Shown: positions 1 through 64,000 of the stretch, piece by piece | How the letters are laid out: each line of letters begins with the position of its first letter | How positions within the stretch are numbered: position 1 is the stretch's first letter | The notes under the pieces: generated by a model | The model's database searches: none | What the model was told of the DNA's origin: nothing | What the model saw: only the letters and a program-made list of their open reading frames with translations | Origin: Planktothricoides sp. SR001 | Lineage (GTDB): Bacteria; Cyanobacteriota; Cyanobacteriia; Cyanobacteriales; Laspinemataceae | DNA: 64,000 bases | Direction of reading: 5' to 3' | Assembly (NCBI RefSeq): GCF_001276715.1 | Contig: NZ_LIUQ01000011.1 | Span: 1-64,000 of the forward strand | Position numbers and translations under genes: made by a program

Positions 1-1
1 T

Positions 2-222
2 GAGCAACAAGTGGCCCATTTACAAGCTGAAGCTAACTCTAAGGTGGCAGCGGCTGAGTATGATGCGGTGCAGCAAAAGTCGGAATGGCAAGCCCAACGG
101 ATTGGTGAACTTGAGCAACAAGTGGCCCATTTACAAGCTGAAGCTAACTCTAAGGTGGCAGCGGCTGAGTATGATGCGGTGCGGCAAAAGTCGGAATGGC
201 AACATCAGGCGATCGCCACTTT
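2..222 (+). repeat. 111-bp tandem repeat in coding sequence
   Basis: Two consecutive copies with a 111-bp period (GTGGCCCATT at 11 and again at 122) encode a 37-residue coiled-coil unit. The array probably continues upstream of the window. Confidence 0.85.
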
Positions 223-421
223 AGAAAAACAACTTCAAGAGTCCCAAAACCGGGTATCACAAACAGTGTCCTCGGAAATTTATCAAGCGTTGCAACGTCA
301 AGTTGAACAACAAGCTCGTTCGATTTCTGTGTTGCAAGCGGAAGTCTCTAATTTCCGTTCAATGGCCATCATCGGCGAAAATATGCTGAATAAATGGCAG
401 TTGCGGAATTTTTCTAAATAG
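2..421 (+). CDS. Coiled-coil repeat protein, C-terminal part (5' end outside window)
   Basis: The frame is already open at base 2, so the gene begins upstream; the GTG at 11 lies inside a repeat and is not a credible start. The visible 139 residues are almost all predicted alpha helix with heptad-like spacing (ELEQQVAHLQAEA, KLEKQLQ-type segments), rich in Glu, Gln and Ala. Two copies of a 37-residue unit (111 bp period) differ at the DNA level by almost nothing: CAG versus CGG at the Gln/Arg before KSEW is the clear difference. After the repeats come a degenerate coiled coil and a short tail ending NKWQLRNFSK. Such tails after long coiled coils occur in cyanobacterial glycosyltransferase or methyltransferase fusions, but no enzymatic domain is visible here, so no function is assigned. 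The near-identity of repeats implies recent duplication or gene conversion. Confidence 0.75.
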   Translation, partial: EQQVAHLQAEANSKVAAAEYDAVQQKSEWQAQRIGELEQQVAHLQAEANSKVAAAEYDAVRQKSEWQHQAIATLEKQLQESQNRVSQTVSSEIYQALQRQVEQQARSISVLQAEVSNFRSMAIIGENMLNKWQLRNFSK

Positions 422-475
422 CGATTAACTGCCCGTCTAACTGCCAGTCGTTTGTCGGTAATTTATAGAGTCGTT

Positions 476-592
476 ATTAGACAAGAGTACAAAGTAAAGG
501 ATCGATCGCTCCTTGATCGCTCCTTGATCGCCCCTTGATCCCCCCTTAAAAAAGGGGGCAGGGGCGCTTTTTAGAATTTTGCAAGAAGTTTA
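476..592. mobile_element. MITE-like element, copy 1
   Basis: It starts with ATTAGACAAGAGTACAAA and ends with TTTTTAGAATTTTGCAAGAA, with GGATCGAT close to the left end and a CCCCTTAAAA-type core. The same outline occurs at 2079 and 26798, where the ends form clear inverted repeats (TAGACAAGA..GCAAAAT against ATTTTGC..). It has no coding capacity. The core here includes three CCTTGATCG repeats and a CCCCC/GGGGG hairpin at about 540-558 that could also terminate the upstream gene. Confidence 0.6.
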
Positions 593-772
593 TTGAAAAA
601 ATTTGCTCGTGATTTTCAAGGGAATAAATATATATAAAAAACCGGGTTTTTTGAGATATATAGCAATCCTAAAACAAGGTAGAAAATTTGCCCGGATTTC
701 CTGGAATGGTAATAAAAATTTACAAACCAGGGGTAGAAGGCAACAACCCCACCCGGAGACTTACTATCTACA

Positions 773-1300
773 GTGTGAAGCGGGCTTATTGGTGGTAACT
801 CTTAACCAGATGGGGAATCCCCGAAGAGCCAATTAGGGTTAGGCGTGGGTTAGCGCAAGCAAACGCCCGTCCTGAATCCTCTCTAATAATAAGTAGCGAA
901 ACTGGTTGATCTGCTGCGTTCAAAATGAACATGGGGAATAAGTGGGTAATTATTTGATTAACCCACAAAAGTCAAAGTAAGCAGTAGACAAGGCTTTGAT
1001 ATTGAAGTCCTAAAAGTACCCAGGGGGATAGGGTGGACTATTAGCTAATTATACCCGAAACCACGGAACGAAGTATCCCCCTCTTGGCTCTCAAAGCAAT
1101 TTTATTAGTGATAAGTGTAAGCGCAAACCTTTGTGGAGGTCAGATGTATCTAGAAGCAAAAGACTGGGGTAATGCCCGGTATATGCAGACGGGATACGGC
1201 GGTAAAGTTAGTCCTAACATGGTTTACTTGAATACGTTATCAGCCACCCGCAAAGTTAGGAATAAATTAAAACATTCATTGTGCGTACAGTGAGCGAAAG
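773..1300 (+). mobile_element. Probable group II intron fragment (5' half, no maturase)
   Basis: The segment opens with GTGTGAAG, matching the GUGYG 5' end of group II introns. It is dense in paired elements: CTCTT..AAGAG enclosing GGGGAATCCCC (about 798-828); a GCAA tetraloop hairpin inside GGCG..CGCC (about 842-870); and AGGGGGATA at 1022 pairing with TATCCCCCT at about 1074. The stretches GGAACGAAGTATCCCC, GGAGGTCAG and GGCGGTAAAG..CTAACATGGTTTAC resemble what I recall of domain I in cyanobacterial introns. No reverse transcriptase and no recognisable domain V or 3' end follow, so it appears truncated at about 1290-1300. The small open frame at 1084-1293 is best explained as intron RNA. 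An Rfam/Infernal search would decide; another structured RNA is the alternative. Confidence 0.5.
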
Positions 1301-1412
1301 CTGAGTGAGTAATTGCCCCCACGATGCCTGTAAATGCAATACATCGAACGGCCCGAACCGAACCATCAAGGCGGCATCGTCCAACGGGTCAAAGTGAGAA
1401 GACTATGCCAAT

Positions 1413-2051
1413 TTACTTGATAATAATTGCCAAACTTTTTAAAGAAATTAATATAACCTCGATAGCCAAAGATACCTGAATAAAATTTAAGACTAAAGTA
1501 GCTAAAGTGAGAAATTGAATCAGTCCCGGTATTTTGATAATTTTATCGGCAAATAGCATCGCGATTAAATCAAAAATCATGATGGTTAACAAACTTTTTA
1601 CAATAATCCATTGCATATCCCAATTACCTTGAAACAAGGTGGTAAAAATCAGAATCGCGGCGATGCCAATAGGGGGAATAATAATCGGAGATACGATGGG
1701 ACGAATCGCCAGTTGTATGGCTGTTAGTTCAGTTTTGGGAATGTCTAAAGGTGGTTGAAGATGAGGAAAAGTGTTAAACAGGGCAGAAATGAGCAGTATT
1801 AAACCCCCAGCCAGCCGCTGGGCGTCGAGAGAAAGCTGATATTTGGCTATTAAATGATGTCCAAACAATGCTACCAATAAAACAACGATTGTGGCGAAGA
1901 TGGCCGCCCAAATTGCCACATTTCGCCGATATTCTGGAGTGGCATTATGAGTGAGTTTGACAAAAGGAAAGATGATTTTGACAGGCCCTAGACTGAGAAA
2001 GAAAATGGTAAAGATAAATTGTGGGTCAGCGTTGACAATAATTGATGACAT
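1413..2051 (-). CDS. MarC/YchE-family integral membrane protein
   Basis: This is a 212-residue protein of the MarC (UPF0056) family: about six hydrophobic helices, with the family-like FFLSLGPVKIIFPFVKLT segment near the N terminus and an AGGLILLISAL helix in the middle. The family sits in the inner membrane; its transport substrate is unknown, and the old link to multiple antibiotic resistance is not supported. I placed the start at the ATG at 2051 (MSSIIVNADPQFIF). The longer frame to 2135 would add residues encoded by a MITE-like element and a G-rich repeat. Local repeats and the intron fragment surround it, so it looks monocistronic. Its length fits the family's usual 200-220 residues. 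Confidence 0.8.
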   Translation of the reverse strand: MSSIIVNADPQFIFTIFFLSLGPVKIIFPFVKLTHNATPEYRRNVAIWAAIFATIVVLLVALFGHHLIAKYQLSLDAQRLAGGLILLISALFNTFPHLQPPLDIPKTELTAIQLAIRPIVSPIIIPPIGIAAILIFTTLFQGNWDMQWIIVKSLLTIMIFDLIAMLFADKIIKIPGLIQFLTLATLVLNFIQVSLAIEVILISLKSLAIIIK

Positions 2052-2078
2052 AAAATCTGAAAGATTGGGATAGTTGGG

Positions 2079-2180
2079 ATTAGACAAGATTGCAAAATAC
2101 CGGATCGATACCCCCAACCCCCCCAACCCCCCCAACCCCCCGATCTAAGGGAGGCTTTTTAGAATTTTGCAATAACTCTA
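2079..2180. mobile_element. MITE-like element, copy 2
   Basis: Left end ATTAGACAAGATTGCAAAAT and right end TTTTTAGAATTTTGCAATAA, with GGATCGAT after the left end as in the copies at 476 and 26798. The core contains repeated CCCCCAA units (about 2110-2142). It lies just upstream of the marC-type start and could affect its promoter. Confidence 0.65.
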
Positions 2181-2304
2181 TTATAATAAACCGGATTTGG
2201 TATTAAAATGGATTAAAGTGTATTAAGATATTAAAGACACCGCATTGCGGTGTCTTTAATCTGTCCCTAATTACTATAAGTTTACCAAAAATTCACCAGA
2301 AATT

Positions 2305-5300
2305 TTACAATTCTAAGGGATCAAAAATGCCATTTTCTGTCAGCCCAAATGGGTTTGCTGTACTGGTGATTAAATTTTCCACTTGTGCCAGATTTAAATT
2401 AGGATTGGCGCTGATAATTAAGGCCGCTACTCCAGCAATATGGGGGGCAGCCATTGATGTGCCTTCCCAAAAATCATAGCGATCGCTTAATAGGGAAGAA
2501 TAGACTTCTTTGCCCGGTGCAACTACATAATTTTGGGGAGTGCTGCCTGCACGATTAGTGAAATCTGCGATCGCCTTGTTTTTTTCCACTGCCCCGACTG
2601 CCAAGCCGATTTCTGATGCTAATTGTGCCGGATAAACTTTTTGGCTAAAACGTTGACCGCCAGAAATTGCACTGAGGCCATCATTTCCTGATGCCATGAC
2701 TACTACTACACCGTTTTCATTGGCATAGCGCACCGCTGCGGAAATTTCGGGATTTTCTCCCTGAGAACCCAAGCTAAGATTAATTACGTCAGCGCCATTA
2801 TCAACAGCATAACGAATCCCACCAGTAATCGGGTCTTCTTCGCCTCGGAAAATACCCAGCGATCGGATGGCCATAATTTTGGCATCGGGGGCAACTCCAG
2901 TCACGCCAAAAGAGTTATTTTCCCCGGCAATAATTCCCGCTACATGAGTGCCATGACCGCCGACGGGATCTGTATCTTTGGGATCGTTATCATTATCCAG
3001 AAAATCCCAGCCGCGCCAATCATCAATAAAGCCATTATTATCATCATCAATGCCATTTCCGGGAATTTCAGATTCGTTAAACCAAAGATTATCATCGATA
3101 TCAGGATGAGTGTAGTCAACACCACTATCAATCACCGCGACAACTACTCCTTTCCCGGTATATCCTTGCTGCCAAACTTTGGGGGCACCGATCGCATCTA
3201 AGCCCCAGTCCGTCCCACCCAAGGGCGCAACTTCGGGAAACGATTCTGAACCAATGGCTTGAGCAACTGCTGCCGCTGCATCGACTAATCCATGACCCGT
3301 ATCCCGGTTATAATTGTTAGGAATTAAGTTGAGTTGATAGGCCGTATTTCCCTGGGTTTGAGATACCCAAACATAATAAGTTCCTGGGGCTAAATTACTT
3401 TGGCTAATTTGTTCTGGACTTGCTCCAGTTGCAGCAGCGATCGCGATAATTTCCTCTGGTTCAATTTGGCCATTATTGTTGCGGTCTTGAACCAACCGGA
3501 TATCCGCATTTGCTGACATTTCATCAAGCAAAATAGTCACATCACTGGCTGATTCCAGGTTAAATCGGTACAGATGATTGCGATCGCCCCCTTCATTATT
3601 GCCAGTCACCAATCCTGCTTCCTGTTGCCAGCCATTCAATACTCCCAAATCTTTGGCGGTAGCTAAACTATTTCCGGCGGTTTGGGCAGGAGGAGTAATT
3701 GGGTTATTTTCCATCCATAAATAATAGGAACCTGGCCCCATTGCGTGAGCTACGCGGATAAAATAAGTGCCGGGAGTTAGGGTACGATTAATATATTCAC
3801 GATAAGCCCCTTGGGATTCAGAACCGACAATCACTTCATCCCCATCAACCAAGCCATTGCCATTCACATCTTGGATTAAATAAACTTGGCTATTAGCGGT
3901 TTGTTCATCCAAAAATAGAGTCAATTGACTAAAATCATTGACTTGGAAACGATAGAAATCATCCGGGTCTTCAGCACTAACAAAATCTCGGCGGGTTTGT
4001 ACCCCATTGACTACCCCTAAATCAGCCGCTTGACCGATAAAATTTCCCGCCCCATCTGGGGGCAAATTCTCAGAAATAACTTCCGCACTCAAAGTATAGG
4101 CAGTTTCGCCTTTTGCCTTGGCAACTCCGACATAATAAGTCCCCCGTCCCAAGAGGCGATTTAAAGTATAGTCTGCCCCATCTTCTGCGGAGGGAAACTT
4201 AATGATTTCTCGACCCGAAAATCCTCCATCTTCATTGATATCGTGAATTAAAATTAAATCTGCTTTGTTATTAATACCTTGTAAACGTAAACTTACTTCA
4301 CTACTTTTTTCTAGGAAAAAAGCATAGAAATCATAAGGGTTGCCATAGCCTACAAAGTCAGTTACTACGGGTTTAGCTTTTTTGTTGAGAGTACCTAAAT
4401 TGCCCCAAGAAACGGGATTTTCATTAGTCGCACCTTCTGCGGGGACGGGGGCAGGAATCCCATCGATTTTGAGGGTGTAACCTGTGGGTTCACCGACTTG
4501 ACCCACTTGGACAAAGTAGTTGCCTGGGAGTAAATTTTGGGCAATAATTGCATCAGGATAAGGCACCTCTTGATTGGTGCCATCTAACCAGGCAAAAAAT
4601 TCCGATAAATCAATTTCTCCATTGCGATCTATATCTACAGGTTCTTTATAGTTGGCAATAGTTTCTACGACTTCATCGGGGTCAAGCAGTCCATTGCCAT
4701 TGGTATCTCTGACTAATTGTAAGCGGATGTCTGTATTCACCCCTTCTAGGGTAATATATACATCACTCTGGCGATTAGTTTGAAATTGATAAAAGTTCTG
4801 CGATCGCCCTGGATTAACCACATCCCGAACTACTTGAGATTCTATTAATAATCCCAAATTTAATGCCGTCCCCGGACTGTTCCCCGCGCCACTGGGTTTC
4901 CGCAATAGTTCTGATGTTTCTGCATAGATGTTTAAATCATAATTAGTGTCTCCTTCACTGCCGGAAACTTGAATAAAATAGTTACCGGGAGAAACTCCAA
5001 ATAAGTCGATCGCCTCAATTGCTTCATCTTTCGCAACTATCGGCAATAACTGCTGCTTATCATCGGGAAAATTATTCTGATTGTCATCTTTAATGAGGGT
5101 TAAATTGGCTTTTTGGGACAAACCGGCTACTTTGATACTAATATCGCTCAAATCATTGAGAGAAAATTGATAATAATCGTCGCGATCGCTGGGGCCAACT
5201 ACATCGGTTTTGACTAAATTAACCGGGTTAATATTATCCGCCCCGGTTAATATGCCCAAATTATTAGGAAAATATTGCCTTCCTTCCCCCCGTCCGGCAA

Positions 5301-5790
5301 AAATCCAATGATTAAAAGCACCGAGTTTATCGTTATTATATGCCGCCGCTACATCGGGGTTTAGGGCTAAGTAATAATCTAAATCCATTAATTGCGAAAA
5401 TTTACGACCTTCGCGGATGCCTAGGTTGCGTAAATGCTCAAAGGCTAATTCGCGATCGCCCCCAAAAGCTTGGTTAACATCGGGATTTTCGCTCAGATAT
5501 AAATTCAGATCGATCAGTCGAGAAAATTTGCGACCTTCTTTGATCCCATAGGTTTCTAAATGGCGATAAAGTTGTTCATTAGAGTATAGACCATTCTTTT
5601 CTAAGTCGGGATTTTCCGCCCGATAAACCTGGATATCGATAAATGGAGAAAAAGGGCGACCTTCTGCTAACCCATTATTTCTAAAATGCCGATATAATTT
5701 ATCGTCAGTGTTAATTCCCGCTGCCGCTAAATCTGGGTTCATTAATGCATAGTATCTGGCATCAAATAGTTGGTTAATGTCAATGGACAT
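2305..5790 (-). CDS. Large subtilisin-like serine protease with N-terminal NPDV repeats and EF-hand-rich middle
   Basis: The 1161-residue protein has three parts. Residues 1-175 are four repeats of about 43 residues with the pattern FDxxYYLxxNPDVxxA...AFxHxxxxGxxEGRxFS. Residues 190-830 hold about five beta-rich domains resembling the bacterial pre-peptidase C-terminal (PPC) fold; several carry EF-hand-like loops such as DTNGNGLLDPDE, DVNGNGLVDGDE and DRNNNGQIEPEE. The C-terminal 300 residues are an S8 protease with catalytic Asp888 (VIDSG), His946 (GHGTHVAG) and Ser1112 (GTSMAAPH) and oxyanion Asn1036 (ASGND). All key residues are present, so activity is expected, probably calcium-dependent. 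There is no N-terminal signal peptide; type I or another non-classical export is likely by analogy, not shown. The same N-terminal repeat occurs in the giant gene at 19128-24545. Confidence 0.92.
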   Translation of the reverse strand: MSIDINQLFDARYYALMNPDLAAAGINTDDKLYRHFRNNGLAEGRPFSPFIDIQVYRAENPDLEKNGLYSNEQLYRHLETYGIKEGRKFSRLIDLNLYLSENPDVNQAFGGDRELAFEHLRNLGIREGRKFSQLMDLDYYLALNPDVAAAYNNDKLGAFNHWIFAGRGEGRQYFPNNLGILTGADNINPVNLVKTDVVGPSDRDDYYQFSLNDLSDISIKVAGLSQKANLTLIKDDNQNNFPDDKQQLLPIVAKDEAIEAIDLFGVSPGNYFIQVSGSEGDTNYDLNIYAETSELLRKPSGAGNSPGTALNLGLLIESQVVRDVVNPGRSQNFYQFQTNRQSDVYITLEGVNTDIRLQLVRDTNGNGLLDPDEVVETIANYKEPVDIDRNGEIDLSEFFAWLDGTNQEVPYPDAIIAQNLLPGNYFVQVGQVGEPTGYTLKIDGIPAPVPAEGATNENPVSWGNLGTLNKKAKPVVTDFVGYGNPYDFYAFFLEKSSEVSLRLQGINNKADLILIHDINEDGGFSGREIIKFPSAEDGADYTLNRLLGRGTYYVGVAKAKGETAYTLSAEVISENLPPDGAGNFIGQAADLGVVNGVQTRRDFVSAEDPDDFYRFQVNDFSQLTLFLDEQTANSQVYLIQDVNGNGLVDGDEVIVGSESQGAYREYINRTLTPGTYFIRVAHAMGPGSYYLWMENNPITPPAQTAGNSLATAKDLGVLNGWQQEAGLVTGNNEGGDRNHLYRFNLESASDVTILLDEMSANADIRLVQDRNNNGQIEPEEIIAIAAATGASPEQISQSNLAPGTYYVWVSQTQGNTAYQLNLIPNNYNRDTGHGLVDAAAAVAQAIGSESFPEVAPLGGTDWGLDAIGAPKVWQQGYTGKGVVVAVIDSGVDYTHPDIDDNLWFNESEIPGNGIDDDNNGFIDDWRGWDFLDNDNDPKDTDPVGGHGTHVAGIIAGENNSFGVTGVAPDAKIMAIRSLGIFRGEEDPITGGIRYAVDNGADVINLSLGSQGENPEISAAVRYANENGVVVVMASGNDGLSAISGGQRFSQKVYPAQLASEIGLAVGAVEKNKAIADFTNRAGSTPQNYVVAPGKEVYSSLLSDRYDFWEGTSMAAPHIAGVAALIISANPNLNLAQVENLITSTANPFGLTENGIFDPLEL

Positions 5791-6267
5791 AAAATATACC
5801 CTGGGGTAAAAAGTGAGATGGATTTTATGGTAGAATCTGGTTGTTTTGAAGAGAGTAATATCCGTGAATTAAGACAAGGTTGATTTTGTAGAGGCGATCG
5901 CCACCAAATTGACCTGACGGAAAATGAGCAAAGGAGGATTTTGACGACTTGGGAAAGTTGGGACAAAATATTTTGTCGTTATTTTGTCGTTGAGTCGGAT
6001 TGTCCTGTTCCCTATTTCATCAAAAATTAAATTAAAATATACAAAACGTAACATTTCTTATATATATTGGCGGTGGGGGATAGGGAACGAAACCCAACAT
6101 AAGTTTGCCCCCCTAACCACCCTTATAAAAAGAGGGGAATAAGAGGGAAAAAAACCACAGAGACACAGAGGACACAAAGAGAAGCTGTTAAGTCGTAGGT
6201 TGGGTTGAGGAACGAAACCCAACACCAGCCACGATATTTTTTTGGATATTCCCCACCACCCATTAAT
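5791..6267. other. Spacer with dispersed hairpin repeat
   Basis: No credible gene. It holds a hairpin repeat (GTTGGGTT at 6199 pairing with AACCCAAC at 6216) of the 'GTTGGGTTTCGTTCC' kind common in filamentous cyanobacteria, and a half copy at about 6075-6100 (GGGAACGAAACCCAACA). The short frames at 5742-6054 and 6123-6356 have no protein-like composition. Confidence 0.6.
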
Positions 6268-7641
6268 TTATCGATTATTATCATAAATTTGCAAATAAGC
6301 TCGAAATATTGGCGATAAATTAAACGAGATGGTTGGGGTTGCTTTGGGGGAGACAAGATAGCGCCGCTGTAAAGAGTCTAATCCATTAATTAATTCCGTT
6401 GAGGACAATGATAAAGCGGTTTTTAACTGTTCTCTGGACATGGATATTTCCGCTTTGCTCAATTCTAAAGCAATTTGTTGTTCTACTGGGGATAAGCGGT
6501 GGAATAATTCCCGAAATTGAGATTTCATTCCTTCTGTAATAATCGGGGTATCTTCTGTTAAGAAATCAGAGACTTTGCCCAAGAAAACTTTTTTGATTGT
6601 CCGGGCAATTTCTTTGAGGTAAACCGGATGACCTTCATATAATTCTATGAGTTGCCCCCAGCTTTGGCGATCGCTTAAGCCCAAATTTTGCAAAATATCT
6701 GGAGTTGCTAAACCCTGTAATTCTAAGCATTTTACCGGGTAGAATTCTTCATCTAAGCAGATCATTTCGGGACATTGTTCTTGAGAAAGCAAAATCACGC
6801 TGCTTTGATGTTCCATTTGGGTCAGCATGGTGAAAAAGGTTTTATAGTCGTTATGTTTTGGTTGATATTGTCCGGCAAATTGTCCAGGGATAAAGATTTC
6901 TTGCAGGTCATCCAGGATGATTAAACATCTTTGCTGACGCAAAAGATTGAACAGTTGAGTTAATTGGTTTTCATGGCGATCGCTGTCAGGATTAATCCCG
7001 GTTAAAATTTCCGCGATGATGGTGTTGAAAGATGGGCAAAGTTTTAGGCTTTTCCAGACAATTAGATCGAATTTTTCTAAGTTAAGGTCAACAAACCGTT
7101 TAACTAGGGTGGTTTTGCCAATTCCCGCAATACCTAATACTGAAATTAACGCCGTGGGGCGATCGCACAACTCCTGGGATGGGGTGCTTAGTTCCGAGGT
7201 GCGATCGCAGAATTGTCTAATTTTTGGGGCTAAGGTTAAATCCTGATATTTTACGTTCTGATATTTATTAGTTGGATTGGTTGTTTCTGGAGAGGCGATC
7301 GCATCCTCCGGATCTGCGCGATCGCGATAGGGACAATAGTTAATATTTCCATTAAATAGTACAACAAACTGAGGAGAATTGATAACTCTTTCTATCGTCC
7401 AACAAAAATTAGATTTATTAACATCTTCACCCACCTGTTTAGACAATATTTTAAATAACTTGCGGCTAGTATCTCCAATATAGTTTTCATTATAACCATT
7501 AGCAATATTTTCAGAAATTTCTTTATAAGTTTTTCCCTGCCAAATCCCTTGAATAACCTCTTTTTGCAGATCGTCTAGGTGTGTTCCTGTTTCTTTCTCG
7601 ACCAGGCGATCGACAAATTGTAACACTTCCGTAATAGTCAT
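6268..7641 (-). CDS. STAND-type NTPase with N-terminal vMAP-like helical domain
   Basis: The 457-residue protein has an N-terminal domain (about 1-100) with QKEVIQGIWQGKTYKEISE and SRKLFKILSKQVGEDVNKSNF. I recognise this as the winged-helix domain found at the front of many cyanobacterial NB-ARC proteins. Then comes a P-loop NTPase: Walker A GIAGIGKTT at about 170-178 and Walker B LIILDD at about 236-242, in the STAND/NB-ARC style. A helical and winged-helix part follows to the end (SMSREQLKTALSLS...ISFNLSPIFRAYL). Relatives usually continue into WD40, TPR or LRR sensor repeats; this one stops after the winged helix, so partner sensing may be in trans or the protein is a reduced form. STAND NTPases act as signal-triggered oligomeric switches, including in phage defence, but no effector domain is visible here. 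Confidence 0.8.
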   Translation of the reverse strand: MTITEVLQFVDRLVEKETGTHLDDLQKEVIQGIWQGKTYKEISENIANGYNENYIGDTSRKLFKILSKQVGEDVNKSNFCWTIERVINSPQFVVLFNGNINYCPYRDRADPEDAIASPETTNPTNKYQNVKYQDLTLAPKIRQFCDRTSELSTPSQELCDRPTALISVLGIAGIGKTTLVKRFVDLNLEKFDLIVWKSLKLCPSFNTIIAEILTGINPDSDRHENQLTQLFNLLRQQRCLIILDDLQEIFIPGQFAGQYQPKHNDYKTFFTMLTQMEHQSSVILLSQEQCPEMICLDEEFYPVKCLELQGLATPDILQNLGLSDRQSWGQLIELYEGHPVYLKEIARTIKKVFLGKVSDFLTEDTPIITEGMKSQFRELFHRLSPVEQQIALELSKAEISMSREQLKTALSLSSTELINGLDSLQRRYLVSPKATPTISFNLSPIFRAYLQIYDNNR

Positions 7642-8114
7642 AGACTTGAGGCAGGGTAAGGGTTTTAAGCATTATAGCTTACTTTGCGGCAATAAAATCT
7701 GGTTTTTTCTGGTTTTTGCTTAATATTTCTTTACAAAAATTGCCAGAAAATCAGTTATTTTTCGGCTATCAGTCTCGAAACCAAGGGATTTATCATCGAA
7801 ATATACAATTTTTACCGATTGAGTCTAAAGGGGCAATCGCGATCGGTAGGGTGTGTTAGGCGGGCGATCGATTTTATGTACATCCGATAAGCTTTCAAAT
7901 CCGCCGTAACGCACCAATCCCAGCGATATCACAGCAGTGCGCCGATCACCTCGCATCAATTCGCAATTGTTATTAGACAATCTCACCCACATGAGGGACA
8001 AAACAACATCTGTCATTCCCGCGCAGGCGGCAATCCATAAATAATACTCTATAGCACTACCAAGGTAAACGCTATATTTTCTCTTCCTCACTAACTTTTA
8101 CTGACTTATTACCG
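7642..8114. other. Repeat-bearing spacer
   Basis: No convincing gene. It contains a TAGGGTGTGTTAGGCGGGCG-type dispersed stretch (about 7847-7867) and a diverged copy at 8012-8040 of the GTCATTCCCGCG repeat seen twice at 14454 and 14546. The reverse frame at 7825-8091 is built from these repeats. Confidence 0.55.
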
Positions 8115-8390
8115 ATGGAATCCGAAAAAATCTCTCAAAATCCAACCGTCAACAAAAAATTAAACAGCTTTTGGTCTATTTTGTTGATAATTTTATTCTG
8201 GTTCGGTTCTGGTCTATTAATTTACCAAACCTTGAAAGTCCAACCCTCACCTGAACCCATGATTCAATTGAGTCAACCAAACAAAGACCCTAAAACCGAT
8301 GATTCCTTGATATCCAAAGGGAAAAAAAGCTTCAACCAAGTTTGGCATTTCCTTGGCGACCAAGCTAGGCATTTTCCTGGTTTAAAATAG
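8115..8390 (+). CDS. Small single-pass membrane protein, unknown function
   Basis: The 91-residue product has a charged N terminus, one strong transmembrane helix (about residues 19-40, FWSILLIILFWFGSGLLIY) and a polar, proline-containing tail that ends in an amphipathic segment (NQVWHFLGDQARHFPGLK). It precedes another small membrane protein and a fused ABC transporter on the same strand, with gaps of about 170 bp and 36 bp between the later starts, so all three may be transcribed together. I do not recognise a family. A role as an accessory or small substrate of the transporter is only a guess from position. Confidence 0.6.
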   Translation: MESEKISQNPTVNKKLNSFWSILLIILFWFGSGLLIYQTLKVQPSPEPMIQLSQPNKDPKTDDSLISKGKKSFNQVWHFLGDQARHFPGLK

Positions 8391-8560
8391 ATATAAACTG
8401 GGGTGACATGAATTGCAACGATTTATCATAGTCGTTGTCTTAGCTAGACTATCCATTGCCATTGCCATTTGATTTTTTGATTGGCTGCCAGAAATATATT
8501 TTTTATCTGGCTAAATCATCTATTCTATCCCCTGTTGTTTCTCCGGAATTCTTAAGTATT

Positions 8561-8884
8561 ATGTCTGAACCTCAATCTGAACCTCAAAAAGAAACCTCCC
8601 CAGAAAAATATGGGTTTTTGACTCCTAAATTTATTTTGGCCATAGGAGGAGTTATTGCTCTGTGGATATTAGCGATTACCATAGCTGTCAAGGGAGATAA
8701 CTTTTTGTGCCTCCTAAGTATTTGTTCTAGCAACCCTCACGCCACTACTCCTTTTGCTGAATTAGTTCCTGTTACAGCCGCTGGGTTAACTGTTCTCCTG
8801 ATGGCCGGTGTATTTGGAATGTCTATTCTCCCTGCACTGGGATTAGGCGCGATCAGTTTTTTGATTTTTCAATTCATTCATTGA
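8561..8884 (+). CDS. Small multi-pass membrane protein, unknown function
   Basis: I chose the ATG at 8561 (MSEPQSEPQKETSPEK), giving 107 residues; the longer frame from a TTG at 8456 adds an implausible N terminus. After a short polar, Glu/Pro-rich head there are three hydrophobic segments (about 24-44, 66-85 and 87-105). The loop between the first two has two cysteines (CLLSICSS). Its end lies 36 bp before the ABC transporter start at 8921, which argues for one transcript. No family recognised. Confidence 0.6.
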   Translation: MSEPQSEPQKETSPEKYGFLTPKFILAIGGVIALWILAITIAVKGDNFLCLLSICSSNPHATTPFAELVPVTAAGLTVLLMAGVFGMSILPALGLGAISFLIFQFIH

Positions 8885-8920
8885 CCATAGATTTCGCCCT
8901 TTATTAGCACTATCTTCTTC

Positions 8921-10387
8921 ATGGAAAATTTAATTGAACTCAAAAATGTATCTAAGACCTTTGAGAAATCCTTTTTCTCTACAGGAAAAACGATTCTGAA
9001 AAATATTAACTTCACGGTGAAGCCCGGAGATTTTGTGGTTTTACGAGGCGATAATGGATCCGGTAAAACCACAATTCTCAATCTGATTCTGGGTTTAATT
9101 AAACCCACCAGTGGCCAAGTTGAATTAATGGGTATCGAATCCAAAAATCCTGAATCAAAAAACCGCGTAGGTGTAGTTTTACAGGAAACCCAGTTTCCTA
9201 AGCATCTCAGCGTTCTAGAACTGCTCGATCTATTTCGCGGTTACTATTCTAATCCAATTTCTACCAAAGAAGCGCTCGATCGCGTTTCTCTGACCGATAA
9301 ACAGAACAGTAAAGCCATATCTCTTTCTGGGGGGCAGAAGCAAAGGCTATTATTTGCTTTAGCCTTAATTGGCAATCCTCAACTTCTGATTTTAGATGAA
9401 CCAACTCGAAATCTAGATGAAGATGGATATAAGGAATTTTGGCAGCAAATTTATCGGTGCAAAGAGCAAAGTATCACTATTTTAATGGTGACAAATAACC
9501 AATCAGACTGGGAGCAACTAAATAGCCTAGCCACCCGCTATATAACACTGAAAAAATTCTCTGAAGATTTAGAAGGCTCTCAAATTGAAATTGAAGAGTC
9601 CAACGTGCCAGTAAGTCCTGTGTCCAACTTAAATCTAGATGCTGACCAGCCAACATCTTCAAACAATGCTTTTTTTGCACAGCTTTGGTCTGAGATATTG
9701 CAAATTTATCGCACCCCACTTTATTTGCTAGGAATTGTTGTGCCTATTTTGGCTATTATTGTTAGCATTGCGTTAAAAAAAGAAGGCGATGAGGCTAAGA
9801 ATATTCTTCTTGGATTATCCTTCGTATATATGATTGCATTCGCATTACAAGCACTGCCAGGTCAAATTTCAACAGAACGAGCAGAAGGCTGGCTAAAGTT
9901 GCTCCGATCTACTCCACTTTCTTCAGAGATTTATATTGCTGCCAAAATAGTTGTTTCTTTGTTGATTTCCGTCGGAGTCGTATTACTTACCTTAATTGTT
10001 GGATCTTTAACACTTGGCTTTAGCTTTGATCCCCTTCATTGGATAGCTTTATTTGTTGCTTTTATCATAGTGGCTATTCCCCTGCTTGGATTTAGTCTAA
10101 CAGTTGGCTATTTGGTTAATCCAAAATCGGTTAATAATGTTAATGGTTTGGCATTTTTTGTTATTTTATTACTCTCAAGAACAATTGAAATTCCTAATTT
10201 ATTTTTGGAAAAAGCTACGGTTTTATCACCTGTTTATCACGCTCAAAAACTTATATTTTTGTCAGCGGATTTTCCCATAGACGGTAAGACGTATCTTTTA
10301 TTGCATTTGAGTTGGCTATTGTGGGCGAGCGGTATTTTTATTACTCTTGCTGTTTGGGCGTATCAACGTGATAGTGTGACTGAATAG
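8921..10387 (+). CDS. ABC transporter with fused ATPase and ABC-2 permease
   Basis: One 488-residue chain carries both halves of an ABC exporter. The N-terminal ATPase (about 1-215) has Walker A GDNGSGKTT near residue 45, the signature LSGGQKQR near 136 and Walker B LLILDEP near 157. A polar linker (about 220-250) leads to an ABC-2 type membrane domain (about 255-485) with six hydrophobic helices and the typical ISTERAEGWLKLLRSTPLS coupling region. ABC-2 systems export lipids, polysaccharides, drugs or heme; the substrate is not evident. The layout also recalls a CcmA-CcmB fusion, but the ERxEGxLxxLRxTPLS motif favours ABC-2. Two half-size chains presumably dimerise. Two small membrane proteins are encoded just upstream. 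Confidence 0.85.
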   Translation: MENLIELKNVSKTFEKSFFSTGKTILKNINFTVKPGDFVVLRGDNGSGKTTILNLILGLIKPTSGQVELMGIESKNPESKNRVGVVLQETQFPKHLSVLELLDLFRGYYSNPISTKEALDRVSLTDKQNSKAISLSGGQKQRLLFALALIGNPQLLILDEPTRNLDEDGYKEFWQQIYRCKEQSITILMVTNNQSDWEQLNSLATRYITLKKFSEDLEGSQIEIEESNVPVSPVSNLNLDADQPTSSNNAFFAQLWSEILQIYRTPLYLLGIVVPILAIIVSIALKKEGDEAKNILLGLSFVYMIAFALQALPGQISTERAEGWLKLLRSTPLSSEIYIAAKIVVSLLISVGVVLLTLIVGSLTLGFSFDPLHWIALFVAFIIVAIPLLGFSLTVGYLVNPKSVNNVNGLAFFVILLLSRTIEIPNLFLEKATVLSPVYHAQKLIFLSADFPIDGKTYLLLHLSWLLWASGIFITLAVWAYQRDSVTE

Positions 10388-10543
10388 GAGTTTCCGTTAA
10401 AGTTTCCTAATTTTTCCTTGAGTTAATTGGGTTAGGCGAATGAGAAAATCATCGACAAAGATTATCTCGATCGCCCTTAACCTTTTTTTCTAGTGAAGAA
10501 CTGCAAATTGTTGTATATGCTAACGGGCAATGGAGGTTTTTAA

Positions 10544-10765
10544 ATGAGACCGAACTTTGAAGCAATGACTAATGCTGAGTTAAGAGCTTATGCCTTGGCC
10601 CATCGAGAAGATATGGAACCTTTGCGAGTATTATATGATCGTCGCAGTCCTGACTCAGAAGCTACTTGGTATCCCGCACCTTTAACCGAAGAAACCATTA
10701 AAATTTCTGAGGAAGCAATTAAACAACGCATTCAAGAAATCGAAAATAAAAAGAAACAAGCTTAA
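10544..10765 (+). CDS. Small conserved cyanobacterial protein (DUF6887-like)
   Basis: The 73-residue, soluble, charged protein starts MRPNFEAMTNAELRAYAL after a good ribosome binding site (GGAGG at about 10531, ATG at 10544). The pattern of an N-terminal AELRAYxLxHRED helix, RRSPDSEATWYPAPLTEE and a Lys/Glu-rich helix is familiar from many filamentous cyanobacteria, often next to a second small protein; I recall it as DUF6887, from memory only. No partner gene is visible: downstream is a repeat cluster. Function is unknown. Confidence 0.8.
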   Translation: MRPNFEAMTNAELRAYALAHREDMEPLRVLYDRRSPDSEATWYPAPLTEETIKISEEAIKQRIQEIENKKKQA

Positions 10766-10784
10766 AATTCGGTGGTTTACATTC

Positions 10785-11032
10785 CTAAGTAGGGCGAAGC
10801 ATTCCGTAGGGGCGAAGCATTCCGTAGGGGCGAAGCATTCCGGTAGATAGCTTATTACTTAAAATATTGTAGGGGCGAATGGCCATTCGCCCCTACACTG
10901 CCGAAATGCTTCGCCCCTACAATATTTTACAGGGGTTTTCAGATTACTAAACCACGAGCGGGCGAAGCATTCCGGCAGGTAGGTTAATATTTTAAGTAAT
11001 AATTTATCTGCCGGAATGCTTCGCCCCTACAG
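10785..11032. repeat. Cluster of GTAGGGGCGAAGCATTCC hairpin repeats
   Basis: Direct copies of TAGGGGCGAAGCATTCCG stand at about 10790-10850, with inverted copies (GAATGCTTCGCCCCTAC) ending at 10920 and about 11030. A perfect palindrome GTAGGGGCGAAT..ATTCGCCCCTAC sits at about 10869-10896, nested in a longer inverted repeat 10861-10929. The same unit flanks the convergent gene ends at 35001-35074. Confidence 0.8.
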
Positions 11033-11034
11033 AT

Positions 11035-11175
11035 ATATAGCAGTCCTATATCAGTTGTGGAATTGTCGGGGTAACAGGTTTGGCAAGCGTGAGCTTACCC
11101 CTAAACGCGCCGGGGCAACCACCGCCATCGGATTGCCCCTACAAAAATATTACGATTTCTATAGGACTGCTATAT
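11035..11175. mobile_element. MITE-like 141-bp element with terminal inverted repeats
   Basis: TATAGCAGTCCTATA at 11036-11050 is matched by TATAGGACTGCTATA at 11160-11174. The 110-bp interior has no gene and contains GTTTGGCAAGCGTGAGCTTA-like sequence and CGCCGGGGCAA. Size and ends fit a miniature element, but target duplication was not established. Confidence 0.55.
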
Positions 11176-11346
11176 GTGGTTTACTCGCGGAGAAAATTGC
11201 ATTAACGCACCCTACGGCGTATATTTACTCCCAGGAAGTATAAAAAAATTTGTTATTCGTTATTCGTGGTTTAGGGGCAGCCCCGAAATAATCCATCAAA
11301 TAACAAATAACAAACAACAAATAACAAAAAAGTCAAACAAAAGTCT

Positions 11347-12450
11347 CTATTCTTGACGCTGACCGGCAATGAATTCGTTCGTCATGCGATAGGCTTCATC
11401 ATCAGTGAACTGTTGCGGGGGATGCTTCATAAAATAGGCTGAGGGAGAATATAAAACTCCCCCTTTTTGGTTATTCAGGGCTAATTGACAGCAGCGAATG
11501 GCATCAATGGAAACCCCGGCAGAATTAGGAGAATCTTCGACAGATAACCGCAGTTCTAAATTCATCGGCACATCTCCGAAAAGTTTGCCTTCCATCCGAA
11601 TAAAGGCCACTTTATTATCTTTCTGCCAAGGCACATAATCACTAGGGCCAATATGAATATTTTCATCTTCGAGTCTTTCCCCCATAACCGATTGCACCGC
11701 TTCGGTTTTCGATTCTTTTTTGGAAGAAAGACGACTGCGATTTAGCATATTCATAAAATCGGTGTTGCCGCCAGTATTTATTTGATAAGTTCGTTCAATT
11801 TTCACCCCTCTCTTTTTAAATAAATCAGTGAGAGTTCTATGGGTGATGGTGGCGCCAACTTGTGCTTTAATATCATCTCCAATAATCGGGATATTTTTCT
11901 GTTTAAATTTTTCCGCCCATAAAGGATTACTGGCAATAAATACCGGAATACAGTTAATGAAAGCTACGCCCGCATCTACGGCACATTCCGCATAGAAACA
12001 AGTGGCTTCTTCCGAACCCACGGGAAGATAATTTATCAGAATTGTTGTGCCAGATTCTTTTAAGATTTTGACTACATCTTCTTTAGATGGTTCGGGAACA
12101 TCACTGAGAACAAAGGTGTATGGTTCATCATAGTTTTTCATGTGATCTGAGAAACCATCCAGGACTTTACCCATACTGACTTTTACACCAGTTTTAGGTA
12201 GTGAATCGCAAAAAACTATGGTACAATTGGGTGGGGCAAAGATGGCTTCAGAAACTTCTAGGCCAACTTTGCGTTTATCAATATCAAAGGCTGCTACGAC
12301 TTCAATATCTGATGGTTTGTAGCCGCCGATTTCCCAGTTCATTAATCCAATGGCTTCTTCAGGATTTTTTCCTTTGTAATATTCAATTCCTTGAATTAGA
12401 GAACTGGCACAGTTACCAACGCCTACCACTGCTAATTTAATTTTTTCCAC
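11347..12450 (-). CDS. ino1: Inositol-3-phosphate synthase (Ino1 family)
   Basis: The 367-residue NAD-dependent enzyme is predicted to convert glucose 6-phosphate to 1D-myo-inositol 3-phosphate (EC 5.5.1.4), the first step to inositol lipids and related compounds. The N-terminal Rossmann motif is VGVGNCASSLIQG (about 8-20). Conserved segments of the short prokaryotic (mycobacterial-type) branch are present: NYLPVGSEEAT, FINCIPVFIAS, GDDIKAQVGAT, TGGNTDFMNM and SPNSAG. Length matches that branch and is well short of the eukaryotic form. It stands alone, divergent from hisC across a 247-bp spacer. Assignment is confident from motifs; a related NAD-binding enzyme is the less likely alternative. 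Confidence 0.88.
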   Translation of the reverse strand: MEKIKLAVVGVGNCASSLIQGIEYYKGKNPEEAIGLMNWEIGGYKPSDIEVVAAFDIDKRKVGLEVSEAIFAPPNCTIVFCDSLPKTGVKVSMGKVLDGFSDHMKNYDEPYTFVLSDVPEPSKEDVVKILKESGTTILINYLPVGSEEATCFYAECAVDAGVAFINCIPVFIASNPLWAEKFKQKNIPIIGDDIKAQVGATITHRTLTDLFKKRGVKIERTYQINTGGNTDFMNMLNRSRLSSKKESKTEAVQSVMGERLEDENIHIGPSDYVPWQKDNKVAFIRMEGKLFGDVPMNLELRLSVEDSPNSAGVSIDAIRCCQLALNNQKGGVLYSPSAYFMKHPPQQFTDDEAYRMTNEFIAGQRQE

Positions 12451-12697
12451 AGCAACTTCCTATTTTAGATGCAATTTTGGGGTCGAAATGGTCAGGGTTC
12501 ATCCTAGCATAACCACAGCAATCATTATAAAGATAAACGTAGTAAATATTCCTAGGGTGATGGGTGATTGCATCGTACAATGGCTTGGTTGATTTCTAAT
12601 TAATAATCAGAAATTATTCGCCCGGTTGCGAGAAGTTGTTAAAGAAACGGATACTGATATATATTAGTGTGCTGCTTTGAAGCAGAGAGAATGATTC

Positions 12698-13858
12698 ATG
12701 CTAAGTTTTATTCGGTCAGACCTGGCCCAGTTTACTGCCTATACTCCTCATCCTGGGGGATGCGAACCGGAGACAGATCGCCCGGTGATGGCGATCGATC
12801 GCCTGGATACGAATGAATGTCCCTACGACTTGCCAGGGGATTTAAAAGAAAAGTTGGCTTGGGTTTACCAAAAAGAAATTGAGAATAATCGCTATCCCGA
12901 CGGGGGACATATTGCCCTAAAAGAGGCGATCGCCGCTTATGTGAATGAAGCTTCTCCAGAGTCCCCAGTCCAAGGGTTGAATATTTCCGTGGGCAATGGG
13001 TCTGATGAACTGATTCGTTCCCTGCTGATTGCCACTTGTTTGGGGGGGTCGGGGGCAATTTTGGTGGCGAATCCCACTTTTTCCATGTATGCCATTATCG
13101 CCAAAACCCTGGGAATTCCCGTGGTAGAGGTGGGACGGTCTGAAACAACTTTTGAAATTGACCTCACTGCTGCCCAGGAAGCGATATTGCATCCGCAACG
13201 CTCCGCGATCGCCTCCACGGAAAATCCCCCAATCCGGGCGGTGTTTCTGGTGCATCCCAACTCCCCAACCGCGAACCCCCTCAGCGAAGCAGAATTAAAC
13301 TGGATCGGAACGTTGCCCCCAGAAATTATGGTGGTGATTGACGAGGCTTATTTTGAATTTAGCCAAACCACTTTGGTGGGAAAATTGCCCCAACATCCCA
13401 ACTGGGTGATTTTGCGGACGTTTTCCAAAGCGTTTCGTTTAGCGAGTCATCGGGTGGGATATGCGATCGCCCATCCCGAACTAATTGCCATCCTGGAAAA
13501 AGTCCGTTTGCCTTATAACTTGCCTGGGTTCACCCAAGCAGCGGCCCAAACCGCCCTACTTCACCGCCAAACTTTACTTCAAGCTATTCCCGAAATTATT
13601 CAGGAACGCGATCGCCTATATAATGCCTTGGTCAAAATTCCCCAACTGCAAGTTTGGCCCAGTGGCGCGAACTTTATTTATGTGCGCCTAAAAAACACCA
13701 GCCCCGCTCAAATGGATCCAGCTTTGAGTCAAATTGCCCAACAACTCAAAGCCCAGGGGACTTTGATTCGCCATACCGGAGGTGGTTTAAGAATTACCAT
13801 CGGCACCCCAGAGGAAAATCAGCGCACCTTAGAACGGTTGCAAGGCTTAAACCTGTAA
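12698..13858 (+). CDS. hisC: Histidinol-phosphate aminotransferase
   Basis: The 386-residue PLP enzyme of fold type I catalyses the transamination between imidazole-acetol phosphate and histidinol phosphate (EC 2.6.1.9) in histidine synthesis. Visible hallmarks are [11 protein letters not shown] near the N terminus, [17 protein letters not shown] with the PLP-contacting Asn, DEAYFEF, the Schiff-base lysine in [11 protein letters not shown] (Lys244), and a C-terminal [17 protein letters not shown] with the substrate-carboxylate arginine. Length is typical. It is followed 54 bp later by a ureidoglycolate-lyase-like gene with a GGGTGGG/CCCACCC hairpin between. Cyanobacteria often have more than one HisC-like gene, so a related aromatic or tropinone-type role is possible but less likely. 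Confidence 0.9.
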
Positions 13859-13870
13859 ACATCGCTTTTT

Positions 13871-13893
13871 TGGGTGGGCTTTTATCCCACCCG
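13871..13893 (+). repeat. Hairpin between hisC and next gene
   Basis: GGGTGGG and CCCACCC are separated by a seven-base loop. It is preceded by a T run but followed by no strong T run on the plus strand, so it is at best a weak terminator or a dispersed repeat. Confidence 0.5.
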
Positions 13894-13912
13894 AACCTTA
13901 ATTTTACTGGCT

Positions 13913-14404
13913 ATGAATCCATCAATTTTGTTACAAAAAATACCCGCGCAATTGATTACAAAGGAAAACTTTAACCCTTACGGTCAAGTAATTTTTCCCC
14001 AGGGTCATGGCAAAATGTTTGATGCGGAAGATGCTCAATTAAACCTGAAAAATGGCATTCCCCGATTTTATATTATGCGCCTGAATCAAATAGGGCGAAA
14101 ATTTCATCAGATTACCCGTCACGGGCAATGCACTCAATGTTTAGGTTCTCTGGAAGGAAAAGACTGGTTTATGGTTGTTGCCCCACCCAGTCAGAGTGCA
14201 GTCCCCAACCGGGAACAGATGAAAGCGTTTCGGATTCCCGGTAATTGTTTTATTAAATTAGAAGTAGGAACTTGGCACGCTGGCCCCTATTTTGAGCATG
14301 AATTTGTGGATTTTTATAATCTAGAATTGAGTGATACTAATGTGGTGGATCACTTCACATATAATTTCCGTAAATCCGACGGTTTAGAGTTTGAAATTGT
14401 TTAG
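13913..14404 (+). CDS. Ureidoglycolate lyase-like cupin protein
   Basis: The 163-residue protein starts at the ATG at 13913 (MNPSILLQKIPAQLI); the longer frame from 13874 runs through the hairpin spacer and is unlikely. NFNPYGQVIFP, ITRHGQCTQCLGSL, FRIPGNCFIKLEVGTWHAGPYF and the small beta-barrel layout match the ureidoglycolate lyase (AllA-type) cupin family, which in purine breakdown releases urea from ureidoglycolate. The histidines in RHGQC and TWHAG are in the expected metal or active-site places. No other purine-degradation gene lies nearby, and many cyanobacterial members are annotated only by similarity, so the substrate is uncertain. Confidence 0.75.
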   Translation: MNPSILLQKIPAQLITKENFNPYGQVIFPQGHGKMFDAEDAQLNLKNGIPRFYIMRLNQIGRKFHQITRHGQCTQCLGSLEGKDWFMVVAPPSQSAVPNREQMKAFRIPGNCFIKLEVGTWHAGPYFEHEFVDFYNLELSDTNVVDHFTYNFRKSDGLEFEIV

Positions 14405-14453
14405 AAATTGTTTCCTCGGGTGAGCAAATTTTTGCCCATTTTACTCGCCATAT

Positions 14454-14581
14454 GTCATTCCCGCGAATGCGGGAATCCACATTTTTCAGTACATTAATTT
14501 ACGGTTTCGTAGGGTGGGCAAATCTTGCCCACCCTACATTTTTAAGTCATTCCCGCGAATGCGGGAATCCACATTTTTCAG
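14454..14581. repeat. Two direct copies of a GTCATTCCCGCG repeat around a palindrome
   Basis: A 36-bp unit beginning GTCATTCCCGCGAATGCGG, itself palindromic at its core, is present identically at 14454-14489 and 14546-14581. Between them GTAGGGTGGGCA at 14509 pairs with TGCCCACCCTAC ending at 14537. The last copy abuts the end of the next gene. A diverged copy is at 8012. Confidence 0.85.
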
Positions 14582-14592
14582 CGAATTTGATC

Positions 14593-15342
14593 CTACACCG
14601 CAACTTGAGAACGGCTGACCGTAGCCAAGGCTTCAACCAAACTACGCACCACAGCGATCATTTCGATTTCGCTTTCCAGACGGTTGACAGCAGAACCAAC
14701 ACCGACACCAGCGGCGCCCGCAGCGATCGCCATTGGGGCCGTGACGCTAGAAATGCCGGAGGCACATAACACGGGCACGGATACGGCGCGAGAAATTTCC
14801 GCCGCTGCTGCCAAAGTGGGGGCAGCTTTTTCAATCAAGCCCAGAGTGCCGGGGTGAGCGGGCTGGCTGCTGGTGCCGCCTTCGGTTTGGATAATATCCG
14901 CCCCAGCTTTGACCAATGCTTCGGCCAATTCTACTTGTCGATCCAGTTCCAGAATGTGCGGAACGGTGACAGATAAGGTAATTTCCGGCAACAGGGCGCG
15001 AGTTTCGCGGGTCAGTTGCAGCACTTCTGCCGCTTCAAACCGGATGCCTTGGGCATAAAACGCATCAAAATTACCGATTTCAATTAAATCCGCACCGGCA
15101 GCGACTGCCGGGACAAACTTGGCGGCTTCTACCGCAGAAACGCAGATAGGCAGGTTGGTTAAGCTTTTGGCTAATTTGACCAATTCTGGGTCAGCGGCAA
15201 TATCCAGAAAAGTAGCCCCACCGCGATCGGCAGCCCGAACCACTTTGGCGACGCTGGTCGGATCGAAGTTGGTCAGTCCGGCAATAATTTTAAGAGCGCG
15301 GCCTTCTTGGAATGCTCTCTGTAGTTTTGGTTGAATCGTCAT
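14593..15342 (-). CDS. Ycf23 / DUF561 family TIM-barrel protein
   Basis: The 249-residue protein opens LQRAFQEGRALKIIAGLTNFDPTSV and has GGATFLDIAADPELV, PICVSAVEAAKFVPAVAAGADLIEIGNFDAFY and VPVLCASGISSVTAPMAIAAGAAGVGVGSAVN. This is a (beta/alpha)8 barrel with a C-terminal phosphate-binding-type GxGxGS loop. It matches the cyanobacterial and algal-plastid Ycf23 family (DUF561), whose biochemical role is not established. Length fits. It is transcribed away from the psbU region. A related flavin- or phosphate-binding barrel enzyme is possible; no catalytic assignment is made. Confidence 0.82.
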   Translation of the reverse strand: MTIQPKLQRAFQEGRALKIIAGLTNFDPTSVAKVVRAADRGGATFLDIAADPELVKLAKSLTNLPICVSAVEAAKFVPAVAAGADLIEIGNFDAFYAQGIRFEAAEVLQLTRETRALLPEITLSVTVPHILELDRQVELAEALVKAGADIIQTEGGTSSQPAHPGTLGLIEKAAPTLAAAAEISRAVSVPVLCASGISSVTAPMAIAAGAAGVGVGSAVNRLESEIEMIAVVRSLVEALATVSRSQVAV

Positions 15343-15448
15343 GGTTCTACCCTGCGAAAATGATCATCCTCATTTTGACATTGACCGGCGATCGAAGCCA
15401 GTCAGCCTGGGAATCAAAATCATTCATCAATCTTTACAATTCACCCAA

Positions 15449-15478
15449 AAGGGCGGACACCAACCATCCACCGCCCTT
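15449..15478 (+). repeat. Hairpin in spacer upstream of psbU
   Basis: AAGGGCGG (15449-15456) pairs with CCGCCCTT (15471-15478). Together with GAGCGATCGCTC near 15513 and the terminator at 15596, it gives the spacer the look of a small structured transcript. Confidence 0.55.
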
Positions 15479-15595
15479 ACCACGGATTCTCCGCAAGGCA
15501 CTCATCCTAGGGAGCGATCGCTCCTGCCGCCTTCAAAGTAGCGACTCACCGCCAAGCTATTGTGTTCGATGCCTGATTATTGTTAAATATCATTG

Positions 15596-15642
15596 CCCCC
15601 CGGTTTGGTACTTTCTCGTCACCAAACCTAGGGGGTTTTCTT
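15596..15642 (+). terminator. Strong intrinsic terminator upstream of psbU
   Basis: CCCCC-GGTTTGGT pairs with ACCAAACC-TA-GGGGG and is followed by TTTTCTT on the plus strand. The complementary strand has no T run. No plus-strand gene ends just before it (the nearest stop is at 14404), so it may end a small RNA starting in the 15343-15590 spacer or act in a psbU leader. Confidence 0.7.
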
Positions 15643-15738
15643 GGTGTAAGGGCATTGATCTGCTAGTCAGAGATATTAAATTGCCAGAATTCTGCAATAA
15701 TTTCCAATAATGTTTATGAGTCAGATTGGGAGTAATTT

Positions 15739-16170
15739 ATGAGACGATTGCTGCGCTCATTGGCGGTTGTATGTGTATTTAGCCTAAGTCTGTTGGGATG
15801 GATGGGTTCTGCCCAGAGTGCATTAGCGGCTAATTTAACCCAGTTCGCCCAAAATGCGCCCTTCCTATTCGCCGAAGTCAAGCTTCGCAATCCCCTGGAA
15901 GACAAATTTTACGAAATCGGCAACAAAATCGATTTAAATAACACCAATATTCGTTCATTTCGCGAGTTACAAGGGTTCTATCCGAATCTGGCCAGTAAAA
16001 TTATCAAAAATGCCCCGTATGAAAAGGTTGAGGATGTGTTAAACATTCCTGGACTCTCCGAAACGCAAAAAGCTCGTTTACAAGAGAATCTAGACAAATT
16101 CACCGCCACCGAACCACTGCCAGAGTTGATCGAAGGCGACGATCGCATTAACAAAGGCTACTATAAGTAA
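15739..16170 (+). CDS. psbU: Photosystem II 12 kDa extrinsic protein PsbU
   Basis: The 143-residue precursor has a signal peptide ([20 protein letters not shown], cleavage probably after AQSALA, about residue 30) for export to the thylakoid lumen. The mature part has the PsbU features [43 protein letters not shown] (helix-hairpin-helix) and the C-terminal [12 protein letters not shown]. PsbU stabilises the oxygen-evolving manganese cluster with PsbO and PsbV. Length is typical. The start follows GGGAGTAATTT, an acceptable ribosome binding site. A strong plus-strand terminator lies about 100 bp upstream, so its own promoter should lie between 15643 and 15738. nadB follows 146 bp later. Confidence 0.95.
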
Positions 16171-16316
16171 AATTGCGCTTTGATTGGCCAGAATTTCCTG
16201 TCGCCACATCACTAAAAAGTTAGACTTTGAATAAAATCGCCCTTTGCCGAGTAAGGTTAAATAGATCCATAATTCTAGATCAAACCAAGCAACCGACAAG
16301 GGGCGATTTTTCATTG

Positions 16317-18071
16317 GTGAATCCATCAGACTTACTCTCTTCTGCTAAAGACTCTCTGGACTATTTTGATGTCCTGGTGGTGGGTGCTGGAGCCGCCGGT
16401 CTTTATGCGGCATTGTGCCTACCAGAATCGTTACAAGTGGGCTTAATTACCAAAGATCAGCTAACAATTTCTGCCAGTGATTGGGCTCAGGGGGGAATGG
16501 CTGCGGCGATCGCCTCTGACGACTCACCTCAACTGCATATTCTGGACACCCTCAAAGCGGGCGCCGGACTCTGTGAGCTTCCAGCGGTCAAATTTCTCGC
16601 CGAACATGGCAAAGAATGTGTCGAATCTTTAATCAAACTTGGGGTTGGCTTTGACCGGAAAGAAAACGACTTGGCGTTGACCTTAGAAGCAGCCCATTCG
16701 CGCCGCCGGGTGCTCCATGCCTCCGACACCACTGGGCGAGCCGTGGTCAGTACCTTAACCGAGCAGGTACTCAAACGACCGAATATTAAAATCTTTTCTC
16801 CCGCCCTGGCGATTAGTCTTTGGCTCAAAGAAAATTCGCCCCCCGACAGTCCGCAGAATTCGGCCACGACGCCTCAATGTCAGGGAGTCTGCTTAGTTTA
16901 TCAAGGGAAAATTTACTGGGTGAGATCCGGTGCCGTAGTCTTGGCTACTGGAGGAGGAGGTCAAGTTTTCGCTCAAACCACCAATCCCTCGGTGAGTACG
17001 GGAGATGGAGTAGCGATCGCTTGGCGATCCGGGGCAATTTTAAGAGACTTAGAATTTTTTCAATTTCACCCTACCGCTTTAACCAAACCCGGTGCCCCCC
17101 GCTTCCTGATCAGTGAAGCCGTCCGGGGAGAAGGGGCGCACTTGGTAGACGATCAAGGGCGTCGATTTGTGTTTGACTACCACCCATCGGGAGAACTAGC
17201 TCCCAGAGATATCGTCAGTCGAGCCATATTTAGCCACTTGCAACATCGGGGGTCAGATCCAGTCACCGGCCATGTTTGGTTGGATCTACGCCCAATTCCC
17301 GTAGAGAAAATTCGTTATCGTTTTCCCAACATTATTCGAGTTTGTCAAAAGTGGGGCATTGACCTATTTAATGAACCGATCCCCGTCGCACCAGCAGCCC
17401 ATTATTGGATGGGGGGAATTGTCACCGATTTAATGTGTGCCACTTCTATCCCCGGTTTATATGCCGTGGGGGAAACCAGCAGCACCGGAGTTCAAGGGGC
17501 GAATCGTTTAGCCAGTAATTCTCTGCTCGAATGTATTGTATTTGGCGCACAACTCGGTCATCTTCAACCCAGTTCCCCGCCCAATGAATCGTTAACCAAT
17601 ACTGCCCCGAACAGTTCCCCGAACATCTCGGTTTGGGAAACTTGGCCGAGTCAACAAGCCAAAATCCAACAGATCCGGCAGGATTTACCTCGCGTGGTGT
17701 GGCAAAGTGCCGGGATATGTCGGGGACAAGCGGGTTTAGCTGAGGCGATCGCCCAAGTCACCGCGTGGCAAACTGAATTTGCCGCTTTACCCATTACCCA
17801 ATATCTGATCGACCTTGAACCCAGCCTGCCCATTAGCCTATCTCTCGCGGATGCCGATGGGCAATTACGTCAATGGGCGGAAACCCGCAATCTCTTAGAT
17901 GTCGCCTATTTAATACTTACCAGTGCTGCTTTTAGAACCGAAAGTAGAGGGGGGCATTATCGGAGCGATTTTCCGCACACGGATCCTAATTGGCAAGTTC
18001 ACACAATGGTAAAAAGAAACACTTGGTGGAAGTCTGCCCTGGTTTCTAACTCAGACTCCGGTAGCGCATAA
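16317..18071 (+). CDS. nadB: L-aspartate oxidase
   Basis: The flavoprotein oxidises L-aspartate to iminoaspartate (EC 1.4.3.16) in NAD synthesis from aspartate. Visible are the FAD-binding DVLVVGAGAAGLYAAL, SASDWAQGGMAAA, HSRRRVLHASDTTGRAV, VLATGGGGQVFAQTTNP, the substrate-loop region FQFHPTAL, ISEAVRGEGAHLV, HYWMGGIVTDL and TGVQGANRLASNSLLE, then the helical C-terminal domain. No ATG lies between the upstream stop and the FAD motif. I favour the GTG at 16317 (or the adjacent TTG at 16314) after AAGGGG, giving 584 residues; a TTG at 16227 gives 614. Family members are usually about 540-560 residues. The partner nadA is not in the window. Confidence 0.9.
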   Translation: MNPSDLLSSAKDSLDYFDVLVVGAGAAGLYAALCLPESLQVGLITKDQLTISASDWAQGGMAAAIASDDSPQLHILDTLKAGAGLCELPAVKFLAEHGKECVESLIKLGVGFDRKENDLALTLEAAHSRRRVLHASDTTGRAVVSTLTEQVLKRPNIKIFSPALAISLWLKENSPPDSPQNSATTPQCQGVCLVYQGKIYWVRSGAVVLATGGGGQVFAQTTNPSVSTGDGVAIAWRSGAILRDLEFFQFHPTALTKPGAPRFLISEAVRGEGAHLVDDQGRRFVFDYHPSGELAPRDIVSRAIFSHLQHRGSDPVTGHVWLDLRPIPVEKIRYRFPNIIRVCQKWGIDLFNEPIPVAPAAHYWMGGIVTDLMCATSIPGLYAVGETSSTGVQGANRLASNSLLECIVFGAQLGHLQPSSPPNESLTNTAPNSSPNISVWETWPSQQAKIQQIRQDLPRVVWQSAGICRGQAGLAEAIAQVTAWQTEFAALPITQYLIDLEPSLPISLSLADADGQLRQWAETRNLLDVAYLILTSAAFRTESRGGHYRSDFPHTDPNWQVHTMVKRNTWWKSALVSNSDSGSA

Positions 18072-18217
18072 ATCACCAATGGCTGATTTATCAGCCCACG
18101 ACAATTTGTCCCATAGACTCAGGGGTTACTAGGGTTAACGGCTAATGTTGGTGGTTAATGGTGGCGATTCGCCCCTAAGTGCGATAGCTTCGCTTCACGG
18201 GATCGACGGCAGTCTGA

Positions 18218-18478
18218 TTAAACAGCTAAATCAAATATTTCTACTACACAGCGTCCACCTGCTCCTTCACTTCCCCCATCCGGGTGAGGTTTATCTGGTG
18301 GAGGTGGATCCTGTGCCACAATTTGAGGCATAATTATTTGCACAAAAGTTGGCCGATCATAAGATTTGCCAGATGCTCTGTCTTGAGTCTCTGATGAACG
18401 TAATGAAATAAGTGAGGCATCAATTCCTAGCCCAATTAGCAAATATGCTGTAGCTGTAAGCTTTAAAATAGCACCCAT
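18218..18478 (-). CDS. Small exported protein, unknown function
   Basis: The 86-residue product begins with a hydrophobic segment (MGAILKLTATAYLLIGLGID) that could be a signal peptide or anchor. It continues into a short polar region and a Pro/Gly-rich tail (DPPPPDKPHPDGGSEGAGG), then CVVEIFDLAV. A ribosome binding site (AAAGGGGG) lies about 10 bases before the ATG at 18478. Pro/Gly tails on short secreted proteins are common in filamentous cyanobacteria. I do not recognise a named family. Without the good ribosome site I would have left it out. Confidence 0.55.
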   Translation of the reverse strand: MGAILKLTATAYLLIGLGIDASLISLRSSETQDRASGKSYDRPTFVQIIMPQIVAQDPPPPDKPHPDGGSEGAGGRCVVEIFDLAV

Positions 18479-18960
18479 TTTATAACCCCCTTTGATCGTT
18501 TTCCAAGAAAATTAGCTATACTTGGTGACTCGATCTACCTCTAGTATATCAGTAAATCCACCGAGTTGTCCAGTATAACTAACGAATATGCGTAATATTA
18601 CGCAATAATGTCCGTAGATTTACGGAGTATGATTACTCTGGTGGCGATCGCTTGACTATATTTTGGCTAACTTTGCATCGTCAGATCAATCAATCCTGGT
18701 AATAATTGCTTATGGTAAGCGATCGCCAAGTCAAATTATAGCCAAGTCAGCGGCAAGTGAAATACGGATCGATTCTAGCCAAGTTACTAGAAAGATCGGT
18801 GCAGTCACCCATGTTTCCTTACTCCGGGTGCGCCCGCAAAAATCAGCGTAGTTATTATAATTAACCCGGTTGTGGGGAAACCCAACCTAATTTATCTCTA
18901 CTAAGGCTGAACTTGAGATCGATCGCCACTTGCGTAAGTGCTACAAATTTGCGGCCATTG
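18479..18960. other. Spacer without recognisable gene
   Basis: It contains several GCGATCGC-type octamers and an imperfect pair of CGTAAT..ATTACG stretches near 18590-18603 that might be an operator for the divergent small gene. The frame at 18663-18851 has no protein-like features. Confidence 0.45.
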
Positions 18961-18963
18961 ACA

Positions 18964-18992
18964 TAAAAAAACTCCCCGGATGTTTCGGGGGG
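18964..18992 (-). terminator. Intrinsic terminator for the giant gene
   Basis: Read on the minus strand: CCCCGAAACATCCGGGG followed by AGTTTTTTTA. It lies about 135 bp past the stop of the 1805-residue gene. Confidence 0.75.
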
Positions 18993-19039
18993 TTGGAGAA
19001 ATCACAATTGGAGAGATCAAAATTTAACTGTTTTGCTTA

Positions 19040-19078
19040 CCAAAGGGCTGCCCCTAGGAAAAGATTGCAGCCCTTTGG
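19040..19078. repeat. Perfect 12-bp stem hairpin after the giant gene
   Basis: CCAAAGGGCTGC and GCAGCCCTTTGG flank a 15-base loop. There is no T run on either side. It could protect the 3' end of the long transcript from decay ahead of the terminator at 18964. Confidence 0.7.
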
Positions 19079-19127
19079 TGTCATCAACAAATCGTTACAC
19101 AGCTAGAAAGTCAGTTAGACAATCTCG

Positions 19128-22100
19128 TTAGACCGAGAACAGTTGCAACTCAGTAGCCGCTTGGTACAAATCTACCGGAGTAATTTCATCCAGAGAAGCA
19201 GCACCAGTCTTGTTCAACAGCGGATCTTGGTTTTCTGGCTTATCCTTGATCGCTTGCAAGCCACTGAACACATAACCATCGATCAGACCTTGGCTGGTGA
19301 GATATTCTAACTTCTGACTGAAGGTGACATCCTCCATCGACTGGACGCCTGCATAAGCCAAGAGCTTATCTTGAGCAACCGCACCTTCGGCGAAGTCCTT
19401 GTCAAAGTCATAGTGCTTAGAAGTTTCCAGACCTTTGTCTAAACCTTGACCCGTGGCAAAGTCTTTGAGTTCTACATCATCGATTTGACCATCGCCATTG
19501 AGATCCAGGACTATTTCAGCTTCTGCCTCATCAATAGCACCATCACCATTGAGATCGACATTCAGATCGACTAGGTAGGTTTCACGATACCATGCTGGAT
19601 CGTACAGGGGTGATGCGGACAAACCTTGCCCTTCGGGAGAGTTTATGAATTCATAAACTTTGTCTGCACCGATGTTGAAGACATTCTCTTCGCGATAGTT
19701 GAAGACAATATTTTGAGTGAATTCGGCCTTGAAGTAATCGAAGTTGACGAAACCTTTGAGGTTCAGACCGAGGTCAGCACCTTGCTTGAAGATGAAGCCA
19801 AAGACATCCTCATAACTGAAGGTGGGTAACTCTTCCAGTTTCAAGCCGAGTTCTTGGGCGATCGCCTCACCATTAGCCTTAACAAAGCCTTCCACATCAA
19901 CCGGAGTAATCTTGATGCCGCTAGGATTGACTTCGCTGGCAACGCCGACTTCATAGACATATTGCAGAACTTGTAAGTCGGTGACTTGCTCGATCGCCAC
20001 CCCAAACTTACTGGTTAAATCAGCGCCGTACTCAGCCCGGACAAACTCATAGTCAATGTCATTAGACAGACCGCCATAGATCGCATCAACCACTATGGCA
20101 TCAGGGAGTTCAGCCACCGCAGTCACATCAATGCCATAACGTTCGGCGATTTTAACTGCGAATTCTGCCTTCAGGTAATCAACTTCCACGAATTCTATGG
20201 GGTTGATTCCGAGTTCCACACCCTTATCGAACATGAACTCGATCACTTGCTTATCGGTCAGCTTGGTGACATCGAAAGTATCAACCGGAGCGATTTGATC
20301 GGGTTTAAGGTTGCCACTCTTCTGAACTTTCAGAGACTTGGCTTTGAGCTTCATCGAGCGATCGCCAAAGTCACCAGGGTCGCCGCCAAACTTCAGGTCG
20401 CCACTCTTGGGTTTGAGGGAACCGCTCTTACCGAACTTGAGAGAACCGCTCTTAAACTTCTGAGAACCACTCTTAATCTTGATACCCGGTGCCGCAAAGT
20501 AGTCAATCAGTGCTTGCTTGTTGGCTTCAACATAGCCAGCAATGTCGATCGCAGACAGTTTGACTTCTTCAGCCCCTAAGACTTCCTTGAATTCAGCACT
20601 GTAGGCAATATCAATCAGTTGTTTAGTGCTTAAAGTAGCGCCTTCAGCCAAAGTGATACCTAAAGCATCTAAGATGGTGGTTTGCTCCTCAGCGGTCAAG
20701 TTTTCAAACTGATAGCCGACGAAGCCAGCATCAATGGTCTTGTAATCTTCCGCTAACCAGGTCTGAACATCCTTACCGGAAGCCGCGATCGCCGCCGCGT
20801 AGGTGGTTTCAAAGTAAGCACTTGCCACGAACCCTTCAAGACTGATACCAAGTGCGGCCCCTTCACCGAGCATAAACTCAACAATCTCATCAGGCTTGAG
20901 TTCTGCCACTTCCTTGAGATCAATACCTAAAGCATCGGCGATCGCTTGACCATTAGCCTTGACATATTCACTCACCTTGAATGGTGAGATTTCAACGCCT
21001 TCCAAAGTTGGTTGGGAGTACAGATACTCAACCAATTGCTTATAGGAGACTTTGGCGATCGAATCTACCCCAAAGGCTGACAGTACAGCCGCTTCACCCA
21101 GCTTAGTCACCAAGCCACTCAAGCAGAAGTCAGCATCTAGTCCATCAGTCAACCCGCCAAACTCGGCATCCAGAACCAACTCAGCGCTGAGGGTACTGAC
21201 ATCTTCCACCCCATACAACTCTTTCAGCAGGGCTGCATTTTCTGTGCGATAGAGTTCGATATCTTCCGCAGAAACATAATCAGACAGATTAATGCCAAAC
21301 TTCCAGCCTTCCTTGACCATGAACTCACGGACTTGACCTTGGCTGAGTTCTGCCACATCGGTGACACCAAAGAAAGCGAGTAATTTGTCCTGATGATCTG
21401 TGCTGTACTTAGCAATATCAAATGCTGAAAGTTTCGTCAAACCAGCCTCCAAACCTTCCGTGAAGATATAGGCTTTCAATTCTTCACCTTCCAGGTCTTT
21501 CACCAGCAAACCATCAGCGGTGACTTCTTCGCCATATTGAGCCTTGTAATACTCCTCATCAACATAAGGAGCGCCATTACCGAACACAAAATTGATCACA
21601 TCTTGATCGGTAAAACTTGCCCCAACATATTGAGTCAGCGCCGCCGTAAATTTAGTCTTATAGAATTGGACATCGACCACTTGGGTAAGATCGATTCCCA
21701 TTTCTACAGCAGGCCGAAAGATAAACTGTTTTAGTTCATACTCAGTCAGGGTTTCGACATCTTCGACCCCAAAGAATTCCTTGAGTTTATCGCTGTAAGT
21801 CTCACTTAGAACATCGAACTTAAACGGACACAGTGCGAGTCCTTGTTCCTTCCCTTCATTCAGAGCAAAATCAGTAATTTGCTCATCGGTCAGGTCATCA
21901 ACTGCAACCCCTAAATCTGCCGCAAATGCTTTCAGTGCTTCTATGTGAACTTCCTTATAGAAGCGGATGTCGATAACGATGCCACCATTGCTAAAGATTT
22001 TGTCGAGAACTTGTGCCTCTTCGAGTTGAGCAACGCCTTCTTCCCCGTCGGCAATATCGAATTTTTCCCGAATCTTATCCTTGTGAATTTTCTTGGCAAA

Positions 22101-24545
22101 ACCAGGGTTAAAGAATGGCGACAAATTCAGACCTAGTTCTAAACCTTCCTTAGAGGTAATAAACTCGAACAGTTCGAGGTTATTCTCGATCTTAATGCCC
22201 AATGCTTCCAGCTTCTTGCCGTTCGCTGACTTCAGCCATCCTAATTTAATCAATGGGGTCGGACTGAAACCGAGTTCAATACCTTTCTTGATCAACTCTT
22301 CCTGGCTGAGTCCGGCAATTTCTGTTTCAGTCAAGCCTTGGGCAATCAGTTTGCTGGTGACTTTGGTCTGAATCACCGTTGAGAAGTAAGACACATTCAC
22401 AAAAGCGGAAGTGTTCAACCGTGTGTCTTGGGCAAATTTCAAGATAGCGTCTACTTGCTCTTGGGTCAGGTTCGCGAAGTCAAACTCTGGGAACTGTTCT
22501 GCCAACTTGTCTTGGTTGTTCTTGATAATGTATTGAACATCAAGAAACGCCGTGGGTGCTGGGATTGGGGAAGCATCATCGCCCGGTTCTTCGCTCGGTT
22601 GATCGCCCGGTTGATCGTCCGGTTGATCGTCCGGTTGATCGTCCGGTTGATCGCCCGGTTCTTCCGGAGATACTGGGGTGATCGGCTGACTGTCAGAAGG
22701 CAGGGGAATATTTAGCACTAGCTCCGCATCACCATTGGCATTATCAGCATTATCAGCATTATTGGCATTATCGGCATCATCGTCCATTGCACCGCCGATC
22801 GCTTCTTGACCTTCGCTCGAGGATATGAACTCTAACAATGACTCCAATGAGATGGATGTGCTAGAAGAACTGCTGATTAGAGTGCTAAAACTGGTGCTGA
22901 CAAATTCTAACAGAGATTCAAAGCTGATTTCGCTGACTGTAGCTACACCAAAGAAGCTGCTAATCTGTTGGCTGGTGAAGCTAGTTTCCAGAGAGGTAAA
23001 CAGATTGCTAAAGAATTCAACCAGGGAACCAAAGCTAACTTCAGTGGCACTGCTGACATCAAACAAGCTGCTAATTTGTTGGCTGCTGAAACCAGAAAGA
23101 CTGGCGATCGCACTGCTGAGGTTGAAAGATTCCGAAGTTTGTAACCCTTGGGCAAAGGACTGGTCGATCGCATAAGAAACCAGTGCAGTCGCATCAATTT
23201 GAGCAACTTCAGTCACATTGAAAACACTTTGCAGTAAACTGCTATTCGCTTGAGCAAAGAAGCCCAGATCCAAAAACTTGCTGATCTTGCGTAGCTCTGT
23301 GAACCCATAATTAAACATATGCTCAAATGCTGTGGTCAGACCAGCTTCTACAGCTTCAGCCACATCAGGGTTCAGGCTGAGATATTCTTGGACATCAAAA
23401 GCACGACTAAACTTGCGTTTTTCCTTGCAACCATACTTAAACAAATGCTCGATCGCGCTGGTTTCACCGGCTTCTACTGCTGCCTTCACATCAGCATTCA
23501 AGCTCAGATATTCTTCAGTATTAATCAAGGGATTAAACTTCCGACCCTCTTTCATGCCGTATTTTTTAAAGTGTTCCAGGGCGCTGGTGACACCGCTTTC
23601 AACCGCCTCGGCTACATCTGCATTTTGTTCTAGGTAGTAGCTGCTCTTGAAAATATAGCTAAATTCACGCTTTTCAAATTGACCATATTGGAGGTAGTGC
23701 GCGATCGCATTAGTTTCACCCGCTTCTACCGCTGCCTTCACATCAGCATTTTGTTCTAAGTAAGCCTCAACACTAAAAATGCGGCTGAATTGACGGAATT
23801 CATACTTGCCATATTTGACAAAATGTTCAATCGCAGTAGTTTCACCGGCTGCCACCGCTTGAGCTACATCTGGATTTTCTTCAAGATAAACATCCTCATC
23901 AAAAATACCGGAATCTTCTACCTCAGCGATTTCGGCAGAAATAATTTCCGCTTCTGTCGCGTCTTCCGTTACTTCCGCCGTCGCTTCTGCGGTTACATCA
24001 TCAGTGGTTTCCGCAGTGGTTTCCGCCGTTGTTTCTTCGGTTACTTCTTCAGTCGCTTCCGTTGTTGCTGGGGCGGTTCCTGCTAATTTACTGCTGGCGG
24101 AGCGATTTTCCCCAACACTGGTTAGACGTAATCCGAAGTCCTGACTCAAAAACTGATCGACTGTTAAATCACCCGCTGCATTAGATAGAGTAAAAGTCGT
24201 GGATTGGATGTCATCAGTAACGATTCCTTCTGTACCAATTTCTACCCCACCATCAAATAGATCGGGATTAACATTCACACCACCACCCAAATCATTAACA
24301 CTATCAGCGGCAAAAGAAGAACTGGTTACATTGTCTCCCGTGACGGTCATTCCTTCTAATGCAGCATTGTCAGCAACATTAAAGAAAACTCCCCGGATAT
24401 CGCCGATGGGATTTATCTTATCAAGGCTGACTTGAACCCCAGCTTCGACTTGTTCAAGTTTCACTTGAGCGGTTGTGCCATTTCCATTGGTCACGTCAAT
24501 GAGATCGATGGTGACAAATTGATTGTTTTGATTTTGGTCGTCCAT
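19128..24545 (-). CDS. Giant repeat protein with NPDV/EGR modules, probably extracellular
   Basis: The 1805-residue, strongly acidic protein has no signal peptide. Residues 1-150 form a beta-rich domain (DIRGVFFNVAD, VEIGTEGIVTDDI) that I recall at the front of other cyanobacterial surface proteins. A Thr/Glu/Ala linker (about 160-212) follows. Then come about five repeats of 42 residues (about 213-425; YLEENPDVAQAVAAGETTAIEHFVKYG type), the same module as in the subtilase at 2305. After a Ser-rich part and DDQP/NAD low-complexity tracts (about 590-660) there are roughly 20 divergent helical units of 55-60 residues with an EGxxxGIxLSxFVxxxYY signature. A basic KSGSLKFG-rich insert sits near 1350-1412, and tandem EF-hand-like loops (DLNGDGAIDEAE, DLNGDGQIDDVE) near 1660-1690. 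An extracellular structural or adhesive role with non-classical export is inferred. ATG at 24545 follows GGAGAATTATT. Confidence 0.85.
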   Translation of the reverse strand: MDDQNQNNQFVTIDLIDVTNGNGTTAQVKLEQVEAGVQVSLDKINPIGDIRGVFFNVADNAALEGMTVTGDNVTSSSFAADSVNDLGGGVNVNPDLFDGGVEIGTEGIVTDDIQSTTFTLSNAAGDLTVDQFLSQDFGLRLTSVGENRSASSKLAGTAPATTEATEEVTEETTAETTAETTDDVTAEATAEVTEDATEAEIISAEIAEVEDSGIFDEDVYLEENPDVAQAVAAGETTAIEHFVKYGKYEFRQFSRIFSVEAYLEQNADVKAAVEAGETNAIAHYLQYGQFEKREFSYIFKSSYYLEQNADVAEAVESGVTSALEHFKKYGMKEGRKFNPLINTEEYLSLNADVKAAVEAGETSAIEHLFKYGCKEKRKFSRAFDVQEYLSLNPDVAEAVEAGLTTAFEHMFNYGFTELRKISKFLDLGFFAQANSSLLQSVFNVTEVAQIDATALVSYAIDQSFAQGLQTSESFNLSSAIASLSGFSSQQISSLFDVSSATEVSFGSLVEFFSNLFTSLETSFTSQQISSFFGVATVSEISFESLLEFVSTSFSTLISSSSSTSISLESLLEFISSSEGQEAIGGAMDDDADNANNADNADNANGDAELVLNIPLPSDSQPITPVSPEEPGDQPDDQPDDQPDDQPGDQPSEEPGDDASPIPAPTAFLDVQYIIKNNQDKLAEQFPEFDFANLTQEQVDAILKFAQDTRLNTSAFVNVSYFSTVIQTKVTSKLIAQGLTETEIAGLSQEELIKKGIELGFSPTPLIKLGWLKSANGKKLEALGIKIENNLELFEFITSKEGLELGLNLSPFFNPGFAKKIHKDKIREKFDIADGEEGVAQLEEAQVLDKIFSNGGIVIDIRFYKEVHIEALKAFAADLGVAVDDLTDEQITDFALNEGKEQGLALCPFKFDVLSETYSDKLKEFFGVEDVETLTEYELKQFIFRPAVEMGIDLTQVVDVQFYKTKFTAALTQYVGASFTDQDVINFVFGNGAPYVDEEYYKAQYGEEVTADGLLVKDLEGEELKAYIFTEGLEAGLTKLSAFDIAKYSTDHQDKLLAFFGVTDVAELSQGQVREFMVKEGWKFGINLSDYVSAEDIELYRTENAALLKELYGVEDVSTLSAELVLDAEFGGLTDGLDADFCLSGLVTKLGEAAVLSAFGVDSIAKVSYKQLVEYLYSQPTLEGVEISPFKVSEYVKANGQAIADALGIDLKEVAELKPDEIVEFMLGEGAALGISLEGFVASAYFETTYAAAIAASGKDVQTWLAEDYKTIDAGFVGYQFENLTAEEQTTILDALGITLAEGATLSTKQLIDIAYSAEFKEVLGAEEVKLSAIDIAGYVEANKQALIDYFAAPGIKIKSGSQKFKSGSLKFGKSGSLKPKSGDLKFGGDPGDFGDRSMKLKAKSLKVQKSGNLKPDQIAPVDTFDVTKLTDKQVIEFMFDKGVELGINPIEFVEVDYLKAEFAVKIAERYGIDVTAVAELPDAIVVDAIYGGLSNDIDYEFVRAEYGADLTSKFGVAIEQVTDLQVLQYVYEVGVASEVNPSGIKITPVDVEGFVKANGEAIAQELGLKLEELPTFSYEDVFGFIFKQGADLGLNLKGFVNFDYFKAEFTQNIVFNYREENVFNIGADKVYEFINSPEGQGLSASPLYDPAWYRETYLVDLNVDLNGDGAIDEAEAEIVLDLNGDGQIDDVELKDFATGQGLDKGLETSKHYDFDKDFAEGAVAQDKLLAYAGVQSMEDVTFSQKLEYLTSQGLIDGYVFSGLQAIKDKPENQDPLLNKTGAASLDEITPVDLYQAATELQLFSV
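20312..20490 (-). repeat. KSG-rich tandem insert in the giant gene
   Basis: Repeated codon blocks give KSGSLKFG, KSGSLKPKSGDLKFG and KSGNLKP, a basic tract in an otherwise acidic protein. It interrupts one helical repeat unit. Roughly eight KSG/KSL occurrences fall in 60 residues. Confidence 0.8.
22600..22660 (-). repeat. 12-bp tandem repeat coding DDQP/GDQP
   Basis: The unit CGGTTGATCGTC (plus strand) is repeated about five times with small changes and encodes an acidic, flexible DDQP linker between the Ser-rich part and the C-terminal helical units. Confidence 0.85.
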
Positions 24546-24890
24546 AATAATTCTCCGGTTTTCCTGAATTAAACTCTGGTCTTATGTTTGTGGTAATTTT
24601 CTGAGGAAAATTTTCTTGGGGATTGTTCAGAAAATATACATTTGCCATCCTTCCTTGTCTTAGGCATCGACTGATTAGGCGATCGCAATTTCATGTTTTT
24701 TTGCGGATTGTATAAGTGCTACCCTGAATATTCTTGATATATGGTCTATCTAATGCAGTCGTTTTTTGGGTGTTCGGTGATTTTCCTATTGTTTCTGCCC
24801 AAGACAACGCATAAATTTTATTTCTATCCTATAATTTATGTAGCTTATTTTTTCTACTGTAGCTTATTTTTTTCTAACTGTCTAGATGTT

Positions 24891-24936
24891 TTTTTGAAGT
24901 TTTTATAAAGCTTAAGCTTTATAAAAACTTCAAAAA
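24891..24936. promoter_or_regulatory. 46-bp perfect palindrome
   Basis: The left arm TTTTTGAAGTTTTTATAAAG.. runs to the central AAGCTTAAGCTT and is mirrored without a mismatch to CTTCAAAAA at 24936. It lies 346 bp upstream of the giant gene start and has no loop. It could be a protein-binding operator, a bidirectional terminator or a cruciform. Confidence 0.75.
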
Positions 24937-24945
24937 TATTAAATT

Positions 24946-24972
24946 AAAAGCTATTAAATTTTAATAGCTTTT
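24946..24972. promoter_or_regulatory. Second palindrome next to the first
   Basis: AAAAGCTATTAAA and TTTAATAGCTTTT flank a single T. It begins nine bases after the 46-bp palindrome and, like it, is AT-rich with AGCT in each arm. Confidence 0.7.
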
Positions 24973-26046
24973 ATTCAGAGCCGTGAACATAGATGTATTT
25001 TTTTGTAATTAAGAAACATTCAGCAGAAAATTCAATATTTTTTATAAAAAAAGCACTAAAAAAATTGATATAATTAAGCTAGAAATTTAATTCTTAATCA
25101 TATATTTTATAAATTAATTTTAGTAACTTTATATTTTTTGCATAAAAAATCAACAAAAAAACCTAAAGCCACAGATTTTGCACCAAAGACATGGCTCGTG
25201 AATCATTAATCATTATGTATTTTATTAATTAAATAGAAATAATCAATGAATTTTTACCCACCAGATTAACTCCCCTGAAAATCTCAATTAAACCGGAGAT
25301 TTGATCCAGAATTAATGAGTGAAGGATGCCAGGGTGATTAATTTTTTCAAAGCTACCAGTATCCATCTTCATTTTTCTACCTTTTATCTGCTTTGCCTCG
25401 ATCTATTCTGATGGGAGGCTCACTAATTTGATCGGCACCACTCTAGTGAACCTACTCCCTCCAAGACGGGAAAGGTCATTGATAGGTTCCCTAAAATATT
25501 CTGGTGGAGTTTTTTTTCAGAGCATTTCAATTGTGTAGTTTTGTAAACTAGGCTCTGATGTCTTAGCAGTATTGGATTATCAGACCTAGGCTGACCTGTT
25601 AAATCTTCACTTCAGAATTGAGAAATCCTTAGCCAATTTTTATGTATGTCAGTGATTCTACGGATATGCGATCGCTTCTGATGGCGATCGCCTTTGACGA
25701 TCTCTGAGAAAAATTTACCCCAATCAATACATCCTGGATCCCAGGCTCGATTCCCTCGTCTGAGCAACGCGCGATCGCGATTAATGGCGATCGACAGAAG
25801 CAATCCCCGACAGCTTACTGCCTTAATATCTAATTATTTAATATCTAACTCTTAATCAGCAATATTTTCGCCCTGGGCAAGGGACTCTCTGGAACGCTTG
25901 GTGATAGAAACAAGAATAAAGAGACGGAATCTGCAACGTTGGTGGTTGAAAGATTCCGTCTCTATGGGGGATATCTAAATCCGGGAATGTTTGGAAGGCT
26001 TTTTTGCCCAATCAGTCATCTAATCTTGATTCCATTATCACAGGGC

Positions 26047-26493
26047 TTAATTTTCGGCGTAAGCTTTGAGTGCATAATCACGAAATCGGTCGAGATCCGC
26101 TTGAATGGTTGATTCCACCACTCGGCCTAAAAACAGGTTATCCATAATTTCGCCCAAAAATCCGGGAATTTTATAGGAGATGGTCAGTTTCACAATGCTT
26201 TTATTGTGGCGGTCATAAAAACGAACAGCCCCTTGGTTAGGCAGTCCATCAATGGATTCCCATTGAATAATCTGATTTGGGACTAATTTTAAAATCCGAG
26301 AAAGCCAACTAAATTCAAATCCCCCAGATGCGAGTTTCCATTTAGATAAATCAGGGTCGTCTTCTAGAATCTCCACGGATTCAATCCACTTCATCCACCG
26401 AGGCATTTGTTCTAAATCAGACCAAAGACTCCAAACAAAGTCTATGGGGATGTCTACTTCCACAAAAACGCTGTGTTCTAGCCAATTTTTCAT
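26047..26493 (-). CDS. SRPBCC (polyketide cyclase/START-like) protein
   Basis: The protein is 148 residues from the ATG at 26493 (MKNWLEHSVFVEVDIP); a longer frame to 26532 is AT-rich and unlikely. Features of the SRPBCC helix-grip fold are FVWSLWSDLEQMPRWMKWIESVEILEDD at the N-terminal side, IIQWESIDGLPNQGAVRFY in the sheet, and a long C-terminal helix (STIQADLDRFRDYALKAYAEN) that closes the cavity. Relatives in cyanobacteria are annotated as cyclase/dehydrase or COQ10-like lipid-binding proteins, often near carotenoid genes; none are here. Ligand unknown. Confidence 0.78.
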   Translation of the reverse strand: MKNWLEHSVFVEVDIPIDFVWSLWSDLEQMPRWMKWIESVEILEDDPDLSKWKLASGGFEFSWLSRILKLVPNQIIQWESIDGLPNQGAVRFYDRHNKSIVKLTISYKIPGFLGEIMDNLFLGRVVESTIQADLDRFRDYALKAYAEN

Positions 26494-26698
26494 GACAATC
26501 AAACAATATAGAAAATTTCTGAATTTTAGCAATTATATCATTAATTCAGGTATTGGGGTTAATGGAAAATATTTGAGGCGATCGGCTTGATTTCCCTTTT
26601 CTGAATAGCGAAATCGTTGGCTCTCCAGATATCTGAAGAGAATGGGGTAAAGGAATGGGGGAAATTCATCTAGGGAATCGGCTCAATACCTTGATAAT

Positions 26699-26753
26699 TT
26701 GATTTTGACTTGATTTTGACTTGATTTTGACTTGATTTTGACTTGATTTTGAT
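26699..26753. repeat. 11-bp tandem repeat
   Basis: Five copies of TTGATTTTGAC in a row in the spacer downstream of the broken tnpB. Confidence 0.9.
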
Positions 26754-26797
26754 CCTGGATCATTTTTTCGGGTTTAAACCGAATAAATACAAATCAC

Positions 26798-26886
26798 ATT
26801 AGACAAGAGTGCAAAATAAGGGATCGATCCCCCAATTCCCCTTAAAAGCGCCACTCGGCTTTTGAGAATTTTGCCTTCTTGTCTAT
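26798..26886. mobile_element. MITE-like element, copy 3 (clearest ends)
   Basis: The left end TTAGACAAGAGTGCAAAAT and right end ATTTTGCCTTCTTGTCTA are near-perfect inverted repeats. GGATCGATCCC and CCCCTTAAAAGCG fill the core. It lies about 45 bp from the truncated 3' end of a tnpB pseudogene and shares its layout with the copies at 476 and 2079. Confidence 0.75.
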
Positions 26887-26929
26887 TGGCTTTCTCTTTG
26901 GCTTTTTCTGTGAACCCCTACATGGCGAT

Positions 26930-27665
26930 TGGCTGACCCCGATACTTTTCGACTAACTTTTCTTTGGAGTTTTGCCAGTTTCTTCGATTGCTTTCTACAG
27001 GCTCCGGTTGATAGGTTAGCCAGGGCTTTTATCCCCAAATCTATCCCAACTACATCTACTATTTTATCTGTGGGGGCAACGGGAACATCTAGAGAAAAGA
27101 GGAAAGAGGTGAACCATGAAAGAGGTGAACCATGAAAGAGTAAAGAGTAAAGAGGTGAACCATGAAAAATATTCTCTCTCCTCTCTCCTCTCTTCTCTCT
27201 CCTTCATTTTTGGGGTCGGGAACGACCGGGAGTCTTTCATAAGTTTTTAGACAGCCGATAACTGGTACTTTCAGTTTATTTGATGATAAGATTTTAATTG
27301 TCCCATCCAATGTAAAGCTGTCCTGTCTACCTTTTTTCTTAAATTTTGGTCGTGCTTTCTTTTTTTTAAAGCAATCTTGCCACCGTTGGGTGAGATGACA
27401 AATAAGCGTACTGAGGCGCACATTTGGAAACTTCATAGTACCAGGGACTTTCTGGCTTGACTAATTTATTTAACCATTTATGTAAGTCAATGGCTGTAGA
27501 AAATTTAATTTTTTCTTCTGGGCTACAATGAGTATTATGTGATAAAATACCTAAACATAAACCGTGACCCCAATTGTAGGCATGACGTGCCACTCCCGCA
27601 TGGCGAGCAAGTTGTTGCCGTTGGGTTTGATTGATTTTAAGTTGTGTTTTAAACCCTAATAACAT
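26930..27665 (-). pseudogene. Broken tnpB (IS200/IS605-type RNA-guided nuclease)
   Basis: The minus strand reads MLLGFKTQLKINQTQRQQLA...ARHAYNWG (N-terminal TnpB) from 27665. After a frameshift near 27400 it continues as QDCFKKKKARPKFKKKGRQDSF and LKVPVIGCLKTYERLP. A GA-rich run of AAGAGGTGAACCATGAAAG repeats then replaces coding sequence (about 27093-27215). Beyond it, VVGIDLGIKALANLSTG (RuvC-I with the catalytic Asp near 27035) and KLAKLQRKVSRK resume until about 26930. The zinc-finger and remaining RuvC motifs are gone. No tnpA is nearby. It is dead by frameshift, insertion and truncation. Any guide-RNA end would have been lost with the 3' part. Confidence 0.85.
27093..27215. repeat. GA-rich repeat insertion in tnpB remnant
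   Basis: Three copies of AGAGGTGAACCATGAAAGAG-like units and CTCTCTCCTCT runs separate two recognisable tnpB segments. Similar GA/CT-rich tracts occupy spacers at about 38713-38785 and 52955-53130. Confidence 0.75.
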
Positions 27666-27779
27666 GGAGTCATAATTCCCACGCGCCTAACCAGATCCAA
27701 TCTTACCACCACTAATGACCAGATTGACAATTTGAATCTAACAATCGCAGGTCTTTCCTCTGGAAATTTATGACGATTT

Positions 27780-27820
27780 GAGGAATTTTGGGTAAGATTG
27801 GGTAAGATTGGGTAAGTTTT
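27780..27820. repeat. 10-bp tandem repeat
   Basis: Three copies of TTGGGTAAGA lie in the spacer upstream of the FHA-pseudokinase gene. Confidence 0.8.
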
Positions 27821-27933
27821 CGGCTTCTGTAGTTAACCCCTATTTTTTGTCACGGCTAAGAAAAAATTAGCATAGACTTGCGTCGTTAATCGGGAAGCAT
27901 CTGAGGCTTCTATTACTCATAATCGACAATCCC

Positions 27934-29298
27934 ATGCACGCAAAAGTCATTCTGACCATTAGTCAAGGTCAACTCCAAGGAGAGATATTTGAGTTTGATT
28001 CTCGCGCCACTTGTATTATTGGCCGAGCCCAGGAGTGCCACCCAAGAATCCCCGATCGCAGAAGCAACCGGGCAATTTCTCGGTATCACTGCCTGCTGGA
28101 CATCAACCCACCCGCCATCCGAATCAGAGATTTTGGCAGCAAAAACGGCACCTTCGTCAACGGGGCAAAAATTGGCCAACGGCAACCCCATCAAACTGCT
28201 CAACAAGGAGCAAAGCTCAACTTCCCCGAATACGACTTAACCGACGGGGATAAAATCAAAATAGGCAACACAGTTTTCCGAGTCAGCGTAGAAGCCGATG
28301 GCGGCCCATCTGCTCCTCTTCCCGATGGCGGCCTATCTCCTCTCTTGTCTGGGGGAAATTTCCCCGCACCAGAACACAACCGCTCCTGTGCCCCTCTTCG
28401 AGCAATAAATCTCAGAGATACTGTGGAGCAACTACTCAGCCAAACCGGGAGCGATCGCCCTTCGTGCTGCCAAGGTTACGCAATTCAAACAACTTTGGGC
28501 AAAGCAAGCAGTAACAAATATGGGGAAGTACACTTAATTCGTCGCACCAACACCGGAGAAAAATCAGCGCTGAAAATCATGGTGCCACAAGTGGCAGTCA
28601 AGGAATCAGCCCAAAACTGGTTTTTGGCAGAAATGGAAAAAAGCAAATTATTGAGGCATCCCAACCTCGTCCGACTGAAAAACTTCTGTTTTGCCAACGG
28701 GCTATTTTTCCTAGTTGAAGAGTTCTGTAACGGCGGCAATGTTGAGGAACTGATGGCTCAACGAGGCGGTAAATTACCCCCGAACGAAGCGGTGGCCATT
28801 GTTTTACAGGTTTTGGAGGGATTGAGCTATGGGCATAGTGCTGGTTTAGTCCACGGGAATTTAAAACCAAGTGAGTTTTTCTTGACTGATATAGGAGGTA
28901 TATGTTTTGCCAAACTGGGAGTTTTTGGATTAGATCGGTCTTTTGACTTGGCTGGGTTTAGCGGCCAAAGTCTTACGGGAACTAAAGGGTCAATGCCATT
29001 TTTTATGCCTCGGCAGCAAGTTCTCAATTTTAAGTATGCTGAACGATCAGTGGATGTTTGGGCCGCCGCCGCTTGTCTTTATTACATGATTACAGGCACT
29101 TATCCTAGGGATTTTACTCATAATAGAGATCCATTTTTGACCGTATTAACTACGGAGGCAGTGGCGATCGCCAAACGTTGCCCCGATATCCCCAGACCTC
29201 TGGCAAAAGTTATTGACTGGGCATTGGTAGATAACCCAGAAATTCAGCTTAAGTCTGCGGTTGATTTGAAAAACGCTTTGCTAAAAGCTCATCGTTAG
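27934..29298 (+). CDS. FHA domain - pseudokinase protein
   Basis: The 454-residue protein starts with an FHA phosphothreonine-binding domain (about 1-115; CIIGRAQECHP, SRYHCLLD and DFGSKNGTFVNG give the conserved Gly-Arg, Ser, His and Asn-Gly). A variable linker partly made of GATGGCGG repeat DNA leads to a kinase-like fold (about 180-450). The ATP-site lysine appears present (SALKIM). But the catalytic loop reads VHGNLKPSEF (His307-Gly-Asn, no Asp), the metal-binding DFG reads VFG, and the APE region reads FFMPRQQV. By these substitutions it should not be a normal kinase. The C-terminal lobe (DVWAAAACLYYMITGTYPRDF) is a close paralogue of the end of the next gene, which starts 108 bp downstream on the same strand. 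Phosphopeptide-dependent scaffolding is inferred. Confidence 0.85.
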   Translation: MHAKVILTISQGQLQGEIFEFDSRATCIIGRAQECHPRIPDRRSNRAISRYHCLLDINPPAIRIRDFGSKNGTFVNGAKIGQRQPHQTAQQGAKLNFPEYDLTDGDKIKIGNTVFRVSVEADGGPSAPLPDGGLSPLLSGGNFPAPEHNRSCAPLRAINLRDTVEQLLSQTGSDRPSCCQGYAIQTTLGKASSNKYGEVHLIRRTNTGEKSALKIMVPQVAVKESAQNWFLAEMEKSKLLRHPNLVRLKNFCFANGLFFLVEEFCNGGNVEELMAQRGGKLPPNEAVAIVLQVLEGLSYGHSAGLVHGNLKPSEFFLTDIGGICFAKLGVFGLDRSFDLAGFSGQSLTGTKGSMPFFMPRQQVLNFKYAERSVDVWAAAACLYYMITGTYPRDFTHNRDPFLTVLTTEAVAIAKRCPDIPRPLAKVIDWALVDNPEIQLKSAVDLKNALLKAHR

Positions 29299-29406
29299 TC
29301 TGGTGGCTGGTTGATTGGCTGGTTGATTGGTAGGTTGATTGTTTGTAAAAAGTTGTAGTGGGTTGGTAATGCTTACGTCCGCTATAGTGATAGGTCTGAT
29401 AGGTCT

Positions 29407-32400
29407 ATGGAAATACAGTTTTCTAATTCTTGGCAAGTAGGCGATGTTCTCCTGGGACTATATGAAGTTCTGGCAGTGCAGACCCAATCTTCTGAGTCTC
29501 CTGAGTCTCCTGAGTCTCCTGGTATGGGAACGCGTTATCACGTGAGGCACCTGGGCTGGGATGTCCAACTGATAATGAGCGTTCCTAAACCGAAAGTCTT
29601 CCTTGGCGATCGCTCCATCGCCGACCGGGTTAAAGCTTGGGCAGATTTGGCATGGCATCCGCTATTAGTCAATTGCTTCTATGGGCGCTCCTTGCCCCCA
29701 AAAAATCTTGAACTCGCCGGTGAAAGCCGTTTCGCCATCTTCACCGAGTTTGTCACTGGCAATACCCTAGATGATGAAATTCGGTCTGGTAGGTTGTACC
29801 AAGGAACCAGTAACGCGGTTTTGGCCAGAATTTTAGACATAGCAATAAAATCCGCTTGGGCGCTGGCTTATATCCACCGGAGTGGCGTAATTCATCAAGG
29901 GGTTCGTCCAGCAAATCTCCTCCTGTGCCCTGATGGTTTGGTTAAACTAAATGACTTTGTTACTTTCTGGGGACTCGGTGCCTCTGCCCAAAGCGATCCA
30001 TCCAATAATTTCTGTTTCGATCCCTATTTTTCCCCAGAACAAGTCAAGTCTTTGTCTTTAACCCCAACTGTGGATTGTTGGAGTTGGGGGCTGTTGGTTC
30101 TGGAAATGTTCCAAGGAAAACGCACCTGGTCTGCGGGATCCGCCGCTGCCCAAGCTTTGAAGTCTTATCAGGAGTCTGGGGAATTTTCCCCATTTTCCCC
30201 AGGTTCGTCTGGTAGGAACACCGACCAAATGCCCAGTTCGCAAACGCCCGGTGAGATGCCCAGTCCGCAAATGCCCAGTGAACTATGCTGGTTGTTGCGC
30301 CGCTGTTTCCGCAAGAACCCCACCGATCGCCCCACCTCTGAGGAAATTTCCTCAGAGTTAGAAAAAATCTATCTGCTCTCTACTGGGGTTGCCTATCCCT
30401 GTAAACATACCTGTACATATAATTTTGTCAGTTGGGCTAAGGAACGAAATCCCACCTACTATCTGGCATCTCTCAACAATAAAGCATTGTGTTCCCTAGA
30501 CTTGGGCTTTTTCCCTCGCGCTCTCCAACTGTGGGATAAGGCTCTGGAAATTAACCCCGCTCATTTAGAGTCGGTCTACAATCAGGGCTTGTTTCTCTGG
30601 CGCACCGCTCGAATTGATGACGTGACTTTGATAAGTAAGCTGGAAGCTCTCCGGGATTTCTATGATAGTCAACAGGTAGATGATTTGTTGAATCTGGTTA
30701 ATTTAGAACGCGGCGTAGGGGCAGGCGTAGGAGCGACTACTTCAGGTGAACCTCTACCGCAGCCTTTTTCCTCCCCATCCTCCCCATCCCCCCCATCCTC
30801 CCCACCCTCCCCATCCCCCCCATCTTCCTCGCGGGGCTACGGGGGCGAAGGGCTGATGGGACTAATTCGCCAGATTCCTAACCACACCAATTTGATTTCG
30901 TCCGTCTGTTTTACCGGCGATGGTCGCTTCTTTCTGTCCACTAGCGATCGCCACACTTTTAAGCTTTGGTCCGTAGCCACCGGCGAATGTCTGCACACTT
31001 TCGTCGGTCACACCCAGGAAGTTAAATGCGTCTGCGTTAGCGCTGATGGCAAGTATGCTCTCTCTGCCAGTTGGGATCGCACCATGAGACTTTGGGATGT
31101 TATTTCCGGCAACTCACTGAGGATTTTTCCTCACAACCCGCACTTTGGCGAACAGGAAGGCCAACAGGAAGGCCAACAGGAAGGCCAACAGGAAGGCCAA
31201 CAGGAAGGCCAACAGGAAGGCCAACAGGAAATCTTTACCATAGCTCTCAGTGCCAACGGGGTTTTCGCCCTCTCCAGTAGTGGCGATCGCTTTAGTTTAT
31301 GGCATATGTCAACCGGCGAATGTCTGCGTAGTTTTGTTGGTCACAAAGGAGATGTCCTTGCTTTAGCCTTAAATAGCAATGCCCCCTCCCATGCCCCCTC
31401 TTATGCCCTCTCTGGCAGTCTGGATAAAACCATTAAACTCTGGGAGGTTGATACGGGAATTTGTCGGCAAACTCTCCACGGTCATCAGCGAGAAGTCACC
31501 TCCGTATGCTTCAGCAATAATGGTGACTATGCTCTGTCCGGCAGCCGCGATCGCACCCTAAAACTCTGGCAACTTTCTACCGGGGATTGCCTACAAACCA
31601 TGTTCGGTCACGGGGATGAAGTTACTTCGGTCTGCCTAACCCCTGATGGCAACTACGCTTTGTCCGCCAGTTCCGACCATACCTTGAAACTCTGGCATCT
31701 GGAAAACGGACGTTGTTTACGCACCTTTGAAGGTGACAATGGCGCTATTACTTCCCTGTGCTTGAGTCCTGACGGGCAAATAGCCCTCTCAGGCAGCATG
31801 GATCATACCCTGAAACTCTGGTATATTCGCCCCCCCCAAACTCCCGCGATCGCGACAAAGCTCCTCTGCACCCCACACCGGGGTAGAGGGGATGAGGGGA
31901 TAAGAGGCAGAGGGGATGAGGGGCTTTTGCTCGATGGCGGCTCCCCGGCTCGATTGGCGGCTCCTCCGCTCGATGGCGGCTCCCCCGCTCCCCCACACAA
32001 GAGCACAAGAGCACAAGAGCACAAGAACACAAGAACACAAGAGCACAAGAGCATCCCTAGACAGTCTAAAAAATACAGGATTTTCCACTTGCCGAAAAAA
32101 TCATTTGTTGCCGCTGCTGAAGAAATTACCCTGGCAGAACACAGTAGTACTATTGGCCCCGCTGTTCTGAGTGCTGACGGTCGCATCGCCCTTTTTGCTG
32201 GAAGTTTAGATAAGTCTTTTGTGGGAATGTTCAGCGTTGATGAGCGTTGCTGTAGCGGCGAATCTACCGACGAAGCACCGAGTAGGGCGGTCGGAGGCGA
32301 TCGGGAATTCGTCGGTCACAAAGACCAAGTGCGAAGCTTAAGCTTAAGTTCAGATAACTCCACCGCCCTCTCTGGTAGTGCGGATAAAACCGTGAAACTC

Positions 32401-35004
32401 TGGGAAGTGGCCACGGGCAAATGTCTTTGTACCCTAACCGGCCACCAGGATGCAGTTAATTCCGTAAGCTTTAGTGCCGATGGACTCTATGTTATCTCTG
32501 GAAGTAGCGATCGCACTATCAAACTTTGGGATATCGCCACGGGCAAATGTCTCTATACCCTCAAAGGTCACTACGGAGCAGTTAACTGCATATATCCCAG
32601 TCCTGACGGTCGCTACCTCCTCTCTGGCAGCGCCGATACAACCCTCAAGGTTTGGGATTTACGTCAGCAAAAATGTCTGCGGACTTTTAAAGGTCATCAA
32701 GGCAGCATTACTTCCCTGCAAATCAGCGCCGACGGTGCGATCGCTCTCACCGGCAGCACCGATAAAACCCTCAGACTGTGGCACCTCCATCAGTCAAAGT
32801 GCCTGCAAACCCTCATAGGACACACCGCTGAAGTAACTTCTGTTTGCCTAACCCAAGAAGGTCGCTACGCCCTCTCTGCCAGTCAAGACCAAACCGTAAA
32901 AGTTTGGCAAGTAGCTAATCGTCAATGTCTGCATACCTTTATGAGAATACCCAGTTCTGGGGGCGACGTTTCCCTAAGTGTTTCCCCCCTAAGTGTTTCT
33001 TTAAGTGCAGACGGCCGTTATGCTCTCTGTAGCAGCGCTATGACCCTAAAACTTTGGTCGCTGGACTGGGAACTAGAAAACCGCGACCCAGCACCTTGGG
33101 ATGAAGCCGCCCGCCCCTACCTAGAAGTGTTTCTAACTTTACACACCCCAGGAACCCATATCCCAGGAACCCATATCCCAGGAACCGAGGTAGGGGAAAA
33201 TAGTGAGGAAAATTCCTCAGAGGAAATACCCACCTGGACAGAGGCAGATTTTCAACAACTACTCCGCATTCTCTCGTGGAGTGGTTACGGTTGGTTAGAA
33301 CCAGAAGGGTTGAAAACTCAATTAGAAGCAATGGCCGCTAATTGGCAGTGGTTATCTCCCTTTATCGCTGAAATTTCCTACTCGGAGTTAGAATATGAAG
33401 GAACTCAGCTAACTTATTACGCCCCAGAAAGTGTGTCAAAAGAGGAGCCCGCCATCGGCAGAGGAGCAGAGGAACCCGCCGTCGGCAGAGGGACCCGCGG
33501 TCGGATGATCGGCCCGCCGTCGGATGAGGGGCTTTTGCTCCCCGGATCCCCGGATCCCCGGATCCCCGGCACCCCCGCTTCCCCGCACCCCACCTACCCT
33601 GACGCGATTACTTTAGTAATCGAATCAGGTCCATTGAAAGGACAAAAGTTTCATTTTAATAGTCGCACTACTTGCGTAATTGGTCGGGGTCAAGGCTGTA
33701 TTCCGCTTCTTCCCAACGACTCCAGTCATCAAACAGTCTCTCGCTATCACTGTTTGTTAGATGTTAACCCACCTTTTTCTATTAGAATTCGCGATTTAAA
33801 TAGCAAAAATGGCACTTTTGTGAATGGCCAAATTCTGGGTAAAGATATCAAAGATACTGTCGCAGGAAATATCAAGTATGAAATGAAACTGAATGATGGC
33901 GATCGCTTTAAACTTGGTTACACATCTTTCGCAGTTTTGATTAATAGTAAACCGTCAAAAGAGAATATTGATCAAAATTTTTTGAATTTAAATTCATCAA
34001 TAAAAGGCAATTTATTCTTTAATTTGCCCAACGATTCGGCCAATAATTCATCGGGATTACCAATATTACCGACAATTGAAGGCTATACTATTTTGGATGT
34101 TTTGGGTCGGGGACGCACCAGTCAAGTACACTCAATTCGTCACAATGAAACCGGGCAAATTATGGCTTTGAAAGTGCTGCAACCTCAGTCCGGGAAGCAG
34201 TCCGGGAATCAATGGGAAAAAATCGCCTCCTTCCTGCGGGACTTAGAAAACCTGAAAAAGTTGCGTCACCCCAACATAATCCAACTCATTGACTACGGCT
34301 ATTGGGGCGGACAGTTTTTCCTAATCCTTGAACATTGCCCTGGGGAAAATGTAATTAAACTGATGCAGCAACAAGGAAAATGTTTATCAGTAGAAAAATC
34401 CCTAGAAATTATTTTTCAAGTGCTGGACGGTCTGGATTATGCTCATCATCTGGATGTGCCATTTGGAAAACAAGCGAACGTTTTGAGTGATGGTAAGGGT
34501 TTGTTTCATGGAACTTTGAAACCAGCAAACATCTTTTTATCTGGTGTATTATCTGGTGTATTATCTGGTGTATTATCTGGTGTAAAGCCTAATACGCCCC
34601 AAGAAGTAAAAATCCGAGTTAAGCTGAGTGATTATGCTTTAGATAAGGCGTTTGATTTGGCAGGTTTGGGGGGTTTAACTATGACGGGAATTAAACCTCG
34701 TCAACCGATTTTTATTTGCCGTCAACAAGCTATTGATTTTAGATGCGTACAGGCTGAGTTGGATGTGTGGACAGCAGCAGCTTGCTTATATTTTATGCTG
34801 ACTGGTCGTTTTGTTCGCAATTTTGTTGGCGAAAATCCTTGGTTGACGGTGCTACAAACAGAACCAGTGCCAATTGGCGATCGCCACCCAGGTATCCCCA
34901 AGGCTTTGGCAGAGTTGGTGGATTTGGCTTTAGGCGATCGAGGGCATATTTATTTTAAAAAGGCGGCGGCATTTAAACAGGCTTTAGAATCAGTATATCC
35001 GTAG
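29407..35004 (+). CDS. Giant two-pseudokinase protein with TPR, 14 WD40 repeats and FHA domain
   Basis: The 1865-residue order is as follows. Kinase-like domain 1 (about 1-330) has catalytic loop IHQGVRPANLLL with His163-Gln-Gly lacking Asp, no VAIK lysine, but DFV and YFSPEQV retained. A TPR-like stretch (about 350-430) follows. WD40 repeats 1-7 lie at about 485-808, a low-complexity linker at about 809-895, and WD40 repeats 8-14 at about 896-1222. Next are a linker, an FHA domain (about 1398-1515; CVIGRGQG, SRYHCLLD, NSKNGTFVNG), and kinase-like domain 2 (about 1558-1865), which has the lysine (MALKVL) but FHGTLKPANIF (His1701-Gly-Thr), DYA for DFG and CRQQ for the APE. The FHA plus kinase-2 half duplicates the preceding gene. 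Two seven-blade propellers are likely. The stop TAG is supplied by a dispersed GTAGGGGCG repeat. Confidence 0.9.
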   Translation: MEIQFSNSWQVGDVLLGLYEVLAVQTQSSESPESPESPGMGTRYHVRHLGWDVQLIMSVPKPKVFLGDRSIADRVKAWADLAWHPLLVNCFYGRSLPPKNLELAGESRFAIFTEFVTGNTLDDEIRSGRLYQGTSNAVLARILDIAIKSAWALAYIHRSGVIHQGVRPANLLLCPDGLVKLNDFVTFWGLGASAQSDPSNNFCFDPYFSPEQVKSLSLTPTVDCWSWGLLVLEMFQGKRTWSAGSAAAQALKSYQESGEFSPFSPGSSGRNTDQMPSSQTPGEMPSPQMPSELCWLLRRCFRKNPTDRPTSEEISSELEKIYLLSTGVAYPCKHTCTYNFVSWAKERNPTYYLASLNNKALCSLDLGFFPRALQLWDKALEINPAHLESVYNQGLFLWRTARIDDVTLISKLEALRDFYDSQQVDDLLNLVNLERGVGAGVGATTSGEPLPQPFSSPSSPSPPSSPPSPSPPSSSRGYGGEGLMGLIRQIPNHTNLISSVCFTGDGRFFLSTSDRHTFKLWSVATGECLHTFVGHTQEVKCVCVSADGKYALSASWDRTMRLWDVISGNSLRIFPHNPHFGEQEGQQEGQQEGQQEGQQEGQQEGQQEIFTIALSANGVFALSSSGDRFSLWHMSTGECLRSFVGHKGDVLALALNSNAPSHAPSYALSGSLDKTIKLWEVDTGICRQTLHGHQREVTSVCFSNNGDYALSGSRDRTLKLWQLSTGDCLQTMFGHGDEVTSVCLTPDGNYALSASSDHTLKLWHLENGRCLRTFEGDNGAITSLCLSPDGQIALSGSMDHTLKLWYIRPPQTPAIATKLLCTPHRGRGDEGIRGRGDEGLLLDGGSPARLAAPPLDGGSPAPPHKSTRAQEHKNTRTQEHKSIPRQSKKYRIFHLPKKSFVAAAEEITLAEHSSTIGPAVLSADGRIALFAGSLDKSFVGMFSVDERCCSGESTDEAPSRAVGGDREFVGHKDQVRSLSLSSDNSTALSGSADKTVKLWEVATGKCLCTLTGHQDAVNSVSFSADGLYVISGSSDRTIKLWDIATGKCLYTLKGHYGAVNCIYPSPDGRYLLSGSADTTLKVWDLRQQKCLRTFKGHQGSITSLQISADGAIALTGSTDKTLRLWHLHQSKCLQTLIGHTAEVTSVCLTQEGRYALSASQDQTVKVWQVANRQCLHTFMRIPSSGGDVSLSVSPLSVSLSADGRYALCSSAMTLKLWSLDWELENRDPAPWDEAARPYLEVFLTLHTPGTHIPGTHIPGTEVGENSEENSSEEIPTWTEADFQQLLRILSWSGYGWLEPEGLKTQLEAMAANWQWLSPFIAEISYSELEYEGTQLTYYAPESVSKEEPAIGRGAEEPAVGRGTRGRMIGPPSDEGLLLPGSPDPRIPGTPASPHPTYPDAITLVIESGPLKGQKFHFNSRTTCVIGRGQGCIPLLPNDSSHQTVSRYHCLLDVNPPFSIRIRDLNSKNGTFVNGQILGKDIKDTVAGNIKYEMKLNDGDRFKLGYTSFAVLINSKPSKENIDQNFLNLNSSIKGNLFFNLPNDSANNSSGLPILPTIEGYTILDVLGRGRTSQVHSIRHNETGQIMALKVLQPQSGKQSGNQWEKIASFLRDLENLKKLRHPNIIQLIDYGYWGGQFFLILEHCPGENVIKLMQQQGKCLSVEKSLEIIFQVLDGLDYAHHLDVPFGKQANVLSDGKGLFHGTLKPANIFLSGVLSGVLSGVLSGVKPNTPQEVKIRVKLSDYALDKAFDLAGLGGLTMTGIKPRQPIFICRQQAIDFRCVQAELDVWTAAACLYFMLTGRFVRNFVGENPWLTVLQTEPVPIGDRHPGIPKALAELVDLALGDRGHIYFKKAAAFKQALESVYP
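31148..31230 (+). repeat. 12-bp tandem repeat in a WD40 blade
   Basis: About seven copies of GAAGGCCAACAG encode (EGQQ)n inside the third WD40 repeat. The frame is kept because the unit is a multiple of three. Confidence 0.9.
31860..32062 (+). repeat. Spacer-type repeats inside coding linker
   Basis: It contains GATGAGGGGCTTTTGCTC at 31915 (again at 33523 in the same gene), several GATGGCGGCTC units and a run of CACAAGAG hexamer-octamer repeats. All are in frame and form the linker between the two WD40 propellers. Confidence 0.8.
33445..33600 (+). repeat. Second block of spacer-type repeats in coding linker
   Basis: GATGAGGGGCTTTTGCTC at 33523-33540 is followed by CCCCGGATC triplets. It forms the Gly/Pro/Arg-rich linker before the FHA domain. 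Confidence 0.8.
34540..34590 (+). repeat. 12-bp tandem repeat in kinase-like domain 2
   Basis: Four copies of TTATCTGGTGTA encode (LSGV)n, inserted just after the degenerate catalytic loop at LKPANIF. Confidence 0.88.
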
Positions 35005-35074
35005 GGGCGAAGCATTCCCGTAAAAAATTTACGCTTCTAACCATAAATTATCGGCGGGAATGCTTCGCCCCTAC
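35001..35074. repeat. Hairpin repeat between convergent genes
   Basis: GTAGGGGCGAAGCATTCCCG and its exact complement ending at 35074 form a 20-bp stem around a 34-base loop. It probably serves both converging transcripts as an end structure, and it provides the TAG stop of the upstream gene. Confidence 0.85.
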
Positions 35075-35090
35075 ATTAAGCTGTAACCAG

Positions 35091-36701
35091 TTAATTAGAA
35101 TTACAAAACTTGCGATCGCGCTCGGACTCAGGCTCCTGCCACGCATAAGCAAAATGGCTGACCGAATCAATTCGATTACCCAATCGACGATAGATATCAT
35201 CCATTTGCGCCTCTAAACTGGGACGATCCTTAATCGACTTACCCCAGTCTCCCGCTAAAGCGGGAATAATTCTCGTTTGCGGGGACGCCATCGACACCAC
35301 GCGCTGGATTTCATCCACAATACATTGAGTTTTCCCACAATTAGCATAAGCCATCGGATGGAACTCCATACTGGCAGGAAATCTATCCCACGGCTGCAAC
35401 CGAGAATCATAACCCCGCTCTCCCACAGGGCGATTTCCTCCTGGGAAAAACACCGCCCCGGCAGGTAAACCTTGCGCCTCTATCGGCTCGATCGCTAAAG
35501 CTACAAAATCCAAAATTCCCTGCACCGCATGGGCTACACTCAGATACCACAATTCCCATTGCAACTGGGATTGAAGCTGTTCTGGGGTAGCCACGGTTTT
35601 GGTGGCAACGACCGAACGCCCTTGCCACAAGGGTTCGCCTTCACCGGAATACAACTGGTTAACATCAGCAATATCCTGGGTTGTCACCGTACCATTAGCA
35701 ACAAACCGGCGAATCAACTCCCTGCCTTTCTGATTCAATGCCCTTTGATAAAGAGTTTCTCGGGAAGCTTGAGAATAAATCCAAAGTTGCTGTACATTGC
35801 TGACCACGGACGCGGATCCGACACCTCGCAAGTAACGCACATAGTCAAACAACATTCCATCGGGCTGGCGATCGAGAACTTCTGAAATCATTAAGGCGTA
35901 ATCCTGCCTAGCTTGGGGGCTATAAGGATCGATAAAGACATGACTCTCCTGAGACTCTGCCTGACTATGAAGTCCTAATTCCTGGCTGATATTCATGGTG
36001 TGTTGACCCTGACCATTCATAGCTAGGGCAGACTGTCGCATAGGGTCTTGGGCATAAGTGTGGCCAAAATTCATAGTGAAGTGCCAAGCGTAAACTTTCA
36101 GTCCCCGCTGGCGGCCTTTTTTAATCACTTCTGCCAGGAGGTCTAGGTTTTCTAATCCAGGAGTTCTAATCGCCGAAGGCCAAGGAGTAGGATTGTCAGA
36201 TACGGGCAGCAAGACTTGACCATCATAGAAGGTTTCTACATATACCTGGTTATATCCTTTATTGACGATTCGATCCAAAAGAGCGTCGAGGTTTCCGGGT
36301 CTGGCATCACAGGGATATAACCGCAACCAAATTGCTTGATTTTTCGGCCAGTTCTGATTACGACAAGTGTTCAGCCGTTCTGCTTGTGTTTGTAAGAGGG
36401 CATCATATTCCTGCTGGGCTTGGCTGTCCCCGGCAACTGCTGCCTGCCGCAGGTCATTTTTCTTTGCCACTTCGTCTGCGGACAGTTGGCAGGTGGGACG
36501 CATTACCCCTTGGGCTTGCTGCGAGGGTAGGGCGGTGGTGATGATGGCAGTTAAGAACGCCAGGCCCAGGGAGGAAGCTATTTTCAGCCCGGGAAAAGGC
36601 CGTGAACTCGCGGGGGGTTTTTTGGTTGATTTTCCCGTTAGCGATCGTGGGAACAACATGAAACAATCAGACATATAGTGAGTGGTGTTAGAGGAGGACA
36701 T
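35091..36701 (-). CDS. Glycosyl hydrolase family 10-like (GHL10) exported protein
   Basis: The 536-residue protein has a basic N terminus and a hydrophobic segment (about 39-58, LKIASSLGLAFLTAIITTAL) acting as signal peptide or anchor. After a short helical part (about 70-110), a TIM-barrel domain of the GHL10 type (DUF187-like) follows: AIWLRLYPCDARPGNLDALLDRIVNKGYNQVYVETFYDG, LLAEVIKKGRQRGLKVYAWHFTMNFGHTY, VFIDPYSPQARQDYALMISEVLDR and GMLFDYVRYLRG. Such proteins are predicted glycoside hydrolases of the cell surface; substrate is unknown. Starts at 36701, 36674 or 36659 are all possible; the first is used here. It converges with the pseudokinase gene. Confidence 0.82.
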   Translation of the reverse strand: MSSSNTTHYMSDCFMLFPRSLTGKSTKKPPASSRPFPGLKIASSLGLAFLTAIITTALPSQQAQGVMRPTCQLSADEVAKKNDLRQAAVAGDSQAQQEYDALLQTQAERLNTCRNQNWPKNQAIWLRLYPCDARPGNLDALLDRIVNKGYNQVYVETFYDGQVLLPVSDNPTPWPSAIRTPGLENLDLLAEVIKKGRQRGLKVYAWHFTMNFGHTYAQDPMRQSALAMNGQGQHTMNISQELGLHSQAESQESHVFIDPYSPQARQDYALMISEVLDRQPDGMLFDYVRYLRGVGSASVVSNVQQLWIYSQASRETLYQRALNQKGRELIRRFVANGTVTTQDIADVNQLYSGEGEPLWQGRSVVATKTVATPEQLQSQLQWELWYLSVAHAVQGILDFVALAIEPIEAQGLPAGAVFFPGGNRPVGERGYDSRLQPWDRFPASMEFHPMAYANCGKTQCIVDEIQRVVSMASPQTRIIPALAGDWGKSIKDRPSLEAQMDDIYRRLGNRIDSVSHFAYAWQEPESERDRKFCNSN

Positions 36702-37163
36702 AGAGAGATAATTTACTTCTTCCCTGCTCTGGAAAACTTAGCAGGAAAAAAATAAGCGTTTAACTTGACTATTTTTTCTGCTTTAGGTTCACCAAAAGCA
36801 AAACACCTTAAAGGGCATTTTTAGCATACCGCGATTCAAGCGATATGTTTACGATCCGGGATTCAAATTTTTAAATCATATGAACAGCTTTTTAAATTAT
36901 CAGAACAGCAATAAGTTTTTTTTATTTTTTAGTTCTGAATTTATTTTAGGTCAGTTTTGGGGCGTTTCCTTGGTTGCTAAATTTTTTCAGCACCAAAAAA
37001 TCCGCAGATATCGATATCTTCTATAACCGTTTCTATAACTTACTATAAGTTTCTATAAGTTTCTAGAACTTACTCTAATTTACTGCATCAGATTTACTTA
37101 GTAAATCTCCATATCCCCAGAGGTTTGCGCGAGTTAGTGAAACTATTCTGTTTCTAAGGGTTT
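36702..37163. other. AT-rich spacer
   Basis: No gene seen. It contains repeated TTTCTATAA motifs at about 37020-37075 and a pair of TCAGAACAGC-like stretches near 36880-36910. Either could be promoter material for the gene upstream, but nothing is decisive. Confidence 0.4.
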
Positions 37164-38675
37164 TTAAGGTTTACTTAAATATTTATAAACGCTCGAAAAA
37201 GTCCCAAAACCCATTGCCAGACTCAAGATAACGCTGGCGAAAAATGGATGGACGGATAGATTGATTAATGGTATAATTAAAGCTCGATCCGGGACGATGA
37301 TATAGAGAAGACTGGCAGCGATGATTCCTGCCATTCCTAACCCAGCGGCTAAGGCTTGCAGTTGAGTTTCTAAACGCCTTCGTCGTTGCAATTGAGCTAA
37401 TTCTATTAAGCCCCGCATAGAGGAAATAGTTTGCTCTAACAAGAATTGTCCGGGTTTAAACTTGTTGACATGACTTTGGAGCTTTTTTTGACAAATTTCA
37501 GCATCTTTTTGGATAAATCGGGACAAAAATTTCACCGATGATTCATCTTTAATTCCTAATGACTCGATCCGCTGCAACGTTTGTTGATATCGATCGCGGC
37601 TGAAGGCGATCGCTTCCTGTAAAGTTTCTAAATCTCTTAATAATTCGGCATAGCCTAAAGCCAATTGGGGAAAGTTGCCGAATTGATTCCACAAACACTC
37701 TAAAACCTGATTTGAGCATCCATTTTTGTCAAAGCCAATCCTTTCCATTTGTGAAATCTGATTATGAATATTATGATAAGCTTCAGCAATTAAATCATGC
37801 TTTTTTTCGCTTTCGACAGCCACTGCTACGATCTGATGGCTATAAAAAAATAACTGAAAAAATTCTCTTTGACATTTTTGATAAACTTGTTCGATTTGCC
37901 TCTCGACTAAAAACCAAATTAAGATATGGGGAATCGTGGTGACATTAGCAGTGAGACCATATTCAAAAACTGGAGAACCTAGCAGTCTACCTTCCCCTTT
38001 AAATGACGGTTTGATTTCAATGGCAGTCAAAAGCTCACTTAAAACGAGATCGCTCAAGGATTTTAAATATTTCTGGTCAGTTTTGGCTTGCAACTTTTGT
38101 TCGGGAGTCAATAAACTCGTAACCAACAAAGTTTGGCCGATAAAATTCTCTAAATTACCCTCAGTATTATCCTCAGTATTATTCTCATGTTTCCGGTCAA
38201 TAATTAACGGATAGTTTTGGCTGAATTCCCGGAAAATTTCTATGGGCACTTCTAGTAACTTTCCCGAACCTGCTTCCCGTTCAGGAATATGCAGATTAAA
38301 CCACAACCCATAACTTTGATCGATTTCTTGATAGTTAGCATATCCCCAGACCGGATAGTCTTTTTCCCGGATTTTAATCTTGTGAGCAAAGCGAGACTGA
38401 CTCTTTTGGGGAGTCATCTCATAGAAAAACCTCAGCATATTTGGGTTTTCCTGTGTTGTTTCTGACGTATTCTGGGGCGTTTCTGGCGGTGATTTTAATA
38501 CGCCACTTGCTCTGGCGCCTACGGAACCCGACGGCGCACCGCAGTGGCTTTGGTTTAACAATTTTTCACCATGTTGATAAATCTGCTGTGTTTCTACGGG
38601 CTTGCCCTCATTTTTTAACTCAAACCCATAAAAATATAAACTAGGAGCATATATGCGATCGCCACTCATAATCAT
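37164..38675 (-). CDS. Two-TM, coiled-coil protein of unknown function
   Basis: The protein is 503 residues from the ATG at 38675 (MIMSGDRIYAPSLYFYGFEL), which follows GAGGTGGGAT; the TTG at 38699 lies in that ribosome site. The N-terminal part is alpha/beta, with a central HILIWFLVERQIEQVYQKCQREFFQLFFYSHQIVAVAVESEKKHD stretch. A helical part (about 310-430) leads to two transmembrane helices at the C terminus (about 436-460 and 470-492) with a short loop. The layout of soluble domain, long helices and two C-terminal membrane helices recalls CorA-like or RMD1/DUF155 proteins, but I see no GMN motif. A Gly/Ser/Ala insert near 47-60 is encoded by a dispersed GCGCCTACGGAACCCGACGG repeat. Family not recognised. 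Confidence 0.7.
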   Translation of the reverse strand: MIMSGDRIYAPSLYFYGFELKNEGKPVETQQIYQHGEKLLNQSHCGAPSGSVGARASGVLKSPPETPQNTSETTQENPNMLRFFYEMTPQKSQSRFAHKIKIREKDYPVWGYANYQEIDQSYGLWFNLHIPEREAGSGKLLEVPIEIFREFSQNYPLIIDRKHENNTEDNTEGNLENFIGQTLLVTSLLTPEQKLQAKTDQKYLKSLSDLVLSELLTAIEIKPSFKGEGRLLGSPVFEYGLTANVTTIPHILIWFLVERQIEQVYQKCQREFFQLFFYSHQIVAVAVESEKKHDLIAEAYHNIHNQISQMERIGFDKNGCSNQVLECLWNQFGNFPQLALGYAELLRDLETLQEAIAFSRDRYQQTLQRIESLGIKDESSVKFLSRFIQKDAEICQKKLQSHVNKFKPGQFLLEQTISSMRGLIELAQLQRRRRLETQLQALAAGLGMAGIIAASLLYIIVPDRALIIPLINLSVHPFFASVILSLAMGFGTFSSVYKYLSKP

Positions 38676-38712
38676 ATCAACTATATCCCACCTCAACACT
38701 CTTACATAAAAC

Positions 38713-38785
38713 CAGGAAAGAGGAGAGAGGAAAGAGAATTCTCTATTCTCTATTCTCTATTCTCTCTCCTCTATTCTCTCTTCTT
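38713..38785. repeat. GA/CT-rich low-complexity spacer
   Basis: Runs of GAGAGGAAAGAG followed by four TTCTCTA units. Such tracts recur at 27093-27215 and 52955-53130. Confidence 0.8.
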
Positions 38786-38807
38786 GATCGCCGCCCTTAC
38801 AGATAGA

Positions 38808-41006
38808 CTATGCCAAAACGCTGGCTCGAATTGACTCTACATTAGTTGCGATACCCGGTGCATAGACTTTAGCCACATAATCGGCAATCATGCGATCGGT
38901 GTTAAATAATGGGCCGTTGGTTTTGATGGAGGCTTTCATCATCTGAATCCAGCCATGAGGAATGCCGTTGGCATCTCGGTCATAGTACAACGGGACAATT
39001 TCCTCTTCTAATAACTTGTAGAGGGCTTCGGAGTCGATTTTATCCTGGAGTTCTTGGTCGGTGGTATGGGCATCTTCCCCGATCGCCCACCCATTAATTC
39101 CCTTGCCATCGGGGCCTGCTTGGTAGCCTTCACACCACCAACCATCGAGGACGCTACAGTTAATCCCCCCGTTGAAGCAGACTTTTTGGCCGCTGGTGCC
39201 CGATGCTTCCAGGGGACGACGGGGCGTATTCAGCCACACATCCACCCCTTGCACCAATTTCCGGGCGGTGTACATATCGTAATCGGGGATAATCACCACG
39301 CGATCGCGCAATTGTTCGTGGTTGCGAGACCAATCAAACAACCGTTGCAAAATCCGCTTGCCTTCTTCATCAGCGGGATGGGCTTTCCCGGCAAAGATTA
39401 GCTGCACTGGGCGATCGGGGTTGCCCAAAATTGCCAGCGATCGCTCGATATCTCGTAGCAACAGATAACCGCGCTTATAGGTACTAAATCGACGGGCAAA
39501 ACCAATGGTCAACACATTTGGATCGAGCATTCGGTCTATGGCTTCAATCCAAAACTGATCTTCACCCCGTTCTTTGCGGGCTTGCTTGAGTTTAGCCCGC
39601 GTATGGGCAATCAAGTAATCTTTCAGCATCAGGTGCCGCCACCAGAGTTCTTGATCGGGAATTTGCTCCACATTCGCCCACATTTGCGGATCGGCAATTT
39701 TACTTGACCAGTCTTGACCCAGGTATTCTGTATAAAGGTCATCTAGCAGAGGCGCCGTCCAAGTGCGAGCATGAACCCCATTGGTAATATGGCCAATAGG
39801 CACCTGATCCACGGAACCCTGGGGATAGAGAATATGCCACATTTTCCGAGAAACCTCCCCATGCAGGGCTGAGACGCCATTGGCAGTACGACACATCCGC
39901 AATGCCAGCACCGTCATGCCGAAAGGTTCCCAGGGATCGTCCAGGCGACGGGCGCCCAAGGCCATAAACTGATCTTCCGATAAACCTAATTTTGTCCAAT
40001 AACGGGAAAAATAGGACTCAATTAGGTCACGAGAAAACACATCATGGCCAGCAGGAACTGGGGTATGGGTGGTAAACACACAGCGATCGCGCACCGTCGC
40101 TTCCACTTCATAGAAAGACTTACCCGTTTTCAGCATTTCTTGCCGCGCTGCTTCCAAAGTGCAAAACGCCGCATGGCCTTCATTCAAATGACAAATAGCA
40201 GGCTCAATTCCCACAGCTTTTAAAGCTTGGAAACCCCCAATTCCCAGGATAAATTCTTGAGCAATGCGGGTTTCTGCATTCCCACCATACAAATGGCCGG
40301 TCAGCCAACGGTCAACCAAATCATTATCTTCGCGGTCAGTATCTAATAAATAGAGATTGACTCGTCCCACCTGGGCTCGCCAAATTTGAATTTTCACAAG
40401 ACGTTGACGAATTTCCACTTCAACGGTTATGGGGTGTCCTTGTGAGTTGACCATCAACTCCAGAGGCATAAGTTCAAAATTGTTATCCACATAATAATCT
40501 TCTTGCCAGCCATGACGGTTGATGCGTTGCCGGAAATAGCCCTGGCGATACATCAAACCCACCGCTACCAGGGGCACCCCTAAATCCGAGGCGGATTTTA
40601 GATGGTCTCCGGCTAATATGCCCAAGCCTCCAGAATAAATGGGCAGGGATTCATGGATGCCAAATTCCGCGCAAAAGTAAGCCACGGGACTGGTGGGTGA
40701 AATTTGCGGAGCCACGCGAGATGCCCAGGTATCCGCCTCACTCATGTAACGCTGAAATTGCTTGAAGACGGACGTGACTCGTTTGATATAAATCGGATCG
40801 TTGGCAAGCTGACTCAAGCGCACTTGGTCAGCAAATCGTAACAAGGCAACCGGATTATGATTACACTTTTGCCATGTTTCTGGATCGATGTTCCGAAATA
40901 GGGAAATGCGCTCTGGAGTCCAACTCCACCAATAGTTATAGGCAATTTCCGCTAAAGGTTTGAGGGTAATTGGTAACTTTGCTTTGAGTTTTTCGACAGC
41001 TTTCAT
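38808..41006 (-). CDS. glgP: Alpha-glucan phosphorylase
   Basis: The 732-residue GT35 enzyme uses phosphate to release glucose 1-phosphate from glycogen (EC 2.4.1.1). It belongs to the branch with an N-terminal DUF3417-like helical part (PLAEIAYNYWWSWTPERISLFRNIDP). Recognisable motifs are VAYFCAEFGIHESLPIYSGGLGILAGDHLKSASDLG, GYFRQRI, HLNEGHAAF, FTTHTPVPAGHDVF, HITNGVHARTW, FARRFSTYKR, FAGKAHPAD and TPRRPLEASGTSGQKVCFNGGIN, the last with the PLP lysine near residue 609. Length is at the short end for this branch. Glycogen synthase lies 12 kb away on the same strand. Confidence 0.9.
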   Translation of the reverse strand: MKAVEKLKAKLPITLKPLAEIAYNYWWSWTPERISLFRNIDPETWQKCNHNPVALLRFADQVRLSQLANDPIYIKRVTSVFKQFQRYMSEADTWASRVAPQISPTSPVAYFCAEFGIHESLPIYSGGLGILAGDHLKSASDLGVPLVAVGLMYRQGYFRQRINRHGWQEDYYVDNNFELMPLELMVNSQGHPITVEVEIRQRLVKIQIWRAQVGRVNLYLLDTDREDNDLVDRWLTGHLYGGNAETRIAQEFILGIGGFQALKAVGIEPAICHLNEGHAAFCTLEAARQEMLKTGKSFYEVEATVRDRCVFTTHTPVPAGHDVFSRDLIESYFSRYWTKLGLSEDQFMALGARRLDDPWEPFGMTVLALRMCRTANGVSALHGEVSRKMWHILYPQGSVDQVPIGHITNGVHARTWTAPLLDDLYTEYLGQDWSSKIADPQMWANVEQIPDQELWWRHLMLKDYLIAHTRAKLKQARKERGEDQFWIEAIDRMLDPNVLTIGFARRFSTYKRGYLLLRDIERSLAILGNPDRPVQLIFAGKAHPADEEGKRILQRLFDWSRNHEQLRDRVVIIPDYDMYTARKLVQGVDVWLNTPRRPLEASGTSGQKVCFNGGINCSVLDGWWCEGYQAGPDGKGINGWAIGEDAHTTDQELQDKIDSEALYKLLEEEIVPLYYDRDANGIPHGWIQMMKASIKTNGPLFNTDRMIADYVAKVYAPGIATNVESIRASVLA

Positions 41007-41688
41007 GGATTCATCACCTTGATTAGCAATCCTGAGTTTCAGGAAATTTATTGTTGCGTTTTTTGGCAGATTTTTGCCCTGTTGTAGACCAGATTATATC
41101 GTCTTTTGTGCTAGGTGAGGCGGTGAAAGTGAATCCTTATATCTAATTTTTAGGGCATTTTAATCAAGAAAAGATTTTTTGTTGAAATTATGTGAATTTA
41201 ATGGTTAATTACCCGGTTTAAATATTTAAAAATCCTGACATAGAGATTTTGGCATCTATATGATTGGTGGAAATAGACTGAAGACCCTTTAAGTTCGGCC
41301 TAATATCTTAACACAAGGATTGTGGTCAAACTGATGGTGCAGTCAAGGGGCGGGTGAAGCGATCGCGCTTAGGGGCGAATCCCATTAATCGCACCTTTTA
41401 ATGGCAGCTTTTCTCGGCGCTAACCGGAAACTTCAGCCCCACAACATACAGTTTAAATAAAAAAGTTAAAAATTCTTAATCTACTGTATTCCTTAAAATA
41501 TAATAGAAAATTAACCGAGTCAGGCACTCGATAAAGACCCGGAGGTGGAAAAGAGAACCATGTTTTTCTGGTTGACTTTTATGGGCTGCTCCCTGAAACC
41601 CCCGATCGGGTCGAGGCTTGAACCGTTCTGAGTCCCGTAGTTACAATACAAAAATAAACTTCTTTTGTCCTTTATATCTTTAAGTCCT
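41007..41688. other. Spacer between glgP and avtA
   Basis: No gene found. The half near avtA has a GATCGGGTCGAGGCTTGAACCG segment that at first glance recalls a tRNA arm, but no cloverleaf can be drawn. Promoters for the divergent genes should be here. Confidence 0.45.
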
Positions 41689-43017
41689 ATGAATCCTGCC
41701 CTGAGTAAAATTGGCGCCCAAATGTCCCACTTAACTGGAGTGCGGGCAATCATGAAAGATATCGTAGAAACGCTCCGTGCTGGGAAGGGGCAGGAATTTA
41801 TTAATCTCAGCGCTGGCAACCCGGTGATTTTGCCGGAAGTTGAGCAACTATGGCGCGATTGTACTGCCGATTTGTTGGCTAGTCACGCCACTTGCTCTAC
41901 TTGGGGAGACCCCAAGACCGCAGTGGCTTCGGAATATGGGGAGGTGGTTTGTCGCTACGGCGCCAGCCAAGGATATCAGCCGTTTATCGAAGCCGTCCGG
42001 GATGATTTTAACCGCCGCTATGGGTTGAACCTGTCCAACAACAATATTTTAATTACTCCGGGCAGTCAGTCGATTTATTTTTATGCGGCGAATGCGTTTG
42101 GGGGCTATACCGCTGATGGCAGTCAACTGAAAAAAATTGTCCTGCCCTTGAGTCCTGACTATACGGGATATGGCGGGGTGACGTTGGTGCCAGAGGCTTT
42201 GATCGCCTATAAACCCACTTTGGATATTGATGAAAAAGCCAATCGGTTTAAGTACCGTCCCGATTTTAGTCAGCTTGCGATTGATGAAAATACCGGCTGC
42301 GTGATTTTTTCCCGTCCTTGTAATCCCACGGGAAATGTGCTGACTCAGGAGGAAGTGGAAAAAATTGCAGCCCTGGCAGCGCCATATAATGTGCCGGTGT
42401 TGGTGGATTCTGCTTATGCTCCCCCATACCCAGCTTTGAATTTTACCGATATGACCCCAATTATGGGTGAGAATATCATCCACTGTATTAGTTTATCTAA
42501 GGCGGGATTACCGGGAGAACGGATTGGGATTGCGATCGGCGATCCGGAGATGATTCAAGTGCTGGAATGTTTCCAGACGAATATGTGTATTCACTCCCCC
42601 CGCTACGGTCAGGCGATCGCGGCTCGGGCGATCGCCTCTGGTACACTAGCGGATATTGCCGAAACCGTAATTCGCCCTCATTACCAGCAAAAATTCACCG
42701 TCGTCGAAAATACCCTAGATCAAGCCATGCCTAAAGATTTGCCTTGGTGTCTCCACCGTGGAGAAGGGGCGATCTTTTCCTGGTTATGGTTGCCAGAGTT
42801 ACCCATGACCGATTGGGAATTCTATCAAGAACTGAAAAAAGTCGGCGTGATTGTGGTGCCTGGTAGTTCATTCTTCCCTGGTTTGCGCGAAGATTGGCCC
42901 CATACTCAACAATGTATTCGGATTAGTTTAACCGCCACCGATGAAGAACTCACCACCGGGATGCAGCGATTAGCCAAAGTTGCGGCAGAAGTTCATCAAA
43001 AGGTATTGGTTAGTTAA
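41689..43017 (+). CDS. avtA: Valine-pyruvate aminotransferase
   Basis: The 442-residue PLP enzyme of fold type I starts at the ATG at 41689 (MNPALSKIGAQMSHLTG). GIRxIM-like LTGVRAIMKDI, INLSAGNPVILPEVE, YGASQGYQPFIEAV, ITPGSQSIYFYAAN, FSRPCNPTGNVLT, VDSAYAPPYP and the lysine motif SLSKAGLPGERIG match the AvtA group, which interconverts valine plus pyruvate and 2-oxoisovalerate plus alanine (EC 2.6.1.66). Length fits. A GGGTGGGC..GCCCACCC hairpin follows the stop at 43023-43041. A different amino-donor preference is possible. Confidence 0.85.
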   Translation: MNPALSKIGAQMSHLTGVRAIMKDIVETLRAGKGQEFINLSAGNPVILPEVEQLWRDCTADLLASHATCSTWGDPKTAVASEYGEVVCRYGASQGYQPFIEAVRDDFNRRYGLNLSNNNILITPGSQSIYFYAANAFGGYTADGSQLKKIVLPLSPDYTGYGGVTLVPEALIAYKPTLDIDEKANRFKYRPDFSQLAIDENTGCVIFSRPCNPTGNVLTQEEVEKIAALAAPYNVPVLVDSAYAPPYPALNFTDMTPIMGENIIHCISLSKAGLPGERIGIAIGDPEMIQVLECFQTNMCIHSPRYGQAIAARAIASGTLADIAETVIRPHYQQKFTVVENTLDQAMPKDLPWCLHRGEGAIFSWLWLPELPMTDWEFYQELKKVGVIVVPGSSFFPGLREDWPHTQQCIRISLTATDEELTTGMQRLAKVAAEVHQKVLVS

Positions 43018-43022
43018 AAGGT

Positions 43023-43043
43023 AGGGTGGGCATTGCCCACCCG
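43023..43043. repeat. Hairpin after avtA
   Basis: GTAGGGTGGGC pairs with GCCCACCC; the same unit is at 14509-14537. It may double as a transcript end. Confidence 0.7.
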
Positions 43044-43093
43044 ATAAATCACTACAAAATTACCTCTCATTTGTTGGCAGTAAAAAAATATTG

Positions 43094-44287
43094 ATGATGT
43101 CTAATCAATTAGATTGTATTGAAATTAATAATTTTCGCTCCCTGGTCAACCTGCGGATTAAAACCAATTGTCTGAATCTTTTTTTTAGACCAAATGGCTC
43201 AGGAAAATCTAGTTTATTGGATACAATCTGGTTTATCCGCGACTGTGCCATCCGAGGGGTGGATTTAGCTTCTGCCGATAGAGATCATGGGATTGGTTTG
43301 CTCTGGGATGGGTCCGAAAATTACGAGAATATTGCAATCGCGATCGAGACAGAATCCAGTAAGTATCAAGTGTTATTTGGGTATTCTGCAGGTAGAATCG
43401 AACCTTTTGTGGGAGAAAAACTATATTCTAAAGAAAAAAATCTCTGGTTAATTAATAGAGACATCGGCAGTAACCAGGCTGAATTTTATCAATTTAGTAG
43501 TGGTAAATTAGTTTCAAAAATTTTAAAAAAACCGGAAAAACTCGCTTTAACAAGTTATGTAGCGTTTGAAGAAAGCGATCCGGCTGCCGCTGATGTAGAT
43601 AACTTGCTTCGCAAAGTGCGTTTTTATCATTCCCGATCAGCTTCCTTATATAAAATTAAAAGATTCGGTTCTGAATCAGATTATGGAGAAAGATTACAAG
43701 AGCGGGGAGATAACTTGTGGTCGGTGTTGAGAAACTTACACGATCTCCGGGAAATTGACGAGCGCTACAATACAATTCTCCAGTTTATGAAAGAAAGTTT
43801 TCCATCATTTAATGGAATGTTTATTAAGCAAACTGGGCCGCGATCTGTTTATGGAAACTTTGTAGAAAAAAAACGTCGTCAGCCAATATTTGCATCAGGA
43901 GTTTCTGATGGTCATATTCAGATGCTACTGAATCTTACTGCTTTATTTTCCGAAGGTGACAACCGCACTATAATTTTATTTGATGAGCCAGAAATATCTC
44001 TGCATCCCTGGGCATTAGCGGTTTTTGCTAAAGCCGTAAAGTTGGCTACTGAACAGTGGAATAAGCAGGTTTTTATTGCCACACATTCCCCCGTCCTCAT
44101 TAGTCAATTTGAAGCAGAGAATATCTTAACTGCGGAGGTTGACGAATTGGGTCGGACAATCATAAAACGGGTCAATGAAATAGAAGATATTCAAGATTTG
44201 CTCGCAGATTATGATACGGGTTCACTGTATATGGCTGAAATGGTTGCTGCTCAAAGTAAGCCTCGGTTTCAGGAGTCCCGGAAATGA
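43094..44287 (+). CDS. AAA (OLD/RecF-type) ATPase of a two-gene pair
   Basis: The 397-residue ABC-like ATPase has an N-terminal IEINNFRSLVNLRI, Walker A RPNGSGKSS (Lys38, with Arg where Gly is usual), a central helical insert (about 100-230), then SDGHIQMLLNLTALF (signature-like region), Walker B IILFDEPEISLHP (near 295) and the switch FIATHSPVLISQF (near 331). This is the AAA_15/AAA_21 pattern of OLD-family ATPases. It ends in ATGA overlap with the next gene, a TOPRIM-like protein, giving a split OLD-like layout. Such pairs are frequent in phage defence (PARIS, OLD, Gabija-like). TTG 43091 and ATG 43097 are alternative starts. Nothing else nearby suggests an island. Confidence 0.82.
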   Translation: MMSNQLDCIEINNFRSLVNLRIKTNCLNLFFRPNGSGKSSLLDTIWFIRDCAIRGVDLASADRDHGIGLLWDGSENYENIAIAIETESSKYQVLFGYSAGRIEPFVGEKLYSKEKNLWLINRDIGSNQAEFYQFSSGKLVSKILKKPEKLALTSYVAFEESDPAAADVDNLLRKVRFYHSRSASLYKIKRFGSESDYGERLQERGDNLWSVLRNLHDLREIDERYNTILQFMKESFPSFNGMFIKQTGPRSVYGNFVEKKRRQPIFASGVSDGHIQMLLNLTALFSEGDNRTIILFDEPEISLHPWALAVFAKAVKLATEQWNKQVFIATHSPVLISQFEAENILTAEVDELGRTIIKRVNEIEDIQDLLADYDTGSLYMAEMVAAQSKPRFQESRK

Positions 44288-45042
44288 CCAGTCAATCAAC
44301 CACCCCCGCTCAACCTTATCGCTATGTTAAGTTCGGATTAATCTTTACTGGAGAAACGGAAGAAATCTACTTGCCAAAGTTATTCAAAACGTTGATGGAT
44401 CTAGGTAGTTGTTATTTTGAAGTTATCCGGCGAATACCACAGCTAGATCCGAGAACGGATCGGAAGCAAAAGCTAACAGTTACGGGAGTTCAAGACAAAA
44501 AAATCCCCAGCAAAGATGAAAAGGAAATTACATGGCCTGCGAAGCAATATCTGAATCAATCAAACACCTATGCGATCGTGGTGGACGACCTAGAACATAG
44601 TCGCAAGTCTCAAGCACAAGCGGTTTTCGATCGATACCGGAATGCCCTGGATATATTGCCACCAGACCAAAAATATCGTGCTTCGGTGCATTTTTTGGTG
44701 AATATGCTGGAAGCTTACTATTTTGCTGATGCTCAGGCAATTAATGCGGTATTAGGAACAGCTTTGGAGGATTATCGGGGAGATGTGGAAACTATCCGCC
44801 ACCCCAAGGGTGATTTAAAACAACTAGATCGGGATCGGGGTTTTGACGAAAAAAAAGATGGGGGTAAAATTTTACAGAAGCTTGATGTAGAAAAAGTTTT
44901 GTCCAACCCTGACACCTGTGCATCTTTGAGGACGCTATTTGCCTGGTGTTTGAAGTGCTTGGGTGAACCATCGACCAATGAATATCAGTTTCTCAATGGA
45001 AAATTGAGCGAAATCACCCGATCGCAATTAGAAAACAGTTAA
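44284..45042 (+). CDS. TOPRIM-like (DUF4276-related) partner of the ATPase
   Basis: The 252-residue protein starts inside the stop of the ATPase gene (4-bp overlap), so translation is probably coupled. [19 protein letters not shown] resembles the first TOPRIM strand and helix of OLD/DUF4276 proteins, though the usual catalytic Glu of VEG is Thr22 here, with Glu24, Glu26 and Glu27 close by. [11 protein letters not shown] fits the acidic DxD/DD motif. [18 protein letters not shown] is the LEAWLLAD-type helix seen in DUF4276 proteins. The C-terminal part is basic and helical. It may be the nuclease or effector half of the pair, but the replaced Glu leaves activity in doubt. Naming to family level is from motif memory. 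Confidence 0.72.
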
Positions 45043-45080
45043 AAAATATTAAATCCACAATAATCCCTGGTTTTTTGTGT

Positions 45081-45698
45081 ATGTCTGAATCGATGTCTGA
45101 ATGGATTGAAATTGGTAAAATTGTCGCCCCCCAAGGACTGCGGGGGGAAATGCGCGTTTATCCGAGTACGGATTTTCCCGATCGCTTTCTGGAACCGGGG
45201 CAACGGTGGCTATTGTCTCCTGGTGACAGGGAACCTCAGCCCGTTGAGTTGTTGGACGGTCGCTATCTGTCTAATAAAAGCTTATATATAGTGCAGTTGG
45301 CTGGGGTGGAGACGGTGGAAGAGGCGGAGGCATTGCGCGGTAGTCTGCTGCTGGTGCCGGAAAGCGATCGCCCCCTTTTAGAAGAAGGTGAATATCATGT
45401 CCGTGATTTGATTAATTTACCCGTTTTCCTTCAGGAAACAGGCGAACTCGTGGGGACGGTGGTGGATATGATTTCTGCCGGTCACGATGTTTTGGTGGTG
45501 GCGGCTGAGTCAAAATCCCTATCCGCTAATTTGAGCGAGGATGATTTGGGGTCGGGCAAAAAGCAAAAGGCAAAAAAGCCCAAAAAACCTCAGTTATTGA
45601 TTCCTTTTGTGATGGAAATTGTCCCCGTGGTAGACCTCGAATTGGGGCGAATTGAGATTACCCCACCCCCCGGTTTGCTGGATGTAAATAATTATTAA
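45081..45698 (+). CDS. rimM: Ribosome maturation factor RimM
   Basis: The 205-residue protein starts at the ATG at 45081 ([15 protein letters not shown]). [26 protein letters not shown] is the N-terminal RimM beta-barrel; [28 protein letters not shown] and [30 protein letters not shown] are the PRC-barrel-like C-terminal domain. RimM binds S19 and assists 30S head assembly. A Lys-rich insert (about 160-172, [14 protein letters not shown]) in the second domain is common in cyanobacterial members. It is unrelated in function to the ATPase pair just upstream (38 bp gap); shared transcription is possible. Confidence 0.93.
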
Positions 45699-46110
45699 GA
45701 TTAGTGGCAAATTATTGGCAAAAATCATGTTTTATGCAGTGGTGTAGGGGGGCTAGTTTAGGAATACAGAAACCGGGTTTCTGGCTAAAATTTGCGGCGT
45801 TGCTGCATGATTTTAGTCAAGAAACCCCGTTTCTCTGGGCTACGGGCGGATCTTTTTTTCGGTAGAATCCTGAACGCAAAAGCCGTTAATTTGTCTAACA
45901 TAATTTAAGATTATTTTAATAATTTACAATAATTTACAAACTGGTTTAATCATCGGATATTCGGTGATAGAAATCACCAAATAAGCATTGTTAAATCACA
46001 GGAATTCTGTGCGGGCGATCGCACAAGAAAGGCAAGCAAGACTTCATACTGATTAAGATAAGCGTAAAAGGCTTTTTTCTGAATGGTTCACTTTTACCTC
46101 GGTTTTGACC
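45699..46110. other. Spacer with inverted dispersed repeat
   Basis: AGAAACCGGGTTTCT near 45767 and AAGAAACCCCGTTTCT near 45820 belong to the 'GAAACCGGGTTTC' repeats typical of filamentous cyanobacteria (another copy near 49190). No gene seen. Confidence 0.6.
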
Positions 46111-46404
46111 ATGAAAAGTTTTCAGCCTACCCACAAACTCATCGCTCCAGCGGGAGAAGAAATCCCCGTGCTGTTAGTTCCAGAAATTTTAACGGTTAGT
46201 TATCTAGTAATAACGAAAATTGAATATGAGGAGGGAACTGCTCCCTTTTATCGCTGGCATCCGTTACAAGGTGTCACCTATAATGGCATCAAATTAGAGG
46301 GATTAAAAGTTTTACCTTTAGAGTCGGCTTTTGGCAAAAAAGCTGAATTAACTGATTATGAATCTAACAGAAATCATCCCGGCGATCTGGTGATGGTTTT
46401 GTGA
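46111..46404 (+). CDS. Small conserved hypothetical protein
   Basis: The 97-residue soluble protein starts at the ATG at 46111 (MKSFQPTHKLIAPAGEEIPVLLV); the TTG at 46105 is an alternative. It looks like a small beta-rich protein (FYRWHPLQGVTYNGIKLEGLKVLPLESAF). The periodic hydrophobic pattern and codon use are gene-like. I do not recognise the family. It stands alone between spacers. Confidence 0.6.
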   Translation: MKSFQPTHKLIAPAGEEIPVLLVPEILTVSYLVITKIEYEEGTAPFYRWHPLQGVTYNGIKLEGLKVLPLESAFGKKAELTDYESNRNHPGDLVMVL

Positions 46405-46659
46405 AGAAAGATTAGACCAATACCCCAAACTTCTCAGGATGGGATAGAAGGGATGTGCCGATCGCGCTGGCAATAGCCTATTTCTGAATTTACCTAACTC
46501 CCTACCTGACCTGGGTGCTTAATTGATTCGTGATTTATCGGGCAATAATATTATTTCTAAATAATTTAGAAAATATTTATAAATTTTTTCCCCCGTGTTA
46601 TAATCAGCGAGTCAGAGCTAACCAAGCGGCAAAAAATAATCAATTGAGAGCCTATAAAA

Positions 46660-47991
46660 ATGAAAGCATTTTTCTCTTCAAAACTAATGATGGGTTCTAT
46701 GTCAATTCTTTTGGCAACGGGGCAAGTCGGTGGGTGCAGCGATCGCCAAGAAACCAAAACCGAAACTAGGCCACCCGCTACGGAAATCAGCACCCAAATT
46801 AGAGGAATTCCCCTGTCTTGTTATGTCCAGGTGGGGCCAAAAGGGATTCATCCATCGATTACCAGTAGTACCGTAGAATTGGAGAATTTCCAATCGGCAC
46901 AATGGGCAGAAATTGCTCTGGAATATGCCAAGGTCGGGGATTTTGCCCAGGCGATCACTCTGACGGAAAAAATGGGCGATTATTTACAGAAAAATCAGAC
47001 GTTGGTAGAACTCGCGGGTCAGCTTGCTGCTGGGGGAAACTATGAACAAGCTAAACAGCTTGTGGCAACTATTAAAGAATATGAAACTTATCGGGCGAAA
47101 GGGTTAGCCAGAATTGGCCAGTATTATGCGATCTCCGGGAATAATTCAGCGGCAAATCTTATGTTTTCTGAGGCGATCGCCTTTGCCAAAACTCTGGATG
47201 CAGAATCGATTCAACCAATGGCTTTGGCCGAAATTGCTATTGAATATGCGGCAGCAGGAAAAGAACAGGAAGCGATGCAGCTTGTGGCCGAAATTCAGGA
47301 TGAAAATAGCAAAGCAATGGCTTTAGCGGGAATGGCGACGGCATGGGCAAAAGCCCAGCAATTGAGCAAAGCTTTACAAGTTGCTCAAAGTATTCAAGAT
47401 GACTATTATAAAGCTCAGGCATTGACTGATATTGCCAAAAAAGTTACAGTAGATCAACTTCCGCCCATTGTCGAGAATATTAATCGGATTACCGATGAAA
47501 CTAATAAAATCGCCGCCTTAGCAGAAGTTGTGATGCTGTATATTCGGGCAGGGCAATTTGACCAAGCGGCAGAGTTAACTAAGACTTTGTTGGGCAATGA
47601 TTGGTTGTTGCCAGGAATTATTGCGGAATACGCCAAAACCGGCCAAATTAATCCCATTACTACTTTAACCAATTCTATCGAAAATGAATATTGGCAAAAT
47701 CGGGCTTTGATTTCTATGGTGAGTGGCTATGCCGCGATGGGGGATTTTGCCAAAGCTTTGGATTTGGCCAATGGGATTGCTTCCGCAGATACTAAAAGTA
47801 GTGCTTTGATGGCGATCGCCCAAGCATTAGCCGAGAGAAAAGAATATCGTCAATCTCTAGAATTATTTGAAAATATCGCCGCTAGTACGGAAAATGAGGC
47901 GATTGATTATGATATTGAGAGTTATTTTTTCCCATTAGTAAAATGTGCGATCGCGACAGGGTTGCGGAGCAATATCACTCAGTCAAGGTAA
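46660..47991 (+). CDS. Probable lipoprotein with helical (TPR-like) repeats
   Basis: The 443-residue protein has an N-terminal export signal (MKAFFSSKLMMGSMSILLAT) followed by VGGC (Cys26), a plausible lipobox. A Thr/Pro-rich spacer and a short beta part follow. Then come about nine helix-turn-helix units of 30-35 residues: ALEYAKVGDFAQAITLTEKM, IAIEYAAAGKEQEAMQLVAEIQ, MATAWAKAQQLSKALQVAQSI, SMVSGYAAMGDFAKALDLAN. The repeated A(x)xYAxxGxxxxAxxLxxxI matches TPR-type solenoids. Role is probably protein-protein contact at the membrane; no partner identified. Confidence 0.75.
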   Translation: MKAFFSSKLMMGSMSILLATGQVGGCSDRQETKTETRPPATEISTQIRGIPLSCYVQVGPKGIHPSITSSTVELENFQSAQWAEIALEYAKVGDFAQAITLTEKMGDYLQKNQTLVELAGQLAAGGNYEQAKQLVATIKEYETYRAKGLARIGQYYAISGNNSAANLMFSEAIAFAKTLDAESIQPMALAEIAIEYAAAGKEQEAMQLVAEIQDENSKAMALAGMATAWAKAQQLSKALQVAQSIQDDYYKAQALTDIAKKVTVDQLPPIVENINRITDETNKIAALAEVVMLYIRAGQFDQAAELTKTLLGNDWLLPGIIAEYAKTGQINPITTLTNSIENEYWQNRALISMVSGYAAMGDFAKALDLANGIASADTKSSALMAIAQALAERKEYRQSLELFENIAASTENEAIDYDIESYFFPLVKCAIATGLRSNITQSR

Positions 47992-48038
47992 TGGTTTTAA
48001 TTGGGAAAATCAATGTTCTTATGCGTTCAAAATGAGTG

Positions 48039-49118
48039 ATGATTAAAAATCAGAAGTTATTGATAAATTTATCTTTTATGATTCCCAAAGCCACGGGAAT
48101 TACCACTTATGCCAAAAATATTATTCCCTATTTAAGGGAGTTAAATCCTACTTTGTTAGTATCCCAAACAATTCGGGGCTATGACTGCTATCAAGTGCCG
48201 CATAATTTAACCCCTGATTATGGCAAAAAAGGACATTTATCCCGGATTCTCTGGACTCAATTAAATTTACCAAAAATTTACCAAAATTTAAACGCCAGTT
48301 TATTATTTTCCCCGGTCACAGAAGCGCCGTTATTTTCCCATTGTCGGTGGGTGGTGATGGTGCATGATTTTATTCCCTTGAGGTTTCCCAATTGGCGATC
48401 GCCCCTCACCTATTACCACCGTTATTATATTCCGTTGGTACTCCAGCAAGCAGTGCATATTGTTTGTAATTCCCAAGCCACCGCCAAAGATATTATTAAA
48501 TATTGCCAGATTTCTCCAGAAAAAATTACCCCGATTTCTTTGGGGTATGATGCGGAACATTTTCGGTTTCTGGATTTACAAACTAAAAATTATTTCCTTT
48601 ATATTGGTCGTTGCGATCCGTATAAAAATCTGCATCGTTTAATCCAAGCTTTTGCTAATTTGCCATATCGTTATGATTATGAATTATGGTTAGCAGGAAC
48701 ACCAGATCATCGCTATACTCCCCAGCTAAAAGCACAGGTAAAAGAGTTGGGTTTAACTCAGCAAGTGAAATTTTTAGAATATGTGCCTTTTGCCCAATTG
48801 CCTATATTAATTAATCAGGCGATCGCCCTAGTGTTTCCCAGTCTTTGGGAAGGCTTTGGTCTGCCAATTCTGGAAGCAATGGCTTGTGGGACTCCGGCGA
48901 TCGCGTCTAATCTTTCTTCCTTACCGGAAGTGGTGGGCAATGCTGGTTTGTTAATAAATCCTGACCATACGGCAGAAATCACGGAGGCGATGAATCTTGT
49001 GGCAACAGATACAAAATTGCGTAGTCAGTTACGAGAACTTAGTTTAAATCGGGCGACTGAATTTAGTTGGGCAAAAACTGGGGCAGCAACCGCCAAGGTT
49101 TTGCAGCAATATATATAG
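48039..49118 (+). CDS. Glycosyltransferase family 4
   Basis: The 359-residue GT-B fold enzyme starts at the ATG at 48039 (MIKNQKLLINLSFMIPKATGI). Its N-terminal half has TTYAKNII and WVVMVHDFIPLRFP; the C-terminal half has FLYIGRCDPYKNLHRLIQAFANLP, LWLAGTPDHRYTPQLKAQ, VKFLEYVPFAQLPILINQA and the nucleotide-sugar EX7E motif in PSLWEGFGLPILEAMACGTPAIASNLSSLPEV. This is the GT4 pattern (mannosyl- or glucosyl-type transfer to lipid or polysaccharide precursors). Sugar and acceptor are not deducible. It lies just before glmM and the HpsL-like gene. Confidence 0.85.
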   Translation: MIKNQKLLINLSFMIPKATGITTYAKNIIPYLRELNPTLLVSQTIRGYDCYQVPHNLTPDYGKKGHLSRILWTQLNLPKIYQNLNASLLFSPVTEAPLFSHCRWVVMVHDFIPLRFPNWRSPLTYYHRYYIPLVLQQAVHIVCNSQATAKDIIKYCQISPEKITPISLGYDAEHFRFLDLQTKNYFLYIGRCDPYKNLHRLIQAFANLPYRYDYELWLAGTPDHRYTPQLKAQVKELGLTQQVKFLEYVPFAQLPILINQAIALVFPSLWEGFGLPILEAMACGTPAIASNLSSLPEVVGNAGLLINPDHTAEITEAMNLVATDTKLRSQLRELSLNRATEFSWAKTGAATAKVLQQYI

Positions 49119-49452
49119 ATGGAAAAAACCGGAATTATTTCATGTAGGGGTTAACGGTTGTTGACCCCTAGACTTAGATCGGCATTTCCCAGAAACCCGA
49201 TTTCTCTGTCCAAATTGGCAAATTGGCAACTCTAGAAGCGTTGAATAAGTCAAAATTAGGGTATTTAAATTTAAATCAGACTGGAGAAACCCGATTTTTT
49301 CTGAAAGATCCAGGGTGTTGCTCGGAAGTTGCCAGTTCTCAGGTTTATGACTTCGCTTTTCCGGATCGGCAATTTACCGATGGATTATGTAGAAGCGGAG
49401 ATGAAAATGTTATTCTCCACATTGTGTGTGTTTGTGTGGAGTGGAAAAAATT
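49119..49452. other. Spacer upstream of glmM
   Basis: It has copies of the CCAGAAACCCGATTTCT repeat near 49190 and again near 49285. The frame at 49223-49459 overlaps the glmM start and is not credible. Confidence 0.5.
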
Positions 49453-50973
49453 ATGGTGACATCAAAAATTTGGAATCAAGGTTCTAGAGATGCAACCGCG
49501 AATTTATCGTTAGTGCCGCCAATAAGTGAGGCGATCGCTACCCCCTTGGAACTCCATGAGGTTCTCCAGAGAGGGAAAGCACTGGATTTACCGAACAGTC
49601 CTCTATTTGGCACTGATGGCATTCGTGGTAAAGTTGGCGATTTTCTCACGGCAGAATTAGCCTTGCACGCGGGATTTTGGGCTGGGCAAGTGTTGAAGTC
49701 TTTGTCAACAGTCAACCAAAACTCCCCTAGGCCGATTATTTTAGGCCAAGATTCGAGAAATTCTAGCGATATGTTGGCAATGGCCCTATCTGCCGGTTTG
49801 ACTTCTGCTGGACTGGATGTTTGGAATTTGGGCTTATGTCCGACTCCTTGTGTGGCTTATCTGACCAGTATTTCTAAGGCGATCGGCGGGGTGATGATTT
49901 CTGCCAGCCATAATCCACCAGGGGATAATGGGATTAAGTTTTTTGGTTTGGATGGGACAAAGCTTTCCGGGGCTGTTCAAGCCCAAATTGAAGCGGGAAT
50001 CAGAGGTCAGTCCCATTTATCTGCCTTAAACCATGATTGGGGACATCATTACTATCGCCCAGAATTGGTTGAGGATTATGTTGCGTCGTTGCAGCGTTCT
50101 CTCGGACATAGTGACGAGTTACAGCCGTTACTTGGATTGCGGATTGTTTTGGATTTAGCTTGGGGTGCCGCGTCTCAATTGGCCCCGGCTGTGTTTGAGG
50201 CGATGGGAGCCCTGGTAATTGCCTTACATGATCGGCCCGATGGCGATCGCATTAATGTGAATTGTGGTTCTACCCATTTGCGACAGTTAGAAACGGCGGT
50301 GAAAGACTATGGTGCCGATATGGGTTTTGCCTTTGATGGGGATGCCGATCGCTCCCTGGCCGTGGATAATCAGGGGCGCCCCATCGATGGCGACTACATT
50401 CTCTACCTGTGGGGTAAAAAACTCCGGGAAATGGGCAAACTTCCCGGTGATACCATTGTCGCCACAGTGATGTCGAACTTAGGGTTTGAGCGAGCTTGGG
50501 AAAAACTTGGTGGTAAGCTGGTTCGCACGAACGTGGGCGATCAATATGTCCATGCGGAAATGCAGCGATCGGGTGCTAAGTTGGGCGGCGAGCAGTCCGG
50601 CCATATTATTTGCCCTGACTACAGTATTACCGGCGATGGTTTGATGACTGCATTACAGATTGCCATTTTGGTGAAAGAAAGTGGCCGGTCTTTGGCGGAA
50701 TTACGGGATGAGAGTTTCCAAACCTATCCCCAATTGTTACGCAATGTCCGGGTGGAAGACCGCGATCGCCGTCTCACTTGGCAAGAATGCGCCCCAGTCC
50801 AAGAAGCGATCGCCGAAGCAGAAAAAGCAATGGGCGATCGGGGTCGGGTATTAGTCCGCGCTTCCGGTACGGAACCCCTGATCCGCGTCATGGTAGAAGC
50901 CGCCACCGAGGAAATGGCCGAATATTGGACAGAACATCTGGTGCAAGTAGTGCAGACCTACTTAGCGGCATAA
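49453..50973 (+). CDS. glmM: Phosphoglucosamine mutase
   Basis: The 506-residue enzyme isomerises glucosamine 6-phosphate and glucosamine 1-phosphate (EC 5.4.2.10) for UDP-GlcNAc and so peptidoglycan and polysaccharide synthesis. [15 protein letters not shown], the phosphoserine loop [16 protein letters not shown] (Ser152 from the ATG at 49453), the metal loop [14 protein letters not shown], the sugar-binding GGEQSGHII and the phosphate-binding [15 protein letters not shown] are all intact. GlmM is usually about 450 residues; the extra 50 are at the N terminus ([23 protein letters not shown]), a common cyanobacterial extension. The start at 49426 is less likely. Confidence 0.92.
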
Positions 50974-50974
50974 G

Positions 50975-51090
50975 GAAGAAGCGGGGGCTCGCCGTCGGCG
51001 AAGGGGCGGGTGCGGAGGGGCGGAGGGGCGGAGGGGCGGAGGGGCAGAGGAGAGAGTGAATAGTGAATAGTGAATAGTGAATAGTGATAT
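50975..51090. repeat. Short tandem repeats after glmM
   Basis: GGAGGGGC units (about 51013-51045) are followed by four GAATAGT-based 10-bp units (about 51056-51087). The stretch GGGGCTCGCCGTCGGCGA resembles the spacer-type repeats found inside the pseudokinase gene. Confidence 0.8.
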
Positions 51091-51232
51091 TTCTTTTGTA
51101 CGGGCGTCCTTGCGAAGCCCATGCCGTCAGGCTATATGGCCAGAAAGCCCCTACGACTTTTCACTTCTCCCCCGCTCCCTAAAGATCCCCCAAGCGATGG
51201 CCATTTCTGAATAAATTAAAGAATTGCCTCTG

Positions 51233-52936
51233 ATGGTAAAATCTGCAAAAAAATCTCAAAAAAAATCTAAAAAAAAGAATAAATCGGCAAGCGAAGAATT
51301 GGCACAAGTTGGTACTCCAATTCTGAGCAAAAAAGAACTGACTATCCAAAAGAAAAAAGCCCAAAAATATCTTAAAGAAGCCATATCCGCGATCGCTACT
51401 TATGGAGCCATAGGGTTGCTGGTTGGCATTGGGCTATTTTTCGCTGCCGGAGCGAAACTTGCCATTGCTGGAGGGGGTGGCATTGCGGTCTTAGGTCTTT
51501 GCTATAAATATCCCCGACAAGGGTTATGGGCATTTATGATTTATATGCCCTTTTCCGGCACAATTACTTACTGGATCGGTGGAGGTAGTCCGATATTTCA
51601 ATTGGCGAAAGATGGGTTTTTTATTCCAGCAGCGATCGCTCTGGCACTGATCTGCAACAAAAAAAAGTTACCCCTGATGATCGCCAAAGAATGGATGCCC
51701 AGCTTCAGTATTTTACTCGGAGTCACCTTACTCACTTTATTATTTGTCAACGGTTCTTTACAAATGACCCCACCTCCACCGAATTATTCGGGGCCTTATA
51801 AACCCTTTTTACAAGGAATTCTTGGGTTAAAAGTATTAATCGGATATGTGCCATTAATTCCCTGTGCCTATTACCTAATTCGGCATAAAAAAGATTTACT
51901 ATTCTGTGGTCGGCTACACGCAGTTCTGGCGATTATTTGTTGTGGCTTGGGTCTGCTGCAATATTTTTTACTATATTCAGGAAAATGTGGGGGCACCAGG
52001 GGCTTAGTGGGAGATGACTTGTTTAAAGCCACTTTAGATGCCAAATGTCTGGTGGGAGGGTCTTTAGTTTTTAGTCCCGAAGTGGGAATGGTGCGTTTAC
52101 CGGGCACCTTTGTTGCTCCCTGGCAATGGGCTTGGTTCTTAATTAGCAATGCGGTGTTTAGTTTTGCCCCAGCCTTTAATGAAACCTCCAGATTTTGGCG
52201 AATTGTTGGTTTATTTTCTATGGCATTAGTCTTTGTCAATGCGGTAATTTCTGGACAAAGAATTGCCTTAGCTTTGGTGCCCGCTTTAACGGTAATTCTC
52301 TTACTGCTAACCGGACAAGTTGCCAACTTTAAACGATTTGTTCCCATTGCCGTAGGTTTGGCATTAGTTCTCGTGATTGGGGCAGCATCAAATCCCGCAA
52401 TTGTTGAAGAGAGAGTGAATAGTTTTGTCAGTCGCTGGCAAGCTTCTCCGCCCCAAGAATTTATTGTTAATCAATTCCATGAAAGTCATAAGTTTCTGAA
52501 AGGGAGTATTTTGGGTAAAGGGGTGGGCAAGGCTACCAATTCTACGCGGGTATTTGGGGATGCCCAATTAATCGAAACATTTTATCCCAAGTTACTCTAT
52601 GAACTGGGTTATCCAGGGATGTTTGCTTTCCTGGCAACGGCGTTACATTTGACTTTTATTACCTTCAAGGCTTACCGTTCGGTGAAAGATAAACATTTAC
52701 GCGGTTATGGGGCGAGTTTTTGGGTCTTTATTTTGTTTATTACGGTGAATACTTATTACTACCCTTTGGATGTGGATCCAGTGGCGGTTTATTATTGGTT
52801 TCTCGCGGGGGTGATTTTGAAATTACCGGACATTGAACGCCAGGAAGAAGAGAAAAAACTCGCTGCCGAATTAACTCCCGAAGAAGTGAAAAAACGACAG
52901 CGAAAAATGCAACATTTATATGTGGAACCGATTTAA
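51233..52936 (+). CDS. Polytopic membrane protein, HpsL-like
   Basis: The 567-residue protein is predicted from the ATG at 51233 (MVKSAKKSQKKSKKKNKSA). A Lys-rich cytoplasmic head (about 1-50) is followed by about ten hydrophobic helices. The largest outer loop contains KCGGTRGLVGDDLFKATLDAKC and VRLPGTFVAPWQWAWF. The C-terminal tail (LPDIERQEEEKKLAAELTPEEV) is charged. The overall layout (Wzy/O-antigen-ligase-like core, GTFVAPWQ motif, FYPKLLYELGYPGM) fits what is annotated in filamentous cyanobacteria as hormogonium polysaccharide biosynthesis protein HpsL; that link is from recollection. A polymerase or ligase role in exopolysaccharide is inferred. The neighbouring GT4 and glmM would supply sugars. 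Confidence 0.72.
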   Translation: MVKSAKKSQKKSKKKNKSASEELAQVGTPILSKKELTIQKKKAQKYLKEAISAIATYGAIGLLVGIGLFFAAGAKLAIAGGGGIAVLGLCYKYPRQGLWAFMIYMPFSGTITYWIGGGSPIFQLAKDGFFIPAAIALALICNKKKLPLMIAKEWMPSFSILLGVTLLTLLFVNGSLQMTPPPPNYSGPYKPFLQGILGLKVLIGYVPLIPCAYYLIRHKKDLLFCGRLHAVLAIICCGLGLLQYFLLYSGKCGGTRGLVGDDLFKATLDAKCLVGGSLVFSPEVGMVRLPGTFVAPWQWAWFLISNAVFSFAPAFNETSRFWRIVGLFSMALVFVNAVISGQRIALALVPALTVILLLLTGQVANFKRFVPIAVGLALVLVIGAASNPAIVEERVNSFVSRWQASPPQEFIVNQFHESHKFLKGSILGKGVGKATNSTRVFGDAQLIETFYPKLLYELGYPGMFAFLATALHLTFITFKAYRSVKDKHLRGYGASFWVFILFITVNTYYYPLDVDPVAVYYWFLAGVILKLPDIERQEEEKKLAAELTPEEVKKRQRKMQHLYVEPI

Positions 52937-52954
52937 ATATTGACAATTACCCCA

Positions 52955-53130
52955 AAGAAGAAGAGAGGATAGAGGAGAGAGGATAGAGGATATAGGAGAG
53001 AGGATAGAGGATAGAGGAGAGAGGATAGAGGATAGAGGATAGAGGATAGAGTCTCTATGCATCTCTTTTCTATGCATCTCTTTTCTATGCATCTCTTTTC
53101 TCTTTTCTATGCATCTCTTTTCTCTTTTCA
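52955..53130. repeat. GA-rich and ATGCATCTCTTTTCT tandem repeats
   Basis: Roughly ten GAGGATAGAGGA-type units are followed by four copies of ATGCATCTCTTTTCT. No gene. Confidence 0.88.
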
Positions 53131-53154
53131 TTGTTAATTGTCAATTGTTAATTG

Positions 53155-54576
53155 CTAGGTGGTCGGGGGTTCTGGATCTGGTGGTTCTTCGGTGATGCCA
53201 TAGATGGAGTTGTACATCCGCACATATTCTTTGGCGGATTTTGTCCAACTAAAGTCTTCACGCATTCCCCGTTGTTGGAGTTTTTGCCACTCGTCTTTGT
53301 AACGGAAACCTTCGTAGGCTCGCACCATACAGGTGAATAGGTCTAAGGGTTCATAGCGATCGAAGCAGAAACCCGTCCCAGATCCTTCACTGGTGGAATC
53401 CCCAGGGATATTGAACGAAACCGTATCCACTAAACCGCCAGTCCGACGCACGATGGGGACGCAGCCGTAGCGCATGGCCAGCATTTGGCTGATGCCGCAA
53501 GGTTCAAATCGACTGGGCATTAAGAAGGCGTCGGCCCCGCCATAAATGCGCCGCGCTAGGTTGTCGTTATATAGCAAGTAGGTGGCCATGCGACCGGGAT
53601 AACGGGTGGCGAGTTGCCACATCGCGGTTTCATAGTAGCGATCGCCCGTACCTAGTAAGACGAATTGGGCGTCGGTATAGGCCATAAAGCGATCGAGGAT
53701 TTGTAAAGCCAAATCAATCCCTTTCTGTTCGACCAAGCGAGTCACCATGCCAATTAAAAAGGCACCCTTGTTTACTTCTAGACCGACTTCTTCTTGCAAG
53801 GCCACCTTATTGGCTTGACGTTTCTCAATGGTTTCGGCAGTGAAAGTCTGTTTCAGACTCACATCCGTGGCTGGATCGTAACTTTCCGTATCAATTCCAT
53901 TGAGAATGCCCCAGCTTTTCTCACTGATAAAAGAGAGCAATCCTTCAATTTGTTCCCCATATTCAGGGGTACGGATTTGTGCGGCGTAGGTGGGAGACAC
54001 GGTGTTGACGCGATCGGCAAACTGCACCGCCGCAGCCATAGTGTTATGGCCTTGCATATACCAAGGACACCAGGTAATTTTCTCTAAGTACCAGCGCCAC
54101 GGCCCTTGATAGGCCAAGTTATGAATAGTGAAAACCGTGGTGATATCCGGGGACTGGTTCATCCAAACGGGAATCATGCCGGTGTGCCAGTCGTGGCAAT
54201 GGATGATGTCCGGTTTCCAATAGTTCCAGGCAAATTCAGCGGCACCATTGGCAAATAGGGTGAACCGCCAGTCTTCGTCTTCGCCGGAGTAAATCCGCCG
54301 AGGCCAGAAACTGGGATGACCAAACAAATAGAGTGGTACATCGGTTCCCGGAAACACGGTTTCATAAACCGCGAAGTTTTCAAACATGGCATATCCCCAC
54401 CAAATCGGATCTTTGGGGACTTCCACTTTATCGGGCATAAATCCGTAGTAGGGCATGAATACTCGGACATCATGGCCCATGCGTCGGAGGTATTTTGGGA
54501 GGGCGCCGACAACATCACCCATCCCACCAACTTTGGCCAGGGGTGCCGCTTCTGCGGCTACAAATAATATTCGCAT
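53155..54576 (-). CDS. glgA: Glycogen synthase
   Basis: The 473-residue GT5 enzyme extends alpha-1,4-glucan from ADP-glucose (EC 2.4.1.21). [30 protein letters not shown] holds the ADP-glucose-binding [53 protein letters not shown] and [33 protein letters not shown] complete the signature. Length is typical. It is minus-strand like glgP at 38808, but not adjacent. The Lys, Arg and Glu of the KxGG and EPCG motifs are present, so an active enzyme is expected. Confidence 0.93.
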
Positions 54577-54704
54577 CTGGGTTTTTGCTTTCCCTGAAAT
54601 GGTTAGCTAGGGTAATCATACTCGTTGGGGATCGCTGATGAATCAGATTTCAGTGCGATCGCCCAAAATTCTTTTTGCTGACTTAGTTTGCTGACTTAGT
54701 TTGC

Positions 54705-56315
54705 TTACTTAGAAATAAAGTGAACCCAGAAGCTGCCATCAGGCATACAAACGTTGCGAATTAAATTGTAGGAGTAGAGGAGATAGTTGCCCGGTAGGTC
54801 GGTGCGATAGCCCGTGGGGAACCATTCTCCGTAGGGGTCGTGAACATAGAAGCCGGAAGGAGTATAGCCAACCAGGGCAACAATGTGACCAAAAGAAGTA
54901 AAGTAGCCATGAGTCACCACTGGATTTCCGGCGGCTAACCAGTCTTTGACTTCTTCAATGGTGGCATTGTCTTTAAAATTATCCTTGCCGCCATAATCCC
55001 GCACAATCCGCGCTAAATCGTAGGGGTCGTGACGGCTGTAGCCCTTATTTAAGGCGTATTCATACAGTTCATCCTCATATTGGCCGATATTATCTCGCCG
55101 AGGAATGCCCACATACTCCATACACATGGCCAAGGAAGTCACATTACAAGACCCGGTGGGATTATAATAGTTATCTAGTTGGGATTTGTAAGGAACATTC
55201 AGTTTGACGGTTTGGGGTTTGAGGGGCGGATAAACTCGTTTATTCCCTTCAAAAATTTCCGCGTGGGCGCCAAAAACGTACCAAACTTTTGAGCCTTTAA
55301 AAGAGTCATTTCGCAGGGTGATTCTGATGTGATCGCGCTCGACTTCATAGTTATTCAGTTTAAAGGATCTGCCATCAGAAATTGCTTCTTTTTCCGCATC
55401 GGATAATTGCGTGGATTGAATCGGTCGGGCTTTAAAGACAGTCGCTCTGGTGGTGTACAGGGTTGGGGCATCCGCAGCCAAGCTATCGCGAGTGGCTTCG
55501 AGCAGTGCTTTGGCTGTTTTCGCTCCTAAAAAGTTCGGTTCCCCACAGTTCATCAGTTCTTGAAACCGCTTTAGAGATCCGGTGGAAACTGGGCCAAACA
55601 TTCCGTCTGCGGGAGGAGCTAGTAAGCCTAAGTCAATGAGGCGAGTTTGAATCTGTTTACTGAGTTCACTATCGGCTGCGATCGCCTTCACATCATATTT
55701 TCTCTGGGTGCCTAAAAAATCTTCTAGTTTCATAGATTTTTCCTTGTTTTCTTGGGAATTTTTCAGATTTGAACTATCGTGTTGAGAATTTTCCTGCTGA
55801 CTAATATACTCCAATAGGTCGCGATCTCTTTTCAGCCATCCTTCCAGAAATATTTGCTGCGAGGGACTTTTCTCAACCCGCTGGTAGCGATAAGCTATCC
55901 GATTTTCACAATAGCGCTTGGCCGTTGCCAGATTATTTTGGGCAGCCAATGCCTTTTGGGTCGTTGACCCAAAATTACCATTGATTGCCACACCGAGGGT
56001 TTCTTGCAAAAATTCTATGCTACCCCGAACACTAAAATTAACGGCGGTATCGAAGTGGGCGATCGCCAACGGCAGACACATTAACTCTGCGTGGCAAAGT
56101 TGCCAAAATAATTCTCGATAAACTTGTTCAACTTCCGCCTCAGTAATCTCACTCACGGATTTTAAAGATAAGCCTTTCCCTTGGCGATAAGTATCGTAAG
56201 TATCTTGACTAATGCCTCGATTCACCACCCCAGCTAGATCCTGGGAATGTCCTTCACCGCCTTCCCATTTTAGGGTAAACGCCAGCGCCAAATAAAACGG
56301 ATCTTTTTGTGTCAT
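54705..56315 (-). CDS. Three-domain peptidoglycan hydrolase (GH108 + PG-binding + C39-like)
   Basis: The 536-residue protein has no signal peptide. Domain 1 (about 1-165) resembles phage-type N-acetylmuramidase GH108: FTLKWEGGEG with Glu18, VNRGISQDTYDTYRQ, LFWQLCHAEL and AHFDTAVNFSVRGSIEFLQETLG. Domain 2 (about 210-275) is a PG-binding-1 type fold (IQTRLIDLGLLAPPADGMFGPVSTGSLKRFQ). Domain 3 (about 370-515) is a C39-like papain-fold peptidase with Cys390 (TGSCNVTSLAM), His477 (FGHIVALVGY) and Asp493 (VHDPYGEW). This combination cuts both glycan and peptide. Lack of a signal suggests release by lysis, a phage-type holin or a non-classical route. No phage genes lie beside it, so it may be a domesticated endolysin. 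Confidence 0.82.
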   Translation of the reverse strand: MTQKDPFYLALAFTLKWEGGEGHSQDLAGVVNRGISQDTYDTYRQGKGLSLKSVSEITEAEVEQVYRELFWQLCHAELMCLPLAIAHFDTAVNFSVRGSIEFLQETLGVAINGNFGSTTQKALAAQNNLATAKRYCENRIAYRYQRVEKSPSQQIFLEGWLKRDRDLLEYISQQENSQHDSSNLKNSQENKEKSMKLEDFLGTQRKYDVKAIAADSELSKQIQTRLIDLGLLAPPADGMFGPVSTGSLKRFQELMNCGEPNFLGAKTAKALLEATRDSLAADAPTLYTTRATVFKARPIQSTQLSDAEKEAISDGRSFKLNNYEVERDHIRITLRNDSFKGSKVWYVFGAHAEIFEGNKRVYPPLKPQTVKLNVPYKSQLDNYYNPTGSCNVTSLAMCMEYVGIPRRDNIGQYEDELYEYALNKGYSRHDPYDLARIVRDYGGKDNFKDNATIEEVKDWLAAGNPVVTHGYFTSFGHIVALVGYTPSGFYVHDPYGEWFPTGYRTDLPGNYLLYSYNLIRNVCMPDGSFWVHFISK

Positions 56316-57179
56316 GGTTTGAAGATGAACCCGATCGTCTCCTTTGTTAAATATATCGCTTTAGTGGCTCGATAACGATCGCCCCTGCCGATTTTCCCAG
56401 AGAATCCTTTATGCTTTTCTTTTTTATCCTGTGGTCTGTATATGCACACAGGAAGCAGCAGAGATGCTATTGAGGATTGCCAAAAAACTTTTTCGGGGTT
56501 AGCGATCCGATCTGACCGTTATAAAAACTTAAACATTCTTAAAGAATGTTTAAGTTTTCGGTTGGCTTATTTTAAAATGAGTTAGAGATATTCCCCTGGA
56601 TATGAAAGAAGTTCAGAGGATTTTGATTGATTAATTCCGTCGTAAAATTATTTTTTTATTGTCATCGCCATAAATCAACGTTTTTAAAATATATATCCAG
56701 GGGAAAAAAAATATTTTTATTAGATTTAGCCTGAGATTACCTGCATCAAACGCCACAAAATCATCAAACAATAAGTATCCTATTAATTCTTTGAAACAAG
56801 GTAAACAAATATTTTTTCTACCAAATGTCATTGTTTATTCTCATGGTGAGGTGAGATTATTTAAGCCTAAAATCATTATTGATTTAATATATTAAATTTT
56901 TTAATGTTTTTAATATATTAAATAACAATAAATAATGTAATTAAAACAAAAAATTTTTTATTTGGTTTTTTTTATCAAAATTAATTTACAAATACATTTT
57001 TGATTTATATATATAGTTTGGGATCAAGAATAAACAAGTCTTATGGCAAAAACTTTGCATTTTATGGTGTTTTATTTTAATAAAAATAAAATAAATATAA
57101 AGTTTTATAATAAATGTGGGCAAACATAAAATGGATTGCTAAAATAAACTATTCAGTTTTTTATTAAAATCAATTTTGT
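56316..57179. other. AT-rich spacer of 860 bp
   Basis: No convincing gene; the frame at 56631-56831 is low-complexity and AT-driven. Runs of TTTTTAATATATTAAA-like sequence lie at 56880-57180 before the radical SAM gene, consistent with a promoter region or possibly horizontal DNA. Confidence 0.5.
56524..56558. promoter_or_regulatory. 35-bp palindrome
   Basis: AAAACTTAAACATTCTT and AAGAATGTTTAAGTTTT flank a single A. It is AT-rich and lies about 210 bp upstream of the hydrolase start, similar in style to the palindrome at 24891. It could also be a bidirectional terminator. Confidence 0.7.
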
Positions 57180-58802
57180 ATGAAAGCTTTATTGCTTTAT
57201 CCTCTTTTTCCTAAAACTTTTTGGTCTTATCATGCCTTTATGAAAATGGTAGGACTCAAAGCATCAGTTCCCCCGTTAGGTATTATTACTGTTGCCGCTT
57301 TATTACCCCAAGACTGGGAAATCCGGTTTTGCGATCGCAATGTTCAATCCGAAACCGATCAAGACTGGGAATGGTGTGATTTAGTGATTCTTTCCGCAAT
57401 GTTAGCCCAAAAAGACGATTTTCTCGCTCAAATAAAAAAAGCAGTGCAACTAGGCAAAAAGGTTGCTGTGGGTGGGCCTTATCCTACTTCAATTCCCGAT
57501 CCGGCACTGGCAGCAGGTGCGAATTATTTGATTTTAGATGAAGGAGAGATTACCATTTCCCAATTCCTTGATGCCATTAATTCCGGTCAAGAACAAGGAA
57601 TTTTTCGGGCTTCAGAAAAACCTGATATAAGCCAAAGCCCTCCACCTCGTTTCGATTTGCTGAAACGAGAAGATTACCTAATGATGGCAGTTCAATTTTC
57701 GCGGGGTTGTCCCTTTCAATGTGAATTTTGCGATATTACCAACCTTTACGGACGCAAATCACGAACCAAAGACCCTAGTCAAACCTTAGCCGAATTACAA
57801 ATTCTCTATGATTTAGGTTGGCGCGGTTCAGTTTTGATAGTTGATGATAACTTTATCGGGAATACTCGTAATGTCAAACGATTATTACGGGATTTAATTC
57901 CCTGGATGGAAGAACGTCATTATCCTTTCACTTTTATGACAGAAGCTTCGGTTAATTTAGCCGAAGACTCAGAGTTGCTTGATTTAATGGTCAAAGCGGG
58001 TTTCTATGCGGTATTTCTGGGGATTGAAACACCGGATCAGGATAGCTTAGAACTCACGCTGAAGTTTCAAAATACTCGTCATTCCCTCATCGATGCCTGT
58101 CACATTATTAATGACGCAGGTTTACTCATTTATGCCGGATTTATCCTGGGTTTTGATGGTGAACGCAAAGGAGCGGGCGATCGCATTCAAGCCTTTGTCG
58201 AAGCCACCAATATTCCCCAACCGATGTTAGGGATTTTACAAGCGATACCCAATACTGCCCTGTGGCAACGCCTCAAAAAAGAACAACGCCTCCTAGAAGG
58301 AACAGGAGGAGAAGAATTTGGGGATCAAAATGCCCTGATGAATTTTAAACCCACTCGTCCCCTTGCTGAGATTGCACACGAGTATATTGAAGCAATTTGG
58401 ACATTATATGATCCGCAAAACTATTTAAAACGTTGTTTTCAACAATGTCTTAAAATCAAAACCAATCCTCTGCTACACCAACCGATGTATTTTCCTAAAC
58501 GTAAACTCCTGGTATTCATAGCTCGATTACTATGGCGACAAGGTTGGCAAAGCCCAGAAATTCGTAGTCAGTTTTGGCAACAACTCTGGCAAATTCTCCA
58601 GCAAAAGCCTCAATTGCTGAATATCTATTTAGGATTATGTGGTGCAGGAGAGCATTTCTGGGAATATCGTATTTTAGCAAGGGAAAGAATTACTCAGCAG
58701 TTGGGTTTTGATCCTTTAACTCTTCAAGGAGTGACAAGTCATGTACCGTCGCAAGTCTATGAGTCAAATGAGTGGATTCAAGCCAAAACCCTCTGGTCTT
58801 AA
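57180..58802 (+). CDS. B12-binding radical SAM protein with DUF4070-like tail
   Basis: The 540-residue enzyme has an N-terminal cobalamin-binding Rossmann domain (about 1-140; LYPLFPKTFW, VPPLGIITVAALLPQDWEIRFCDRN), then a radical SAM core with CPFQCEFCDI holding the three Fe-S cysteines, VDDNFIGN, MTEASVNLAED and VFLGIETPDQDSLE. The C-terminal part (about 400-540) matches the DUF4070 type. This is the class of methyltransferases and related enzymes that includes the hopanoid C-2 methylase HpnP. Its PLGIITVAALLPQDWEIR start fits that group, but without other hopanoid genes here HpnP itself is not claimed. Confidence 0.82.
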   Translation: MKALLLYPLFPKTFWSYHAFMKMVGLKASVPPLGIITVAALLPQDWEIRFCDRNVQSETDQDWEWCDLVILSAMLAQKDDFLAQIKKAVQLGKKVAVGGPYPTSIPDPALAAGANYLILDEGEITISQFLDAINSGQEQGIFRASEKPDISQSPPPRFDLLKREDYLMMAVQFSRGCPFQCEFCDITNLYGRKSRTKDPSQTLAELQILYDLGWRGSVLIVDDNFIGNTRNVKRLLRDLIPWMEERHYPFTFMTEASVNLAEDSELLDLMVKAGFYAVFLGIETPDQDSLELTLKFQNTRHSLIDACHIINDAGLLIYAGFILGFDGERKGAGDRIQAFVEATNIPQPMLGILQAIPNTALWQRLKKEQRLLEGTGGEEFGDQNALMNFKPTRPLAEIAHEYIEAIWTLYDPQNYLKRCFQQCLKIKTNPLLHQPMYFPKRKLLVFIARLLWRQGWQSPEIRSQFWQQLWQILQQKPQLLNIYLGLCGAGEHFWEYRILARERITQQLGFDPLTLQGVTSHVPSQVYESNEWIQAKTLWS

Positions 58803-59103
58803 ATATTCCCAACAAGGTTGAAATGCCCCAAAATTTTCCATAACTCAGAAAGATGTTAGGGGAATCAGAGGAGATAATTCTTCTTTTCCCTATTCGAGAC
58901 GAATTGCCGCGATCGCCACTGGCTTTACTCCAAAATCCAGTGGCGATCGCGGCTCAATGTATTTTGTTGACTCTGAGCAATACACTGAGAAACAACAGGA
59001 AAAAATAGCGGCGTTTCCTATAAGATACGAGGAACAATTGCCATGTTTCTTGTCATCGGTTCACCTGATTTTTCCAAGGCTAAGGACTGGTATTTTCTTC
59101 CAG
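58803..59103. other. Convergent spacer with 16-bp stem repeat
   Basis: CCGCGATCGCCACTGG (58907-58922) is repeated inverted at 58937-58952 around a 14-base loop; each arm contains a HIP1-type octamer. There is no T run. It probably helps define the ends of the converging radical SAM and sensor-kinase transcripts. Confidence 0.7.
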
Positions 59104-61110
59104 TTATAACTGCAATGGTAGAGTCACTGTAAACGTAGTCCCAACACCAACTTCACTCTCCACAAAAATCTGGCCTCCGTGCATATCAACACTGCGTTTA
59201 ACAATGGTCAAACCTAGTCCAGTTCCAGATATCATACCAACATTTTGACAGCGATGGAATGATTCAAACAGGTGAGGCAAATCATCACTGGGAATGCCAA
59301 TACCGCTATCTTTAACCATAAAAATAACCTCACTATCTCTCCCGATTAAATCCAGATAAATTAAAGCATTATTCGCCGAATACTTAATGGCATTGGATAG
59401 TAAATTAGATAATATTTGTCGCAACAGTTTTTCATCAAAAAAGCCGCAAATATTATGATTTAAGTCATTTCTATCTGAATCCAAATATGCTTGATATTTA
59501 AAAATAATTTGATTGGCTCGATTCAAACTAAACTCAATTTCTTTGATGATTTTTTGACCAAACTCAATTAAGTTGATTTCAGTCGGCTGGAAAACTACCT
59601 TATTCGCTTCGTGACGACCAATGACTAAAACATCTTCTAATAACTCATTCATCGTAGTCGATGCATTTTGAATCCGCTCAATATATTGAAGTTTTTTCTC
59701 GGTGCTGGCAGTTTCTATGTAATATTCCAACAAGTCTGCCGCTGAAATAATCGAACTTAAAGGATTTCTAAATTCATGGGACACCATTGAAACAAAGCGA
59801 CTTCTCAGTTCTGACAATTCTTTTTCTTTTTGCAGTGCTTTGATAGTTTCTTCCTCCGCTCGCTTGCGTTCCGTGATATCTTGAGCAACCGCTTGAAAAC
59901 CTAGTAAGATTCCTTGGTGGTCAAAAATAGCCCGATCGCTCCACTGTAACCAGCGATTTTTGCCATTGTTTAAGACGATCCGACTTTCGTGAATCATCAC
60001 GGGATATTGCATAATATCTCGCTTCAGGTCAGGAATGAATGGCACGAGAGAATTATTCAAGGCTTCGGCACGGCTAATGCCAAAATAACGACAATAAGCC
60101 TCATTGACAAAAGTCAGTTTGCCATCGGGAGCGAACCGACAAATCAGTTCGGTTTGGTCTTCCACAATCGCCCGATAATGCGCCTCACTTTTGCGGAGTT
60201 CTTCCTCGGTCAAGCAGCGATCAAAATGCAGGGAAAATGCGGCGGCGGCGGCTCGTAAAATTTCTATTTCTGAGGAATTAAATGAGTAATCTTGATGTTT
60301 AAATTCAAAATTAATCCAGCCAAATAGTTGATCATCTACAATTAAAGGTAAAATTAAGACGGCTGAAATCCCTAAAGCCTGTAAAACCTCTTGCTCGGAT
60401 TCTGGTAATTCCGCCACTTTCCCGGTAATAATTTGGCCTTTTTCTAGCATTTCTAACCAGCTAGGGAAAAGCTGAGTCTCGATCAGTGTGGGTGGAGAAA
60501 GTTTTTCCGAAGTCTCACAAGAATTGGGTTCACACCATTCCCCTTGGAGTAAAGGTTTAAGGTTGCCCTCGGAGTCGAAAGATAATCGACAAACATAAAC
60601 CTGACTCGCCCCAAAGACTTTTCCCAAGGTGGCGATCGCTTGGTTGTATAAAATACAGTGACCGCTACAGGCTAATAATAAATTTTGCACTTCTACTAAG
60701 GCCGCTAGATACTGATTGGTGTGTGCCACTTGTTGGGTTAACCGACGCGATCGCAAACCGGCTCGCATTCGGGCTAACAATTCTTCCGCTTCAATGGGTT
60801 TCGAGAGAAACTCATCAGCCCCCGCATCTAAACCTTTGACGCGATCGCCCACATCTTCCCTCGCGGTTAGTAAAATAAAAAAAGTCGTGGCCAAATCGGG
60901 ATCGGCATTCACTTGACGACAGACTTCTAGACCGTCAAGACCGGGCATCATCCAATCACAAACGATCGCATCTGGATGCTGTTGCTTGGCCAGTTGCATT
61001 CCGGTTGCTCCATCGGTTGCGGTGTTCACCTGATGTCCTTCTCTTTCTAGTAAGTGAACTAACACTAATTGGACAGTAATATCATCATCAATCACTAATA
61101 TTTTTGCCAT
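59104..61110 (-). CDS. Hybrid sensor: REC-GAF-PAS-histidine kinase
   Basis: The 668-residue protein begins with a receiver domain (about 1-125; VIDDD, phospho-acceptor Asp52 in VCDWMMPG, SKPIEAEE). A GAF-like domain (about 150-300) follows, then a PAS/PAC domain (about 310-430; HYRAIVEDQTELICRFAPDGKLTFVNEAYCRYFG) and a HisKA-HATPase module with H445 in SHEFRNPLSSI, N-box LLSNAIKYS, G1 DSGIGIP and G2 GTGLGLTIV. All catalytic boxes are intact. The receiver-first order is common in filamentous cyanobacteria. It lies divergent from the UrtA-like lipoprotein gene. Confidence 0.9.
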   Translation of the reverse strand: MAKILVIDDDITVQLVLVHLLEREGHQVNTATDGATGMQLAKQQHPDAIVCDWMMPGLDGLEVCRQVNADPDLATTFFILLTAREDVGDRVKGLDAGADEFLSKPIEAEELLARMRAGLRSRRLTQQVAHTNQYLAALVEVQNLLLACSGHCILYNQAIATLGKVFGASQVYVCRLSFDSEGNLKPLLQGEWCEPNSCETSEKLSPPTLIETQLFPSWLEMLEKGQIITGKVAELPESEQEVLQALGISAVLILPLIVDDQLFGWINFEFKHQDYSFNSSEIEILRAAAAAFSLHFDRCLTEEELRKSEAHYRAIVEDQTELICRFAPDGKLTFVNEAYCRYFGISRAEALNNSLVPFIPDLKRDIMQYPVMIHESRIVLNNGKNRWLQWSDRAIFDHQGILLGFQAVAQDITERKRAEEETIKALQKEKELSELRSRFVSMVSHEFRNPLSSIISAADLLEYYIETASTEKKLQYIERIQNASTTMNELLEDVLVIGRHEANKVVFQPTEINLIEFGQKIIKEIEFSLNRANQIIFKYQAYLDSDRNDLNHNICGFFDEKLLRQILSNLLSNAIKYSANNALIYLDLIGRDSEVIFMVKDSGIGIPSDDLPHLFESFHRCQNVGMISGTGLGLTIVKRSVDMHGGQIFVESEVGVGTTFTVTLPLQL

Positions 61111-61443
61111 ATTTTTTGGGAATTTTTTCGCTATTATTGCTCAAATCAACAATTAATTATACTTAAATTTTAATTAAAAAATACTTTTTATAATAAAAAC
61201 TTATTTTAATAATTTAAATTATTTAAATAAAATTATTGGTGATGTGATAAAAAAATAATAAAAATCATTAATATTATATTATAATCCTTAATTAGCCCCA
61301 TCCTAGACGACAAAAAAGGCTTTTGAAAAACATCCATAAGCTCGATCTAGGATTGTAACAAAAAAACAAACATTTGTCATTTTATCTAAGTCTAATCAGA
61401 GTTCACTGAGTTCAAACAATTAATCAAGTGAGGACAAAGTACC
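61111..61443. other. AT-rich divergent promoter region
   Basis: No gene. It is very AT-rich from 61140 to 61290, with TTAATTAAAAAATACTTTTTATAAT-like sequence. Promoters for the sensor kinase and the UrtA-like gene should lie here. GAGGACAAAGTACC gives a ribosome site for the gene at 61444. Confidence 0.5.
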
Positions 61444-62718
61444 ATGACTAGCCAACTGAATCGTCGCAAATTTATGTTGTATGCATCTGGAACCCTGGGA
61501 ACCAGCTTTTTATTAAAAGGGTGCGATCGCCAATCATCAGCGGTTGATGATACCATCAAGACCATCAAGGTCGGAATTCTTCATTCTCTGACGGGAACAA
61601 TGGCCATTAGTGAAAAAAGTGTTGTTGATGCCGAACAACTGGCGATCGCGGAAATCAATGCCGGGGGTGGAGTCCTGGGTAAACAAATAGAACCCATTAT
61701 AGAAGATGGAGCTTCTGACTGGTCTACTTTCGCGGCCAAAGCCCGCAAATTGATTTCTCAAGATCGAGTGGTCACGGTCTTTGGCTGTTGGACTTCTGCC
61801 AGTCGTAAAGCGGTTTTGCCAATTTTTGAGGAAACAAATCATCTCCTGTGGTATCCAGTGCAATATGAAGGACAAGAATGTTCTCAAAATATATTTTATA
61901 CCGGCGCTGCCCCTAATCAACAAATTGAACCGGCTGTTGACTGGTTACTCAAAAATAAAGGTAAAAAATTTTTCTTAGTGGGTTCTGATTATATTTTTCC
62001 CCAAACAGCGAATCAAATTATTAAAGCACAGTTAGCGATCGAAGGAGGAGAAGCCCTCGGCGAAGAGTATCTGCTGCTAGGTAGCACAGAAGTAACACCA
62101 ATCATTGATAAAATTACAGCGGCAATGCCTGATGGGGGGGTGATTTTTAACTCTTTGAACGGAGATAGTAATGTCGCTTTCTTTCAGGCACTTAAAAACG
62201 CTGGCTTAACCCCCGAAAAATATCCTACTATGTCCGTCAGTATCGGCGAAACGGAAATTAAAGCTATTGGCTCGCAATATCTCAAAGGACACTATGCGGT
62301 TTGGAACTATTTTCAAACGCTAAATAGTCCAGAAAATAAAAAATTTATCCAAAATTTCCAGGCTAAGTATGGAAAACAACGGGTGCTTAGTGACCCAATG
62401 CAATCAGCTTATATTATGGTATTTTTGTGGAAAAAAGCAGTAGAAAAAGCCGGAACATTTGCGAACTTAACCGCAGTCCGGTCAGCGGCTTTGGGTCAAC
62501 AAATAATGGCTCCTGAAGGGATAGTCAGAATAGAAAATAATCACCATTTATCGAAAACCGTGCGAATTGGTCAGGTAAGAGATGATGGCCTATTTGAGAT
62601 TATTCACTCTACAGACAAGCCTATCTTGCCAAATCCGTGGAGTCAATTAATTAAAGAGACGAAAAACTATGGATGTGACTGGTCAAATCCTCAAAAAGGT
62701 GGTAAATATCAGATGTAA
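61444..62718 (+). CDS. Urea/amide-type ABC substrate-binding protein (UrtA-like), Tat lipoprotein
   Basis: The 424-residue periplasmic binding protein carries a twin-arginine signal NRRKFM (Arg7-Arg8) followed by LLKGC (Cys27), a lipobox, so it should be exported folded and lipid-anchored. The mature part is the type I periplasmic fold of UrtA/Ami[86 protein letters not shown] and [13 protein letters not shown]. UrtA binds urea. No urtBCDE follow it; instead it stands between a hybrid kinase and a PAS sensor, which favours a sensing role over transport. Confidence 0.85.
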
Positions 62719-63326
62719 TTGTTACTACTTGTTGGTTATTATTCTGTAGGGACTAACGGCTGTTCGCCCATATTGGTGGTTGGTGGTTGGTGGTTGGTGG
62801 TTGGTGGTTGGTGGTTGCCCCCCTAGCCCGATGGCGGTCGAAGAAGGGTTGGTGGTTGGTTGTTGGTTAACAAAAACTTACTTTTAAATTGCATATAGCA
62901 AATAAATAACCACTAACCAGTAAACCACACCTTTACCGATACCTTTGCCGATCTAGGAATTAATGAAAAAATTTTAACCTGGTAATTCCGAGGATTTTGT
63001 GTATTCCAGGAAACATTTCTTCGATGCCATGTTGTCTCTATTAATACTTAATTTAAGTTATTTTATTTGAGCAAAAAAATTATTAAAAAAATCAGGGCTA
63101 TCTTATCTATAATATAGTTTTGATGTTAAATTTTAGGTACGTTGAGATTTACTGGCCATAACCATAAAGCCATTGGCTCTCATTTATAGAATAATTTATT
63201 CAAATTGGTCAATTTATGCCCCTAAAAATACCGTAATGTTTTAGCCATTTTTTTAAACCAATTTTTCCAGGAAATTTTGCCCAAAAACATTGCGGCAAGC
63301 TTTCAGTTGTATTAAGGCTGATCTCT
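62719..63326. other. Spacer with heptamer repeat
   Basis: GGTTGGT heptamers, about six in tandem, at 62773-62816, then CCCCTAGCCCGATGGCGGTCG and more TTGGTGG. Otherwise AT-rich. No gene seen. Confidence 0.7.
62773..62816. repeat. Short tandem heptanucleotide repeat
   Basis: About six copies of GGTTGGT, of the STRR type known from filamentous cyanobacteria. Confidence 0.88.
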
Positions 63327-64000
63327 ATGATGGCGAAACCAGATCAAGATTCAGAGCAAAATTACGAAATAGAACCACAGCAGTTGCTACCTTATCAACA
63401 GTTTTTATCCTCTATCCCAGCGGCGATCGCCTGGGTGGACTATGAAGGCAAGATTTTGGCAGTCACTCAGCTTTGGCTCAAGGATTATAACCTAGAACAT
63501 GACGAAACTATCAGTCAAGTTTACGAGCGATTACCAATTTTACTCCCGCCCAATTGGGTTGTGATTAAAGAACGATGTTTAGCTGGGGAAACTTTAACCA
63601 GTGAAATTGCCGAATGGGTGAAAGCCGATGGCAGTATTTATTCGGTAATTTGGCAAATGTGTCCTTGGTACGATCGCACTGGTGAAATTGCGGGATTAAT
63701 CATCCAAAGCACTTGTTTACCTATCAAAAAGTTAACGAATTTGCCCAGAAACACCCAAGGGATCGTCACTCAAGAATCTAAATCATTATTAGCCAAAGAG
63801 CGATCGCTTCTGGAAGCGGTTTTGCGATATATGCCCGTGGGCGCGATCGTGGCGGAAGCCCCTTCTGGGCGCTTAATTTGGCGCAACCAACAAGCCAAAC
63901 AAATTTCTGGCACTCTTTTTTCTGGCAATCTTTTTTTAGATACCACAAACATTGAGGACTATTCTCACTGGCGGGGTTTTCACCCAGATGGAAGTTTGTA
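63327..64000 (+). CDS. PAS-domain sensor, N-terminal part (runs off the window)
   Basis: The frame is open from the ATG at 63327 (MMAKPDQDSEQNYEIEPQQLL) to the last base, 224 residues without a stop. Two PAS-like segments are visible: FLSSIPAAIAWVDYEGKILAVTQLWLKDYNLEHDETI with EIAEWVKADGSIYSVIWQMCPWYDRTGEIAGLIIQ (about 30-133), and LLEAVLRYMPVGAIVAEAPSGRLIWRNQQAKQISG (about 162-196), which starts a second one. PAS sensors of this kind normally lead to GAF, histidine kinase or GGDEF domains, expected downstream of the window. It follows the UrtA-like lipoprotein on the same strand with a 608-bp gap. Confidence 0.8.
   Translation, partial: MMAKPDQDSEQNYEIEPQQLLPYQQFLSSIPAAIAWVDYEGKILAVTQLWLKDYNLEHDETISQVYERLPILLPPNWVVIKERCLAGETLTSEIAEWVKADGSIYSVIWQMCPWYDRTGEIAGLIIQSTCLPIKKLTNLPRNTQGIVTQESKSLLAKERSLLEAVLRYMPVGAIVAEAPSGRLIWRNQQAKQISGTLFSGNLFLDTTNIEDYSHWRGFHPDGSL

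Follow-up and report, generated by a model that had tools for sequence, protein, structure and literature searches.

What can a kinase-like domain still do once the catalytic aspartate of its HRD motif is gone? The question is raised by two adjacent genes of the filamentous cyanobacterium Planktothricoides sp. SR001, situated in a 64,000-nucleotide stretch of DNA (the window), that together encode two FHA domains and three kinase-like domains. The initial annotation had interpreted the pair as a reader of a phospho-signal written by a separate kinase. By combining motif comparison across the protein family with gene neighbourhoods, rate estimates and structure models, we arrive at a related proposal, to which we give about even weight: the two proteins, here P1 and P2, would be phosphothreonine-reading adaptors that evolved from FHA kinases and are served by a separate active kinase.

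A tandem gene pair with three kinase-like domains

P1 and P2 are encoded in tandem, with P2 starting 108 nt past the end of P1, and are composed of the following parts.

27934..29298, + strand: P1, FHA and pseudokinase protein (by motif), 454 aa (ORF, translation, Pfam)
27934..28293, + strand: FHA part of P1, aa 1-120, with the Pfam FHA match at aa 28-88 (Pfam, family columns)
28471..29295, + strand: kinase-like domain of P1, aa 180-454, with the Pfam match at aa 195-435 (Pfam, structure model, Foldseek)
28852..28875, + strand: catalytic loop of P1, HGNLKPSE against the family's HRDLKPxN (alignment)
28921..28929, + strand: VFG of P1 against the family's DYG (alignment)
29008..29019, + strand: PRQQ of P1, the normal family form of the APE motif (alignment)
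29407..35004, + strand: P2, arranged as kinase-like, TPR-like, WD40, FHA and kinase-like, 1865 aa (ORF, Pfam, genome search)
29428..30381, + strand: P2-N, the N-terminal kinase-like domain of P2, aa 8-325, with LIMS, HQGVRPAN, DF plus an insert, and SPEQ
30856..33057, + strand: WD40 region of P2 in two blocks, aa 484-806 and aa 965-1217 (block limits by eye)
33601..33936, + strand: FHA part of P2, aa 1399-1510, with the profile match at 33676-33918 (genome search)
34069..35001, + strand: P2-C, the C-terminal kinase-like domain of P2, aa 1555-1865, with Lys kept, DYA and CRQQ
34507..34530, + strand: catalytic loop of P2-C, HGTLKPAN (alignment)

The Pfam matches of P1 include FHA and Pkinase, and those of P2, taken from the best 25 of 58 families, include WD40 and two Pkinase stretches; Pkinase lies above its cut-off of 31.7 in both proteins (97.4 bits in P1, 149.6 bits across the two stretches of P2). 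The FHA domain of P2 was found by a profile search of the genome (52.4 bits, cut-off 20.7), and the TPR-like stretch behind P2-N was read from the sequence by eye, without a profile match seen. P1 aligns with the C-terminal part of P2 across both the FHA and the kinase parts at 40% identity, which bears out the homology between them that had been proposed. NCBIfam and PADLOC returned generic kinases; since the NCBIfam scores are far under the curated cut-offs and PADLOC comes without a printed cut-off, we do not call P1 and P2 a defence system.

Structure models of P1 and P2-C, single chains of moderate confidence (mean pLDDT 72 and 73, pTM 0.71 and 0.76, respectively), confirm a predicted PknB/Stk1-like kinase fold, with PknB/Stk1 among the best PDB fold matches of both in Foldseek; the weaker stretches are aa 28-52 within the FHA domain of P1, the linkers and the loops of P2-C. 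PknB/Stk1-type bacterial kinases, which P1 and P2-C thus resemble in fold, are active enzymes with HRD, DFG and APE motifs.

At the HRD position the window's domains read HGN in P1 (aa 307-309), HQG in P2-N (aa 163-165) and HGT in P2-C (aa 1701-1703), and so all three lack the aspartate, as the initial annotation had recognized, along with the retention of the ATP-binding beta-3 Lys in two of them (ALK in P1 and MALK in P2-C, with LIMS in its place in P2-N). P1 keeps this Lys and has lost the Asp of both HRD and DFG as well as the loop Asn, the second metal ligand (N314E); this last loss and a 3-residue insert in the Gly loop had gone unmentioned. P2-N lacks both the Lys and the HRD Asp, retains DF and SPEQ, and carries a 4-residue insert after DF. 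In P2-C the Asp of HRD and the Gly of DFG are gone, and the beta-3 Lys, both loop residues (Lys and Asn) and the DFG Asp are kept. The earlier statement that two domains had lost DFG therefore stands for P1, whose VFG is without the Asp, but not for P2-C, in which DYA preserves the metal-binding Asp and only the Gly is gone. The loss of APE that had been counted as degeneration is rejected outright: the family as a rule has PRQQ or a near variant, with the Arg present in 67/67 and the last Gln in 65/67 domains, and as they occur in intact kinases too, we regard the motif as a family mark. At position 438, taken as the usual partner Arg of APE, 36/42 intact rows have Tyr or His, possibly a change that compensates for PRQQ.

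None of the three domains has the HRD Asp of an active Ser/Thr kinase. PMC12599244, in the part consulted, defines a pseudokinase by the loss of one or more of three residues (the beta-3 Lys and the Asp of HRD and of DFG), and as each domain has lost at least one of these, all three are pseudokinases as judged by motif. The Asp of the family's DYG/DFG motif, missing from P1 and present in P2-C, separates the two further: P1, having lost the Asp of both motifs and the Asn of the loop, probably does not bind ATP-Mg, and P2-C could still bind ATP and may act as a nucleotide-sensitive switch.

Both FHA domains retain Gly-Arg, SRYH and FVNG, and thereby the Gly-Arg, Ser, His and Asn-Gly set already pointed out for them; Gly30, Arg31, Ser49 and His52 are identical in 70/70 family rows with a residue at these positions. 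Measured against 42 intact stand-alone kinases of the family, the near-invariant FHA columns are changed at 0/34 positions in P1, 5/34 in P2 and 3/34 in the orthologue of P2. By their residues, both FHA domains look functional and would be expected to bind phosphothreonine.

An FHA kinase family and its fusions

A search with P1 across named genomes gave 15 loci, among them loci of Oscillatoria sp. PCC 10802, O. princeps, Nostoc, Anabaenopsis, Anabaena, Dolichospermum, Sphaerospermopsis, Trichormus and Pegethrix, and when an alignment of 22 relatives served as query, the family turned up (E <= 1e-45) in 29/388 genomes of the class and 35/194 relatives, two sets that overlap. Of the 85 distinct ORFs read (91 before identical ones were removed), the tree holds 67 domains, those shorter than 290 aa or without readable HRD and DFG columns being left out; 53 are stand-alone and 14 belong to long proteins with WD40-like repeats. 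Among the stand-alone rows, the ORFs of L052, L082, L100 and L120 cover the kinase part only, and L048 is truncated by the start of its contig. Outside the set stand two short matches (G434, G511) and a further fragment (G500:C309), and the motif table omits L054, a duplicate of the L039 record.

On these alignments, P1 and the C-terminal part of P2 are members of one cyanobacterial FHA–Ser/Thr kinase family with an N-terminal FHA domain, DYG for DFG and PRQQ for APE; both combine an FHA domain with a kinase-like domain bearing a PRQQ-type motif. The beta-3 Lys is found in 67/67 domains, including all 13 that are without the HRD Asp, and the DFG Asp in 62/67. The HRD Asp itself is kept in 49/53 stand-alone proteins, which by motif are mostly intact kinases, versus 5/14 long WD40 proteins. 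We found no description of this family among the matches listed in the open-access PMC literature.

Ten of the long proteins form one supported clade (98/88), and P2 of the window, its orthologue, L046 and L049 fall apart from it in a part of the tree without resolution. Elsewhere the N-terminal kinase/WD40 protein is a separate gene (HQDVKP or HKDVKP, with DF), followed directly by a separate intact family member; such split pairs encode 1460 and 447 aa at L116 and 1514 and 358 aa at L052, the second protein of L052 being without a matched FHA part. In the 12 fusions that have both kinases, the HRD Asp is lost from the N-terminal domain in 8, from the C-terminal domain in 8 and from both in 6, and the Lys is kept in the C-terminal domain of 12/12 and in the N-terminal domain of 6/12 (Fisher p 0.014). 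If losses are assumed to be irreversible, the best tree has 10 HRD Asp losses, 6 of them on fused branches that make up 9.29 of 32.4 branch-length units (29%; one-sided p 0.038), which hints at a concentration of losses on these branches. An independent-pairs test (treekit) was unable to reach significance, with about three changes of the fused state and a best tree with 16 open forks. Two strict rules were rejected: fusion does not mean death of the kinase, for the HRD Asp is kept in 5 of the 14 long proteins, and one kinase of a fusion does not always stay intact, for in 6 of 12 both have lost it. The fusion at L101 has two kinases that are intact by motif, and fusion thus does not force loss.

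These patterns lead us to posit, tentatively and as a possibility that we would not lean on, that an FHA kinase fused to its upstream partner (kinase, TPR-like and WD40) repeatedly loses only the catalytic base and keeps the residues of the ATP site, such that active pairs of kinase genes would have given rise, many times over, to a nucleotide-gated phosphothreonine scaffold; P1, standing alone, would then be a further case in which nucleotide binding too has been left behind.

Two further features of the fused genes came to light. Relatives of P2 at L079:3515-7651 and L080:2261-6394 have frames of 1378-1379 aa without a C-terminal kinase match and with a strongly degenerate N-terminal kinase. 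ORFs of one short-protein family are located at most 4 kb upstream of the fused long gene, be it complete or broken, at L063, L069, L070, L071, L074, L075, L078 and L081, on the same strand in 7/8 loci; their sequence suggests a signal or anchor segment.

Same-genus orthologues and partner kinases

Both genes recur in the same order and between the same flanking genes in a metagenome-assembled genome of the same genus, Oscillatoriales S07.Bin090. Here the orthologue of P1 has HRDLKPGN and DYG and is intact by motif, P2-C has HGN and DYA, and P2-N has HQDVCPAN with NL for DF and Gln for the Lys, so that the Asp at the HRD position is kept and the Lys and DFG Asp are lost. The initial annotation had seen conserved degeneration in all three copies, a claim that survives for P2-C, whose HRD Asp loss is common to both genomes, and falls for P1 and for the HRD motif of P2-N. 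It had also named intact HRD and DFG motifs in a homologue at the same position as evidence against its reading, and for P1 the same-genus orthologue has precisely these. P1 is therefore not a conserved pseudokinase, a possibility that we reject, and its loss of catalytic residues is seen in one genome only. Bacterial pseudokinases have been little tested, and the two genomes of this genus set, at one position, an intact FHA kinase against an orthologue stripped of its catalytic residues; together with the repeated losses in one fused architecture, this matched pair allows one to ask directly what a kinase still does after phosphorylation ends.

The divergence between the two genomes is uneven along the locus (window positions 16227-38699 against L054). 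Synonymous divergence (dS) is about 0.2-0.6 for three genes left of P1, about 1.5-1.8 for P1 and P2, and about 0.8-1.1 for a pair of genes on the right; for a stand-alone intact paralogue elsewhere in the genome, on contig C144, it is only about 0.13. Gene order along the locus is the same in both genomes. The higher dS of P1 and P2 would make their alleles older than the genes on the left, and we infer an old allelic block, as would be left after block replacement by recombination.

That paralogue (G000:C144:10883-12244, HRDIKPPN/DYG) is an intact family member, 52-53% identical to P1. In the window's genome, Lys, HRD Asp and DFG Asp are all kept in 50/63 kinase domains read, and the HRD Asp is missing in 11/63, 8 of them outside the window, where empty columns of partial stretches are counted as missing and 60/61 kinase matches outside the window were read, one weak match being left out. 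Around the stand-alone FHA kinases of other genomes (loci L040-L119), a second ORF with HRD and DFG kinase motifs occurs within 4 kb in 28/53 loci, as counted from mechanical ORFs and a motif pattern in related loci. Such ORFs amount to 31/343 near the FHA kinase versus 0/143 at greater distance within those loci (p 1.3e-5), the long flanks coming chiefly from the 15 loci of the P1 search. In 30 clusters at 70% identity, the neighbouring kinase is present in some member of 19 and in most members of 15. The 53 ORFs in question are stand-alone, 290-850 aa long, taken without the window and with the broken long gene L081, and differ slightly from the 53 tree rows. At L052, L106 and L116 the neighbouring kinase is the N-terminal kinase/WD40 gene itself. 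Kinase and FHA kinase together look like a conserved module. At the 14 long-protein loci other than the window, a neighbouring kinase was found in 2, one being the orthologue of P1 itself, and the window's pair has no intact kinase gene directly adjoining. Taken together, the paralogue on C144, the intact domains across the genome and the relatives that sit beside intact kinases make the earlier suggestion of a separate active kinase that supplies the mark plausible.

Proposed adaptors, alternatives and known systems

The window's copies are without catalytic residues yet keep, by sequence, the kinase fold and the FHA residues. From family membership, the loss pattern, FHA conservation, the centring of the P1 changes in the active site and the linkage of relatives to intact kinases, we infer the phosphothreonine binding, the identity of the partner, any nucleotide binding and the adaptor role of P1 and P2. 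The simplest reading is that kinases of the FHA family work with a partner Hanks kinase, whose phosphothreonines the FHA domain would read; either duplication or joining to the WD40 protein of the partner would have freed the kinase domain from catalysis and turned the protein into an adaptor. In the present pair, an active Hanks-type kinase from elsewhere would autophosphorylate or mark its substrates, P1 and P2 would dock on the resulting phosphothreonines through their FHA domains, and the kinase-shaped domains, with the WD40/TPR-like platform of P2, would hold partners, P2-C possibly still sensing nucleotide.

A rather unlikely, though serious, alternative is relaxed decay, in which the pair is without use in this lineage and its kinase domains erode while the reading frames still stand. 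The intact orthologue of P1 is in keeping with this, as is the state of certain long genes related to P2, which are broken or stop short of the C-terminal kinase (L078, L079, L080, L081). So are the short tandem repeats in which P2 is rich (31147-31230, 31996-32053, 34537-34584 and others, for example 7 copies of a 12-mer), one of which, a 12-base repeat in four perfect copies at 34537-34584, is in the kinase C-lobe of P2-C immediately 3' of the catalytic loop and speaks for some relaxation. The near-invariant kinase columns, referenced to the 42 intact stand-alone kinases, bear on both sides of the question. Outside the active site, 12/68 are changed in P1, 11/68 in its intact sister from the same-genus genome, 14/68 in P2-C and 10/68 in the P2-C orthologue, against 0-10/68 in the 42 intact rows; P1 and its sister both exceed all of these, which implies that the whole lineage evolves fast, and the non-catalytic fold of P1 is about as well kept as the sister's. 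Within the catalytic columns, by comparison, 5/10 are changed in P1, 0/10 in the sister and 4/10 in both P2-C and its orthologue, and the catalytic excess of P1 over its other columns (Fisher p 0.035) indicates that, in these alignments, what sets P1 apart from its sister sits in the active site. Also at odds with decay are frames open over 454 and 1865 codons, an FHA domain of P1 unaltered at every near-invariant column, a P2-C loss common to the sister genome, and dN/dS well under 1. The last values are rough and weak because P1 and P2 have dS values of about 1 or above, with some estimates lost to saturation: 0.07 for the FHA domain of P1, 0.13-0.17 for its kinase, averaged over a sister whose kinase is intact, 0.24-0.25 for P2-C and 0.27 for the FHA domain of P2, compared with 0.10-0.11 (kinase) and 0.22-0.23 (FHA) in the intact paralogue. 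The end branch of P1 is 0.34 versus 0.18 for the sister, and relative-rate tests between the two were not significant for either the FHA domain (9 versus 2 derived sites, p 0.07) or the kinase (24 versus 14, p 0.14).

Alternatively, P1 could be a dominant-negative copy that occupies the phosphothreonine docking sites or the kinase dimer interface of an active FHA kinase or of P2. Its kept FHA domain and lost catalytic residues fit such a decoy, as does its identity to P2-C (40%) and to the paralogue on C144 (52-53%), but any shared partner or dimer is hypothetical, the structure models show single chains at moderate confidence, and we think this quite unlikely. Still less probable, in our estimate, is that at least one of the domains transfers phosphate, or performs other ATP chemistry, without an HRD Asp. 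P2-C does retain both lysines (beta-3 and loop), the loop Asn and the DFG Asp, and SelO and SidJ, described in the part of PMC12599244 consulted, are bacterial pseudokinases with other ATP chemistry; P1, however, lacks both the HRD and the DFG Asp as well as the loop Asn, and across the family six different residues (A, N, T, S, R and C) stand in for the HRD Asp, a scatter that does not point to any newly conserved residue of catalysis.

The phosphothreonine-reading adaptor that we favour has parallels among known systems. Cyanobacterial Ser/Thr kinases with an FHA domain make up cbSTKII, in a paper that speaks of an FHA cluster (for example alr0548, alr4954 and Tery_0088; Zhang et al. 2007, PMC2176072, in part), and by description they are likewise FHA–Ser/Thr kinases of cyanobacteria. 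The same parts of that paper report five cyanobacterial kinases without the catalytic Asp, of which SpkE is without activity, and a PE motif whose Glu is 97.5% conserved over its set; the P1/P2-C family has PRQQ instead, and, unlike P2, no kinase in the table rows consulted has WD40 and FHA together. In mycobacteria, the pseudokinase MviN and the FHA reader FhaA cooperate, and the mark is made by PknB, a separate kinase that is active (PMC12599244, in part). There, however, the FHA domain is on another protein and reads the phosphorylated tail of the pseudokinase protein, whereas P1 and P2 unite FHA and pseudokinase in one chain, and MviN has VALT at beta-3 where P1 and P2-C keep the Lys.

The portions of PMC12599244 compared also list the bacterial pseudokinase families ActPs1-3, GLW, CP1, DYD and DLHK, which, like P1 and P2, are Hanks-type folds with catalytic motifs lost; none of those compared matches the P1/P2-C family. 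CP1 in these portions is, like the P1/P2-C family, a mixed active and inactive family that is partly cyanobacterial, but its pseudokinases are tied to COG3899, whereas our family is marked by FHA, PRQQ and the invariant Lys; COG3899 is not among the four Pfam matches of P1, and P2 was judged on the best 25 of 58. According to the same portions, DYD has Arg for the beta-3 Lys, which P1 and P2-C keep, and DLHK retains the HRD Asp and loses the Lys, the opposite of P1 and P2-C. Another tandem pseudokinase occurs in the window's own genome, where a 1084-aa frame (G000:C87:82990-84522; L166 and L173) has two neighbouring kinase domains without the HRD Asp (HRN and HSN).
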